A DNA stretch of 64,000 nt from Leptodontidium sp. MPI-SDFR-AT-0119. Its lineage: Eukaryota > Ascomycota > Leotiomycetes > Helotiales > Leptodontidiaceae. The stretch is from assembly GCA_020726505.1 (NCBI GenBank), contig JAHLEZ010000012.1, positions 1,612,001-1,676,000 of the forward strand, given 5' to 3'. Under the pieces are notes generated by a model. That model was not told the origin of the DNA. It saw only the letters and a program-made list of their open reading frames with translations, and did not search any database. Shown here in pieces: positions 1 to 64,000 of this stretch (its first letter is position 1; the number at the start of each line of letters is the position of its first letter). A program made the position numbers and the translations under genes.

Positions 1-229
1 TAAAATCTAAAGGCCATCGCATCTAAATCGAGATCATCTTCGAAACTGGGCTTCAATCATAAATAGTACTGAGGCCGCACTCGTCTGAATATCCCTTCTT
101 CACCTCCACTATCACTTTCATTCTCATCATCTTTTTTATTTCTCGTCCAAATTGTGATCTCCTTGTGGCTTTCCGTAACTCAAAGTCTATCTCAGTCAAA
201 TCCAGACGAGAGAGAACGCATTTGGCAAG

Positions 230-1231
230 ATGCATATTCCACAATCCCTCATTATCTTGACACTTATATCTCTCTCCGCAGCTCAAAAGGGACGAAACTC
301 ATCAAGCACCAGCACTCGTTCCCGCTCGGACACAGCCTCCGCTCGACTACCTAGAGCAACCGAATCGCTCTCGCCAACTCTCAGCACACTCCCTCCAAAC
401 GCTGCATTGAAGGTCTCTGTCCCACCTATCGGTGTTGCGGATACTGTTTTTCAACGACGCAGAGATAGAAAAACCAAGACAACGCCAACAGCAATCCCAT
501 CCAGCGTTCCCGCTGACCCACTTTTACCTCGAGAGAAAGTTGACGATGTTGATTTCGAATCTCTGGATGTGAGGGGGCAAATCGCAGCAGAGATACCACC
601 CATCGACTCCATCCTCGCACGAAACCGTGACTCATCGAGTGGTGGCGATGCAGACATTTTATATGCCAGACAAGCGACAGCAACATCCTCCAAAGGACCT
701 CGGAAACCTAAAATAACAAAGCCAGCAAAGCTAGGAGGTGGAGGCAAGAAAAACTGCACCGACACATCAGCGCCCAAGTCCAAATTTGCCAAAAGCAAAG
801 CCACAAAGACAAGCGCAGCACCAAATGTCGAGGCACGATATCTGTCCCCAGAAGAAGACGTTGCAGACTTCCTCTACGTCCGGCAAGCAGACACATCATC
901 GAAAGCAGCCAAGAAGACCAAGGTACCCAAAGCAGGAAGGTCAGGAGCTTCGAAGGGAAATGGAACAGAGAACGCAGTTCCTAAATCCAAATCACCGAAG
1001 AGCAAAGCGGCAAAGACGACGGGAAATGCAAAGTTACCAACGGCTCAAGCGGTCCCGATACCGACTGATGCGCCTACGATTCCGTTTCCTACTGGTGGAG
1101 CTACGCTGCCGTTGATACCGACAAGAAAGGCGAGTAGAGCGAGATCTGGGAGTTCGATGTTGACTTCGACAGCTTTGCCGACGACTCTGGCGAGGAGGGT
1201 TACGGATGGAGGGATTGAGACGGCGGAGTAG
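230..1231 (+). CDS. Secreted Lys-rich low-complexity protein with two internal repeats
   Basis: A single uninterrupted reading frame of 333 residues. The first 19 residues (MHIPQSLIILTLISLSAAQ) look like a signal peptide, so secretion or cell-wall location is likely. The rest is rich in Ser, Thr, Lys, Ala and Pro and has no recognisable domain. Two related units run from about residue 140 to 207 and from about 214 to 275: each begins with an Asp-(x)-LY-(A/V)-RQ motif and continues with Lys-rich stretches such as PKSK and SKA. I do not recognise the family. The even codon pattern and the signal peptide support a real gene. Start chosen as the ATG that opens the signal peptide. Function unknown; it could be a wall-associated or effector-like protein, but nothing in the sequence proves that. 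Confidence 0.7.
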   Translation: MHIPQSLIILTLISLSAAQKGRNSSSTSTRSRSDTASARLPRATESLSPTLSTLPPNAALKVSVPPIGVADTVFQRRRDRKTKTTPTAIPSSVPADPLLPREKVDDVDFESLDVRGQIAAEIPPIDSILARNRDSSSGGDADILYARQATATSSKGPRKPKITKPAKLGGGGKKNCTDTSAPKSKFAKSKATKTSAAPNVEARYLSPEEDVADFLYVRQADTSSKAAKKTKVPKAGRSGASKGNGTENAVPKSKSPKSKAAKTTGNAKLPTAQAVPIPTDAPTIPFPTGGATLPLIPTRKASRARSGSSMLTSTALPTTLARRVTDGGIETAE

Positions 1232-2645
1232 ATTTGATCGTGTAGACTGCAAATAGACTGTAAATTTAGATATTGGCGAGACCCTAGGGCACTCAATGAA
1301 ATTACAAATTCTTTTATGCTGTATGGAACTTGTCGGTATCACTCTGTCCCTGTAAGTACGGTCAAATAATTAGGAATGACGCTGCCGAATAGTCCAGTAA
1401 AGTCGTAATATTCGTGCGAGGGAATCAAAGAGAGGCAGAGCCCCGACTAGCTAGTATACTCCTAAAGTAGGCTAATCGATCGTGGACCACAATTGGTCGC
1501 CCGATAATTGTGCGGAAGACAGCCTGAGTGATACCATTCTGTATGATCTGGTTCAATTCCATCTACATTCCTTGGAGATGAGCATTTTTTATTGAGCACA
1601 ACATGTCCAAGATTGGGACGGTTGAGGCTGTCTTGGCCGCTCATTCTTTGGGGTCGCCGTACCGTCCTTCCCTGCTTCTTAGGTAGATTAAAAACAAGAT
1701 ATTTGACCCTCCAACGCCCGATTCGTAGGATCTCCATACCAGAACTTCCTGGGCTCTAAGATCTCCACAAGCATCAGATGATGCTTTTGATAAAACACCC
1801 CAAGTTTTTATTGGCCATGGGATCATCTATAGCAAGTCCTCTAAGATTCTCAGAATCTGGGAGATCCGTGGCGGGTCTCGATTGGGCCGAGTTGTTCCTC
1901 TGTGGCTGATGGCTTGCAGGTCACCTCCATTCAAAATCCGATTGAGGAAACCGTGAGCATGGTCATTGCATGATCGATCTATGTTAGCCTAAGATGCTCG
2001 CATGTGCAATCGCTCAAAATTAGCGGACATAGGCCCAATTCTCTAGCTTCCTCAACATTGCCGTTGTGCAGAAAGCCTGCGAAACACCCAGCAACACCAT
2101 ACGAGCCTTAAATATGCCTTCCAGTTTGTCCGAAGAGTCTCGGACACAGCCAAGCGCGCTTCTCCCAACTGCCGGCATTGAACAGAGTCTACGACAGCCA
2201 TGGAAAGAATGGCTCTTCACTGAGGTTGCCGCCCGCTCGAAGGCAGAGGAGGATGAAGTTAGTCGCCAAAATCAAGAGCGGCTCAAGGAGGCATACAAGG
2301 CTACCGGTCCCACGATTTGTGTTGTGGGTACTGGGACGGGATGATGGTAAGAGACTTGGAACGTAACTACATGTGTGCATGTACTGATGATAAGACAGTG
2401 CCTGCAAGGTCACTAATGTTCTCACGAAAATGCTTTGGTTGTTGGGTAGCAGTCGCTCCATGTTAGGCTTGCAGGAGCTGGATGCTCAATAGATTGGGTG
2501 ACGACGAACTTTCAGGTGGTTTGCGGAGGTTGCTTTTCAGATATTAAATAAGCGGATTCATGCGATCAATTTTCATGCCATTGGAGCATTTCTCTGGCAA
2601 CTACTTGGGCGCAGCAACAGTTTCTTTCTGAGTTTCTTTGCAAGG
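1232..2645. other. Intergenic stretch, no confident gene
   Basis: Both-strand reading shows only short, unconvincing frames. The best is a 92-codon frame at 2066-2344 with an amphipathic, charged middle, followed by a well-formed intron-like stretch at about 2350-2398 (GTAAGA, TACTGATGA branch, GACAG) whose flanking frames do not join cleanly. It may be a gene relic or an untranslated region. Confidence 0.4.
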
Positions 2646-3772
2646 TCAGGAGAACACGAGAGCCCGGATCTCTATACTTCTTCTCGGCTTTGACACTCCG
2701 CGAGATTTGTACCACTCAAAGGAAGAGTGTGGACAGTCTGTATTTCGTTAGCTAAAGCCACAAGGATATTTTGTAACTTGTTTATTGACGGTCATGACCA
2801 CTTACTTCTGGCTATTGATGGATCGTTTTCCGCGAGCGAATCGTAGCACTTGAGAAAAACTATCTCGTCTTCTCGCATGCTATCTGCATACCACCAGCGA
2901 TGGTTCTCGTTGTGGTACATGGTATACTGCTCCCCTTGATAACTCGGACTCACGATATCCGTTGCGACATAATCCGCCCTGTCCGTCGAGCGATAATCGC
3001 AGACAGCGAGAGCATGATCTTGAACAGGCGAGATTAGAGGACGCCATATACTGAGAGAAAAATTAGTGTCTGTTGTAGCAACTGGGTGATTTATCTACTT
3101 GATGATTCTGAACCGTGACTTCAGGAGAGGCAGTACCTCAGTTGGAAGATGATGCATTGCTCTCATTCTTGCCCCGTTCTCAGTCTGATCTAGATAGCAT
3201 CTTATTGCCAGTTCAAATGAGACATAAAGAGATGGGCTACATCTGTAATCTAACTTACCGACATGGGCAAGAAGAGCAGGAGGCAGAAGTCGAGGTTCTT
3301 CCAGACTGGATCTAAGATCTCGGCTCGCTTCTGCGTTTCGATACTAAGCGAATTCGTTATTCTGATTGTTTGGATCGCTGAAATCTCCAGCATAGCTCGA
3401 CAAACTAACCGTATGATTAAAGACATGCACTCTGAAAGCTCTGAAGTGACCCTTCAGCAATGCTTCGCATTCACTCAAGTACTTCGCAGGCACCTCCTCA
3501 TCCTGCTTGAAGTCCTCAAGCGGTACGCTTGTTGCATGCTCCCAGAGCTCAAAACCATGGATATCCGTGGTGAAATGGACTTCATGATCACGTATATTGT
3601 TTATCTCGACTGGGCATGCCGTGGTTACGATGTTTGACACTTTGCCATTTGGTACATGCCAGGGGTCAATACTGCATCGATATGGCTTTTCAGATTTGTA
3701 AAGATCGAGTCTTGAGAGGTATGACAGTATCCCAGTGCTATCTCCTAGTGCTGGGCTCTGTTCTGATTCCAT
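2646..3772 (-). CDS. CmcJ/AsaB (GA4 desaturase-like) family oxidoreductase
   Basis: Five exons on the minus strand: 3772-3410, 3343-3259, 3189-3099, 3050-2806 and 2737-2646, giving 291 residues, a usual length for this family. All joins keep frame. Hallmarks seen in order: the FNHT segment near residue 120, an AHVDQT motif (His148, Asp150), INIWRPL followed by ALAVCDYRS, then NHRWWYADSM and FLKCYDS, and PHSSFE close to the RALVFS C-terminus. This is the pattern of CmcJ-like methoxylase/hydroxylase-desaturase proteins, thought to be related to Fe(II)/2-oxoglutarate oxygenases; the HxD and a later His fit metal binding. Such enzymes often sit in fungal secondary-metabolite loci. Substrate unknown. 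It starts about 500 bp from the receptor gene on the other strand. Cytosolic, since no signal peptide is visible. Confidence 0.88.
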
Positions 3773-4267
3773 ATTTCCTAATACTCGGGTGAATGGAGCA
3801 TGCTCAAAGACACCACCTCATACAAGTGCACGATATATTCCGCCTTCGGTCACGCGAGAAGTATGCCTTGCCAGCGGATATCTGCCTACACTTCAGCCGG
3901 GCGTACGCTGCAACTCTGTGTCTACCACCCATGGGTCGACAGTTTTATGGCCCCATGCGATTTGACCTGCAGTTGGTGTGGATGTGCATCGTGGGGCCAG
4001 CAGCAAGCCTCAGATTCCGGGGTCTCCAGTTGGTCCGTCGAGATGCAGGCTGTGAACTGGGTGGTACGGGTCTCGAAGGCGAACCATGTGGTGACGAGTG
4101 CAGATCCGAATTTTGTCCGGAACATTTCAGAGCCCAATCCATTGGCTTTAGCCAGCCCTGTCGGATGCCGGCGGTGGATAGGTCTGAACCTTGTCTCTTC
4201 GGTCATACTTATCACCATGCTTTCCGTCTCCTGCATCTGAAAACCCAAAGGCTAGAAAATCTTTATA
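3773..4267. promoter_or_regulatory. Shared divergent promoter region
   Basis: A 495-bp space between the start codons of the CmcJ-like gene (-) and the NB-ARC receptor gene (+). Several open frames cross it on both strands, but none has family features, so I treat it as regulatory DNA. The shared placement is seen; co-regulation is inferred. Confidence 0.4.
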
Positions 4268-7200
4268 ATGGCTCTGGGTCACACAGAACTGTGGGAGAAG
4301 TTGGTGCTGGAAAAGACACACAAATTCCAGTACGAAAATTGCGACACCTTTACGAAGATTCCGGACTTCGAAGTTTTTCGAAGATCACTGATAGATTTGT
4401 CTATGTCCTACAGCCGCACGAAGGTTCCTTCATTGATCCAGAAACTTCTTACGAGCATCAAACATCTCCAGTCATTTTCAGCAGCTATCACTTCGTCGAC
4501 GCAGGGAAGCTGGGCTGCGTCCTTAGTATGGGGTGGTACTCAGGCAGTAATTGTGGTCAGACGAATCATTTATCTTACATTGTATTGTAGCTTAGCTAAC
4601 TTCCTGTAGTGTGCATGTAAACATGCTGAGATGCTGGAGTCTATTGTCGACATTCTTGTGGATCTGAACAACTCACTGCCAATGTTCGATGCGTACTTGG
4701 CGCTTTTCCCCGACAACCCTTCGCTGCAATGGCCACTGCGAGATCTTTACGCTGAATACCTAGAATTCTGTCTTCGCACAATCAAGTATTTGAACACCAA
4801 TCCCCTGTGTATGACTCTCCGCTGTTTCTTTACGTAGGACGAAACATTTTTCCGAAGGCTGATCGTTGACTCAGACAGTTTCACTCGCTGGATTTGGACA
4901 TCATCACCTCTGCAGAAACTGCAACAATCACAAGTTAAAATGCAGAAGTATCACAAAATATTTGAGCAGGAGACAGAACTTATCCATAGAGAAACTCTAC
5001 GGAGACAACACATTGAGACAATCAGAATGCTCTCCCGGAGTGGGCTTAGTGAGGACAAGGTCGACCAGCCAGGAGTTTCGTTCCCAGTCTATTCTGTTCC
5101 TCTACTAAGAAACCTTCAGTACTCAGGGAGAGAGGCGTTACTGCTTCAAGTGCATGAGAGCTTGAAAGCAGTCGAGTCTAACAATCTTTCTGGGCCATCC
5201 TGCTGCGTTTTGAATAGCTGTGGCGGGATTGGAAAGACACAGACGGCACTTGAGTATACCTACCGTTACCGGGACACTTATGATGCCATCTTCTGGATAT
5301 CTGCGCCAAATGCAATAGAACTAGCATCGTCATATGCTACTATAGCTTCAAAGGTCGGCCTCTCTACACTCTCTTCGTCAACATCGACGAATGGCAGTCG
5401 GCGAAGCAAGGATATGGATTCAATGATCGAGGAAGCCCGCAATTGGTTCGACGGAACGAGTGGGTGTCATGTATCTTGATATAATGGGTTCCAAGCGCTA
5501 ACGATATCAGACCGCAACTGGCTTCTCATATTCGATAATGTTAATTCTTGGAAAGATATTGCAACGTATATGCCCAACAACATGCGTACTCGAGGCTCCA
5601 TTCTCATAACCACGCAGATACCAGACTTAAGCCAATGTACCGCAATATTCACCAACATTGCCGTAGCGCCATTGACAGTCGTGGAAGCTACCTCTCTCCT
5701 GATGCAACTACTTGGGAGAAAGGTACCCCTGCTGGAGAACAAAGCTATTGCTGAGAAGATCGTCCAAGCTCTGGGTGGATATCCTCTGTCGATTGCGACG
5801 GTGGGAGGATACATTCTGCAGTCGAATTGCAGCCTCGGGGAGTATTTCGAGCGTTTCAATAAGTCCTCTGTCTTGTGGAAAGGGGATAGTAACACCTTCA
5901 CCTGGCAGTATGAGAAGACGCTCCAAAACGTCTGTGACGTTGCCCTGTCGGAACTTCCCGCTACTGCGCTGGAATTACTTGAGATACTCGCCTTTCTCAA
6001 TCCAGACGAGATTCCGGAAGCAATGATTGTTGATGTCTGCAAAGAGCAAGACTTTATTTCTCTAAGACTAGAGGACTTGGACCAGTAAGTGCTGCGCTCC
6101 TCGGATAACAGCTTGGGTCGCAGGATGTAGGCCATTCAAACTTAACACCTTCCAGTTTCCAAGAGATGACACGAAGGCTGTCCCGAAGACAACTAGTCCG
6201 GAGAACATTTAAAAACGACAAATACTACCTCTCTATGCACAGATCTCTGCAGTGGGTGGTCTTGCACCGACTCGCAGGCGATCCAGCCCGTCGGAACAAG
6301 GTATTTCTGAAAGCTATCGCTATTGTTAGAAGGGCAGTTCCGCGATCCTCCCCGATCGCTATCCCAGACCCGAGAAAGTGGCCAATATTCGAACTGTATC
6401 TTCCTCAAGTTCTGAGCCTGCAAGGACATGCAGCTAATCCGTTACCACCGCTGGAACAGCTCGAGCTGTGCAAATTACTGATTGATGGCGGGGTATATTT
6501 GTGGGGACGAGGTTTTAGTTCAGATTCCACCCAGACCATGAGAGATGCTTTGCAGATGCTTGATAACCTAGGTGTTGCGAAGCTGGATTTTGTCCGCTAC
6601 AATATCCACGCCGCTATGGGGGCTACATTGATCCTAGAGGGTACCAGTAAGTGTAGGGAAGCCCTCTTCCACAAACAAAGAGTGTATGAAATCTATCTGG
6701 CGTACAAGGACAATCCACCGACAGATACTGGCCTTGATCTGAGTCTCGATGCCAAACAGCAGATCCATAGTCTATCTGAAAGCGGCCTTGGAGTAGCGTA
6801 TCTATTCTGTGGGCAATTCGAAAACGCAGATGAGAAATTTGCCAGAACTCTCTCTCTCATCCGGGGAAGTGCAACAGAGGAGTCAGCCCCACTGCAATTC
6901 GCTCGATGCTATGTCAACATTGCCCTCGTTCGGGCATTCCAGGGGCTTTACGGTGAAAGTTTGGAATTGGCTGGCCAGGCTGAAGCACTTGCCATCCGAG
7001 CGTTCGGAGAATCCTCTGGTGGAACAGTCTACTACCGTTTTCTTATCCATTGGATCCTTAACCTCGCAGGGCGCTTCTCAGAATCGCTTGCTCTGAATGA
7101 AAAGAATCTTGCAATTTCCGTTGAGCTGAATGGCAAACGGAACGTCCAAACGATAAATGCATATATTGGAATCGGCATTGCACATCTCCGGATGGGAAAT

Positions 7201-7657
7201 GCTACAGAGGCTGAGTAAGTTCAAAGCCACTACCTGGAGAAATCATGTATGGAATTCAGCTCTTGATCTGACTTGCTGAAGACCATCCTTACGCATCGCA
7301 CTCGACCATTGCAAGCACACGACGTCGGTGTCAGCAGCCACGATTGCGCGAACTCAATTTTATCTTTCCCAAGCTCTCTCCAGCTTTGGGAAACTTCTGG
7401 AAGCCGAAGCACTTCGTACAAAAGCCGAGTCGCTGCGTGTAAAACTCGTCTCTGAATTTGGAGATCTACTGACAGTGGACTGCCCTGACGAAGGATTCGT
7501 TTATGATCAGATCGCTTTCATTCCCTACCCTAGAAATTACAGTTACAGTATACTGCAAAGGGAAAGAGAAAGCATTACTTCAGAGCGGACGACAGCTGAT
7601 GAGAACGTAGCAGCGGAGGATCGTGGCGGGGTACTGGGGGACAGGTTCGCTTTCTAG
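4268..7657 (+). CDS. NLR-like STAND protein: DUF7708, NB-ARC, TPR
   Basis: Six exons: 4268-4546, 4610-4808, 4875-5459, 5511-6084, 6156-7214 and 7282-7657, giving about 1023 residues. The N-terminal third (ALVWGG-like WGGTQAC, then LPMFDAYLALFP) matches the DUF7708 domain common at the front of fungal STAND proteins. A P-loop GGIGKTQ lies near residue 276, a kinase-2 segment WLLIFDN near 357, an RNBS-B-like GSILITT shortly after and a GGYPLS motif later, so this is an NB-ARC NTPase switch. The C-terminal part, roughly residues 650-930, is made of TPR-like helices that would act as the sensor. Family knowledge: fungal NLR-like proteins act in non-self recognition, heterokaryon incompatibility and programmed cell death. 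The exact ligand is unknown. The second and third intron borders are the least certain. No break is seen, so the gene seems intact. Confidence 0.85.
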
Positions 7658-8113
7658 ATCTATATTTGTCCCCCTTTAAGCGAGCCCCTTTTCGTATCTA
7701 GCTAAAATTTCGGACAGTACGTGTCGTAGTCTTACAACATCAATCAATCAATACTTCTTGTTGAAAGCATTATTATTACCATTAAGTACAAGGTTTATTA
7801 AAATACGCAGAGCCTGCAAATATGGCATGTGAAAAGAAAACAAATCGCCAACCAATACCTAAAGAGAAGCAAATATTGGTCCATTGGACGGACTGAATCT
7901 AGGATGAAGAAAAGAAATGTCAAGACACCAACATATCCAAGGAGCTCCCACCAGAGAGAACATTTGTACTCACAATAGAAAAGATTGACTCGCTTCACGT
8001 ACATGGCAAGATCCAGTAAGTTAGCAATTCATTCTTTCTTCCTTGCGGCCATGTCAATGTACAGGTTTCGCCCTCATTCCAGCACTTCTGGAATACATTG
8101 GCATCCCCACAGA
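7658..8113. other. Convergent 3' intergenic region
   Basis: A 456-bp AT-rich spacer between the receptor gene (+) and a 2EXR gene (-). It includes an ATCAATCAATCAAT stretch near 7739. No gene is supported; it probably holds both polyadenylation regions. Confidence 0.4.
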
Positions 8114-8905
8114 TCAGTCCAAACGCTCCGCAGGTAAATCAAACCGAGACTGAGCTTGGACAGAGATACGGAGAATCTTGTAGCTGGGATTCGTTTCCTT
8201 CTTGTACATCTCTAAATCGCGCTGCGCTTCTTGCCTATACTCCTCTTTGTCGGGGCTCAGAGGGTCCTCATTGAACGGCACGACCCCAGTCCACGATTCT
8301 ATGTTCTGGAACCCCACCATGAGAGGGCCATGGCCACACCGATGGGTATTGAATGAGATGATACCAGTGGCAAGATGTTTGATCTCAGAAAGCCACTTCT
8401 GCTTCCGCCAGCCGAGTCGGATCTCATGTAAGATTCTCCCAAAGCTCTCGTGCCTTTTTATATACTCCTCGAAGTCCCGGATATAAATCGTGGTCAGATC
8501 GGCGTTGTATCGGATGAGGCTGCCCAGTCCGCCTGACAGGATATTCTTGTTCTCTTCGATATAGACTTGGCGAGACTCGACACAGTTAGCGAGTAAAGAA
8601 ACCTCCATGCCATCGGCAAGGGGTCCAGCCCATCCATGTCCCCATTCCCCGAAATTGAATTCGAAGTAAAGACCGAATTCCTCGTCCGCGGCTTTGAAGT
8701 CCATGTGGATGTATATGAAACGTCTGTGATTACTTGGGACAGCATGCTTGAAGATCATGAGACGCAACTCGAGAGGAAGTTTGGGGAAGAGGTGGAACTC
8801 TGTTAGAGTCTGGCCGGTCATTGAAAAAGAGCTGGTGATCAGATTGGTGGCAACCCGCAACTCGTTGCTAGAAGTAACCATGATGGGAGCTGTCGCAGAA
8901 TTCAT
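8114..8905 (-). CDS. 2EXR domain protein (array member 1)
   Basis: An intronless frame of 263 residues. Near residue 37 it carries the LFPKLPLELRLMIFKHA box that opens the 2EXR domain, and near residue 105 the second signature, CVESRQVYIEENK, followed by the LIRYN...TIYIRDFEE segment. A charged C-terminal half contains a GWRKQKWLSEIKHLA motif shared with the next gene at 9625-10701, so these two are close paralogues. The 2EXR family is abundant in Pezizomycotina and has no assigned biochemical role; the two ExR motifs define it. No signal peptide or membrane segment. Start codon is the first in-frame ATG; a later Met (about residue 9) is also possible. Confidence 0.85.
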   Translation of the reverse strand: MNSATAPIMVTSSNELRVATNLITSSFSMTGQTLTEFHLFPKLPLELRLMIFKHAVPSNHRRFIYIHMDFKAADEEFGLYFEFNFGEWGHGWAGPLADGMEVSLLANCVESRQVYIEENKNILSGGLGSLIRYNADLTTIYIRDFEEYIKRHESFGRILHEIRLGWRKQKWLSEIKHLATGIISFNTHRCGHGPLMVGFQNIESWTGVVPFNEDPLSPDKEEYRQEAQRDLEMYKKETNPSYKILRISVQAQSRFDLPAERLD

Positions 8906-9624
8906 GTCGAAGTCAAGAGCTAGGTGAAGTGCCAGAAGGTTTGTATCCCAGCTAATGCATTGATGCTGGAGCTGACTGAGTCTCGAATTGGTGATGAGGC
9001 GCGCTCTTCGTTCGAAGAAGTTTGATGTTGGTTGGTGCAGTTGTGGGGTTAGAAAGTTTGGACATCGAAGTGGGTTTCGATATTCGTTCGAAGCAGTCGC
9101 GCGTGGGGTGCTCGACGTGTAGGAGGGCAGGAAAGAAAAAGTATTTAACTGGCGCGCAATTGCTTGGCATGTGAAATTTACGCGAGGAGGTGAATTTGGA
9201 AGGCAAATCGATGATCATGACCCTCTTCTCGTGGAATCTGTCTTCCAGTAGCTCCACCAGTATCTCCACCAGTGGAAGTAATAAGATGAAGTAGGCAGAC
9301 AAATAGTATGATACATCTTAACGGGAAATTACAAATAGAGCCGTTTTATGCTATCATGTTAGAATAATTCACTGTTATCAATTTGGTCGCTCTAATTCGA
9401 GTGGTTAGTTGATACCAGCTCGAAACCTTGAGTACAAGAATGGGAGCAATATGTTGACGGAACAAGTCATCACTGGGTATCACACATCAGGAAAGGGACC
9501 GTGATATAAATTCAGTAAAGAGAATGCAGTTCTTGCATACTAGCTACTTCGTCTCCGAGACCAGAGTTGAAAACAACCAACCGAACATAAAAACAAACCA
9601 CTCATTGGTTCAGCAGAGCCTTTC
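8906..9624. other. Intergenic spacer between 2EXR genes 1 and 2
   Basis: Upstream of gene 1 and downstream of gene 2 (both minus). A 116-codon minus frame at 8952-9302 has no family features and lies where the gene 1 promoter and 5' leader should be. No feature supported. Confidence 0.35.
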
Positions 9625-10701
9625 TTACTCGCCCAATTCCTCAATTTCCTCCATGTCATCCACGTCGATCCAATCATCCATGTCCTCCCCATCCTCCACT
9701 TCCTCCAGATCCTCATCGTCCCCGTCAGCCAGGACCTCGAAGATCTCAACACTAGGAAGCTTATAGTCGTGGTTGATCTCCTGCTTGTAGACCTGAAGTT
9801 CGCCTTGGACAACCCGCGTCATGATCTCCATGTATTGCCTCTGCGCGTCCTCCTTTCCAGCCGCCAAGTCACCTGGAATGATAACACCCATCCAAGTTTC
9901 CAAATTCTCGAACGCAGCCATCAAAGCTCCGTGACCATGGTCTCCCCAGATTGGGTGAGCAACTTCAACGTCTTCCATGAACGAGAAGATGGGTACAGCC
10001 AAATGCTTGATCTCCGCAAACCACTTCTGCTTACGCCAACCGGCTCGAAGCGCGTCCGCGAATTGGTCACTACGTTGCAACTCCTCGAAGTTCTGGATAT
10101 GGATGATCGTATCCTTGGGGTTGTATCTGATGATGTTCTGGAAGCCGGCTGGTAAGATGTGTTTGTGGTTCTCGAGGTAGACTTCACGCGACTCCCGGCA
10201 GGTCGATAGCATGCTAATGCTGAACTCGTCGGTTGGCCACTCTGGGAGCCGTGGAGATTGCTTTGGACTGATGGAAAAGGTGAAGTACAAACCGAACTCC
10301 TCGTCTGCTTCTTTGAGCGTGAGCTCGACAGGAATGAAACGATGGTCATCTGGTGTGGCGGCGAACAGGAATATCATACGACGTAACTCGAGAGGCAGAT
10401 CAGGAAACTTTTTGAATTCGGGGACATCTATCTGGAGGGAATGAAGAGATTCAGGGGGAGAGTTGACGGGCTGGGCTGGCTCTTGGGTAGGCTCCTCGTC
10501 AGGGGTATCGGGAATGACAACAGGGTTAGACTTCATGTTGGCTGGAGTGGTTGATGATGAAGTACCGGCGGCCCTGGAAGCTTTGCCTCTGCTTGCGAAC
10601 TTTTTGAAGAAGTCAGTCTTGCCTGTCTTGTAATTGGTGGCGTTGAAATGTCCTCGAAGATTCTTGTACACAAGTACAAGGAACGCTGGAGTCTTGGCCA
10701 T
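9625..10701 (-). CDS. 2EXR domain protein with acidic tail (array member 2)
   Basis: An intronless frame of 358 residues. After a disordered N-terminus rich in Ser, Thr and Pro, the 2EXR domain begins near residue 95 with FPDLPLELRRMIFLFA and reaches its second motif at about residue 173 with CRESREVYLENHK. The GWRKQKWFAEIKHLA segment and the LIRYN-like IIRYNPKDTIIHI closely mirror gene 8114-8905, showing a local duplication. The last 35 residues are strongly acidic (runs of Asp and Glu) and absent from the neighbour, so this copy gained or kept a distinct tail, which could mediate binding to basic partners. Biochemical role of the family is unknown. No secretion signal. Confidence 0.85.
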   Translation of the reverse strand: MAKTPAFLVLVYKNLRGHFNATNYKTGKTDFFKKFASRGKASRAAGTSSSTTPANMKSNPVVIPDTPDEEPTQEPAQPVNSPPESLHSLQIDVPEFKKFPDLPLELRRMIFLFAATPDDHRFIPVELTLKEADEEFGLYFTFSISPKQSPRLPEWPTDEFSISMLSTCRESREVYLENHKHILPAGFQNIIRYNPKDTIIHIQNFEELQRSDQFADALRAGWRKQKWFAEIKHLAVPIFSFMEDVEVAHPIWGDHGHGALMAAFENLETWMGVIIPGDLAAGKEDAQRQYMEIMTRVVQGELQVYKQEINHDYKLPSVEIFEVLADGDDEDLEEVEDGEDMDDWIDVDDMEEIEELGE

Positions 10702-11038
10702 TGTACCACGAAGAACGAGGTTCTCGCGACAAAGGAAACTCTCAGCGCGTGCTCAACTTTAGAAGTTGAGCATGAAGAAGCTCGATCTCGCGAAACAAGC
10801 TTACGATACTCGAAAGAGTGAGATGAAAATGTAGCCAAATGAGCCTTTCGAACGCGCTAGTGCATCGAAGCGAGCCCGGAGGGACTAGCGTAAGATTGGC
10901 TTGTTGACACGACGATAAAAGGCTTTATCCTCCAAATAGATTTTCGAATTTTGTTAACAAATTTCTACAGAGCCTTATCGATTCTCGATATATTCTTTCA
11001 TCTCCGACGAGGCCAAGTTCTACCACCAATCACCCAAG
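10702..11038. promoter_or_regulatory. Divergent promoter between two 2EXR genes
   Basis: A 337-bp spacer between the starts of array members 2 (-) and 3 (+). A minus frame runs into it but lacks family features. Shared promoter is inferred from the geometry only. Confidence 0.4.
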
Positions 11039-11909
11039 ATGCCGATCACGGACGAAGAAAACATTGAAGACCTCTCCACAAGATTGTCGCGACTTAAACT
11101 CTGGACGCCGGAGCCTCTGAAGCAATTTCACCCATTCCCTCGCCTCCCGAAAGAACTGCGACGCCTTATCTTCAAGTTGGCTCTCCCCTCTTCGGAACGC
11201 ATGATCACCGTGACAGCGCATTATCGAGAGCTTATGCCCAAAAAGATGCCCTATGTTTTCTTCACAGCCACGCCACCAGACCCAGGCTTACCCCCGCAAT
11301 TAGAGGATGTAAGGGATGTTAGGCTGCTCACGGTATGCTTCGAATCACGAGAGGTGTTCCTGGAGGATAACAGGGTAGGTAGCTTGTCCTTGCCGCTTCC
11401 CAATCTGCCAGAGTGGAATCTAATAGCGTCCTTAGGCATACATACCCGGTAGCTCCAAGAGCTTGATTAGATTTAATCAGCAACAGAGTACCATCTTCAT
11501 CACGAATTACCATTATCTCGTCGCCAACGAAAGTCTCAAACATGAATATAAAAGTGGACTGTGGAAGCCAACATGGCCTGTAAGCATACAAAACCTGGCA
11601 CTTGGAGATCGGCCAAATCAAGAATGGCATCTCTCAACATCTGAGACGGACATCGAAAAGCACCTGCCTTATTTGAAAGCATTCACAGGCCTCAAAAGAT
11701 TATGGATTGGGGCGTTTCTTCGTCAGAGTTTGGCGCCTTTCCTGGACTCGAGAATATCACAGAATTGGATCGTATGGAGAAAGGTTATCAATGAGGTTGA
11801 GCTAGCTATGGACCGCTGGGTGGCTGGCTTTGGCTCTTGTTATATGATTCCGAGTCCTCAGCCGATGGCCTATGGACCTAGAGTTGTAGGGTTTGGACTA
11901 CACCCTTGA
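11039..11909 (+). CDS. 2EXR domain protein (array member 3)
   Basis: Two exons, 11039-11374 and 11460-11909, giving about 261 residues. The first exon holds FPRLPKELRRLIFKLA near residue 38 and CFESREVFLEDNR at its end; the second begins with SLIRFNQQQSTIFI, the usual continuation of a 2EXR domain, so the splice restores the family pattern. The acceptor after CCAAG is my choice because it keeps frame and the motif; another AG lies nine bases upstream. The C-terminal half resembles members 1 and 2 only loosely. No signal peptide. Family function unknown. Confidence 0.8.
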
Positions 11910-12326
11910 AGCTTAGGCTTTGATTGGTGAGATGTGTTTTCGATGCTGCGACGGGATTTGCTGGGGAAAAATCATAGAGCGAGATTGATACGGACATTGC
12001 GTTTGGTGGATGTGTCGGCGTACAAAACAGAAGTGGACTTTCCTGGTGCTCTTAGGCAGAACTTGTATCGAGTACTCATCAAAATATTCTGGAATGCGCA
12101 TTTGGTAAAGGTGTGATATACATATGAACAGAAATTAAGCCTACCTGTGATTAAAATCACTATCTTGTCAAATTTCTTGCGCTGTTGATTGCGAAATTCT
12201 TAAGCAAGCTGCAGCTCAGGAGTAAACAAACCAAAAGCCAACCGAGGCGGCCGCAAGTGGAGATCAGCCACCAAGCCCTTCTGAAAGCTTCACCCTCCCC
12301 GCATGTTCATCTTTAGCAGAAACATG

Positions 12327-13148
12327 ACAATGGCCACATCATCACCCACCCCCGACACATTCCCCAAGTTCTCCCTCCTACCGACCGAGCTGCGCCGTCG
12401 AATATGGGAGGCATCTCTTCCCCCGCGGGTCGTGGAATTCCCACACATCTCCATGGAGCGCAAGATGGCGATGTGGGAGAAGGAAATCTGCTACGACCCA
12501 TCACGACCACAACCCAAACCCGACACGACATCTCTCACGGTCCTCGGCGCGAGCTACGAATCGAACAATACACTGAACGGGCTATACAAAGAAATGTTCG
12601 GATTCAACAAGCCCGAGGCGGACGATGACGGTATCTGGCGGGAATATGGGATTCAATGGATGCGACCCTACAAGGGTGTGCGATTCAATCCGAAAATCGA
12701 TACTCTACACATGAGAACGGATACGTGCAAGGCGTTGATGGAGTATGGGAAAGATGGACTGGAGCCTTTGCGATTTGTTTCTGTCTTCGTGGCTGATATG
12801 TATGAGTTGGATGTGCAGACATATATTGAGCTGGGCTTTCCCTCCGTCATGGATCTCTTCCTGAATGCGCCGAATCTGGAGATGATTAGTTTGGTGTTAG
12901 GAAGTCCGGAGTATTGGTGGGAGCAAGAACAACTCGTGATCCACAGCGACCATGTTGCTGCCTGTGGGATTGCGCTGCAAGATTATTGGGATACGTGGAG
13001 AGATACCGAGGGTGGAGAGATGTACTCGCCTGATGATGAGGGGCGAGCGAAGGCGCGGAGTGATCGGAAGAGGTGGAGGAGTATTGTGACAGTCTCCCTG
13101 CCGGAACAGTCGCCTCTCTATACCGGCCCTGTTGATACAGATCGCTAG
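12327..13148 (+). CDS. 2EXR domain protein (array member 4)
   Basis: An intronless frame of 273 residues from the second ATG (MTMATSS...); an ATG 24 bases upstream would add eight residues. The domain opens with FSLLPTELRRRIWEASLP and ends its core with VRFNPKIDTLHM. The second motif is degenerate here: the region reads ASYESNNTLNGLYKEMFG rather than a clear SRxVYLE box, so this is a diverged member. Downstream residues include a NLEMISLVLG segment typical of family C-termini. No secretion signal. Role unknown. The 5' flank up to 11910 shows no further gene. Confidence 0.8.
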   Translation, partial: TMATSSPTPDTFPKFSLLPTELRRRIWEASLPPRVVEFPHISMERKMAMWEKEICYDPSRPQPKPDTTSLTVLGASYESNNTLNGLYKEMFGFNKPEADDDGIWREYGIQWMRPYKGVRFNPKIDTLHMRTDTCKALMEYGKDGLEPLRFVSVFVADMYELDVQTYIELGFPSVMDLFLNAPNLEMISLVLGSPEYWWEQEQLVIHSDHVAACGIALQDYWDTWRDTEGGEMYSPDDEGRAKARSDRKRWRSIVTVSLPEQSPLYTGPVDTDR

Positions 13149-14094
13149 CCAGGATAGACACAGATTCACACGATACAGCAGATCAGACACGTCATGACCG
13201 TAGGACGATCACTATCTCTAGGCTTTGGTAGCATCGTCTCTTGACTACGGACGAAAGCTACTCTAAAGTAAGAAATCAGGGCTTCTAACTTGAAAGCCCA
13301 GATAGTTAGCTTCTGAGCTCCTGGTCGACTGTCCTCCTTCCCAAGAGAACAGGACTAAACCCTAGTTGCGAGAGCATCAGGATATTTTCTAGTCACGATG
13401 CGACTGCAAATCTACGGATATGAAGAGACCGGCCATGACTTTTGAGATGTTCGATGATCAAATGAGATTTGAAGTGCATTGCAGCTATTTCTCCGCCACT
13501 TATTCGTCATGTAATAATTATGGCCTCCATCTGGACAAATCGTCTGCCCCGGGAATTCTCAACAGATATCGTTCGAAAACGACGTTCTAAGAAGCTACCT
13601 GCCATGTTGCTGTGCTAGTTATTAGACAATGTTTGACTTGCTCTTGCAATCTCCCTTTTCTCAACCGAGTACAATGTCAGCCATGATTATAGATTGCCGA
13701 TTCTATATCTAGAATAATAAATTTCATGCCATTTGCTCATCTACTCAAGAACACGACACCATGGAGCTATTCAAGCCGCACGGGTACTGCTTGAGAGAGG
13801 TTAAATTTCCTGAAAGGTAAACAGGGGAGGTAAGTGCCTTCCTAAGATTTCTTCTTTTACCCTTTCCATTTCCTTTTTGAGCCCAGCGGTCTCTGTGCAT
13901 CATCTAGTTTCGAGGCTTCGAGGTTATCATCAATGTTACTTCATAGCCTCGTCCACATTGTCATCCAGGCTCTCAATATCTTAACCAAAACTTCTTTGCT
14001 ACAAGGTGTTTCATCAAGGCACCCCAGACACTAACAACGCGTGTTGATTCAAAGCTGGCATTGCGAGGGCGACTGTGGCCAATCCCTCCTCAAC
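13149..14094. other. Intergenic region
   Basis: About 950 bp between 2EXR members 4 and 5. No frame with family features and no structured repeat seen on either strand. Confidence 0.4.
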
Positions 14095-14653
14095 ATGCAG
14101 GCAGCGACAACACTCGACCGCTTCAATTCTCTCCCCACCGAGTTCAGACTAGACGTATGGAATTTTGCCTGTATACAGGAATGTCAGAACAGCCCGATGG
14201 TACGAAAAATTGCAAAGAATCCCCACCGCCAGCGGAAGATCATCTCCGAACCACTCGAGCTGCGAATCCTCGCCCTGACGAGTTTCTCAGTCCCCCCCCC
14301 CCCTCTTGCGGGCCTGTAAAGAATCTAGGGAGGTGGCTTTGAAATGTTGGTTTGAGTGGCCCTGCGCAAGCCCCGGTGGGTTCTACGACGGTGGCACCAA
14401 GGTGTACGTCAACAAAGAGCATGACATATTCTACTTCGAGGAAGGCGGTCCTAGCGAGTTCTGGATCCTCAGCAGTTTCGTCGGATATGGAATCGGCAAT
14501 GACATTGGATACGAGGACAACCCAATGCCGGTGGAAGGTCGATTGAAGGCGAGGAACTGTATATTCGGTATCAAGCATTTTGCCATCGATTGGTATTGCT
14601 GGCTGGGGGATACGGCCTTTAGTGATTGGACCTGGATGAGGCATTCGGAGTAA
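14095..14653 (+). pseudogene. 2EXR gene broken at a run of 12 C (array member 5)
   Basis: The first frame starts at 14095 with the 2EXR opening box (FNSLPTEFRLDVWNFA) and runs to a stop just after a homopolymer of twelve C at 14292-14303. The homologous continuation, with the second family motif RACKESREVALKCW and a 110-residue C-terminal part ending at 14653, is in another frame. One C fewer would join the two. Either the gene is a true frameshift pseudogene or the C run is a sequencing or assembly slip. The remainder is unbroken and well conserved, which favours a recent or technical break. The product would be about 185 residues, short for the family. Confidence 0.65.
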
Positions 14654-14844
14654 ACAACGAAGGGGATCTTTCAATCGTCATCATGAGCCGGAGATACCCC
14701 CCATGCGTTCCACCACGCCAGGTTGTAGAATACTTATCAGGCAGACGGCCTAGTGTTGACTCCTCCAAACTTTAGCTCTAAATAATCAATTCAGACACAA
14801 TCTGGGCGTAGGCCGTTGACGCTATCTTGAACTACGTTAAGAAC

Positions 14845-15261
14845 ATGGATATCGGAGAGGTTTTTCCGTCGGATACGCAGACTGTCAGGTTGAGGAGGGA
14901 AGCCGATAAAGATCACTGCGCTATCCCCATGTTGAAAGGACTAGCGGTCTGGGAATCGGAGGCGAGCGAGGACAAAAACTCAATAGACAATGAGAAGTAC
15001 TTGGGATTCGTTACCAGGCAAGCAGAATATCATAGAGTGCTGGTCGATCTGAGAAGACTGCTTAAAGAGGAACAGGACTTTGGTCAGGAAACCCCAACTC
15101 AGGATGGGAAATATATGGATATTGTCACCAGGCAAGAAAGACATCATAAAGTGATAGAAGAGCTAGAAACCTTGCTCAACAAGGACGAGAAGTTGGCTAT
15201 GGAGATGGCGGGCATGGGTATTCCTTTTCTAGGGACTTCTTTCGGGCTTTCTGTGCTTTGA
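14845..15261 (+). CDS. Small charged protein or detached tail of the broken 2EXR gene
   Basis: A frame of 138 residues from the ATG at 14845. It is rich in Glu, Lys and Arg and has an internal duplication: FVTRQAEYHRVLVDLRRLL and IVTRQERHHKVIEELETLL are two copies about 40 residues apart, likely helical. There is no known domain. It lies 190 bp after the broken 2EXR gene in the same direction and may be a lost 3' exon of it, or a separate small gene. No splice joining the two in frame was found. Function unknown. Confidence 0.4.
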   Translation: MDIGEVFPSDTQTVRLRREADKDHCAIPMLKGLAVWESEASEDKNSIDNEKYLGFVTRQAEYHRVLVDLRRLLKEEQDFGQETPTQDGKYMDIVTRQERHHKVIEELETLLNKDEKLAMEMAGMGIPFLGTSFGLSVL

Positions 15262-15729
15262 GCGGCGTTGGATTTGACGGATCGCTTTCTGGTGTTTTGA
15301 GACTACAACCATTACAGCCGGGAGGGAATAGCTCATGGCTTTAATATTAGTAATGTTGAAACTCAAACAGTCATCATTAAGGGGACAGTGGAGTTCTGCT
15401 GCAGTGATGATTTGGCAACAGTACGCACGGTATCTTGAGGCACAACAACCGCCACTTCAGCTTCGTTAGACAGCCTTCTGTTTTCTAAAAACAGTCATTA
15501 CAGCTTAGGTAGCTCGAGAAATTTTTGGTATGACAGGGTTATTCTGTCACGGAGGATTTAATATTTACAAGCCCCATTACGTGACTCACTTGATGACTCG
15601 CTTCTGCTTCAAAGCCGTCCTCCGAATTTATTGGTCAATTCTTACGATGCTGCAGAGCAACCACAACTCGCATTCATAAGAACTTCATCTTCACATTCTC
15701 TACTTCCGTTTTTATGGTCAGTAAAAAAC
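15262..15729. other. Intergenic region
   Basis: About 470 bp ahead of the next 2EXR gene. No supported coding frame; presumably its promoter. Confidence 0.35.
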
Positions 15730-16957
15730 ATGAACGCCTCAACCACTTCGAAGAAAATCCACTCAGACGAGCCAAAGCAAAACTCAGCCGACATGAACAT
15801 CAAGATACACTCAGCAGGCATAGACATGCAATCCCTCTCCACCTCTCTCGCAGCAGCGAGCATATTCTCAAGCCCAGATGCCCCAAACAACCCCGTATCT
15901 CCAAAATCGCAAACAAGAGAACCCCTCCAAACTTTCCACGCCTTTCCCCGATTGCCAACAGAATGTAAGGCCTGCCGGCTCACCTCCTCCCTGTATACTC
16001 TCGGAAGAAACTGACACTTGCCTGCGTCTGCAGTACGTCTCCAAATATGGACTCTCGCGCTCCCGCCTCCAGAATGTTTCTACACCGTCTCAATCTCAAT
16101 CCTTCTATCCAGACCTTCCTCGCATTTATCCAGCCCATCCACCAAGTCGAGCATCGCATTCAAAGTCCATCTCCAAAACTCTGCATCAACCAGCAACAGC
16201 CACCCTCTCAGCAATAGCAACAGCAGTATGCTCGACATAGGAATGCTACAAACCAACAAAGAAGCACGCTCAGTCTACCTCTCAGCCAACCCATCTTCCC
16301 TCTCAATCATCACCACAAATATTACATCGCCAAGCTCCGGGCAAGGGAAATTGTATTTCTACCCCCCAAAAACCACATTCTACATCCCGAACTACACACC
16401 CACCATCCAGCGCAACGACGCCCTAGTACGATTCATCAAAGATGACGGTAATGCAATCAAGGAGCTAAAGACCCAACTTGGAAATATCAGACATGTAGCG
16501 ACGAGAAGTGAGAGTTTCTACCCTAGTGTCGAGAGAGGTTCTTGGAGTGGAAGGGCTGGTGGTCCATCTGTATGTTATCCATTTCTCTTATTCTTCATCC
16601 TTCCTTCCTTCATCCTCATCGCTCGCTCACCTGCCCCTCCACCTTTGCCTCACTCAGCCCTTCGATTCCAAAGTAGTAATGAGTGAAGGGGGGGGAAAAA
16701 AAAAACCAAAAAAAAAGGGGGGGGGGGGGGGGGGGGGGGGGGGGGAGATATGCATAGTTTGAGCTTTGTGCTGACGAGCTATCTATACATAGATTCGCAT
16801 CTTCTCAAATCTCGAAACGTGGTATTGCGTTCGTGGAGAGTCGGGGAGTGGAGCTGCTGCGGAAGAAGAGATGAGGCGTGCCAGGGGACGGCTGGAGATT
16901 TTCAGAGAGAGGATTGAGAATGATTGGAGAGTTCCAAGGGTTAAGATGTTGGAGTAG
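15730..16957 (+). CDS. 2EXR domain protein with poly-G/poly-A intron (array member 6)
   Basis: Exons 15730-15964, 16034-16569 and 16793-16957 are supported; an optional 18-nt exon at 16658-16675 also keeps frame. The first splice joins FHAFPRLPTE to LRLQIWTLALPPP, restoring the 2EXR opening box across the intron. Exon 2 includes the second motif NKEARSVYLSANP. The last exon reads IRIFSNLETWYCVRGES and ends with an Arg/Glu-rich helix, the usual family C-terminus. The intron before it contains a tract of 8 G, 10 A, CC, 9 A and 29 G and still has a good branch site (GCTGAC) and TAG acceptor. Total about 311 residues (317 with the micro-exon). Function unknown. Confidence 0.7.
16688..16745. repeat. 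Homopolymer tract G8-A10-CC-A9-G29
   Basis: 58 bases made of four homopolymer runs, with 29 consecutive G at 16717-16745. It falls inside the predicted last intron of the 2EXR gene. A run this long is prone to assembly error and could form G-quadruplex structure. Confidence 0.9.
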
Positions 16958-17332
16958 TGAGGGGGCAGAGCTGAGGTTAGGGATCCGGGGGAAAGAGATA
17001 AATTGGTGATTGTGCTCCCATCTCAAGCTGGTTTAGCACAAGTCAGTCCGCAGCTGCATCTGCGCATGGAACAAGGACGAAGAGGAAGAGAAATGCAATT
17101 GTCGATCATTCTCAATTCATCCTAACAAAAGGATTGAGTTCCCTAAGCAAGTAATCCCAATCCAACACCCCATGTATACAACATAGACAATTATCCTGCC
17201 TTTTAATCTTAACAAAAAACAATAAAACTCCACGCCGCCCTCAGAACCTACAGACCGATGATCTGATTGGGAACCCCCACTGAATGCACCGACGCCGGAA
17301 TGATAGTCAAACAATGCCGTGGTTCGTCATCA

Positions 17333-20300
17333 TCAGTCGCTGCTGCGGACTTTGGTGGACTTTTTCGCCGTCCCGATATGTGTGTTATGTACCTGTGGAA
17401 AGTTAGATTGAAGACCGATGCTAGTGGACGTAGAGTACTATACCTTCGTGGCGAATTTTAGACTCGTTAGAGTCTCACTCAAATGAGCCTCCAGTGGACT
17501 GGCCATCACGAACATAAGTGTCTTGGAATTACCACCCAACGAGTATTGAAGCAGGTAAGTCAACTAGACAGGTCAGCATTTTTCTCTTGACCAGCTCAGA
17601 GCATCTTACCTTCGAGTTTCTGTATGGGATGTGGCCACCTTCTTTGCCTTGACCCAATGCTCCAATAACATCGCCTAGGCAACTCAAACTCTTGTTGATA
17701 TTCTGAGTCTCCTTCATCCTATCTCCCTCTGCACCGGATTGCTTGAGTCTCTCGGAACCAGCCAAGTCGACAAGATTGAGCGTGCCTTCGGAGGTCTCAT
17801 TGGTAGTGCTGTTCCGTCCAACGAGTTTCAAAATGAAAACAGAGTGAGATCTTGATGATCTCTCGTTGGATTTCGTGGCAGCGACACTTCTGTTGTTAGC
17901 AGCTTGCTTGAGAATCGACTCAACAGTATTCGCAGAGTCCAAAGGCACCGTCTTGAGCCCAGTGATGGTTGTTTGCTTTCTCTGCTCATCATGTCGGATC
18001 TCGTGCTTCTTCTTGTCGAAGTCTTTCGAGTTGCCAAGAAGATCATGAATCTCCTCGTTATAAACTTCAACAAAACTTCCCTCCATCGTGTACGTCCATC
18101 CCTTCTCCTTGAGATTCGTCGCCGTCTCGTATATTTGGTGAGTGGCACGGGGAATCATACCGTCGGCGGATGACATGGTGTGCGTCTTCCCTGATCCAGT
18201 CTGGCCATAACAGAATATGCAGACATTATAGCCATCCAGAGCACTTTGGACAAGTTGTGAAATTTCTTCAAACACCTCTTGATTCTGGCTTTCGGGTCCA
18301 AATACTCGGTCGAACGAGAATGAATGGTTCTTCCTGGTGATAGTTCCCAGGCTGCTTTTCTCTTCCTTTCCTTGGATCTCAAGCTCCTTCGATTCCTTGT
18401 CCAAATCTGGGTAAGTCAACTTTGCGACGGGTCCTTCATCGGCATTGTTGCTGAAAACTGGTCGCACTCTGCACATGACCCGAATGTTGCCCTTGAGCTC
18501 CTGGACCTGGTTGAAGAGTATACGGCGAAGTGATTCTTCCTTAATTAATTTCCGCTTGGACTCCTCAGCAGAATCTAGTGCTTCTTGCAGTCTTCTTTCC
18601 ATTTCAACGAAACTATCAGACTGAGCCTTGGATCCAGATTCCAGGAAGTGTATCCGAGCACGAAGACTGGCCACAGTACTTTCAAGGGTATGAATTGTTG
18701 ATGCCGATTCGACACCAGTCTTTTGTAGTGTCTCTCTCATCGTTGCAATCTCGCTCTGGGCATTGGCCTTCAATGTCTGCTCGCGATCAAGGTCTCCTCT
18801 CACGTCCTCTAGCTCGCCTCTCATATTTTGGATTTCCCGGTCCTTCTTTTGTAGCTCCAGATCCAGGTTGACGCTTTCAGATGCGATTCGAGACTCCAGT
18901 TCCTGAACTTCCCGAAGTCTGCGACTGCGTTCTTCCTCAAGAGTGGCATTATTTCGCCGTTCAAGATCTCGAATTCTGTCTTCCAATTCTACCGTGGCTC
19001 GACGTTCCATTTCCCTCAATTCGTCTCTGTGCTTTCGAAGCATTCGGTCAATCTCGTCGGTGTTGTCTCGCTTCATCTGGTCAATCTCGTTCCGATTCTC
19101 CCTTTTGGCGTCGTCCAACTCGATTCGGTGAGCTCGAATCTGCTCGTCAAATCCGGCGTTTGCAGTCAGTAGACTCTGTTGAAGTGATTCAACCTTCAGT
19201 TTCATCTCGTTCAGGTCGGACTGCAGAATCAAGTTCGAAGAAGAAAGTTGCGATCTCAGGCCATCCAACTCAGTTACTACCAAGCACCGTAAGCAAATAA
19301 TAAGTTGAAGGGAACTTGGGGTACTTACTTCTCTCCTTGTATAGGGCTATAGCTTCTTCGAGGACACTGCGTTCCAAGCTGGTATTTGTGACTTTGTGTT
19401 GCATTTCAGAGAACATCCCTTCCATGCGCTCAATACGCACATCGACGTCCCACGCTGTAAACCCAGGCACGTTAGAATCTTTCGTCAAATAGGGGGTCTT
19501 TTGGGGAGAAGGTCTAGGGGTTCTGCGGGGTGTTATTGGCGGTTCCATCGGTGCCTCCGCCTTGGAAAGCACCGGAATATGAGAGGGAGACTTCGGAGCA
19601 TCCGATTCCACAGGGGGCTCGAACAGCACGAGTGCATTCTCGATACTGTCGATTCTCAACCCTCTGATCCCCGGATTGATAGAAGACTTATGAGATAGGA
19701 CTGATTGTGGCGGCCGCATTCTAGTAGAGCTCGCTTGATACTCGTGTGGTTCCCTGAATCTAACTTCTCCGTCGAGTCGTAGCCTACTCATAGCCGTACT
19801 GACGGAGACATCCCTCAGGTTGGCAGTGGAATGCTGGGGCCTCAATGATTGTATGGAATGAGGAGCTCGCAATTTCTTGCTTCGGAGGCTTTGGTAGCCG
19901 TCGATTGACTTTATGAAAGTGGGAATTGAAATCAAAGGTTCCGTACCCTTTCGCCTTCCATGTGATGGTACATCGTCATCAGAAGAATGTGTATCCATAG
20001 ATGTTGCTGGTCGGGGTAGAGCGGTGGTTCCTCGTGTCATCGTCGACTGGCTAAATTGTGACCTGCTGCCGTACGAGGATTTCGGTCGACCATTTGGGCC
20101 GACACTGCTAGAGAAGCTGCCATTCGAAGTGTTGCGGGAGGATACTGATGGTGCTCGTGAAGATGTTGAGGATGTGAAGGATGGGTTTCGACTGTGCATA
20201 GACTTCTACAATCAAGTTAGCCCTTGTTGCCTTCCATTCTCTACGCCCAATCACAGTTTGGGGTGCAAACTGTGGTGCCTTCAATCGAGAGCTTGCTGAT

Positions 20301-20879
20301 GGGACTCGAGCTTCTGGAGTGTGCTGTGGTTTCGACTGGCGCCAGGACGTATAGCTTGAATGGCTCTGGACCCTCTTCTCCTTCATGGCGAACGCGAATT
20401 GTGCTGGTTAAGAATAATCATCCCAGTGTTGCTTACCCCTGCGCCAACCAGCGATGTTCCTTTCACAGGAGGTCTTGAACTCGGCGTCGGAGCTGCGATG
20501 GACCTGGGCTCTCCTGCTCTTTCAGCCAATGTCTTCCGCTTCGGTTCTGGTTCGTTGACTATAAGTATCCGTCAGCTCAATTGTCCCTCCAATTCCTCTG
20601 CAGAGGTTATGACTGACATGTTCCACCCAATTTATGCTTCAAGGAAGTGGGAGGGGGCATCTTCGATAACAGCTTCGATCGCGCATTGCTTTGCGACTCG
20701 GAGATCTCTGCAAGACCCATTTTCGGCGGGGAAGGGATCCGGCTTCCAGGAGGTTTGAGTTGCGAGGGTCGATACTGCAGGAAATGAAAGATATCAGTGA
20801 AGTGTTTGGGGCCTGGGGCCTGGGGCTTGGGGAAGCTGGCGTCGCAACCTACCGAGTTCTCCTCCTCTGTATAATCCAT
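17333..20879 (-). CDS. klpA: Kinesin-14 (KlpA/Kar3-type) C-terminal motor
   Basis: Eight exons on the minus strand: 20879-20853, 20774-20618, 20558-20437, 20380-20255, 20205-19329, 19276-17610, 17563-17444 and 17392-17333; all phases agree, giving 1051 residues. Residues 1-430 are disordered and basic (tail, microtubule-binding in the family), about 440-690 form a coiled coil for dimerisation, and the motor occupies the C-terminus. The neck-motor junction [14 protein letters not shown] near residue 696 is diagnostic of kinesin-14. P-loop GQTGSGKT is at 794-801, followed by switch I NERSSRSH and switch [11 protein letters not shown], and the last exon ends [12 protein letters not shown]. Role: minus-end-directed motor for spindle focusing and nuclear positioning. 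The tail is longer than in the well-known KlpA (about 770 residues). An ATG 21 bases upstream is an alternative start. Confidence 0.92.
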
Positions 20880-22649
20880 TTTGAGTCGTAGCAATTGCAA
20901 CTTCCCTTCAATTCAGAGTCGCGCGCATAAGAAGGAAAAGCTCCAGTAGCTACGAGGGAATAGCAAGTCGCGTGGTTATGAATAGACGGTGAGTCGGGTG
21001 GGATGGAAAGTCGGCAGGATGCTGAAAGTCTTGTTGATTTGAACTTCAATTCTTGTTTACTTCGATCACGTGGAGCGGAGGTCGGGGCAACGATGTGCAC
21101 CAACCCCTTTAGGCTTAAGCAGGATCTGATCCTTGGCGACAAAAGTAGAGGACACAAACCAGATACAATCATTATTGTCGAACTCCAGAAGAGCATTGCC
21201 TGCTGGCCTTGCCTTGCCTCGTGGAATCGCACGACTCTTCTATTACTCTTCAATTCTCATCTATGAAGTCAAAATTGACCTAGTACCGCCCATCCCTCGA
21301 ACGGCAATCATTATTCTCACAGGCCTTGGAGTATCTCAAGTTCTCCCCGCTCACATACATTTGCAGAAATCAGTGTGTATTGACGTGTGTTGATGAACAT
21401 GTACGGTCGTTTAAGTTGTAGCATTCAATTATGAACTGCTCGCTGGCCAGAATTGCACCCCTTTGCATATTGGAATGTCTAGTGCGGACTAACCTCTATC
21501 CATGTAAATTTTGGGCCCGAAATGCTCTTTGTTCTTCAGTGTGTACCAATCGTCTTGATTGTCAACCCCCCCTTCTATCTCGATGGAAATGATAATACAA
21601 GAAAATCCCCTTTGACGATGTTGGAGGGCATTGGGCAGTCAATGGAGGGCTGATAGTGTTACATTTCAATGATTTCCTACAGGTTTTCCATGCGTTTCGC
21701 TCTCTATGGACCCGCCTCGCTCGCTTGCTGCGTTCCTCACTCTTGCGAGCGTATTGATAACTCGTTTGCATGCTATGCATGATGGGGATATTCTTTTCGC
21801 ACCAATCGCTAGCTGTGTCACGCAACCCTCCCCGATGTTTGAACCTGCAGAGACCCCAGCTTGATTCCATTTCTGGCCCTGTCCCCGGATCTCGCACACT
21901 ATCCCAAAGTTGTGGGAAAAATTATGCTTACAGCTCGAGTCACGCTTAATTTCAACGACAGCCTATCCATACGCCCGGTCGCCGTTCGTACGGAGGTTCT
22001 TCAGCGTAGGATTTCATCCAAAGTTTCCATTTTAATCTCGTCGGACATTTAGGCGCTGTCAACCGCTGCATGGCATGCGCCAAGTCATCCGTTACTCATG
22101 CTCGCTACCAGAAGTTCAGAACAAAACCACCCACCCCCGCCTCAGTTTTACTGCAGAATCACATGAAACGGTCCCTAATGTCCGATCACTCCAATCATAT
22201 CACGATCTATATATGTCGACTTAGACGCTGCAATGTCCACTGACCGTTTGCGCCGGGAAGATTCTCCGTCCCGCGCTGCATATTTCAAGCCCCAATCAAC
22301 ATTGCAACTGCGTGCTTATGCCGGATGCTATGCTTTTCAGAATGCAGTTGTCTATAAAGAGAAGCACCGACGCGGCGTTGCTTATGTGATGTGGTACACT
22401 GCTACTAGCCACAGATTCAAACTCCCTGTACTTGCATCACGGCTGTTAGTGAGCAATTCCGCTACAACGTCCGCCTGCAGACCTGGTCAAGAGGTCCTGT
22501 TTTGATTTACCACGGGAAGAAGTTTACCATGCTAGTAGTCAGATACTTAGGGACCGTTTGTCCTTCATTTCTCTCTCACAATTCATCCACACACTCCCTT
22601 AACTTTCGTCGGAGTTTCCCGTGTTCTTCGTGTGATTGCAGTTGTCAAG
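20880..22649. other. Long intergenic region between kinesin and tyrosinase genes
   Basis: About 1.8 kb. Frames exist on both strands (for example 22233-22505 plus and 21562-21897 minus) but their composition looks random and no domain or splice logic supports them. It marks the left border of the biosynthetic island and should hold the tyrosinase promoter. Confidence 0.4.
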
Positions 22650-24184
22650 ATGCAGCTCCTTTACTTGCTTACGGCGTTGTCTCTACTTTTCAATTCTACA
22701 ATTGCAATCCCACAGTCTTTCCATCTTCCAGATGCCGTGGATCTCCTCGCTGCCAAGGGCCTTGTCAATCTTGCGGTCTACCAAACAAAAGCACACAGCA
22801 AGTGTACAGTTAAGAACGCTGTCAAGCGAAGAGAATGGTGAGATCTCCATTATGCTTGAAATTTTGCTCTGCTGACCCAACGCAGGGGCGATCTCTCCTC
22901 TCCTGACAAGAAGAAATACATTGCTGCCGTCTTATGTCTCCAATCTAAGCCATCCAAAACTCCAGCCTCCGTGGCCCCAGGTGCACGATCAAGGCAAGTG
23001 ATTGCGGGATAGTCCTGAATTCATTCCCACATACCTTATACGTTTCCCTGTTCACTAACTCTCGAGCATCTAGATACGATGACTTCGTTCTTGTACACAT
23101 CAACCAGACGTTAACAATTCATGCTACAGTATGTGATCTACCAGCTTTTCGTCGATTCAAGTCGCTAACTAGTTCAGGGCAACTTTCTCTCCTGGCACAG
23201 ATATTTCGTCTGGGCATATGAGACGGCTCTCCGAGAAGAGTGCGGCTACAAGGGTTACCAACCGTACTGGAACTGGGGCCGTTACGCTAGGTTCGTCTAA
23301 TCTTCGTGTGGCTTACAGAACTGATTGAAAACCAGTGATCCCATCAACTCTCCATTGTTTGACGGCAGCGATACAAGTTTATCGGGTAATGGACTCTACT
23401 ACAATCATACCGGCGTTCCCGTCACTGGCGCTCCACCGCCCTTCGATGTGATTCCACCAGGCGTTGGAGGAGGATGTGTTACAACCGGCCCATTCAAGAA
23501 GTAAGCCTCACAATTTTACCCCCCTCACGGACCACAATGGTAAAAGAGATTAACATCCACCAGCATGAGTGTAAATCTCGGCCCCGTATTCCCGTCAATC
23601 TCAGGCGTCCCTCCAAACCCTCAATTTGACGGCCTAGGATACAATCCACGCTGTCTTCGCCGAGACATCAATCCCCACGCTGCAGCCGTGACCGCCACAA
23701 ATTACACCTACAAGCTCATCACCGAGCCTCTGAACGCTGATATCTACTGGTTCCAGACTGTCATGCAAGGCCAATTTGCAGATGGGAAGTGGGGTGTTCA
23801 CACAGGTGGTCACTTCACGATCGGTGGTGATCCAGGAGGGGTAAGAACACTCCCTTGTCCTAAATTAATAGCAAACTGTGAAATAAAACATACATCTGAC
23901 GTGCTTGCTTCATATAGGACTTCTTCACCTCCCCCAATGACCCAGCCTTCTTCCTGCACCACGGCATGATCGATCGTGTCTGGTGGATCTGGCAAACACA
24001 GGACCTTCCCGCTCGTCTAAAAGCTGTTTCCGGGACTCTCACGCTTTTGAATGATCCACCGTCTCGCAATGCGACTTTGAATGATGATGTTGACTTGGGT
24101 TTGATTGCGCCACCGGTGAAATTGGGGAGCTTGCTGGATACGATGGGTGGTCTGGGAGGCGAATTTTGCTACGTCTATGTTTGA
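22650..24184 (+). CDS. Secreted tyrosinase (UstQ-like) of the RiPP island
   Basis: Seven exons: 22650-22837, 22886-22993, 23074-23128, 23178-23290, 23336-23500, 23564-23840 and 23918-24184, giving 390 residues. A signal peptide covers about residues 1-19. The CuA site is His107, His115 and His124 (in WHRYF), the CuB site His289, His293 and His316 (in FFLHHGMID), with normal spacing, so both coppers can bind and the enzyme should be active. The family oxidises phenols to o-quinones; in ustiloxin-type pathways such proteins work on Tyr of the peptide. Intron 2 uses a GC-AG border (AAG|GCAAGT), the only reading that keeps frame. It lacks the long C-terminal lid domain of melanin tyrosinases. Neighbouring UstY genes and a Tyr-rich repeat precursor fit peptide tailoring. 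Confidence 0.92.
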
Positions 24185-24474
24185 GTCCATGGAGTTCCAA
24201 GTGTAAACTCTGAAGACCTCTTTAAGGAGACTGAAAATGGTGTGGTAGTCGTAGATCTTTTATGCTTCTAGCCAACTTGGCCCAATTTATTTTGTACAGC
24301 AGTTCTTGACTCCTACAGTCAGTCATTCGAACTGGCTGTGTCGAACTTTCTCCTTTTCAGTCATCCCTAAGCCAGACTTCCATCTCTTCATGCGACTTTC
24401 ACAAACTGCCGCAGTTCCAATACATCATAAAATTCTTATATCCCACGTGGCTTCTGACTGAAGCTCCCCTCACA

Positions 24475-25432
24475 TCACCTCGCTGGCAAATTCTCATCCA
24501 TCCACTTCCTCGATGCATCCCAACTCTTACACTCATGCTTCATCCCCACCCCACTAATATGCGGTCCTTCCCCATTCCTCTCATCCGCCGCCGCCTCAAT
24601 CGACATATCGCCCGCACACATGATCCCCTGGCGAATATAATCGAAACAATGGTTCACATGTACCATCTCCTCTTCCAAGCCATCGTTCTCAGCCATTTTG
24701 AGATTACGGTCGCCTCGGAGTGCTTGCCAGTAGAGAGTACGTATCATCATCTGAGAGCGGATTAGTGATACGACGATAAGATAAGTTTCTTGTGAGATTG
24801 AAAAGATTGTTGTTAGGGTGGACTTACCAAGCAGTGGAGTTGGTGGTACATACTCACACCGTAATTCTGCACGTTGGGCGGCATGTGAGGATTCGACACT
24901 CCGTCCAGCAACCCATATTGTTCCGGGTCTTTGATTGATACGAAACCCATGCCAGCTTTCCACAAAATATGTCAGCACCATAGTCTTCAGAGGCAGGGGT
25001 TGTCTTGCAGTCCTGGGTTGAGACTCACGACCGAGTAAGTCCATCCACATCACATTATTCTCGATGGTTGGAGCAGCGCTGTAGTCCGAATAATTTCCGA
25101 ATATGATAGCCTCTGTCGGTACTAGGAGAAACCACCATCAGCAGATGTCTGTCATCTAGGTCGAGGGTTGACTTACAATTGGGAACTGGACCTTTCCGCT
25201 CCGTCGATTTACTGCGAAATGCGACCCCGAACACAAGAATCACTGTTAATAAAATGGCTAGAACCATTGTCGTGATTGCAAGATGCCGTAGATGTTTCCA
25301 ATCTCGTGGCTTCGATTGTTGTGGGTCTTTTTCATCGATCGTGGAGGAAGTTTCGATGTCTGAGAAAGTTTCGTCGTCACATCGCTGGCGAGACTCATTC
25401 TCGTCGCCGACTGGGGAGTACCGTGTTTGCAT
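24475..25432 (-). CDS. UstYa-family oxidase 1 (DUF3328)
   Basis: Four exons: 25432-25177, 25121-25029, 24955-24828 and 24750-24475, giving 250 residues. A single membrane segment lies at about residues 50-72 after a polar N-terminus, so it is a type II membrane protein of the secretory pathway. The conserved core has GMGFVSIKDPEQYG, then YHQLHC (His154, His157, Cys158) and HVNHC (His190, His193, Cys194), the two HxxHC motifs that define UstYa/UstYb oxidases. The C-terminus has a HECKSWD box as in the family. These enzymes oxidise or cyclise dikaritin peptides. An ATG 48 bases upstream is a possible alternative start. It is convergent with the tyrosinase gene and divergent from the second UstY gene. 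Confidence 0.92.
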
Positions 25433-26212
25433 CACTGCGATCCTGTGATTGAAATGCTGGAGATGATGTAAATCGTACACAGCTTCTCACGTATTCCACG
25501 TGGTATGTGTTCCCTTGCTGCAGACAAAGTCTAGATACCGATGCTTGCTCTACATCACCTGTCCTGAGATGAGATGAGACATGAGCTAATCAAGTGATGC
25601 TCACCACGTCCATCGTATTTATCTTTGAAGAGGTTGCTGAGAATATAAGCATTATGTTGTGCAGGGTACTCGGTAGTTGCACCAGTCCCCATTTTTGGCT
25701 AAGCACCTCCTCCATTCGGACACCTGCCCCTTTGGGCCTTCTTCCCCGGCCCGGCCCATTATGCTTATCTCCCCCACTGCTAATCCCCCTGTGGGCCACG
25801 ATTACCGAATATTAGTATATCTTCAAATCAATTGTTGTCTCTTATTATTTTGCACGACGGCATTCGTTGACCTAAGCTGAGGAACGGTGTGGTGTGGTGT
25901 AACGTTTATTGATTTTTCTCTACTAATATCACTCAGCGATGTGTCGAGACCACTGCAATAGTTACACCACTTTTGAGATTTCCGCATTCATGATGGCCAG
26001 GAAAATATTTTGATGACCACTTACTGTGCTTTCGTTATGCTGCTCACTCGCACTGCTATCGTCATGCTACAAATGGCCTATGGCAACGAACTATCGAGAA
26101 GTATCGAGTAGACTTCTCACACATTCTCAATCTCATCTCCAAAAGTCAATTTTCTTCGACCAGAATTCCTTCTACTCAATTCAAACCATCAATAGACACA
26201 TGTTTAGCACCT
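25433..26212. promoter_or_regulatory. Divergent promoter of two ustY genes
   Basis: 780 bp between the starts of oxidases 1 (-) and 2 (+). Contains a GGTGTGGTGTGGTGTAACG stretch near 25887. No coding frame is supported. Bidirectional control is inferred from geometry. Confidence 0.5.
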
Positions 26213-26954
26213 ATGGCACTCACACAGAACTCATGGTACACTCCCAAAAACACCACCCACCAAATCCTCTTCATCCTCCTCGCCAGCAGCGCCACCTCCG
26301 GCCTCCTCATCGCCATATTCCGCCAACAAATCCACTCCAGCATAACCGATATCTGCCAAACAATATCCAAATCCCCTGAAACCACCATAACCACGCCCTT
26401 CGAAGCAAACTTCACCTACCAATCTCTCAACCCAGAAACCGACAACCTATGGAATCAACTCGTAACGCCGAATGGCGGGTTTGTCCTAGACAACTTGGGG
26501 GATGAGTCGCAGGTTTATGGAGTGGGGATGTTCCATCAACTTCACTGCCTGCAGATTTTCAGGAACCATTTACAGGAGATGTACTCGAAGATGGATGAGA
26601 GCAAAGGCAGAAGGATGGAGAGGGGTGTGGTTCATGGGCATCATCTTGACTTGAAGCATACATTGCATTGCATGGATTATTTCCGTCAGGTAGGTAGTTC
26701 AATGTCTTCTATGTATTCATACACAGTAAGGAGTGACGCTGATGCGGAAGTAGGTGTTTCTCTGCTTCGCTGATGACTCGCTTGAGCCTTCGATAGTGGG
26801 CCCTGAAGGTGGTTTGCCAACCACGAATGGGATGGTGCCGCATCAATGTCGAGATCCTTCGTCGTTGTATGAAAGGTCTTTGGCGTCCCATGGGTCAAAT
26901 TTCAACTCTCGGACGATTCCTCAAGGAGGGGAAGCGCATATGCATGGTCACTAA
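26213..26954 (+). CDS. UstYa-family oxidase 2 (DUF3328)
   Basis: Two exons, 26213-26689 and 26754-26954, giving 225 residues. The N-terminus is short, followed by a membrane segment at about residues 17-36. FHQLHC (His108, His111, Cys112) and HTLHC (His149, His152, Cys153) are the paired HxxHC motifs. The splice joins CMDYFRQ to VFLCFADDSLEP, the standard family continuation. The tail contains PHQCRDPSSLYE, comparable to the HEC-type box of other members. It is the shortest of the three UstY proteins of the island, and its inter-motif spacing is the same order as the others. Likely role: copper- or metal-dependent oxidation of the precursor peptide in the secretory pathway, by analogy with ustiloxin biosynthesis. 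Confidence 0.9.
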
Positions 26955-27719
26955 GGCAACTTCATCTCCCAAGGCGTTCGGAGGGGGTTTTAGGCTGCTG
27001 TAGCTCCATTCTAGAGCTATATTCTAGAAAGACATAGTTTGAGTCCGAGGAATGTTCTTCATGGTCAGAAAAGAACCTACTGAACATTATAACTCTCATA
27101 TATCGATCACCTCTCGTGCTGTGATCTATACATCTTCAAGTTCTCAGGGGACGCTTGATGGAGGTTTTTCTTGATTGATTGTACGCCACAGTCCTATTTT
27201 CCACCTCACATCCCCCTGGTCTGTGAATGAGTATGAATATTGGTTGGAAACTCCGGATTCAAATTATCTTCAGTTCTTATTTTAGCCATAAGAGGACTCT
27301 AATACCTTCTGGCATAGTAGAGTGCTTGCGGATGCGAGTAGAAACAGCGCGCAATCGCAAAATTTCGAAGCCTGAGGTCCAGTGCTTTCTGGCTGCAGTG
27401 ACTTAAAATTTCATCTCACTTCTCTACATTTACAGCATTTCATAATTCCTGAAATTGAAACAGAAGACTAAATAGAATACGCAGTGAAGTCACTTCAGTA
27501 ATTTTTGAAGCCGTTGAGAAAAAGTCACCGTACTCGCAGATATTGTCGAATTCGATACCTGATTCCCGCATTGCCACATCGATACCACATAGCTCAGCAT
27601 CCGCAAAAGCCAGCCCTCAACAAGAAAACAATTACAAGTTATCAATCCTCATGTTTTTCTTCATGATTCGCATACGAAAATCCTACAACGACAGTCAGCC
27701 CCAACCGTCCCTATCAAAT
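26955..27719. other. Convergent 3' intergenic region within the island
   Basis: 765 bp, AT-rich, between oxidases 2 (+) and 3 (-). No coding feature supported. A short plus frame at 27543-27959 is antisense to the last exon of oxidase 3. Confidence 0.4.
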
Positions 27720-28874
27720 TCAAATGCCCATAAACGTACCGAATTTAGGATGGTGCAAGTACTTCGGATCAAAGATGTCAATCGACCTCTCTTTCGACCA
27801 ATTATCGATCTTCTCCCAATTGACGCACTCGTGCTGGATCCCAAAGTTTGGCCAAGGACCAGGAAAATCTGGAAGCCATTCGTAGGTCATGAGTGCTGTG
27901 TCGACTTTGCACATTACGACTTGTCGGAGCATCTCAATGCAGTGATCTGGTTATGTTAGATTTCTTGTTTCGCTGTTGACTGAGGAGATTTCGCGGTACT
28001 TACTGACGTGGTCTTTCACTGGCACGTTCGTGTCTCTTACTGTGTAGTAGTCTTGATGGACGTATTGCCGGATATATTTCTGAAATTTTGAAGTCAGCAG
28101 GGGTTATGTTGTCGAGCTTGAACAATACTAACTAAGCAATGGAGCTGATGGTAGACATCTGATATTTGTTTCAGTTGACTTCTCATTTTCCCCAAGCCTA
28201 AATTTTCCTTACCCAGCGTCCCAAAATAATCCCCAGACCCATCACTCAACTCGATTGATGGTCTTCCGGTCCGTTTGATCTCATCCTTGGTGACCCGAAT
28301 ATTTGCGTCTAGCCGCACGTCAGAGGGGGCCAGGAACACATCTTTGAGTCAAGACTCACAGCGAAAAAGCGAGGACCAAGCGTCATCAACTTCCAGCGAT
28401 GGCTCTGCATTGAATATATTTGAGGTCTGGTTGATCTTGACACTCAAAACCTTTGCTTCCCGTGAAACGGCTTCCTGGGCCGGGGCTGTAAGAAACCAAA
28501 CTTAGTATCTGTGAAACCAAAGAGGGTCTCAAGAGTGACTTACTGTATATGACGGATGAACAGCCTCGTGACTGTTGGGGACGAGACACGACAAGGAAGC
28601 AAATTATGGAGTAAGTGAAGACCAGTAACAAATGAAAGACAACTGGATGTCCGCGCAAGAAACTCTGCAATCGCTGAGGCCATGCCAAATTCTCCTCCGC
28701 GCTATCTCGACTTCTGTTCCTTTTTGCCAGCCAATTCCATACGCATTTCAGCGAGAATAATCTTGGTCTGGACTCCTGTCGGTGGTTGAAGTGGGCAAGG
28801 AGTTTCTCTTCGTCCCCCACCCGCTCCCCCTCAAAACTGTCTCCCGAAGCAAGATCGGTGTAAATGGGCTCCAT
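27720..28874 (-). CDS. UstYa-family oxidase 3 (DUF3328)
   Basis: Six exons: 28874-28544, 28485-28360, 28308-28213, 28158-28133, 28079-28004 and 27946-27720, giving 293 residues; every phase matches even though exon 4 is only 26 nt. A membrane segment covers about residues 77-97. YHQLHC (His188, His191, Cys192) and HVNHC (His217, His220, Cys221) are both complete, and the C-terminus has a HECVNWEKI box. The preceding DDAWSSLF and GDYFGTL segments are typical of UstYa proteins. An ATG 36 bases upstream is an alternative start. It is transcribed away from the precursor gene across a 449-bp shared promoter region, the strongest positional link between an oxidase and the putative substrate. Confidence 0.9.
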
Positions 28875-29323
28875 TGTTTTGTTTTGGCTGCTCGACGACA
28901 TCAACACCACTTTTTTAAGGATGAAATCGAGAATGCGACACGTCGATAAAATCTAATTGAAGATTAGGAAACGGTGAGGGGAGAGGTTCGAATCCAGGAG
29001 CGAGTTTCTAGATCTCCCTCGCTAGTGTTTGAGGCTGCTTGTGACATTCAACTAAGCGGTGATACTTGCTGACACATGGCGTGAGCATATGTATGGAAGC
29101 GTAATATTATGGCAATGACGATCATTCTCAGCGTTAGCATTACGAAGCACATCTCGATCCTTACTAACCTCCAGATATCGAAATCCTGACGAGCTGAGAC
29201 CAAAGGCTTGGGGAATTTGACCATATATATGCTCCCAACATGCCCACAGTGTTGCAAATACCACAACATTCCAGTTCCAAACACGCAAAGATTCAACCAA
29301 GACCCAGCAAAAGATCATTCAAG
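28875..29323. promoter_or_regulatory. Divergent promoter of ustY 3 and the precursor gene
   Basis: 449 bp between the start codons. A TATATAT-containing stretch lies at about 29223 upstream of the precursor. No coding frame supported. A place to look for the binding site of the ToxE-like regulator. Confidence 0.5.
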
Positions 29324-30250
29324 ATGCGTTACCAACTCCTCGCCGCGATCATCGGTTCAGCCGTAGCCCTTCCTATCGCTGGTAAGTGTTTTTCCCAAAA
29401 TGATGCGATGTACCAGTCACTAAGCTCTAGTAGATCCCAAGCTCGCAAGCTACAGCATAAATGTCAAGCGAATTGAGTCACTCGAAGACACTGCACTCGG
29501 AAACTACTTTGAAGCTTCATTCTTTGACGATACGAACGTTGCCAAACGTGCTGAGTCTGTTGGAGACACTGCGCTGGGAAACTACTACGAGAGAAAGGGT
29601 ACATTCTTTGACGGTTCGAACGTTGCAAAGCGTGCCGAGTCGGTCGGAGATACCGCACTTGGAAACTACTACGAGAGGAATGCTGTCTCCAATCTTGGAA
29701 AGCGAGAGAAAGCCGCCAGTGACTCGGCACTTGGAAACTACTATGAGCGCGCCTCTGAGTCGGCGTTGGGAAAGCGGGCTGAGGCGGTCGAGGACCCAGC
29801 GCTTGGGAACTACTACGAGCGGAATGCCGTCTCGTCTTCTAAAAAGCGAGCGGAGTCTGCATCGGATGCGTGAGTTCCATTTACTGAAGACATTCTTTTT
29901 GGTCTTGGGTCTTCAGCAAAAGCCTTTGATCATTTCAACTATTTGATAGATGTCAGGAATACCTCAATGCTGATTTGATAACTAGCGCACTCGGGAACTA
30001 TTACGAGCAGCGAGCAGCCGATTCTATCGACAAGAGATCTGAGTCTTCTGGCGACCAAGCCCTCGGGAATTACTACGAGGTAGAATCTGAGTTTGGCGGC
30101 GACGAAGCACTTGGGAACTACTACGAGCGCAGTGCGGTGTCCAAAGTGAAGCGTGCCGAGTCTGCTGATCAGCTTCTTGGAAACTATTGCGGTGTCGCGG
30201 CAAGAGATAAGTCTGCTTCTGACCAAGCACTCGGAGACTATTGTGGTTAA
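29324..30250 (+). CDS. Repeat-containing dikaritin-type RiPP precursor
   Basis: Three exons, 29324-29381, 29434-29869 and 29986-30250, giving 252 residues. A signal peptide covers about residues 1-18. The rest is ten tandem units, each with a short core: ALGNYFE once (40-46), ALGNYYE seven times (starting at 66, 94, 118, 142, 166, 190, 206), then LLGNYCG and ALGDYCG. Lys-Arg pairs at 31, 57, 85, 109, 133, 157, 181 and 220 flank most units and are Kex2 cleavage sites. A spacer like AES-x-x-D precedes each core. This is the architecture of UstA/PhomA-type precursors: secreted, repetitive, Kex2-processed and Tyr-rich. It sits among three UstY oxidase genes and a tyrosinase. Both introns are in phase; intron 2 splits a repeat just before its core. 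The core sequence is unlike the ustiloxin, phomopsin or asperipin cores I know. Confidence 0.93.
29485..30250 (+). repeat. Ten tandem precursor repeats
   Basis: DNA-level tandem units of roughly 48-84 nt inside the precursor gene, recognisable by the recurring GGAAACTAC(T)A/GGGAACTAC box. Units 2 and 3 are nearly identical over their first halves, a sign of recent duplication. The last two units are divergent. The run is interrupted by intron 2. Confidence 0.85.
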
Positions 30251-31784
30251 ACATAATGGCTTCTGTGGCAAGACGGTAGGTTCTCGTCCTAGAATCATCT
30301 CGGAATTTTCAGCTCGCCTTGGAAGTTTGCAATCCTTCGCAATCCTTCTTCGCGCGTAGTGCATTCATGGCGGGAATGAGAAACTCGCTGACATCCTGTG
30401 TCAAGATGGAACTTCGTCTAGACATCGATTTACCATAAGACCCATCACAGGAACTTGGAACATCTGGAGTTGGAAATTTGGAGATGGGTTGGGGTTTGCT
30501 GGTAGCTAGTGTTCTTCTGATTTCTCCCAATGGCTCAAAACAAAAATTTCAGACCATGCACACAAAATTTTGCCTACGATCACTTGTGATAACTTGAACA
30601 ATTTCTAGTAATTGAGACCAACGTGGCCTGGAAGGTATGGTAGTCTGAGCTATCAAGTTATGTTGTTTTATTTAGCATTTCTGAGGAGGTCTGTGTAGAT
30701 TGACATCGTGGCTGCAGTACTCCCCCCCCTCCACCCATAAACCCATAAACTCGGGGCGGAGAAGAAGTTGAACCCACTGTGAATGAAAGGCACGTCATAT
30801 GCCGGCTATTGAAAATGGCGGAATTAAGCATTTTTTGAGATATTCACCGTTGAGATGGCGGTGAGGTGTGGTGTCACTGCGAAATCGAAGCAAGTGATGC
30901 TGCGGTGTAATAGTCTGCCAGAATTCAGACACAGAAGTTCCGGTGTTACAAACATATATTCTCTCTTCATAAAACTTGCACTTCTTTCCCCGAATTCGGT
31001 CATTTACCCCGCGCAGTAAAGAAGCGAGGATGCAAGCGAGCCAAACCAATTCATTTCTCCGCCGACAACGAGCCTTTTGTACCACCAATCGAGGTAACAT
31101 TGCAGTTATAGATCCAGCAGTCTCCAAAGATCGCTCAGGATTCTAGACCATGGACAGAGATGTGGCGGTAAGCTCACCGCTGCATCGTATTCCTCATTGT
31201 AAAGGCATTCAGAGTGCGGAGAATCACCTCACTGGCCGAGTCACCACTTACCCCCGATCGAACCAGCATCCGCGGAGGTTCGCACTTGGTCAAGATGCTA
31301 GCAGCCGAAAGTTTCCTCTCTAGATGGTGGACGTTTCTGGACTATTCATCTGAGAATTGCCTGTCGTTCGCTAGCATGGCATTCCAAACAGCAGTTGGCT
31401 GAAACCATAGGGTTTATGCTGTTGAAATTGGATTTGAAGTTGCACTTCAAATATCCACTTTCTTTCTGGTGACCGCCAGATCATATCAATCTTACTGCTA
31501 ATATGTACTATACCGAGGAGTTAAACTGTATGTGTAGTATGTCAGAGTGGGCGATTGGCAAGTTTGCCACTTCGATGCTACCGGTGGGGAACGACAGACC
31601 CGAACGAACAGCTTCATAAAATATAAATGTAATGATTTACCACTCTATGCCGAGACTGTTCCAATTTTCTTGAAGAACAAAATATCTCACACACAGCCCT
31701 AACTCATCTTTATTTGATAAGTTTTGCTGCAAAGACTCTCACTGTACGACTACACACGTACTTGAAACTTTTATTTTCAGCAAG
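30251..31784. other. Intergenic region between precursor and regulator
   Basis: About 1.5 kb. Frames at 30795-31127 (minus) and 31214-31402 (plus) have no family features. A C-rich patch with a doubled CCCATAAA lies near 30725-30750. Likely holds the precursor 3' end and the regulator promoter. Confidence 0.4.
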
Positions 31785-32622
31785 ATGGAGCGCAGGAAGC
31801 TACAAAATCGAGAAGCGCAACGCAGATACCGCGAGAACATCAAACGGAAACTCAAGATAGCCGAGAGGCAGCTAGAGACTCGACGAAGTTCAGATGCCAT
31901 GTTTAGCAACTTGGATAGTACTTGCGGGTACGGAAACCATGATGCTGAGAATGTGGTGGAAAATGCTTGCAATGTCGACGACGCGCTTGTAGCTCTGGAT
32001 TGCTCCTCACCAGCATTAAGTTTCGGTTGGTCAACACTCTTCCAGTTCAAATTTTAAATGAACGTCGATCATTTTCTTACTTTAATCAGACTGGACGTCG
32101 CTTAACTCGTCCTGCCGCATGCAGCCTGGGCTTGGCTTGCTCTCACCATCTGAGAGCATTTTGGTAAGGAGAATCTGGGGCAACTTCCGGTACTTCCAGT
32201 TGATTGACAATCGATAGGACCATTCTCCACTCCGATCCGCTCTGGGCTCTACGGTCATGCACATAGCCGCCAGAAAAGGTTACCACACTATCGTTCGTAT
32301 CCTGTCTGAATCCGGAGTGGACATTTCAGCCAGAGACGACTCTGGTCAGACTCCACTGCACTTGGCAGCGGCCAATGGGCACTCAGAAACCATCGTATCT
32401 CTACTGGAGGCTGGAGCAGAAGTTGATGTCAAGAACAGTCAGGGGCATACACCATTGTTTGCGGCTGTCAGTAGCGGAGACGAACTTTCCGTCAAAACTT
32501 TGCTAGAAAGTGGGGCAGATCCAAATGCGAGGGTTTCAGTTGCAATGCCTGAAGTTGAACGGTGCTCTATAGAGGACAGTGGAGTAGTTAGCTTCTCTGC
32601 GGAAGACCCAAAGACAAATTGA
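31785..32622 (+). CDS. ToxE-like bZIP-basic-region/ankyrin transcription factor
   Basis: Three exons, 31785-32025, 32090-32163 and 32218-32622, giving about 239 residues. The N-terminus (residues 2-24) is a bZIP basic region with the N-x2-AQ-x2-YR signature (NREAQRRYREN), but no heptad leucine zipper follows. The C-terminal exon encodes about three ankyrin repeats (VMHIAARKG, TPLHLAAANGH, TPLFAAVSSGD). This unusual pairing is the hallmark of TOXE, the pathway regulator of HC-toxin genes, and of related regulators in other secondary-metabolite loci. Hence it is probably the pathway-specific activator of the neighbouring RiPP genes. The first donor (TTCG|GTTGGT) is my choice; an alternative six bases upstream also keeps frame. 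The protein is shorter than TOXE. Confidence 0.82.
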
Positions 32623-32746
32623 CAATCTTTCGGCTTCAAAATAAGTAGACATGATGCACAAAAGTTGGGTTTTGAGATTTAAGGCAGTCCTCATATGATA
32701 CAAAACACAGAGCTCCAGACTCCCATCAATCGATGTGGTTAAATCT

Positions 32747-33991
32747 TTACCATTCAATGCCCTTCAGCTTCATCGGCAGGTGGAGAAATGAGTGGCCAAG
32801 TGCCGTAGGTTTTGGAGGCCTGCCTCCACGAATGTTGATCTGCAAAGCTTGGTGTAGTAATCTTGGTTCTCCTAGTTTTGCATCACGTTCTTTCCTTAAA
32901 TGTATAAAGTCCCCTTCTGTAACAGCATCTGCTAGATGTTTGTTCTGTTTTCTATGGTCTTGAACGCTCATAAATGCCATCGGCGTTGTGCGATCTTCCG
33001 GAGGATAGTCATGACCAGTCCAGATTTTCACGTGGTCAGGCAATGCGAGAAGCCTGCGACCTGAACGAAACAGATCGTTGGCACTGCCGCCAGGAAAGTC
33101 GCAGCGCGCGCTGCCAATATCTGCGTGAAAGATGGAATCGCCGCAGAAGACATTGTCTGGTATTTTTGTTAGCTCGTGGTCAAGACTAGTTGAAAGGGGT
33201 CTCAACTTACCTCCAATTTTGTATCCCAGATGATCAGGTGTATGGCCTGGCAGATGGAGGGCTGTGACCTTCAAGTCCCCGATACTGAATGTCTCATCAT
33301 CATCAAGAAACTTGTCGAAAACGCCGTCGTACTCAGCTGCCACGACACCGTACTTCTCTCCAAACATTTTCTGCACCTGTTTAATCCGCTTCCCAATGCA
33401 AGTCGGTGGCTTATGGCCACTCATACGATTGATTTTACCCTGCAAGTAGAATGCTGCTGTGAGGTGGTCTGCATGGGCATGTGTCTCCAAAATTCTGACC
33501 ACACTGTAGCCCGCCTCCACAGCCAGTGTGAGAAGTGAATCCGCGGTATGGGTTGTGATAGCCTGAGTTACCGGATCGTAGTCCAGCACTGGATCGATGA
33601 TAACAGCGGAGAGTGTAGATGGATCAACCACTAGATACTGCCATGTTCCAGTCTTCTTTTCGAAAATGCTGTGGATAATGGGTTGTGTGGGCGGGGAATT
33701 GGCGGTACTACGTGCAGCTTGTCCTGGGTCACTTCGAGACTCTCTGAGAGTAATAGAAGAGCCTGCTTTGTTTGATATTGCCCTGGAAGTCTTGTAGCCG
33801 ACTGGCAGACCTGCGACCATTCTGGAGTTCCGCTGTGCGCATGTCTCCACATCCTTGGATTGTTTCTGTGAAAAGAGGCTTCGAGTACACAGAATTCTAG
33901 ATGCTGGAGATCGAGTGGCAGTCTTTGAGCTGGAAGACAGACATGGAGTCAACTGCCCTGCAATGTTGGAGTGACGTTGAAACCCTTTCAT
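32747..33991 (-). CDS. Metallo-beta-lactamase-fold persulfide dioxygenase-like protein
   Basis: Two exons, 33991-33211 and 33156-32747, giving 396 residues. The N-terminal 100 residues are basic and Ser/Thr-rich, consistent with a mitochondrial presequence. The MBL metal site is ETHAHADH (His171, His173, Asp175, His176), then PGHTPDH, a CGDSIF loop after the intron, and TGHDYPP. The family includes ETHE1/Blh persulfide dioxygenases, which oxidise glutathione persulfide to sulfite with mononuclear iron. The neighbouring divergent gene encodes sulfide:quinone oxidoreductase, which produces that persulfide, so the pair likely forms one detoxification route. An upstream in-frame ATG at 34138 would add 49 residues. 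Confidence 0.88.
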   Translation of the reverse strand: MKGFQRHSNIAGQLTPCLSSSSKTATRSPASRILCTRSLFSQKQSKDVETCAQRNSRMVAGLPVGYKTSRAISNKAGSSITLRESRSDPGQAARSTANSPPTQPIIHSIFEKKTGTWQYLVVDPSTLSAVIIDPVLDYDPVTQAITTHTADSLLTLAVEAGYSVVRILETHAHADHLTAAFYLQGKINRMSGHKPPTCIGKRIKQVQKMFGEKYGVVAAEYDGVFDKFLDDDETFSIGDLKVTALHLPGHTPDHLGYKIGGKLRPLSTSLDHELTKIPDNVFCGDSIFHADIGSARCDFPGGSANDLFRSGRRLLALPDHVKIWTGHDYPPEDRTTPMAFMSVQDHRKQNKHLADAVTEGDFIHLRKERDAKLGEPRLLHQALQINIRGGRPPKPTALGHSFLHLPMKLKGIEW

Positions 33992-35175
33992 GATTGTCCG
34001 ACTGATCAGGGTCTCTGCCGGAGCAGCGGGATAGGTCACGGATATAACGGGAATAATTACAATTCGAGGAATGAAGTACAGTCTTGTTGTTGTAAAATGA
34101 GCGCGAACACTTGATAATATGTGGAATGGAAAGATCATCCAGACTAAGTCTCATAAGAACCGTCCGATCTTGACTTCGTACAGTAAGCGGGCTGTGCCGA
34201 GCTCACGCTTCGGCGACTATTAAGTGGGGGTCGCCGACCAACTGAAGAACTTCTTTGTCTATGGTATGAGCACTTTTTAGATGTGAATTCACCTAAGGTG
34301 AGAATGGGACATGGAAACTATCTTCTCGTCTAAGTGATCTCTGTCTGGCAACCGTAACTGGAGGTTTTTTCTACTTCCCCCGCAGAGTCAATCTTTGGGC
34401 CTGTGGTGGTCCGCTTTTTGGTGTGTAAATAGTTCCGCGATCGAGAAAGTTTAGAGAAAGATATAAGATAGACATGGCATGTTTGAGTAATTCCCATACC
34501 TATTTTGGTGTTCCTCTGGGCTAAATTTCATGTGGTCCGCCTGCCCCGGAGACATGCAAGAAAAGAAAGGGGTACTTCGCTTAGAGCCTTGAAAGCTTCA
34601 ACTCTGAGACAAGTCAACATCACGCCCGATGTTGGCAGTATATGATCTTAATGAGGCCTGAAAAGGGGATTTGGTTGTCCAAAAACGAAAATCGATCGAA
34701 CTGAATACCTGTTAGGTATAATTGACAGGTGGGGGTGTAGGCGATGCATGTCAAGGAAGTTCCATCAATGCCCGACGTTCACTGGCCTCCGAATCAGACC
34801 ACCAAAACACTGCCGTAGGTGGCGTGTCGTGCGTAACTTTGAGTGAGTTTGAGTGAAATATGAATCCCGAAACGCGGCGTGTTATGTCTGGTAAAGCTGC
34901 TCGTATGTTTTTTATCCAGGGATGTATGGTGTACTGTGGATACTTTACCGCCCCGGTGTTTGCATGACAAACGGCGATGGCGATTGGTCACTTGCGTTTC
35001 GGCAAGGATAGAAAAATCTTTCGCCTCATCCTCTCCGTACTTCGCCTTAAAGAACTGCAAGAATAGTCATCCTCCGATATCGCCGGTTGCATCTTTCCCT
35101 TCATTGTTCTGCTTGTTTGTGGTCGATCCATTCAAAGAAAACTCCGACTCCGCCTTCCTTAATCACATCGCCATC
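33992..35175. promoter_or_regulatory. Divergent promoter of the sulfide-oxidation pair
   Basis: 1.2 kb between the two start codons, with no supported coding sequence (an open frame upstream of the SQR ATG is an extension of that gene's frame). Co-regulation of the two genes is inferred. Confidence 0.5.
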
Positions 35176-36534
35176 ATGTATCGCAGCCAGATCTCTAGAA
35201 CGGCATGCTCGGCTGGGCAGCTACTCGTCAGGTCCCAGAAAGCCCAGATACTGCGGGGAATGGCAACAGTATCTCCTGTTAACAACATTAATCGAAATCA
35301 CAAAATTGTAGTTGTTGGCGGCGGTGCAGCAGGTCTTTCCGTCAGCCATCAACTCCTCCGGAAAGGGCAATTCACTGCAAACGAGATCGCCATTGTGGAC
35401 CCGGCAAAATGGCACAACTACCAGCCTGGATGGACTCTAGTCGGCGGCGGACTGAAGACGAAAGAAAATTTGCGAGAACCACTTGAGAGCCTGATTGATC
35501 CGAAACTTAAGTTCTACGACATCGGCGTTGGTTCGTTTGCTCCAGAGGACAATTCCATCACATTGAGTAATGGTGACAAGATCAACTACGAACAACTTGT
35601 TGTCGTACCCGGCATCAAGGTGGACTATGGAACTGTCAAGGGTTTGCCAGAAATTATCGCCCATCCGGAATCACCTGTTTCTTCCATCTACGATTACCAG
35701 TTTTGCGACAAAGTCTTCCCTCAAATTCAGAAACTCAAGAGCGGCACGGCTATCTTCACTCAGCCAGCCGGTGTGATCAAGTGTGCTGGTGCTCCACAGA
35801 AGATCATGTGGCTGGCACTGGATCACTGGAAGAAGGCGGGCCTTTACAATGGCAAAAGCTCCGAGTCACCGATAATGATTACTTTTGCTACTGGCCTGCC
35901 TACGATGTTCGGGGTGCCAAAGTACAGCGCCAAGCTCGAAGAAATGCGCATCGAAAGAGGAGTTGAAGGACTGTTCGAGCACGATCTCGTCGCTGTCGAT
36001 GGCAACAAGGCGATCTTCGCTCGGCCTGGTGGGAAAGAGCAAGTGACTAGACAATTTGACTTCCTGCACGTGGCACCTAAGAATAGGCCTCATACTTTTG
36101 TCAAAGAAAGTGTACTATCAAACGAAGCTGGATACGTCGATGTTGACGAAGGCACCACTCGACACCGAAAATTCCACAATGTTTGGTCAATTGGCGATGC
36201 TTCCAGCCTTCCCACATCCAAGACTGTTGCCGCAATCACTTCCGAAGCTCCAGTCTTGGTCAGCAACCTGATGCTAGCGTTGGATGGAAAGGATCCCCAG
36301 GCACTGTATGACGGATATACATCCTGCCCGCTGCTGACAGAGTACGGAAAAGTCTTACTTGCTGAATTCAAGTATGGAGGAGAACCCAAGGAGACTTTCA
36401 GCAGTTGGTTCGGTATTGACCAAGCAGTTCCACGCAGGGCATTCTACCATTTGAAGAAAGACTTTTTCCCCTGGGTGTATGGCAAATATATGTTGAAAGG
36501 GAGGTGGGGAGGACCTAATGGCTGGATCAACTAA
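35176..36534 (+). CDS. sqr: Mitochondrial sulfide:quinone oxidoreductase (Hmt2/SQRDL type)
   Basis: An intronless gene of 452 residues. The first 30 residues are basic and hydroxylated, fitting a mitochondrial presequence. The FAD-binding GGGAAG motif lies at residues 48-53; IKCAGAPQK carries the catalytic Cys region of type II SQR; WSIGDASSLPTSKT near the C-terminus is the second FAD-contact motif. A C-terminal amphipathic end (FPWVYGKYMLKGRWGG) probably anchors it in the membrane. The enzyme oxidises sulfide, passes electrons to ubiquinone and yields a persulfide. It matches fission yeast Hmt2 and animal SQRDL. The reading frame extends upstream of 35176, but the chosen ATG gives the family-typical start. 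Confidence 0.93.
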   Translation: MYRSQISRTACSAGQLLVRSQKAQILRGMATVSPVNNINRNHKIVVVGGGAAGLSVSHQLLRKGQFTANEIAIVDPAKWHNYQPGWTLVGGGLKTKENLREPLESLIDPKLKFYDIGVGSFAPEDNSITLSNGDKINYEQLVVVPGIKVDYGTVKGLPEIIAHPESPVSSIYDYQFCDKVFPQIQKLKSGTAIFTQPAGVIKCAGAPQKIMWLALDHWKKAGLYNGKSSESPIMITFATGLPTMFGVPKYSAKLEEMRIERGVEGLFEHDLVAVDGNKAIFARPGGKEQVTRQFDFLHVAPKNRPHTFVKESVLSNEAGYVDVDEGTTRHRKFHNVWSIGDASSLPTSKTVAAITSEAPVLVSNLMLALDGKDPQALYDGYTSCPLLTEYGKVLLAEFKYGGEPKETFSSWFGIDQAVPRRAFYHLKKDFFPWVYGKYMLKGRWGGPNGWIN

Positions 36535-38792
36535 GCCGGCCCGTCCGTTTGGCACCTACGGTATAATGCCTTGGCAGCAAGTAGATGATGAATAGGAAAA
36601 CAAACTAACCACTTCCCAGGACGAAATTTAGTTGTTTCGATTACCAGTTGTTAGGTTCTTAGGGACTTTTATGTTTTTGATGTATATAACAGAGTACCAG
36701 ACGCATAGACCAGAGTCATATCTGTAGGATTAGGGGGTCAAATACCTGTTGCTCCACTAGCCATGGATACTCATGTAGAAATAACTTATGTTGTCTGTGG
36801 CATCAGGAGCAAGTGAGGTCGTTCCCATTCACTTCAAGTTGCGGAAACTCAGCACTTGCGTTGCCAGCCTCCTCTCAGTACCCGACAATCTCATCCTCAA
36901 GGCCGAGGTGTGAGTTGAGGCGAAAGATACAATTTCTTTCAGTACCGGTTGTTGATACCCGCAAGAGAAAGCAAATGTCTCTGTGATCGGCTCTAGGAAT
37001 ATTTATTGCTAGAGTCAAAGAGTTTCAAAGACACATTTTATGGCTTGATTGGGCTTTCACACAGGCGCATAACAAGTGTGACGGGTAACACGACCGAGTA
37101 ACGGAGCTAACGGTCTTTTATCAACCAGTTATTCTTGTAGGATATGGGGCTCGCAGTATTATAGTTCTGGCCCGACGGACTCATTGCCGTTTTTAAGTCA
37201 GTGCTGCCCCTAATTAAGCCGATCAAAATGAATCACACTCTCCCATGCGGGGATTGGATGACAGGATGTCAGCATCTGTGGACCATGATGACTCGCTACA
37301 GAACCCCAGTGTAATATGGTCCTATTTAAAAGCTGTTTAATGGCCATGGACGAGGATGCTTGACAGAGTGAGTTCGCGCTGCTAGGGAGTCTCGGCGATG
37401 AAGGTTACAGCTGACCTAGTCCCACTGTACCAGCGCAAGGCTGGTTCTTGGTTCGATCTACAGCAAGAGACATGTCGGGTCTTTCAGAAGGCTAGCAGAG
37501 AATCAATTCTAGATATATACCAGACGACGCTTTGATGTAGCTTTGAAAGTCGTCTTCTCTGACTCAAACCAGCCTATTCGTCCCCATTTCCATTGTGGTA
37601 GAGTGAAATACCTGACAAGACTATATTCTCAAAGAACAGTTCTCCCAACAAACTGCCCCCCATGTAAAAAGAAGCCATTCCAAATAACCACGGAACCCAC
37701 CACAGTCTAATCAACAGCGTCGTAATCTTGAGCTCCTTGTCCTCTGCTGATTTTCTAAGCGACCCCCTGAAAGTTAAGCGAGCTTCGTTGTCCTGCGCGG
37801 CGATAAAGCATGCTGACTCCATCAATCGGCCTTACGGGCCCATTTATAAAACAATCCGCATCACGATGAGGTGTGACGATTTGACTGTTAAGTAGACATT
37901 TATCGGGTCCGAAATTGCACATGTCGTCATTTTGGACTTAGCTGTCTTCGGTGGAGTGTTCCACAGCCGTCGCGGCTGATAGGGCGGGAAGCTATGGACA
38001 TGAGAAGAATAGTGCGGGTATTGAGCGTTCTTGGTGGATTGGGCTTAGAGTTTCCGGTGCATAGACTGTGTCTTTCTGTTGAATATCAGCCCAAGGCAGA
38101 CCCAAGCTCAAATTATCTGAGAGTAGGAGAAGGCTATCATGTTCAGGGGTTCGGAAGCAGGCTTTAGCCCTGGGATATTCTATATCCGAAGACAGCGTCT
38201 ACATCCGTACCGTACTCGGCAGAATGTACTGGGTTGCATCAAACAGATCACGGATTGAGAAAATGGCCATGTAAGCCCTAGACACCAAGCACGGGTCCGA
38301 GCTGATTAATCGGAGAAAGAATGCTTGACACTTGTCAGCTTCTCGCATGAATGTTCTAGAGCCATATGAATCAAATGGAAAAATACTAGTTCAACTGATG
38401 CAATTTGAAATTAGACTGAAGGCGTTGAGAAGGGTGGGTTGATTGGTTAAGTTGACCTGATCTGCCGGCATTGGCATGCAGGGGTGCTGACAAACAGACT
38501 CGGTTCTTTTATTGCTCGATTGGGATTGTGCACTACGACCGGGATTAGTGAGCGTGCCTACCAGACGCCATTTGTGGCTTTTGAGGCCTATGCTTGTTGA
38601 TTGTGTTGTTTTTGGTGCGACCAATGACGGCTTAGCATGGTAGGAGCTGTCAGACTCCCCCTGGCTATTTGAGATGTGAAATATCCTATATCTTTGAAGC
38701 CTCCCGAAGTAATCACAGAAGCAATATCGATACCCTTAAACTTGGACTCTAGAATCTGAACCTCGTGCAAGTCCCCCGTTTGAATAATTGCT
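36535..38792. other. Gene-poor stretch
   Basis: About 2.3 kb with only short frames. A minus frame at 37574-37825 reads like part of a membrane protein but has no partner exons. No repeat or mobile element seen. Some of it must hold the MFS promoter. Confidence 0.4.
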
Positions 38793-40833
38793 ATGGATTT
38801 GTTTCGAGAGTCGGCTGTAGGCCAAGTGATTCGATACGCAACAAGGAACAAGTACCTGTTGTATCCTGAAGAGAAAGGGGATTTCCACTGGGCACCACTG
38901 GTAGGCAACTCCAATTTCCCATCTTTGCTTTAATTCCCAAAAGCCAACAACATCCAGGATGCACTTCTAGCTGAAAAAGACAACCCGACAACTTCCGGGG
39001 AGAAAGCGCCTCAAGACAATCCCGCTTCAGACAGCGACAACGAATCCAGGGAGAAGAAAGCACAAAAGGATGTCAAAGATGACGAAAATGCCGAAACACA
39101 AGATCCAACGCCCTTCCGTCTCGAATCCATCAGAACAGGAGGTAACGACGAGGCGATCCGTACCCAGACCAACGGCTCAGCCGTCAATCGAGAGTTGACT
39201 CGCACCTCCACAGCACCATACACCCGTGAACGATTCGACGTCGAGCAAGGGATAGCAGCTGAACGGACAAAGTCCATTGCCATTGCACCAGCTAAGACCA
39301 CTGATGGTACGATCCTCGTAGACTGGTACACTACCGATGACATTGCCAACCCGCAGAATTGGACATCCTCCAAGAAATCTATCGTTCTCCTTCAGCTATG
39401 CATGTACTCTTTGGCCGTCTACGGGGCCTCTAGTATGTATGTCCCAGGCGAAGGTGGAGTGATGGGAAAATTCCACGTCGGAGCTACACCTGCAGCAATC
39501 GGTCTCGCTATCTACGTTGTTGGATATGGAATAGGTCCCTTGTTGTTCGCTCCTATGAGCGAGATTGCCTCGATAGGGCGAAACTGGGTTTATGTGCCAA
39601 CTTTCACTCTGTTTGTTATTCTGTCGATCCCCACTGCTGTTGTGGATAACTATGGCGGCTTGTTGGTACTCAGATTCTTGACTGGCTTCTTTGGGAGTCC
39701 ATGTCTGGCTAACGGAGGGGCATCCGTTGGAGACATGTATTCTCTGCTTGAACTTCCTGTGTACCTGTCAGCATGGACGGCAGCTTGTTTCTGGGGCCCT
39801 GCCATCGGTCCCATTATCGCTGGGTAAGTCTCTCTGTACCATGTTTGAGCCAATACTAAACCCTTGCCCAGATTTGCAGTTCAAGCCAAGGGGTGGAGAT
39901 GGGGACTTTGGGAGATTGTCTGGATGACCGGTCCAATTCTCACTGTCTTCCTTTTCGCATACCCAGAGACATCCGCAGACAACATTCTCCGTCGCCGAGC
40001 ACAGCGTCTCAGAAAACTCACTGGACGGGATAACATCAAATCGAAGAGCGAAATTGAGCAAGCTAAGTTGAAGGCTTCTGAGGTATTCTGGGATGCTATT
40101 ATCAAGCCTATCGAGATCATGGTTAAGGACCCTGCTATTACATTCACGAACATCTACGTGAGTATTCTTCTTTGATTCTGTCATCATCATGTCTACTTTT
40201 GATTGAACAAGACTGACAAAATAATAGACATCACTCACCTACGGCATCTACTACTCTTTCTTCGAAGTCTTCCAACTTGTCTACCCCCCAATCTACCATT
40301 TCAACATTGGTGAAGTGGGACTCTGCTTCCTCACGATCGGGGTCGCTTGTCTCATTGGCGTTATTGGCTTCCTGATCTACCAATTCAAGTACCTCATACC
40401 AGACATCAAGAAGAACGGTCTTCGGGAGCCAGAGCATCGACTCGTCCCTGCTCTTCTCGGTGTCGTATTCCTCCCCGTAGGATATTTCATGTTCGGATGG
40501 ACTGCACGACACGCTGTCCATTGGATTGTTAGTTTGATCGGTGTGACGATTCTCGTTACTGCGAACTTCCTGATCTTTCAATGTGTGTTCGTTTACCTGC
40601 CCCTCTCGTACCCCAAATATGCGGCAAGCTTGTTCGCGGCAAACGATCTTTCGCGATCTATGTTTGCGGCTGCTTGCATTCTGTTTTCCAGACCCATGTT
40701 CATCAACTTGGGTATCGGGGGTGGCGTGAGTCTGTTGGCTGGGTTGTCGTGCCTTGGTGTCGTTGGTATGTTTTACTTGTGGAAGTATGGCGGGTGGTTG
40801 AGATCGAAGAGTACGTTTGCTGCTCATAATTAG
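38793..40833 (+). CDS. MFS transporter, DHA1-type multidrug/metabolite exporter
   Basis: Four exons, 38793-38900, 38958-39823, 39872-40157 and 40228-40833, giving 621 residues. The short first exon encodes MDLFRESAVGQVIRY...YPEEKGDF, the usual N-terminal motif of fungal DHA1 transporters; without it the long exon has no start codon, so the splice to 38958 is needed. A hydrophilic linker precedes a 12-helix MFS core with VGYGIGPLLFAPMSE (loop 2-3 motif) and GRNWVYVPTF. The central cytoplasmic loop is charged. Family members export drugs, polyamines or secondary metabolites at the plasma membrane. Lying about 6 kb beyond the RiPP regulator, it could export that product, but this is only positional. 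Confidence 0.88.
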
Positions 40834-41360
40834 GAAGAGCGTGGAAAATGGAAGTGGGTTGATGAGGTGATCAAGGGAGTGGTACGAAAGTAGCGGACGA
40901 GCAGGGCGGACATGTTGCCGGAAAGGACACTTCGACAAAATTGAACAACACATGATACACTAGGCTTCGTAAGTAATTCATAATAATACAGATATAATTA
41001 GGATATGCCCCAAGCCATGAAATAAGTACAGGCCCAAAAGCCTTTCCTAAGCCATTTCGGGTAAATGAAGACCTTGGATGGAGTGTTCCAACCAACTTAT
41101 CTCCTGCATGTCTCTAACTAATTCATTCTGTACAGTTGCCCGTCAACATCTGACCTCGAAGCGGGAATCCGCCCTGATTTGTATTTCCTCTTCTCCCTCG
41201 GCTCTCGCTCTCTTCTCGATCTTTTGGTACTGCTTGATCAAGTATCGACGTGTGCCATGTCTTGCGAGCTCCCATATCAGAAATCTTCCTATCTCCAGAG
41301 ACTTTCTGAGCACCTTTCATTAAACATCATACAATTCCATATTTCCAACCTGGAACAAAT
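40834..41360. other. Convergent intergenic region
   Basis: About 530 bp between the MFS gene (+) and the RING gene (-). A minus frame antisense to the MFS last exon runs in from the left but is not convincing. Confidence 0.35.
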
Positions 41361-42030
41361 TCACGCATCGCTATCCAACCCAGACCGACAAACAGGACAA
41401 GCCCTCGTAGCATCCCGTTGATACCACCTCGTAGCGCATTCAAAGTGAAAGACATGGGCACAGGACATAGTGTAAACAGGTTGATCATCCCTCACAACAT
41501 CCAAACATATCGCACTACATGAATCGAAACGATCAGTCCCCATCATTCTCATGAAATGCAAACAGATGCGACCCGCATGAAAAGGGCAACTCACCAAATC
41601 TCACTCTCCCATTCCGAGTATCCTTTCTCCAAATGATCGCCCCCAGATTTATCCCTAGAACCTCGCTCAGCCTGCCTCTGGGCATGAGCAGCCTTCCATT
41701 CAATAACTGATTGTCCGCTTTCCCTGGACGTATTCCTCTGCAAACTATGCACATGAGCTTGCCTTTCTATACTGCGCTTGCGAAGGTAGCGAGTAGTGGT
41801 ACAGCTATCATATTCTCTTAGCTGGATATTCCATAAATTGTTTACTCGTCCAAGGTGAGAAGAAATTGACCTTACCAGAGAAAAGCGAGGAACGAAAGCC
41901 CCAACACAACGCCCACGAATACCATCGCCATGTTGTGTCTCGTAGACGTTGTCGCAGGTTCGTCTTGGCGTTTCGATATCATAGTGTCTGCGAGTGGGTT
42001 GTTGACGCCCATTCGATTCGGTATAAACAT
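41361..42030 (-). CDS. Small membrane RING-H2 ubiquitin-ligase-like protein
   Basis: Three exons, 42030-41876, 41804-41595 and 41514-41361, giving 172 residues. A membrane segment lies at about residues 35-52 (MVFVGVVLGLSFLAFL). The RING-H2 domain is at the C-terminus: CAIC, then MSCAHVFHFEC and CPVC, i.e. the C3H2C3 ligand order, so zinc binding and E2 recruitment should work. The second splice creates the first Cys of the RING exactly (TG|T), strong support for the model. Similar small membrane RING-H2 proteins serve in organelle or endomembrane ubiquitination. Substrate unknown. Confidence 0.82.
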
Positions 42031-42229
42031 GATTCTGACGCCTCCTTAATTCCAAAGATAAGGTGAATGATTTTCTCTAGACGATATCTCGAATTTTCGA
42101 CAACTGAGCGTTTTACGTGTCGTATTCCTGTCGTAGAGCAAATACCAAAGCATGGTGTTGACGAGCAAAGACGCGTCTAGGACAATATGATATATCCTTC
42201 CACCCCGCCACCCCTCAAAATATCGTCAT

Positions 42230-42257
42230 CACGCACCACGCACCACGCACCACGCAC
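42230..42257. repeat. Four tandem copies of CACGCAC
   Basis: 28 bases of a perfect 7-nt tandem repeat downstream of the WOPR gene (3' side). A simple minisatellite; no function evident. Confidence 0.85.
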
Positions 42258-42297
42258 AAGTTATCAATGGCATGTTTCCCAACAGCTGATGTCCGTA

Positions 42298-42849
42298 TTA
42301 TTTCTTGACCATTCTTGGAGTTACGCTCGGCGGCTCTGTACATAGGGAGAGTGGTGCCACTCTTGTCAGGTATTTGGCTTGGGAAACTTGGCTTGGGTTG
42401 GCGAGCGTTCTTGGTACGGATAATCGGTTCGGGTGAGGTGGGGAGCAATAAAACGTGACTTTGTCCTCTGACAAAGTGCTGGAGAGAATCCATAATGATC
42501 GTTTGGTGAATTTGTTAATCCATGTGGGTGGTTTATACGATGTCGTAGAACGAATGTTGGCTGAAAGGACGACATCGTGGATAAACAGTATTATGTATGG
42601 ATTCATTTTGGTTTCCTCGCTTACCAGGCTAGGTTGTTGATTTTCAAGATACAATCTCTTGAACAAGGCCAGCTCTATTGAGATTTCTTTGACGAATTTT
42701 ACACAGAATGAGGCGGAAATGTGTTCTAGTCTTGCCAATGTCGAACTTTTTTGCTCGGCCTTACTTGAATTACCAGAAATGTCAACAACCACGAGCGACT
42801 GGTTGGACCCAAAGAATAATGCTGCACTTGCCTTTTGAATGCTAACCAA
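42298..42849 (-). CDS. Unsupported hypothetical frame
   Basis: A 183-codon open frame between the WOPR gene and the RING gene. No signal peptide, domain or compositional sign of selection; I do not recognise it. Listed because of its length; it may be chance or part of an untranslated region. Confidence 0.15.
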   Translation of the reverse strand: MVSIQKASAALFFGSNQSLVVVDISGNSSKAEQKSSTLARLEHISASFCVKFVKEISIELALFKRLYLENQQPSLVSEETKMNPYIILFIHDVVLSANIRSTTSYKPPTWINKFTKRSLWILSSTLSEDKVTFYCSPPHPNRLSVPRTLANPSQVSQAKYLTRVAPLSLCTEPPSVTPRMVKK

Positions 42850-42964
42850 TCCACCTACCTGATAATGGAAAAAAATTCATTGTGAAATATCGAATTGCAA
42901 AGCTACAACATCAATCACTGTTTAATCGCCTCCGTTTTGGAAGGGCAGAAGCTTGAATTGATTG

Positions 42965-44308
42965 TCAATCTGCTAAAAATCTCCTATCCAAAGACCGAAC
43001 ATTCTTCTCATCATCTCTATGAACCTTAATAGTCTGATAAGCTATATTCCTCTCTCTCAAGTCCTCCCAACGAGTCTCGCCAAATGCCCCTGCTGGTCTC
43101 AAGCTCGCCTGCTGAACTAGAGGCTCGATGTGATGGGACTGATGTCTGCTGATTCTTTCTCGTTCCAATTCTGGCATTGGGAGAGAAGAGCAGGGCGGAC
43201 AAGAGAGGTATTTCATGTCGATTTTGATAGATTTGGCTGTCGCGGACGGCATTTCGATGTTGTTTGGAGTAATTTGATGATATAAGTGTCCCTCAGCGCT
43301 ATGTGTTCCGACCGATGGAATGGCTGCTTTGATGAGAGAATCTTTTTGATGAGGAGTGATGAACGAATTTGGAGATCTTGGTGGCGATGCAAGAGGACAA
43401 ACCACGGATTGGAAAGTCTGCTGTTGTAGCGTACCGAAGGGCAACGAGTGTGTTGAGATACCAGCCGGTTGGAGACGAGAATATTGAGGGTGATGCAACT
43501 CATATGGTGGAACAATCGGCGCACTTTGTGAGAATGATTTAAGCAGCATGCAGAGGCTCATGAAATCGCTACCCCAAGCTTGTGCACGGCTTGACGAAAC
43601 ATCGCGAAGGTGGTTTGGATCAACCGGGAGGTGCAATTGTTGGGATGGAGGCAAACTAACATTGGGATGCGTACCCATGAAAGGCGATGGACTGATGATA
43701 TGTGAACCTCCCTCGGCTACCTTGTGTCTGTATTTCGAATTGTTGAAATTATTGGGGAAAGCCACAGAAAGCCTTGCTCCAATCTTCTCCTCAATTAGGT
43801 GTCTGAGACAATGATCACTGGTCGGTGTCGGCAGGTCTGGGCTGTTACCACGACTCGGGTTGTGGTAAGTCACCAAGTGAAGTTGCCGCCCGGACGTGGT
43901 GATGGTCATGGATTTCCTTACAAGTCCGTTTGGCTTGTAAATATACCCATCTGTCGCTCCATCGTCAGTTTGCAGATCCAGGTCTCTTCCCCGTGGATTT
44001 GTTTTCCCATGGGCATCTAGAGCATCACTCTCGTCGACAATGCTCGTCCTCCTAACCTTTCTCTCCATTTCTCGACGTATGATGAAAGTTTCCGACAACG
44101 CGATCGAGCCCCATAGCCTTCCATCCGTCCAGCGTTGAATCCCAGCTTCCAATTCGTCCCAAACGAATACCGCTCCAGGCGATATCAAGACCTTCCTCTC
44201 CTTCCGTGACAGGCGACGCAGAATTTTTGGCAAAACGTCTAGTTGGCATGCCTCAAACAGCAGGATTGCATCTTCTCTGGTGCGGACATAGCCTTGATAT
44301 GTTGCCAT
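42965..44308 (-). CDS. WOPR (Gti1/Pac2) transcription regulator
   Basis: An intronless gene of 447 residues from the ATG at 44308; an ATG 24 bases upstream would add eight residues. The WOPR domain is in two boxes: TYQGYVRTREDAILLFEACQ at the start with VFVWDELEAGIQRWTDGRLW, and, after a linker, GLVRKSMTITTSGRQLHLVTY (about residues 135-165). The rest is disordered and Pro/Ser/His-rich. WOPR proteins (Wor1, Ryp1, Sge1, Pac2) bind DNA through both boxes and control morphology, pathogenicity and secondary metabolism. The RTREDAILLFEA form is closer to the Pac2 branch than to Sge1/Ryp1, which I infer from memory. Target genes unknown. Confidence 0.9.
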   Translation of the reverse strand: MATYQGYVRTREDAILLFEACQLDVLPKILRRLSRKERKVLISPGAVFVWDELEAGIQRWTDGRLWGSIALSETFIIRREMERKVRRTSIVDESDALDAHGKTNPRGRDLDLQTDDGATDGYIYKPNGLVRKSMTITTSGRQLHLVTYHNPSRGNSPDLPTPTSDHCLRHLIEEKIGARLSVAFPNNFNNSKYRHKVAEGGSHIISPSPFMGTHPNVSLPPSQQLHLPVDPNHLRDVSSSRAQAWGSDFMSLCMLLKSFSQSAPIVPPYELHHPQYSRLQPAGISTHSLPFGTLQQQTFQSVVCPLASPPRSPNSFITPHQKDSLIKAAIPSVGTHSAEGHLYHQITPNNIEMPSATAKSIKIDMKYLSCPPCSSLPMPELERERISRHQSHHIEPLVQQASLRPAGAFGETRWEDLRERNIAYQTIKVHRDDEKNVRSLDRRFLAD

Positions 44309-45126
44309 GATGATAACCGAGTGCAAGTTCAAGGGTCAAATTTGAAGATGTTGAGATGATTTGGCATTAAATATGAAAGTTAATAAAGCTAGCAGTCAAA
44401 CATAAGTACGAGGAGACTCGTATACTAATATGAAGGTGAAAATGATCACGCTGTAAGGCCATTCTCCTGGCCCTCCTGACCACAGCCGGCAGGATCCCAG
44501 GGCGACTCGGCGCCAACCAATGCCACGAGATACCTGCCCTGAGTGATCCACTTGAACCCTGATGACTCGAATTTTGGTGGAATAGCATGCTAAGGAGAGT
44601 ATGCTTTGATTCTCTGACCTGTCTGGCTGGAAAGCGATGAACACTGTATGGCCCAGAACTTGGCGGGTCTCGAAAAGAAGCTCGGCAAGCCACTGCCAAC
44701 ATGTGCGCCAATACCCAAAGGCCGGGTTGGCAATAGAGGCTAAGCATTGCGGGACGTAGACTTTGTTTAGTGCTTTTTTGATGTAGTTATGAAACCTTTC
44801 GGGTTGTAAAGAAGACATGAAGCGCTTTTGTGTTATGTTGTATGTAGGGAGGACTGGGCATAGAGTAAGATTCCGCATGCTGCGTAACGCCATGCTCGAC
44901 TCAGCACCAATGACTTGAAGTCAACAGCTTGGTCTTTCAAGTGAGATGTTGTTGAGTATTATTACGCGATAGAACAATTTACGAGCTAGGTCATCAGGAA
45001 AACGAGAAATGGAGGAAAGCTTTAGGTAGATTCAAGTTCAAATCTAATTTTACGCTGGGAGCAACAAAACCTCCAACCCCATCTCACAGCCCCTCCAACG
45101 TCCTCTCCCCATGTTCCCAACCTATC
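44309..45126. other. Intergenic region, WOPR promoter side
   Basis: About 820 bp. A 165-codon minus frame at 44396-44893 overlaps the expected WOPR promoter and has no recognisable features. WOPR genes usually have long leaders, so I do not call it a gene. Confidence 0.35.
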
Positions 45127-47241
45127 TCATTGAATCTGACGCAACTTTTCCAAGTCGGTGGAGTCCATGCTGTCCCTTTTACCAAAGACTTGTTTCGTGC
45201 CTGCTGAGTTCCATCGAGATAGCTCTGTCGGCCCACTAATGTTAACTCTTAGTTGCATTGCCGAGAAACGGTTGTGCACGAGGATAGACTTCCTGTTCGG
45301 GTTGGCTTTTGAGTTCTTGGGCAGTGCCGCGTTAGTTGATAGCATGAGAATCTCTTGTGGGTCATCTTCTTGAATCGCAGGAACACCGCGCCATTTGTAG
45401 ATAAGATTGAGCGCAGGAATAGAGAGACCGTGAACGACGATTGAAAATAGGACGAGCCAGTAGACAACTACAAATGTAAGCCAGAATCAGCATGAGGAAT
45501 ATGTCTTCAGTACCTGGACGCATGACTGCTGTCATATTGTTGACCTCAGCATCACTTGCCTCACCATTCTCGGGGAAAAGATGTCTGGTATGTTCAATGT
45601 AGAACACTGCGCCGATGCCTAGAATATTGTAAGTGCTGTTTGATTCTACTAGGCTTAATGCGTACCAATTGGTCCGAAATATCCCATAAACAATGCTTCT
45701 TTCCAGTCCTTGACGCAAGATGGCATGAACTTGTATGTTATGAAAATCGCGGGGATTCTGCGAAAGATGAGGACCAGGAAGCCAAGGCCGATGAGCCGTG
45801 GAATTGTAAGACCAGTGGTATCAGGCTGATGAAAATCGGCGAAAGGCATGACGATTCCAATGTACATGAAGCCCCCAAAGTTGAGAAGAACGTCCATGCA
45901 CGAGTTGACTTCATCGTGAAGGGCTTCGGTTTCGGCGAGATATTGGCCATCCCAGTTAAGAGCATTACCTGCCACGAAACAGGCAAGCAAGTCATCGGTT
46001 CCGATAGCACCACAAGTGCCAATGAGAAAGAGCTGTTAATATGAGCAAAAACCTACAAAGGAGCCGTGCCGAGTAAAACTTACACCAAGACCAGTGGGTA
46101 ACAGAAGGTAGCTCTCTGTGTCAATCCATTTTCTTTTTCGCCATTCGTTAGCCATATTTTTCATCAATTGAATTATTCCACTTACCTTCGAAGCGCGAAT
46201 TTAGCTGCCACAGCAGCTCCATAGCCAACGACGATGCCGTAAAGGACGCTGAGGAAAACAATGTAAACCCAGGTTTCAGTTGCCCACTTTCCGAGCGCGA
46301 TACCAACACCCCCACCAAGTCTTCCGACATCTGATTCCCGAACGTGAAGAATTGCCCTCTCAACGATTGCTGTGGTGACGTTACCTGCGACTTCCTTGGC
46401 GGATTCGGTGGAATGTTCGCCAGCACCAGGTATGTCTGCGTGCCGAATCAAGTAAGTGGCGAGCATGAGAAATGGGAAACCAAATCCATCGTTGGCGCCT
46501 GCTTCGGAGCTGATGATCTCTCTCAAGGCTCGCGGCACGTACTTGTCGGCGAAAGGGCCTTTGGCGATTGCTTGGGAAAGAATTGGGTCTGTGCAGGTGA
46601 CGCAAGATCCGATAACCAGGCCAGTAAGCTGGATATGTTAGATGCCTTTACGGATGGTAGGAGAAGGAGTCACATACCAAGGTGAGGTTAGGAACAGTGA
46701 GAAGAATGCAGCCAGTGGTGAACAGCCACATGATTGTCATGACGGGCAGTAAACAGATCATCATCGGGATCCATTCTCTTAGCTGGTACTTGGCAGGGAG
46801 CTGAAAGCCAGCAATAACAAGTTGAACGCCAATAACCACTCTCGCAACTCCCTGTAAATTATTAAACAATGGCCTAATGTCAAGAAAAGAAACATCGTAC
46901 TAGTGTTATAGCACCCATCTGGTCCTGTACCGCGGAGCCCCATCTATCAGCATCCAAGAACTTGGCCGCAATCGGACCCAGAAGGATTCCAAAGACAACT
47001 GCAGGTACTGTTGCAGAGTGTCAATTATTTTCTCGGTATCGGGCCCGGGATATTTGATTACTTACGGGCTTCTCCCAAGTACCATTGTGCTTTTATCTTC
47101 ACAGATATCACACCAAACAACACAATGAAGCTGCCTTGTGTAAGTTAGCATTGCAAAGAAGAGTAATGGAATTTGAGAAGGGATTTACTTACCTAAGACT
47201 CCTAGAACGATGTTCAGCTCGCTGACATCAAGAGATGGCAT
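45127..47241 (-). CDS. nha1: Na+/H+ antiporter, NHA1/SOD2-type CPA
   Basis: Nine exons (47241-47193, 47134-47066, 47007-46901, 46851-46678, 46628-46186, 46132-46084, 46032-45666, 45618-45514, 45467-45127), all in phase, giving 567 residues. It has the membrane core of fungal plasma-membrane Na+/H+ antiporters: TDPILSQAI, EAGANDGFGFPF (the ND pair of the ion site), and TCGAIGTDDLLACFVAGNALNWDG. A charged C-terminal tail of about 80 residues follows the last helix, shorter than that of yeast Nha1. It exports Na+ or K+ against H+. The neighbouring divergent gene encodes an ENA-type sodium ATPase, so the pair covers both sodium-export modes. Confidence 0.92.
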
Positions 47242-49250
47242 TTCTGCGCTGAGTGTCTAAAGACAAAAGGGGGGGAAATGGCTGTAATGGCAACGAAAGG
47301 AGACGGAAGAATGGAGCAGGAATCTAAGAGCGGTGGAAGCTCGATTTCCTGAATCGAGATAGAAATTCTAAAAGGCGAACAAAGTAAAGAATTGAAGACG
47401 AATGCAAATCCTCATCAAACCTGCAGATGACAATCGGCGCGAAGAGGAAATGAGACGGTAGAACTTTAAGAGTCAGGAAAGGGAAAATGTTCTCGGGCTG
47501 GGCGAGATTGTAGATCCTCTATTTTTGGACCTAGCCCTAAATCTGAGAGATGCAAAGATACTCAGTAGAAACAGAAGGTTCTCCGTGATCACCCTCTGTC
47601 CTCTCCGGCGGTGTCAGTCCAAGAACTCATGGGGTTTGAGGGAAAGCTGAGGCCTCAAAACGAAACTAGCCACAACATGGCCCAGGGCTCTTGAAAATTT
47701 CGATCATCTGGAACTGCCAATTCTCTTGTGAGATGGAGAAGGTTTCCACTATGCGGAGAGCCGCCGTTGCTAGGATACACGATGGTTAGAGATATGAGCG
47801 TGGGGTCCATGGAGGTTGGCGATTCACGGAACTTGGAAGGTGGAAGCGCGAAAAGGAAGGCAATGGTAACAACGGACCGATGGCCAGGGGAATTGATAAT
47901 CATGAAGCAAGTTGTTATCTTGGTATACTCTTCGAGTAGGAGTAGGCGGTTGCTCATACCGCCCGCGCAGGTGGCCGAGACCACCAAGTCTTAACCAAGA
48001 CTTCTTGTGGATGGCATCCTTGGGGGACCAAGGGACACCAAGGTTCTTCTCTAGGCCATTGATGTCGTTATTGAAATCAAGCAAGACACTTGCTTGAATA
48101 GATTTCAATGTAGATCCATCAATGCTATCGAATTCGTTGATATGAGTGGAATCAAGTCGTGGTAGTGAACACTGTCTTGCAGATATACACAGCACCTATC
48201 AAATTCAGTACCCGTTATCTCAATGTCTGATTCAGGATTTTCTCTTACACGGACAGCCACCATGAAACCTGAGCTGGCATTCGGTACCAAAGCAGACAAT
48301 CAATCATCTCGTCAAGTTTGGTTGGCAGGCTGGAGAAAAGCTGGAGTCCCCATGGAACGTGAAGAGCATTGGCATTTCCACATATGGCGGCTATTCGGAT
48401 GTGAGGCTGCTTGGAAAGAGATGCCGAGAGACTGGGCGGCTCAGCGTCAACCAAAACACTTGTTCATTTGTGCCCTTATTTCGCTCGGCGACCTCGGCAG
48501 ACACGGGATCACCACTCGAGTATTTCACAAGAACCCCTTCTTGACTTGGGTGCCCGCTGCCCAATGGATTGTCTCAAATCTATATGCAGATATTATTAGA
48601 TCTTCTGGGCATAGCAGAAGCTGCATAATTCTTGGATGCGGGCTCTTGAGTCCGATCGGCCTCGTCCTCAAGCACTTGGAAGCGCTTGGCCACAAGCTCC
48701 GAGACTCAGTTATCTCTTAGTTGACGGATCATTCCCACATGAAGATGCAAATATCCCCATCAATCACTGCAACCTTATGTTTCAGAAAAAGTCCTTGCGA
48801 AACCTGGCTGCACATTGAAACAATGACTCTAGATCCAAGTGGTGAGAATGAGAGAAGCGCCGACTCCTCCAGCCGGCTCTTTGAACATAATGTTTCTTGA
48901 CCTTGGGGTGCAGATGCGTTTCTTTCTTGCTTAGCTTGCGTCAGTTATGTTTAGTCCTTTCAAAGTTGGGGTGGTGTTGTAGGAGATATCTTGGTTACAG
49001 GAAAGATGCCTTTGATGTTTGTTGAGGATGCGGATTGCGACCGCTCCACTGAGAAATACAAATATCTCAAGGCGGGCGCAGAGGGAACCGCGATCGCATG
49101 CATCCCTATCCTTGAATACTGCAGGTCAGTATAGTTTGCTGTCACGAAGTTGGAGGCTTTTCTTATCTCCCACTTGAATTCGAGTTCTGCATTTTTCGAC
49201 TTTGCAGCAAACGCATAAACCAGTCCCCCTTCTCCCCTTCATTGCGCAAT
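47242..49250. promoter_or_regulatory. Divergent region between antiporter and ENA ATPase genes
   Basis: 2.0 kb with no convincing gene. A plus frame at 48223-48720 (165 codons) and minus frames at 47655-48195 lack family features and may be relics. Likely holds both promoters. Confidence 0.4.
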
Positions 49251-52200
49251 ATGGCGTCCGAAAAGAAAGAGCCGTCGACGGCTACTGCTTCGTTCCATAG
49301 TTCGGGCGACAGTTCGTCATCCATACGAGGAGATAAACCCCATACGATGACCGCAGCCCAAGTGATCGAGAAACTCGGATCCGATTCACAAGTCGGCCTC
49401 AGCCAAAGCGAAGCCACATCTCGGCTGCAGCTCTACGGAAAAAATGCTCTTGATGACGGGCCCGGTGTCCAGCCGATCAAGATCCTCATTAACCAAGTCG
49501 CGAACGCGATGATGTTGGTTCTCACCATGGCCATGGTGGTGAGCTTTGCGATCAAGTCTTGGATCGAAGGAGGTGTTATTTCCCTGGTCATCATCCTCAA
49601 TATCATCGTCGGCTACTTCCAAGAATACGCTGCCGAGAAGACAATGGGTGCTCTCAAAGCTCTTGGCTCACCTACTGCGCAAGTCATCAGGAATGGCTCG
49701 ACCGAAGTTATTGCATCCGCAGAGCTGGTTCCCGGCGATTTGGTGGAGTTGGCCACTGGAAATATCATCCCTGCTGATGTTCGGTGAGTCTTTGCATGCT
49801 GTCGTTTGGAGAGGAAATAGACTGACATTTTATTTTCTGATGAAGTTTGATCGAAGCAACGAATTTTGAGACCGACGAAGCCCTGCTTACAGGAGAATCA
49901 CTTCCCGTGGCCAAGGCTTACGATGCTGTCTTCGACGAGGAGACTGGTCCTGGGGACCGGCTGAACCTTGCATACAGTTCATCGACAGTGACCAAGGGGA
50001 GAGCCAAGGGTATCGTTGTGTCAACAGTAAGTCTTCACACCCGATTGCGAGACCTTGAAGTGGTAGCTCACATCGTTTAGGGAATGCACACAGAGATCGG
50101 CTCCATTGCCACTGCGTTGCGAGATGGCAACACCAAAGTCCGCAAACCTCATGTCTCCAAGAACGGCAAGGTCAAATCGTACCGATATGTTGAAGCGTGG
50201 GCACTGACTAGCACCGATGCTATCGGTCGGTTTATGGGAGTGAACGTCGGCACGCCTCTAGCCCGCAAATTATCGAAGCTAGCTATTCTTCTCTTCATTA
50301 TCGCTCTTATTTGCGCAGTCATTGTTGAAGCGGCGAATTCCTTCTCGGGCGCCAACGAGATCATCATCTACGCCGTAGCGACAGGATTGAGCATGATCCC
50401 TGCGTCGCTGATTGTAGTTCTGACTATCACAATGGCTGTCGGTACTAAGATCATGTCTCAAAGAAACGTGATAGTCCGGAAGATGGATTCTCTCGAGGCT
50501 CTTGGAGCCGTGACGAACATTTGCTCTGACAAGACAGGCACTTTAACTCAAGGTATGTCCAAACATGATAATTTGCCGATGAATACCACTAACTGACCTC
50601 GCAGGTCGTATGGTCGTGAAGAAGGCATGGGTCGCCGCGTCTGGAACATACACCGTTGGAAACACCAATGAACCTTTCAACCCAGAGATAGGCGAGATAC
50701 GTTTCCTGCCTGGCAATCCACGACAAGACCAAGCCGAGAACGAGAAAGAAGACGCAGACGGGTGGACGAAATTTGATGCCGAAGATCCAAACCTCGCCAG
50801 GTATCTCCAAGTTGCGTCCCTGGCCAACATTGCACAGGTGGAGAAGGACGAGCAAGGAGAATGGAAGGCTCGCGGCGACCCTACCGAGATATCCATCCAA
50901 GTATTCGCATCGCGGTTCGATCATAATCGCAACACACTCACCAAAGGAGAGAACGTGCAGTGGATTGAAATTGCCGAATTCCCGTTCGACTCGGACTGTA
51001 AGCGAATGTCAACAATTTACGCCGAGGCTGCTGCTTCCCACAACGGACCTGCCCAGCGCCATGTCTTCTCCAAAGGTGCAGTCGAGAGAGTGCTACCATG
51101 TTGCACCACCATCCAGTATCAAGGCAGCAAGACGCCAATCCCTATGTCCAAGGACCTCGAGATGATGATCCACACCAATGTCGAGACTTTGGCGAAGCAG
51201 GGTTTGAGAGTCCTGGCTTTTGCCAGTAAGACTATCTCTGCTGATGTTGAGACTCAAGGTGTGGATCGAGCTACTATCGAACATAGCTTCACCTTCCGTG
51301 GGCTCGTTGGTCTCTACGACCCGCCACGTCCAGAATCGGCTGAAGCAGTCAAGGGCTGCGCAAGAGCAGGCATCGCGGTACACATGTTGACGTACGACCC
51401 CTTTCAGCCCCCATTTTTCTGTGACTAAATAGTGACATATGCCAGTGGCGACCATCCTAGCACAGCCGAAGCAATCGCTCGCCAGATCGGCATCGTTCCC
51501 GCTACGTCGAAGCTCCCATCGATGTCCTCAGCAGTCGCGAACAGCCTCGTGATGACAGCAACACAATTCGACAAGCTCACAGATGACCAGGTTGATGCCC
51601 TGCCCATGTTACCTAAAGTCATTGCGCGCTGTACACCGACAACTAAAGTACGCATGATTGATGCTTTGCACCGCCGCGGCAAGTTCTGCGCTATGTAAGT
51701 ATTCCCCAGATGGCTATTCCCTTCCTCCCTTAGATAGTATGTCTCCTACCAATCTCTCTATTGAATTTTTCTCTCCACATCAAAAGCTAATCCATCTCCT
51801 TTCCCAGGACCGGCGACGGGGTCAACGACTCCCCCTCTCTAGCCCGTGCAGACGTCGGCATAGCCATGGGTCAAGCCGGATCCGACGTAGCCAAAGACGC
51901 ATCGGACATCGTGCTCACAGACGACAACTTCGCATCGATCCTGAACGCCATAGAAGAAGGTCGCCGGATCTTCGACAACATCAAGAAGTTCGTATTGCAT
52001 TTGCTAGCAGAGAACATCGCGCAAGCTTGTACCTTATTGATCGGTCTCGCGTTCAAGGATAAGAGTGGGAATTCTGTCTTCCCGCTGGCTCCCGTTGAGA
52101 TTCTGTGGGTGATCATGGTTACCTCCGGTATGCCTGATATGGGACTCGGTATGGAAGTTGCTGCGCCTGATATCATGTCTCGTCCACCGCATAATGTGAG

Positions 52201-52943
52201 TTACTTTTCCCCCTCCGCTACCCTTTATCCAAGCAAGGAGTTGAGTTGGAGGGTCTCGTGCTGACATGTATGCTTCAGCTCAAGCAAGGTGTCTTCACCA
52301 TGGAAGTGATGCTCGACATGGTGGTATACGGTTTCTGGATGGCTTCGCTGTGCGTCGCATCCTTCGTAATCGTAGCATTCTGGTTCGGCAACGGGAATCT
52401 CGGAGAAGGTTGTAACACGAATTACAACGACAGCTGTGATCTAGTGTAAGTTCTCCTTTCTCCATTCTGCCCCCTCTTTCTTTCTTCACCCAACCCATCT
52501 AACACCCACCCAGCTTCCGCGCCCGCGCGACAACGTTCGTCTGCCTAACCTGGTTCGCGCTCTTCCTCGCGTGGGAAATGGTGAATTTCCGCCGTTCCTT
52601 CTTCCGCATGCAACCGAAATCCACCAAGTACTTCACGCAGTGGTACCACGACGTGCGACAGAACAGTTTCCTCTTCTGGTCCATCATCGCGGGTTTCGTT
52701 ACTATCTTCCCTACTTTATATATCCCGACGCTGAACACGGTTGTGTTTAAACATAAGGGCATTACGTGGGAGTGGGGGATTGTGCTTGTTGAGAGCGTGT
52801 TTTTCTTTGCTGGGTGTGAGGCGTGGAAGTTTGCGAAGAGGGTTTATTTTAGGAGGGTTGTTGGGATGAAGGGGGATGTGGAGGAAGAAGGAGAAGGGGA
52901 GATGGCTGGCGCTGATGGGGTTGCTGGCCAGCGAGGGGATTGA
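49251..52943 (+). CDS. ena1: ENA-type P-IID Na+/K+ ATPase
   Basis: Eight exons: 49251-49783, 49846-50026, 50081-50552, 50605-51391, 51446-51694, 51808-52195, 52279-52445 and 52514-52943, giving 1068 residues with all phases agreeing. Hallmarks: TGES in the actuator domain, the phosphorylation motif [11 protein letters not shown] (Asp388), KGAVERV in the nucleotide domain, [17 protein letters not shown] hinge, and about ten membrane segments. ENA pumps belong to the P-IID group and use ATP to expel Na+ (and K+) at high pH or salt. The C-terminus is acidic and Gly-rich. Length equals yeast Ena1 (about 1090). No broken residue seen. It lies next to an Na+/H+ antiporter gene. Confidence 0.95.
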
Positions 52944-53687
52944 CAGGAGGAGTGGGGTGCGTGGGAGGTGTGGTGCCGTAGATGTTTTGGTAAGATGAGG
53001 AGACTGGGAAGGGACTGGGAAATGATAGATCTAGATTGTGTATTGTTGTTGTTGTTGTTGTTGAAGTCGCCGAAGATAGAATGTGTTTACCTTTCTAAAA
53101 TCAACATTCTCCTAATTACGCAAAGTCTTCGCTCTAAAAATCTCCTTACCTCCCCTCCGTTCTCATTGGCGGTATTTAACAAACCACAAAGCTCTATTCC
53201 CGTCCTAATACACCTCGTGCTATAGAGGGTTTGTTTCAACTCAGCTTGCACTGAAGGAAACATCTCGAGCCGAGCCCCTTTCGGCTAGTTGACTCCCTCG
53301 GACTTCTAGACCGTTGATTGATTCGCTTCTAGTCTTCTAGATTCCCCTCCTCATTCCCGCCCAAACCACTAATTATCTTGCATTATCCATCACTGATTGA
53401 CTAGGTTCTAGCTGCTCCTACTCACTCACTCATTACCTAACAGAAAAACACTACATATATATTCCAAGTATTCCATTGCAAGATAGAGAATTCGTCAAAT
53501 CAAATACATAATTCTATTGTTGTATTCAAGTACAGTACACCCCAACCCCCACCAGCCTCGACCCAAATCCTGTAACCTAAATAAACGCCTACTCAACTCT
53601 CATTTTACATACCGGTATCCAACTCAAAAAGGCCACTAATCCCCCTCCCTCTACCCAACATTACCCTTCCCCTCCACATCCCCCTCC
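52944..53687. other. Convergent 3' intergenic region
   Basis: 744 bp between the ENA ATPase (+) and RNase T2 (-) genes. AT- and pyrimidine-rich, with a TTG microsatellite. No gene supported. Confidence 0.4.
53043..53063. repeat. (TTG)7 microsatellite
   Basis: Seven perfect TTG units in the 3' flank of the ENA gene. Confidence 0.95.
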
Positions 53688-54795
53688 TTATTTCGGCAAA
53701 TACCTAACACCCCCCTCAGGACAGCCACCCCTCCCCATCTTCCCAACCGGCTCACTCGGCACAAACTCCCCCTCCTGCAGACTCCCCTTCACATTAAAAC
53801 TATACCACACCTCATTCAATCTATTCCCTCTACATCTCACCAACACATCCCTGCCCGTGACTTTCTGCAGAGCGGCGCTGATCTCTTCGCGTCTGTAGGT
53901 GCGCGTTGTGGAGGGCAGGATGCCGGCTGCTGCTAGCGCAGCGTAGGTGTCGAGGGTGCGGAAGAGGGTGACGGCGCGCGTGAAGAAGGAGATGACTTCG
54001 TCGCCGGGGGTGTAGGGTTGTGTGCTTATGGAGGGAGATGAGGAGGGGGAATAGCAGGACGGCGAGAGGGTGTTGATGCATGTCCCGTGTTTATTCCACT
54101 CGTGCTCCCAGAAGGAGTCGGGGGAGCCGCGGTTAGGGAGCCAGTATTGTAACATATAATCTAGGAGGGTGGATGTTGAGGTGGTTTGTGAGGAGTCTGA
54201 GGAGGAGGATGGCGGTGGAGAGAGGGATGCGTTGGAGGAGGAGAGGATGGCTGTTATGTTGTGGTACATCGGTGCTGCTTTGCAGAAGGAGGGGTATGAT
54301 CCATCGCAGAGGTCGGGCCTGGTTTAGCGCATAGGAATCAGTATGGAGGTCTCCTATCTTGTGTACAAATCTACACTCTCTTCCAAAACCATCCCAAATC
54401 AAATCAACCCCAGCCCCATCCCTAGACCCAGATCCACAACAAAGAAAGGGATGAAGAGAGAAAAGCACTCACCAAAGCCCATGCAACGTCCAACTATCAC
54501 TCGGTCCAACACTCGGCGTCGTGTCCCAGAACTGCGTCTGCAGCAGCTGTCCACCAGGATATATAAAGCAGCACGAATCCGGGAACGATGTGCTGTTATG
54601 GCATGAAACCGGACTGTCGACTGGACAGGTATGGTCGAAGCTCGTTTGCGTCTGCTGGTTGAGAGGTAGATTGAATGGTGCTTGGGTGGAGGTGGATATT
54701 GAGGACGTGGATGGAGGAGGAGAGGAGAGGAGGGGATGTTGTGCGAGGTTGAGGATGTTGCTTGCGTATTGAGTGAGGGTTCGGAGGGTGAGCAT
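53688..54795 (-). CDS. RNase T2 family ribonuclease
   Basis: Two exons, 54795-54473 and 54318-53688, giving 317 residues. The catalytic segments are present: CAS I in WTLHGLWPDLCDG (residues about 102-114, completed across the splice) and CAS II in FWEHEWNKHGTC (about 175-186), with His, Glu and Lys/His for acid-base cleavage of RNA. Several Cys (FPDSCCFIYPGG and others) fit the usual disulfides. The protein is Ser-rich in the insert between the motifs. The N-terminus is only weakly hydrophobic, so secretion or vacuolar targeting is plausible but not clear. Function: general RNA turnover, stress or extracellular nutrition. Confidence 0.92.
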
Positions 54796-55563
54796 CGTTA
54801 CGGTTCTACGAGTGGTTCGTACGCTGTTGGTGGTAGGAATGATCTTCTATAGAGCCTTATAGATGGCGCTTGAAGAAGTTGAAGCTGAAGCTGTAGGTGT
54901 ACTGATAAGTACAGGAAAGAGAATGGCGGTTAGAGCGGTTGTTGATGTTGACATTCCAGGCAGACTGAAGCTGGCTGGTGGCAGAGCAAGTGATGGAGCT
55001 CCCTCCTGCGTCACAGCTCAAGTGGGGCTGTAAGACCCCTGACTCGGGTGCAGCCGAGATGCGGAATCCTTCCATTCCCAGCACGTGCCAGACGCTAAGT
55101 AACCGCCCCTTTTTTCTGCTTGTTGACTTCAGTCTAGGCGAGGAATTCTTTGGCTGTCTTAAAGGGGCGATGGGAGATTTGAATCGGCTTGGGAATAGAA
55201 GTGAACAATCGGTTTTGGTTCTTCCGAGCTGGGAGCACTAGGAGTCATTGTTCGAACGGCAAGGAATGTTGAGATTTTGCTCGCTTTTTGTACCCAGTAC
55301 CCAAGTTGACTTGGATGTGCTAACCCTCAGGTCGACTGGCGTAAAGATTACACTGGCCAACGACATATGTCTCACGATCTGGGAATGTCTCGTAAGAAGT
55401 GGCTTTTCTTGTTTCTTTATGGATCGATCGGCCATTATCATTACAGCTGCGTCAAGGCCCTCTCAGCAATAAACCATCTACCAGTTAACCCAGGACCCTA
55501 GCCATCCAATCAGACCCAACGACCACGGAAAACTAACCCAGGACGATTCAGCAAAGAGCCTAT
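54796..55563. other. Intergenic region
   Basis: 768 bp; no supported coding frame. Contains the RNase T2 promoter and the 3' flank of the next gene. Confidence 0.4.
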
Positions 55564-56656
55564 CTAGAAGTCCGGTTCAGCATGCAACTCGACCCAATCA
55601 TATCTGTCCCACTTGTCGGTAGCAATTCTCTTGATATACCCATCCTTCCAAGCTGATGTTGAGATGAAAAGCTGATTACCACAATTTTCGCAGATGAAGA
55701 ACTCCGTGTAATCGATTCCAGACCCACCTTCCTGTGGAACAAGAGGATGGATCATCTTGTTGTCCACGAACTTGTGAGTGATCTCGAATTGTCGGGAGTT
55801 CTGCATGCGCTCTTCCTTGGGGGTGACGAACCAGATCAATTGAGGGGTACCGTCAGCCAAAGAAGGAAGGACTCGCTCATATTCCATGAGCTTCATGCTC
55901 TTGTACATGAGCGTTCCATTTGAAAGAGCGAAGCTGGCTTTGACATTGGTGGTGTTGGCGTAGGCTGGAACCACTCCGCCAACCCATTCACCTCCGACCA
56001 CGTTATATGGTTGTGGACCCAGATAGTTGTAGGTGCCATTCTCAAACACAACACGGATCTTGAACGTCGAGACTTGCGTTGGGACGTGTACAGCAACAGT
56101 GACGGTCTGGGTGGATAATCAGCACATGCAAAAGCGACGTGGTCAATCGACAACACATACCGAGGCGGGCATTTTGGTTTTGGTCACCTTGGCGCCTGCA
56201 CATTGGCACAAGGAAGTGTATTGGTCTGCTCCAACGTCTACGCCAGCCGAAGATTGGCATCCGAAGTTGTTTATATATGCGGGAATTGGCGCATGTGTTG
56301 GTCCAGCTTGGGATGCATTTTGAAGTGGGGTGATGGTAAACCGCGCTGATTCATCGATCGTCTGGCTCGCGAAGACAGCAAGAGGAACGGTAGACGTGAC
56401 TCTATAATCGTCAATGAGTGCCTGCCTTAATGTCTCTCAATATTATGAGAAGTACTTACGTTGTAACTGGGCCCAGGACGGTAGAAGCCAAGAACTTGTT
56501 GCAGTCCGACAGGACGACCGATTTGTCTGGAGTCATGGTCTTGCCAGCGAAATGCTTTCCGCAAGCATCTTGGCAGGAGGTTGGCTTGCGAGGACTGATG
56601 AGATTTGCATCAGAAAGTCCCAACAGAAGAGGAATAATGGCGAAGAAACACTTCAT
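55564..56656 (-). CDS. Secreted protein of unknown function, Cys-rich N-terminus
   Basis: Three exons, 56656-56460, 56401-56161 and 56106-55564, all in phase, giving 326 residues. A signal peptide covers about residues 1-18 (MKCFFAIIPLLLGLSDA). The next part has paired Cys (SCQDACGKHF, VVLSDCNKFL) resembling DUF7908-like fungal secreted proteins. The middle has a CQCAGA motif; the C-terminal exon is rich in Gly, Tyr and Thr with FICENCGNQLF at the end, a CxxC-like pair. No catalytic motif. Extracellular role likely, exact function unknown. The family guess is tentative. Confidence 0.75.
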
Positions 56657-57420
56657 GATGCCGGAGGATGAAATTGGAAGTTGACAATGTTTGATTGAAG
56701 CTCTGACGATGGTTGAGACAAGAGGGGCAAAACACGATGATGATGGACGGTTGATGATGGAACGAAGCTGGTATTGCAGAATATGAAGGAAGGTAGAAGA
56801 GAAGAATGCGACGAAAGATTATACAGGTAATTGGCATTAGGGAGCATGTGTGGAAGGAATGATGCTGATATTCCGGAAGTGGCAAGTCCGCCCGAGAAAT
56901 GGCCACTCATCTGAGCAAGGCATAAACAAGATTTAAATAAACTATAGGTGGAATTAATGAAAACAAACAGAATGGTGAAGTGAGACACAGAAGGAAAAAT
57001 ATCGAAGTAAAGAAGGGGGGAGAAGACCCATCTCAGCCATCTCACAGCCCAGAACCGCAAGAGCCTCAGTTTAGTCTCACAGTGCTGAGATAAACTTTCA
57101 ACGCATACTCGGAAGCAACCCCAGGTGAAATTGGTGGTTGACTTCATTCAAATGAATGGTGTGATATCAGAAAGCTTGCTTCTTTGCGAGTTGATATGTT
57201 GACAGAAAATGCTGACACAGAAAGTCCTTCGTAGAAGCAATCACCCCCGATTGGCCAACAGCCGAGTCCAACATTCAACTCCAATTTAAGGTATTGAAAC
57301 CCTTCGAGCAGTACACCACTACCAACAACGACCCAGCACTCTCCCGGCATGGAACCCACATAAAGATGGATGGAATGCTCGGCTCTGGTGATGGCGGGGT
57401 GTTGACTTACCCCTTTCAAG
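56657..57420. other. Intergenic region
   Basis: About 760 bp holding the promoter of the secreted-protein gene and the unclear 5' end of the next gene. Minus frames here lack family features. Confidence 0.35.
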
Positions 57421-57423
57421 GCT

Positions 57424-59163
57424 GGCACCATATGGACATCCAAAACCCCCCTCCTCTTGGAGCTCCTCGGCCCCGAGATTTTGATCATGATATTCGAGCA
57501 GGTCTGCGCAGGATTCCTCCTCTCAAGTGGCCAAAATTGACTTCCTATCCAGGTCTGCGCTGAATCTCCTGAGATGTTGCCCTGTTTGAGACTCATGTGT
57601 CGAAGATTCGATCAGATCGCCGCGCCTCTGTCCTACCGCCGGATCAATCTAAGTGCCAACAAACTCGTCGCTTCGACTGGTCCATTCGGGCAGCGTAACG
57701 ATATATTGCGAAACGTCCACGCTCACACTCGACATGTGGAACTCCGTCAGTTACTAGATTGGGATGATGTGGCCTCATTGCTTGCTGGGTGCGCTCAGCT
57801 CGACGACTTGACGTGAGTTCTCTTATTCTTCTTGTGCCGAAGCTTATTTCTATACTTCTCGGAGGTTGCGACCTGTCGGGCTAAGAAGATGTGCCAGGTG
57901 GGCGTGTGGGCAAGAGATATTTAAGTGCTACTTTCCAGAAGCGATACGCCGGCTGGCCGCAGAAAAGTGGCCTAAAATCCGTATTTTCAACGAGTTCACT
58001 GACTACCCGGGCCAAGGGCAAAGTGGAAATTTCCTAAAGACATTTCCCGCGTCGAACATGATAAGTCTTACTGTACACAACCGAGGTTTCGGACAATCAG
58101 TTCGACCTCTATATCAATTTCTCACCAGCTGTGTGAATTTGGAAACACTCAGACTCTTCGACCTTAACGATCCCTCTCAACCTCCAAATGGCAGACTGCC
58201 CCCTGGTACGACCATTGGGTGATTTTGATGTTTTCCAAAGAATTTAACTGATTCCTTCTCCAGTCAAATGTCTCCTACTTCAAGTTCGGTCATGGCCGTA
58301 CACGCCAGAAGAAGTTCATCATCTTTGGAACTTCTCTCGTCTACAAGATCTTGAGATACCCTGGCACATTCTAGGCCTCATGTCCCAGACAATGCCACCA
58401 GCAGACTTTACCCACCTACACCGTCTGCGGACCGAACACACCTGGGCAGGAATCGACAGGCCAATAGAAGAATACACCCAGTACCACGAAATGAGGACGA
58501 GATTTCTGACCGCGATTTTACAAGAAGCCCCTGCGAATCAATTCAGAGAACTCGATGTAAAGTGCCACCTACCTTCGTTTCAAATTTCTGCACTTTCAAG
58601 ACACGGCCGTTCCCTTCGTATTCTTAGACTCCTGGATGCCTCTGGGTTCGAAGTTGATGGTTCAATCACCCCGACGACCACAACTGAGGACCTCGCCATA
58701 CTTCAGTCTACATGCCCCAATCTGTCAGAGATTACTCTGGGTATCAATATACTTTCATCGAAAGTAGGCGAACTTCTCCTGTTTTCTTTGCATTTCTAAC
58801 TAGCGGCAGGAAATTTTAACTTTTATCGATTTATTAAGCCGGTTCAGGAACATCACCAACACAACGCTGTATATGCAGAAGCCTCCAAAGATAGATTTAG
58901 ACCATGTTCCTGTGACCAGCGACAAAATCTTGGACCTTGGGCAACATCTCGCCAAAGTTTTGTACGAACACAAGCAAGGCCTCCATCTGTCTCAGGTGTC
59001 AATCAATGTGGGAGAATGGACGGGACGAAAGAGGGCACATAGACTTGTTCAGGCCAATATGAAGATGGATATGTCGGAGGCATATCAGCCACGGCGACTT
59101 CTCAATTTTTCATGGGATTCTCAAGGAATTATGACTTTCGAGGAAGCTACTCGAGCTTATTGA
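57424..59163 (+). CDS. F-box-like protein, copy 1 (5' end unclear)
   Basis: Exons about 57424-57503, 57553-57812, 57898-58205, 58264-58763 and 58810-59163. The first exon has the F-box-like LLELLGPEILIMIFEQ segment, which continues after the splice as VCAESPEMLPCLRLMCRRFDQIA, just as in the neighbour copy at 59628. The rest is a leucine-rich-like solenoid (for example ELDVKCHLP, LLDASGFEVDG). No ATG lies in frame before the first exon; a stop codon is six codons upstream, so either a leader exon is missing or the start is damaged. Product about 500 residues without the start. F-box proteins recruit SCF substrates; the target is unknown. Confidence 0.65.
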
Positions 59164-59627
59164 CGTTCATGCTTCAATCGCTCTGCTAGATACCCGAGAT
59201 CTTGCATTTCAACCAACCCTGATTCCCACCTAGTCAAGGCTTCAGCCATACAATCTACTCCCTGTGACAGAAGCTACATCGACCGACGATTGATGTTCGT
59301 CCAATCAAGTTGCCTTTCCAACCAACAACACGTCCAAGAGAGCTATGGTGCTAATGCATACACCGCCCCCCGACAAACCTTAATATTTATAGACTAAAAA
59401 TCCACCTTACAACCAACGGCGAAACCAAAACCAACACGATCCACTAGTTAGAAATCCTTTCAACTCGGATGCACATATCTGTCCATAGGGACTTGAGATC
59501 TGCGTAATATGTGCGTCGTACGCAGCTTGTCGCCGCCGCGTCCTCGCTATCTGTCCTTGTGACCCCAATCTCCGAGCACATTCCCTGCTTCAACAGGACA
59601 AACTTCTTTACGTTGAATCAAGAAAAC
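59164..59627. other. Spacer between tandem F-box-like genes
   Basis: 464 bp; no coding feature supported. Probably contains the promoter of copy 2. Confidence 0.35.
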
Positions 59628-61341
59628 ATGGGGGATACTTCAACCACATCAAGTAATGATGAGAGAGGAGCATTGGAGAAGTTGGGCCCAGAGATATTGA
59701 TCATGGTCTTTGAGAACGTGAGTGCCTTTCTCTGGAAAAGCATACTTCCAAGCTCACACTAAGCCAGCTCTGCGATTCTCCACCCGAGTTTCTTCAAAGT
59801 CTGCGGCTTGTGTCTCGGAGCTTTAACATCTTTGCCATTCCTGTTCGATACCGAACGATTACACTTAATAGTAATCTGCTTGACCCAAACGCTACCGATG
59901 TCGATATCACTTGGCAGAGAGTGCGCGATCACACAAGGCATGTCAATATCAACACAATGCTTGATTGGGACGCCGTGGTCCAGCTTCTCTCTGGTTGCAA
60001 TCGCCTCCAATCCATGAGGTGAGGAAACCCCGAAAGAGTTACTCTCCATGATATTAATATGGTACTATCTTCGTAGATGGTCAGTCTGGCATGACAATCC
60101 CAGCGAATTGTTTCCCAAAACTCTGAAACAAGCAATCCATGAGCTCTGGCCCAATCTCCGCCTCACTGTCGATAGGATCGACTGTCCATATACTCGACCC
60201 CCATTTCACACCACCAGTTTTCCCGCGCTGAATCTCGTCGAGGTCCTAGTCGACGACAGGCGAGTGTCATCATCCACCGAACCACTTCAGCGTCTCCTAG
60301 TTGCATCCAAGAATCTAGAAACGCTCAGAATCGAATTCATACGCAATCCATTTACCTCGCACGCTGGCAGACTCCCACCTGTTCGGAAACTTGTCCTGGG
60401 ATTCAGACTCTGGGACTACACGCCTGAAGAATCGGTCTTGATATGGGATTTTTCCCGTCTAGAAGCCTTGTTCATTCGGTGGCATACCCTTCTCTACCTC
60501 GATCCCTTGGTTAATAAATCGGGTCTGACTAGACTCACTCGTCTAGTTATTGCCTACGATTGGCCAGGCCGGAATTTTGTGATAGATGAAGATGCCGAGT
60601 ATAACGCGGCGAGAACCCTCATCCTTCGACGAATCATCGAGCAGATACCCCACCACCAACTTCAAGAACTTGATATCAAATGCCAACTTTCTGGTCTCCC
60701 ACTTACATCCATTGTATGTCATGGAAATACCCTCAGAACGTTGACATTGCTCGATACTTCTGGCTTCGAAACCGATGGTGTTGCTCCTGTGACTACCTCG
60801 ACCGCCGACTTGCAACTACTTTTGAACACCTGTTCGCGCCTCGTGAACCTCTCGATCGCTGTAGACTTCGATGGATTCCACGTAGGTCTCTTTCTAATTT
60901 CGTTCCATGGGTCCGCTCTCGGCCAGGGGCTAATCTTCTTGAGAATAGAGCGGCAGCTGCCCGTCTTTGGATATCCTTGCCCAGTTCCGAAACCTTACGG
61001 ACTTGACTTTGTACTCCAAATGCCTCCTTGCAGTCCCACTTTCGGATACCACAGATGTCATCCAAGATTCTGGATACGAGATTCTGCACTACTTCTGTGA
61101 GCGGAAGGAAGGGCTCAGTCTGCGCAGTCTGAAATTCAATTTGAAAGGATGGGACCCTTTCATTGGGAGTTCGCAGTGGCTTGGAATTTCAGAAGAAGAT
61201 TTGGTGGATCCTGTCCGATATCCACGATTGTTATTGAAGTTTTCATGGGATCATAATGGAACTGCCAAGTGTGAAGAGTTCCAAGTTCCGCAGCTAATTG
61301 GGTCTTATGCGAGGGAACGCAAATTTCATCTTACATGGTGA
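59628..61341 (+). CDS. F-box-like protein, copy 2
   Basis: Four exons, 59628-59717, 59768-60018, 60077-60881 and 60949-61341, all in phase, giving 512 residues. The F-box-like start is ALEKLGPEILIMVFEN followed after the intron by LCDSPPEFLQSLRLVSRSFN. Long LRR-like repeats follow (ELDIKCQLSG, LLDTSGFETDG), aligning with copy 1 through its whole length, so the two are tandem duplicates, same strand and same exon pattern except the first intron positions. The last acceptor (after AATAG) was picked because it keeps frame. Likely an SCF adaptor; no target is visible. Confidence 0.75.
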
Positions 61342-61503
61342 GGTCTTGAAATAGATAGTACGGGATGATTTGCTTCGGGTTCAAAGCAGAAATTGACAAC
61401 ATTCAAATGGCATTAAACAGATAGCGCATTCAATTAAGGCAGTAACAACACATATGTCCAAAGCTTTCTCGTCACCGACTTCTCAAGCCACCAGTGAACT
61501 CAA

Positions 61504-62728
61504 TTACCGAGCCTCTCCCCTCTCGTGCATGTCGTCCCAATATGCCCCCGATTGACAACTCCCATCTCTCCAATCGCAATCCTTTAGAAACAGCGCAACG
61601 CCAAGTACGGCATAACTATCGGCATTCTCTAATGCTAACTGTGCTCCTCCATCCATCGCAAGGTCATTACAAGCGTAGAATCCAACCGACTCCGCGCCAC
61701 GATCAGCGGATTGCACGTCAGGTACGTTTGGTCCTAAATCTATTTCCTTAAATCAGCCTATTTTCCCAAGGGCGGAAATAACGTTTCAACTCACAACTTC
61801 TTCCCACAAGATGCGCGTACTCGTGGAGGAAGATCTTGGAAAAGGATTGATACGAATCGAGTAGGATTAACTGGTGGGGAGGATCGTACATCGTCAACGA
61901 GGGACGCAGTCCCCTTTCCCAAAGAAGCGAACAGAAGGTGATAGTATTGAAATGAGTATGTGTCACGGCCAGGTTCTCCGCTCCACATATCGATTTCGAC
62001 GGGTCGCGTAGCTCTGGTCTGGTTTGCTTGGGCATTGCTATCTTCGTCACTTTATCGTACCAGTGTTCTGGAGATGTCAGGAAGCTCTCATTAATAACCA
62101 CATACTTAGGTGTGTAGAAATCTTACCTCCGCCATTCATTAGTCTGCGCGGTTTTAGATAGTCGTCTGTTGTAGGGTCAATTACGTATTTCGTACGTTTG
62201 ATCCACCCATAATTGCAGTAGATTCTTGTCTTTTGTGATGTCCCTCGGGCATCTTGCAAGATAAGTCCTGTGCTATGCTGGCCTATCATATCCATCAGGT
62301 CTGTAAATCAGAACGTCAGCATAGAACTTATATCGCACTCTCTCACACACCAACTCACGCCACATTTTCAGCAGGTTGTCCACCTGAGTGTTATCACGGT
62401 AATCACCATGATCGTGGTTCTCCTGCGTCGAAGGAATAGCAAAAAGATAGTTGAACATCCAACCGACCGATGGTATCTCTACATTGTTCGACATGTCGCC
62501 CGTGGCGACGGAAATGATGTTTTTCATTAGGATCATCTCGTCAAAGGCTGCTGACAGATCATTCTTTTGAGCAGCGGAGCATCCACCTGGGATAGAGTCT
62601 GGCTGAACGTCAAATGCGGTGTCAATTGGGCGAAGAGGAGTTGTAGAACTTGGTTCTGCCGTAGTGGTAGGTGTTTGTGCGTAGACGAAGGTTGCCAGAG
62701 TAAAGATGAGGAACAGAATCCGATGCAT
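61504..62728 (-). CDS. Secreted aspzincin-like (M35-type) metalloprotease
   Basis: Four exons, 62728-62359, 62300-62127, 62067-61798 and 61733-61504, giving 347 residues. A signal peptide covers about residues 1-17 (MHRILFLIFTLATFVYA). The zinc motif is FLHEYAHLVG (His263, Glu264, His267), and the final exon adds ENADSYA (Asp310), a likely third ligand as in M35/deuterolysin-type aspzincins; the GT-x-D part of the usual motif is not seen. Cys near residue 62 and in the last exon can pair. The splice before the last exon rests on a GTTGTG donor but joins two matching parts. It would act outside the cell on proteins. The 3' end of the F-box-like gene lies 160 bp away. Confidence 0.78.
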
Positions 62729-64000
62729 TTTGGAGATTTTTACCATTGAGGATTGGTGTTGAGCAGACTTTGGCAATTCTTAACTTCTTTGACAGTATTT
62801 GGGTGATTGTTGTGATGAGTTTTATGGCTGAGCTTTGAGGGTAGTGGGCTGCGGTGCAGTGAGGAATAATCCTACCAGACCATGATCTATTCCGCCTCCC
62901 TCTGGACACCCACCATCTATCTCCACGGGGGGCAATATGTAAACTGTTGGTTGGCGTTGGATGATACAACAAAGCGAACGAGTAGATCCTACAGATGCAT
63001 AGGACAAATTTTCCCTTTCCAGCACATTTCAGAATGATGTATCCACACGTTCAACGGTCTGGGAAGTTCCCATGCAGAATCCATGAATAGCCCCATCAGG
63101 AGTTTCAGGTAACGGATCTCATGGGATACGAAAATCCTTTGATTCTTGAAAACCGGGTAGACTTGCATCACAAAAGTTTCTTCGTCGAGTTTCACTATCT
63201 TGCTGGTTTATTTTGAGGCTATTCTACCAACGATATATACGTGTTGATTCGTTTTTGGACTGTTTTCCCTGTTTTACATTCTGCATCCTGCATCCTTCTG
63301 TCTAGATAATTTTCTTTCGCGAAAGGGTAAGGCATTCCAACAGTTCGTATTCGAGTTCATGTGAGCTCATATACGTGAAACGTGAGTTGATGCTCTATTT
63401 TGCGTCTGTTGGATTGAAAGTGATCTAGTGGTTGTGAGATCCCTCGCTTATTTTCGCTTCTTCGGATCAACCCCTTTTTCCTCCCACGCCGCCAACAAGC
63501 AGCGGAATCCTTCGATCGATTGCAACAACAGAATGTAGTACAAGGAAAGATAACAGCGGATCAGGATATTTTTCACCTTTTGATTGAGCCCTGAGTATTC
63601 TTGGATTTAAGTTCGCGGCCCGCGTCACCTCGAGTTCTGGTAGCTGTTGGCCATCACCAATTCTCCTGTGTTGTATGATGGTTGAGGGGATTGATTTTTG
63701 TCTGAGCCATCTTCTGGTATCACACAACTATGGATACAGAAATTCAGATGGAGCTCTTCAGAAATAACATGAGGGGTACGTACCGCTTGCCAACAGCGAA
63801 TCGTTGCCTTCCGAATATGTCTCATTTACACAAGTGTTGGTTGTTATCGTCCTCGAGGTCATTCGTCCCATTCCGAAACACGGTATGTATATTAGGTTTC
63901 AGGCATGCAGTTCGACTCTTGGCTCAAGATCTATTCTAAAATCGGAGTCGCGACATTACCTGCATCCTACTTCGAAGGGAATGCGGCAATGCTCACTCCA
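62729..64000. other. Right-hand intergenic region
   Basis: 1.27 kb to the window end. Small frames only (62989-63195 minus, 63467-63825 minus, 63730-63939 plus), none convincing; the next gene is probably outside the window. Confidence 0.35.

Follow-up and report, generated by a model that had tools for sequence, protein, structure and literature searches.

A predicted dikaritin-type RiPP gene cluster with an ALGNYYE core in Leptodontidium sp. MPI-SDFR-AT-0119

What kind of product is encoded by a compact group of genes in the root-associated fungus Leptodontidium sp. MPI-SDFR-AT-0119 that combines a repeat precursor, UstYa-family oxidases and a tyrosinase? A sequence-only reading of the window (i.e., the whole 64,000-nucleotide stretch analyzed here) had proposed a dikaritin-type RiPP cluster, and this remains the best reading in view of the precursor, the UstY proteins, the KR sites and the selection on the core. 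Quite probably, a Kex2-repeat precursor and UstY oxidases yield a Tyr-crosslinked peptide here. Direct support is provided by the genes, their motifs, the repeat, selection on the core and contig linkage in relatives; the Tyr side-chain crosslink in the product is predicted from sequence.

Gene content and surroundings of the locus

Gene models and Pfam searches resolve positions 22650-32622 into six intact, intron-bearing genes, all with uninterrupted reading frames after splicing:

22650..24184, + strand: TYR, secreted tyrosinase, 390 aa, 7 exons (22650-22837, 22886-22993, 23074-23128, 23178-23290, 23336-23500, 23564-23840, 23918-24184); splice model; PF00264, 201.6 bits
24475..25432, - strand: USTY1, UstYa-family (DUF3328) oxidase, 250 aa, 4 exons; PF11807, 104.1 bits
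25433..26212, no strand: divergent intergenic region of 780 bases common to USTY1 and USTY2 (gene-model geometry)
26213..26954, + strand: USTY2, UstYa-family oxidase, 225 aa, 2 exons; PF11807, 63.4 bits
27642..28901, - strand: USTY3, UstYa-family oxidase, 309 aa, 7 exons (28544-28901, 28360-28485, 28213-28308, 28133-28158, 28004-28079, 27740-27946, 27642-27682); orthologue-guided model; PF11807, 185.5 bits
28902..29323, no strand: divergent intergenic region of 422 bases common to USTY3 and PREC (gene-model geometry)
29324..30250, + strand: PREC, secreted Kex2-type repeat precursor, 252 aa, 3 exons (29324-29381, 29434-29869, 29986-30250)
29493..30247, + strand: array of 10 cores, interrupted by one intron (29870-29985)
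31785..32622, + strand: BZANK, basic-region and ankyrin-repeat regulator of TOXE-like layout, 239 aa, 3 exons

Splice models and Pfam hence confirm a secreted repeat precursor, three UstYa oxidases and a secreted tyrosinase within 10 kb. TYR contains one GC-AG intron (22994-23073). Apart from the two divergent regions, the gaps in the cluster measure 290 (TYR end to USTY1 end), 687 and 1534 bases, and the promoters share no common word beyond chance.

All three oxidases exceed the PF11807 cut-off of 25 bits and carry two HxxHC motifs each (at residues 154 and 190 in USTY1, 108 and 149 in USTY2), the proposed UstY active site according to the available text of PMC12048977; hydropathy indicates one transmembrane helix each in USTY1 and USTY2. 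Correction of the USTY3 model with orthologues raised its score from 169.8 to 185.5 bits. The H, H and C of the motifs are at least 90% conserved across 21 aligned USTY3 homologues, i.e., 21 of 22 UstY3 matches, P0008 being omitted for an apparently mis-spliced gene model.

The description of BZANK as ToxE-like holds for its ankyrin repeats (Ank_2, 137.3 bits), whereas the match to bZIP_1 (PF00170) at residues 2-26 is weak (E 0.35, 11.4 bits) and lies below the cut-off of 27.6. TOXE of the HC-toxin locus in Cochliobolus carbonum combines an N-terminal basic region with C-terminal ankyrin repeats and adjoins secondary-metabolite genes (available text of PMC3729494), a likeness of layout rather than of direct sequence comparison. 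The Tox box ATCTCNCGNA does not occur in the cluster; its two exact matches in the window both lie outside, with 2.44 expected.

The surroundings agree with the earlier description of conserved flanks: a kinesin gene is confirmed (PF00225), and genes for a metallo-beta-lactamase-type protein and a pyridine-nucleotide oxidoreductase (PF07992) appear consistent with a role in sulfide oxidation. Past these two sulfur-type genes, outside the cluster, an MFS gene was located at 39195-40833 (Pfam domain, ORF list). A scan for missing enzymes covered the six gene models, flanking proteins and 20 of the 91 intergenic ORFs of at least 50 aa. At Pfam cut-offs, which a short-exon gene could escape, the interval 22650-32622 showed no domain of a methyltransferase, peptidase or transporter, and PKS/NRPS domains were absent from the proteins and ORFs scanned.

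The precursor and its cores

PREC starts with a hydrophobic, signal-peptide-like N terminus, as judged by hydropathy only, and contains ten cores and eight KR sites. Seven cores read ALGNYYE and one ALGNYFE; the final two are degenerate (LLGNYCG and ALGDYCG). The D at position -2, L, G and the first tyrosine (Tyr1) are invariant across all ten, and a second Tyr is found in only seven. Six of the eight predicted KR fragments after the leader measure 24-28 residues; the core Ala of D-x-A-L-G-N-Y-Y-E is residue 8 in seven of the eight predicted fragments, and Tyr1 is residue 12 in seven of the eight core copies standing first after a KR. Among the cores, pS is 0.73 and pN 0.10, compared to a pN of 0.44 in the five codons upstream and 0.67 in the seven codons downstream (pS about 0.8 in both). 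This combination of high synonymous and low protein change across the cores indicates that the core peptide is under purifying selection.

Searched as a degenerate DNA word, GNYY(E/D) is found seven times in the window, always within PREC (0.01 expected), and 17 times genome-wide. PREC matches no Pfam family above its cut-off, and a protein database search returned no homologue or orthologue at E 0.001. The suggestion that ALGNYYE differs from known cores stands: the kind of cluster is already well known, and the core sequence is new to the literature and proteins searched.

Does the tyrosinase belong to the cluster?

In TYR, the copper-motif positions are occupied by His (107/115/124 and 289/293/317), and the nearest solved structure is that of a catechol oxidase (4j3p, E 1.1e-108). 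TYR likely plays a part in the pathway, but as a member of a broadly conserved clade it may be a mere neighbor of the cluster. The corresponding alternative, i.e., that peptide synthesis takes only the precursor, the three UstY proteins and the regulator, with TYR as an independent, conserved, secreted catechol-oxidase-like enzyme that lies next to them by chance, is rather unlikely, although several observations fit it. The asperipin cluster, as characterized in the available text of PMC6514808, has no tyrosinase. The TYR clade takes in Oculimacula, Botrytis and Sclerotinia, for which no UstY3 relative appears among the matches listed. This tree comprises the window protein and 39 of the 120 matches listed out of 1837 found, and results from a quick search with SH-aLRT only, with 11 of 36 inner branches open; the names UstQ and PhomQ are both absent from these 120 of 1837 matches. 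TYR is also the slower-evolving protein, with 98/86/88% compared to 91/64/71% for UstY3 in the same three genomes (UstY3 figures from the first USTY3 model).

In those three genomes, however, TYR and UstY3 homologues show same-contig linkage, on contigs of equal size (Leptodontidium PMI_412, 371,908; Cadophora MPI-SDFR-AT-0126, 3,254,938; Rhexocercosporidium, 2,913,991). Counting the other way, UstY3 is listed for Cadophora M221, C. gregata and C. DSE1049, for which the 120 of 1837 tyrosinase matches listed include none of the TYR clade; it may be hidden there, as proteins were clustered at 90%. Of the 25 tyrosinase loci in the genome, 4, the window's counted, are at most 10 kb away from one of the 32 UstYa loci, as opposed to 0.23 expected under uniform placement, and the 290 bases between the ends of TYR and USTY1 also argue against mere neighborhood. 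At least three further UstYa loci of this genome carry KR-spaced repeat precursors (20 of the 32 loci, including the window's, were read for such repeats), and two UstYa loci of this kind house the genome's best USTY1 and USTY3 paralogues.

Class membership, predicted pathway and significance

In the broad definition, DUF3328/UstY is the class-defining enzyme of dikaritins (Montalban-Lopez 2021, cited in PMC12048977, available text); the cluster encodes three such proteins at 63-186 bits, together with a repeated core, KR sites and a signal peptide, the latter by hydropathy only. The strict definition (Ding et al., cited in the same text) names tyrosinase, methyltransferase, transporter or peptidase, of which the tyrosinase is present (PF00264, 201.6 bits) and a methyltransferase and a transporter or peptidase were not found within 22650-32622 in the scan described above (gene models, flanking proteins and 20 of the 91 ORFs between genes). 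None of the ten PREC cores shows EDYxI, the core known from ustiloxins and phomopsins according to PMC6339444 (available text). Because EDYxI is missing and no methyltransferase or peptidase was found, the cluster is not of the strict ustiloxin/phomopsin type.

The sequence-only reading had assigned the same trio of repeat precursor, UstY proteins and tyrosinase to ustiloxin, phomopsin and asperipin clusters, which overstates the likeness, being correct for the former two but not for asperipin (PMC6514808, available text). According to the same text of PMC6514808, the ustiloxin B cluster (ustA, ustYa, ustYb, ustQ, tailoring genes) shares the KR repeat precursor, more than one UstY and a tyrosinase with the present one, where EDYxI is absent, no methyltransferase, P450, FMO or PLP enzyme was found, and predicted Kex2 fragments mostly span 24-28 residues instead of 13-14 as in UstA. 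The phomopsin cluster (phomA, phomQ, phomM), again by PMC6514808, also has a tyrosinase, several DUF3328 proteins (five genes; PMC7329392) and KR-flanked repeats, but a different core, and its methyltransferase, S41 peptidase and zinc-finger regulator were not found here. Asperipin-2a of Aspergillus flavus (aprA, aprY, aprT, aprR) comes from a multi-core precursor and UstY, and its FYYTGY core has adjacent tyrosines like NYY (PMC6514808, available text); the present cluster differs by three UstY proteins, a tyrosinase, an ankyrin regulator and the DxALGNYYE core, with no transporter or reductase found inside. More generally, signal peptide, repeats, KR sites and DUF3328 genes within a few genes recur in the Kex2-repeat proteins surveyed in 2020 (1,758 of 7,878 with DUF3328 neighbors, 838 types; PMC7329392), but PREC is unmatched in the database searched and its core words were not found in the literature searched.

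Conversely, 6,120 of these 7,878 proteins have no DUF3328 neighbor, and UstY proteins are found in clusters of non-RiPP type too (PMC12048977, available text), as would suit a PREC that releases unmodified linear peptides for signaling or the cell surface next to UstY genes serving another product. This is improbable given the 422-base divergent region common to PREC and USTY3, the Tyr-rich cores with invariant Tyr1, the lack of any Trp in PREC, unlike the WxW mating-factor type (PMC7329392), and the absence of PKS/NRPS domains from every protein and ORF scanned. A cluster that has fallen silent or is decaying, with intact genes and a lost product, to which the two degenerate cores and the partial database copy of this genome's USTY3 (P0007) might point, is very improbable in the face of six intact frames, purifying selection on the core and an UstY3 conserved over several genera.

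In the favored dikaritin-type pathway, PREC would enter the secretory pathway and be cleaved by Kex2 after KR. Membrane-anchored UstY oxidases would then crosslink the core via Tyr1, which is predicted to bear the crosslink because it is conserved in 10 of 10 copies, with the secreted tyrosinase probably helping; the second Tyr in seven of ten copies could permit hydroxylation or an additional link in most of them. Proteases would subsequently trim the peptide, which would be secreted, and BZANK is the likely regulator of the pathway.

A more far-reaching suggestion, tentative but possible, is that of a Tyr-crosslinked family with an undescribed scaffold, an Asn-Tyr-Tyr ring or bicycle from D-x-ALGNYYE. 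Three UstY proteins and a tyrosinase would make it from a core other than EDYxI, under the control of a TOXE-like activator. The cluster would be conserved among Helotiales that live on roots or infect plants (Leptodontidium, Cadophora, Rhexocercosporidium, Rhynchosporium, Diplocarpon) and would have gone unnoticed for lack of an annotated precursor gene. The cluster also represents a case in which the role of the tyrosinase is separable from that of UstY. It adds a defined, testable core peptide with a compact gene set to a class of which only a few members are chemically understood, and the variation among its cores (Tyr-Tyr, Tyr-Phe, Tyr-Cys) leads directly to a prediction of the crosslinked Tyr.

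The six genes and the repeat precursor

The interval 22,650-32,622 is occupied by six genes, each of which yields an open protein after splicing by hand:

TYR, + strand, 390 aa: secreted tyrosinase (Pfam tyrosinase, 201.6 bits)
USTY1, - strand, 250 aa: UstYa-family (DUF3328) oxidase (104.1 bits)
USTY2, + strand, 225 aa: UstYa-family oxidase (63.4 bits)
USTY3, - strand, 309 aa after correction: UstYa-family oxidase (169.8 bits before correction, 185.5 bits after)
PREC, + strand, 252 aa: Kex2-type repeat precursor
BZANK, + strand, 239 aa: basic-region and ankyrin-repeat regulator

The repeat precursor, three UstYa-family proteins and tyrosinase proposed by the sequence-only reading are all intact, as judged from spliced models and, for TYR and the UstY proteins, from Pfam (cut-off for the UstYa family, 25 bits). 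The higher score of corrected USTY3 supports the correction of its gene model; P0007, a partial database copy from the same strain (Leptodontidium sp. MPI-SDFR-AT-0119), equals its translation by eye, both ends excepted. The divergent genes USTY1 and USTY2 have a 780-base region in common, and USTY3 and PREC, likewise divergent, one of 422 bases.

Each UstY protein has one hydrophobic stretch of membrane-helix length and two HxxHC motifs, the suspected active site (PMC12048977, text available in part), whose H, H and C are at least 90% conserved in both motifs among 21 aligned USTY3 homologues. The N terminus of TYR is signal-like, its His 107, 115, 124, 289, 293 and 317 fit two copper motifs (ligands assigned by motif), and the nearest solved structure is a catechol oxidase (4j3p). 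BZANK, the proposed ToxE-like regulator, has clear ankyrin repeats (Pfam), but its basic region, bZIP-like in look, scores below the Pfam cut-off; this type of regulator is less usual.

Behind a hydrophobic N terminus, PREC carries ten seven-residue cores (seven ALGNYYE, and one each of ALGNYFE, LLGNYCG and ALGDYCG) and eight KR sites. An alignment anchored on the core shows D at position -2, L, G and the first Tyr in all ten copies, A and N in 9/10, and the second Tyr in 7/10. The first Tyr is fragment residue 12 in seven of the eight copies that come first after KR, and residue 11 in the remaining one. The degenerate DNA word of the core occurs seven times in the window (0.01 expected), and PREC matches only itself in the whole genome.

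Compared in pairs, the copies show a pS of 0.73 (core), 0.80 (five preceding codons) and 0.79 (seven following codons), and a pN of 0.10, 0.44 and 0.67, respectively; by these measures they do not resemble recently duplicated units. Low core pN alone is partly circular, because the core columns were picked for conservation, while the likeness of pS in core and flanks is free of this circularity. In the Leu and Gly columns, the amino acid is identical in 45/45 pairs, with codons differing in 29 and 24, respectively. Our overall reading is that of a genuine RiPP cluster, intact and under selection, whose kind is already known.

Class membership and a putative pathway

The ustiloxin/phomopsin precursor type, which has an EDYxI core (PMC6339444, seen in part), was ruled out for PREC by the presence of EDYxI in 0/10 cores. 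The cluster fits the broad dikaritin definition, i.e., a DUF3328 protein plus a repeat precursor. The strict definition includes a methyltransferase, and a transporter or peptidase (PMC12048977, in the text available); none of these was found inside the cluster by Pfam scans, which covered 20 of 91 intergenic ORFs.

Two further genes lie outside the cluster:

39195-40833, + strand: MFS transporter gene (first ORF PF07690, 50.1 bits), past two sulfur-type genes
42965-44332, - strand: Gti1/Pac2 family protein (PF09729, 118.7 bits), ~10 kb from the cluster

The transporter, separated as it is, could serve the cluster. Gti1/Pac2 is the WOR1/SGE1-type regulator family.

In ustiloxin biosynthesis, cleavage of the precursor is ascribed to Kex2, and formation of the first cyclic intermediate to UstQ, UstYa and UstYb (PMC6514808, available in part). 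By analogy, Kex2 would free PREC fragments (6/8 predicted fragments have 24-28 residues), crosslinking of the core via its first Tyr would fall to the UstY oxidases, and trimming to other proteases. Given the Tyr-Phe and Tyr-Cys core variants, the second Tyr is predicted to be non-essential.

The place of the tyrosinase

TYR might merely be a neighbour of the cluster, which we consider rather unlikely. Homologues of TYR and USTY3 lie on equal-length contigs in 3/3 genomes listing both (Leptodontidium PMI_412, Cadophora MPI-SDFR-AT-0126 and Rhexocercosporidium), the tyrosinase being of the window's own clade; since these contigs span 0.37 to 3.25 Mb, this shows linkage, though not adjacency. 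In the same genomes, however, TYR is more conserved than UstY3 (98, 86, 88% vs 91, 64, 71%), and its clade reaches Oculimacula, Botrytis and Sclerotinia, from which the listed UstY3 matches include no relative. For Cadophora M221, C. gregata and C. DSE1049, UstY3 is listed, but the 120 tyrosinase matches listed include none of the window's clade from these fungi; such proteins may be concealed by the clustering at 90% identity. Genome-wide, 4/25 tyrosinase loci, including the window's, have one of the 32 UstYa loci no more than 10 kb away (0.23 expected if loci were placed uniformly), which argues for TYR as part of the unit. In Sclerotinia sclerotiorum, a scan for tyrosinases and peptidases reportedly led to a cluster of co-expressed genes that surrounds paired DUF3328 genes (PMC6941272, seen in part).

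Related loci and novelty

A clear KR-spaced repeat precursor is present at 4/20 UstYa loci read in this genome (G000), the window included; at two more, on C22 and C26, the repeat proteins lack regular KR spacing, and at one on C23 the repeat is weak. Loci outside the window, including a regulator-like pair of matches on C12, are as follows:

C56:745946-746377 (L037:3947-4378), - strand: repeat precursor, 7 copies of QTVEDYVGGIDVDKKR-like units
C45:1438993-1439619 (L018:4494-5120), + strand: repeat precursor, 6 copies of YVHGSYGYDKR
C4:2606900-2607094 (L027:6401-6595), + strand: short tandem precursor, 6 copies of RDEGYHSDKR, between UstYa exons
C26 near 543 kb (L029:2173-2589), - strand: repeat protein, 5 copies of AENLYFRGYKINKE-like units, no regular KR, <2 kb from UstYa exons
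C22 near 239-240 kb (L023:76-926), - strand: HHTEAQIA repeats, ~2 kb from UstYa exons
L040:1450-1755, + strand: bZIP-like basic region RREQNRLAQRNFRK
C12:965006-965332: ankyrin match, ~0.8 kb on from RREQNRLAQRNFRK

The C56 precursor (repeat VEDYVGGID) has a UstYa exon (C56:744591-744803) and tyrosinase matches (C56:748638-751873) nearby; with its EDY core, it seems to resemble the ustiloxin/phomopsin type more than PREC does. The C45 precursor is part of a locus with nine UstYa exon matches (C45:1436-1448 kb), and the C4 locus also carries a 40% paralogue of USTY1. The C22 repeats may be the di-histidine type G-3 of PMC7329392 (seen in part). The C12 basic region and ankyrin match, adjoining a UstYa locus (C12:967-973 kb), possibly represent a second regulator of BZANK layout.

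The available text of PMC7329392 reports 7,878 Kex2-repeat proteins in 1,345/1,461 strains; 1,758 of these proteins have DUF3328 neighbours, and for some the presence of tyrosinase genes close by is described. The kind of cluster is therefore known. The core words ALGNYY, LGNYYE and GNYYER are absent from all papers of the literature searched, and among 5944 candidates (similar-length proteins sharing short words) no PREC homologue matched at E 0.001. As far as searched, the core is undescribed. While not a new class, the cluster is worth testing.
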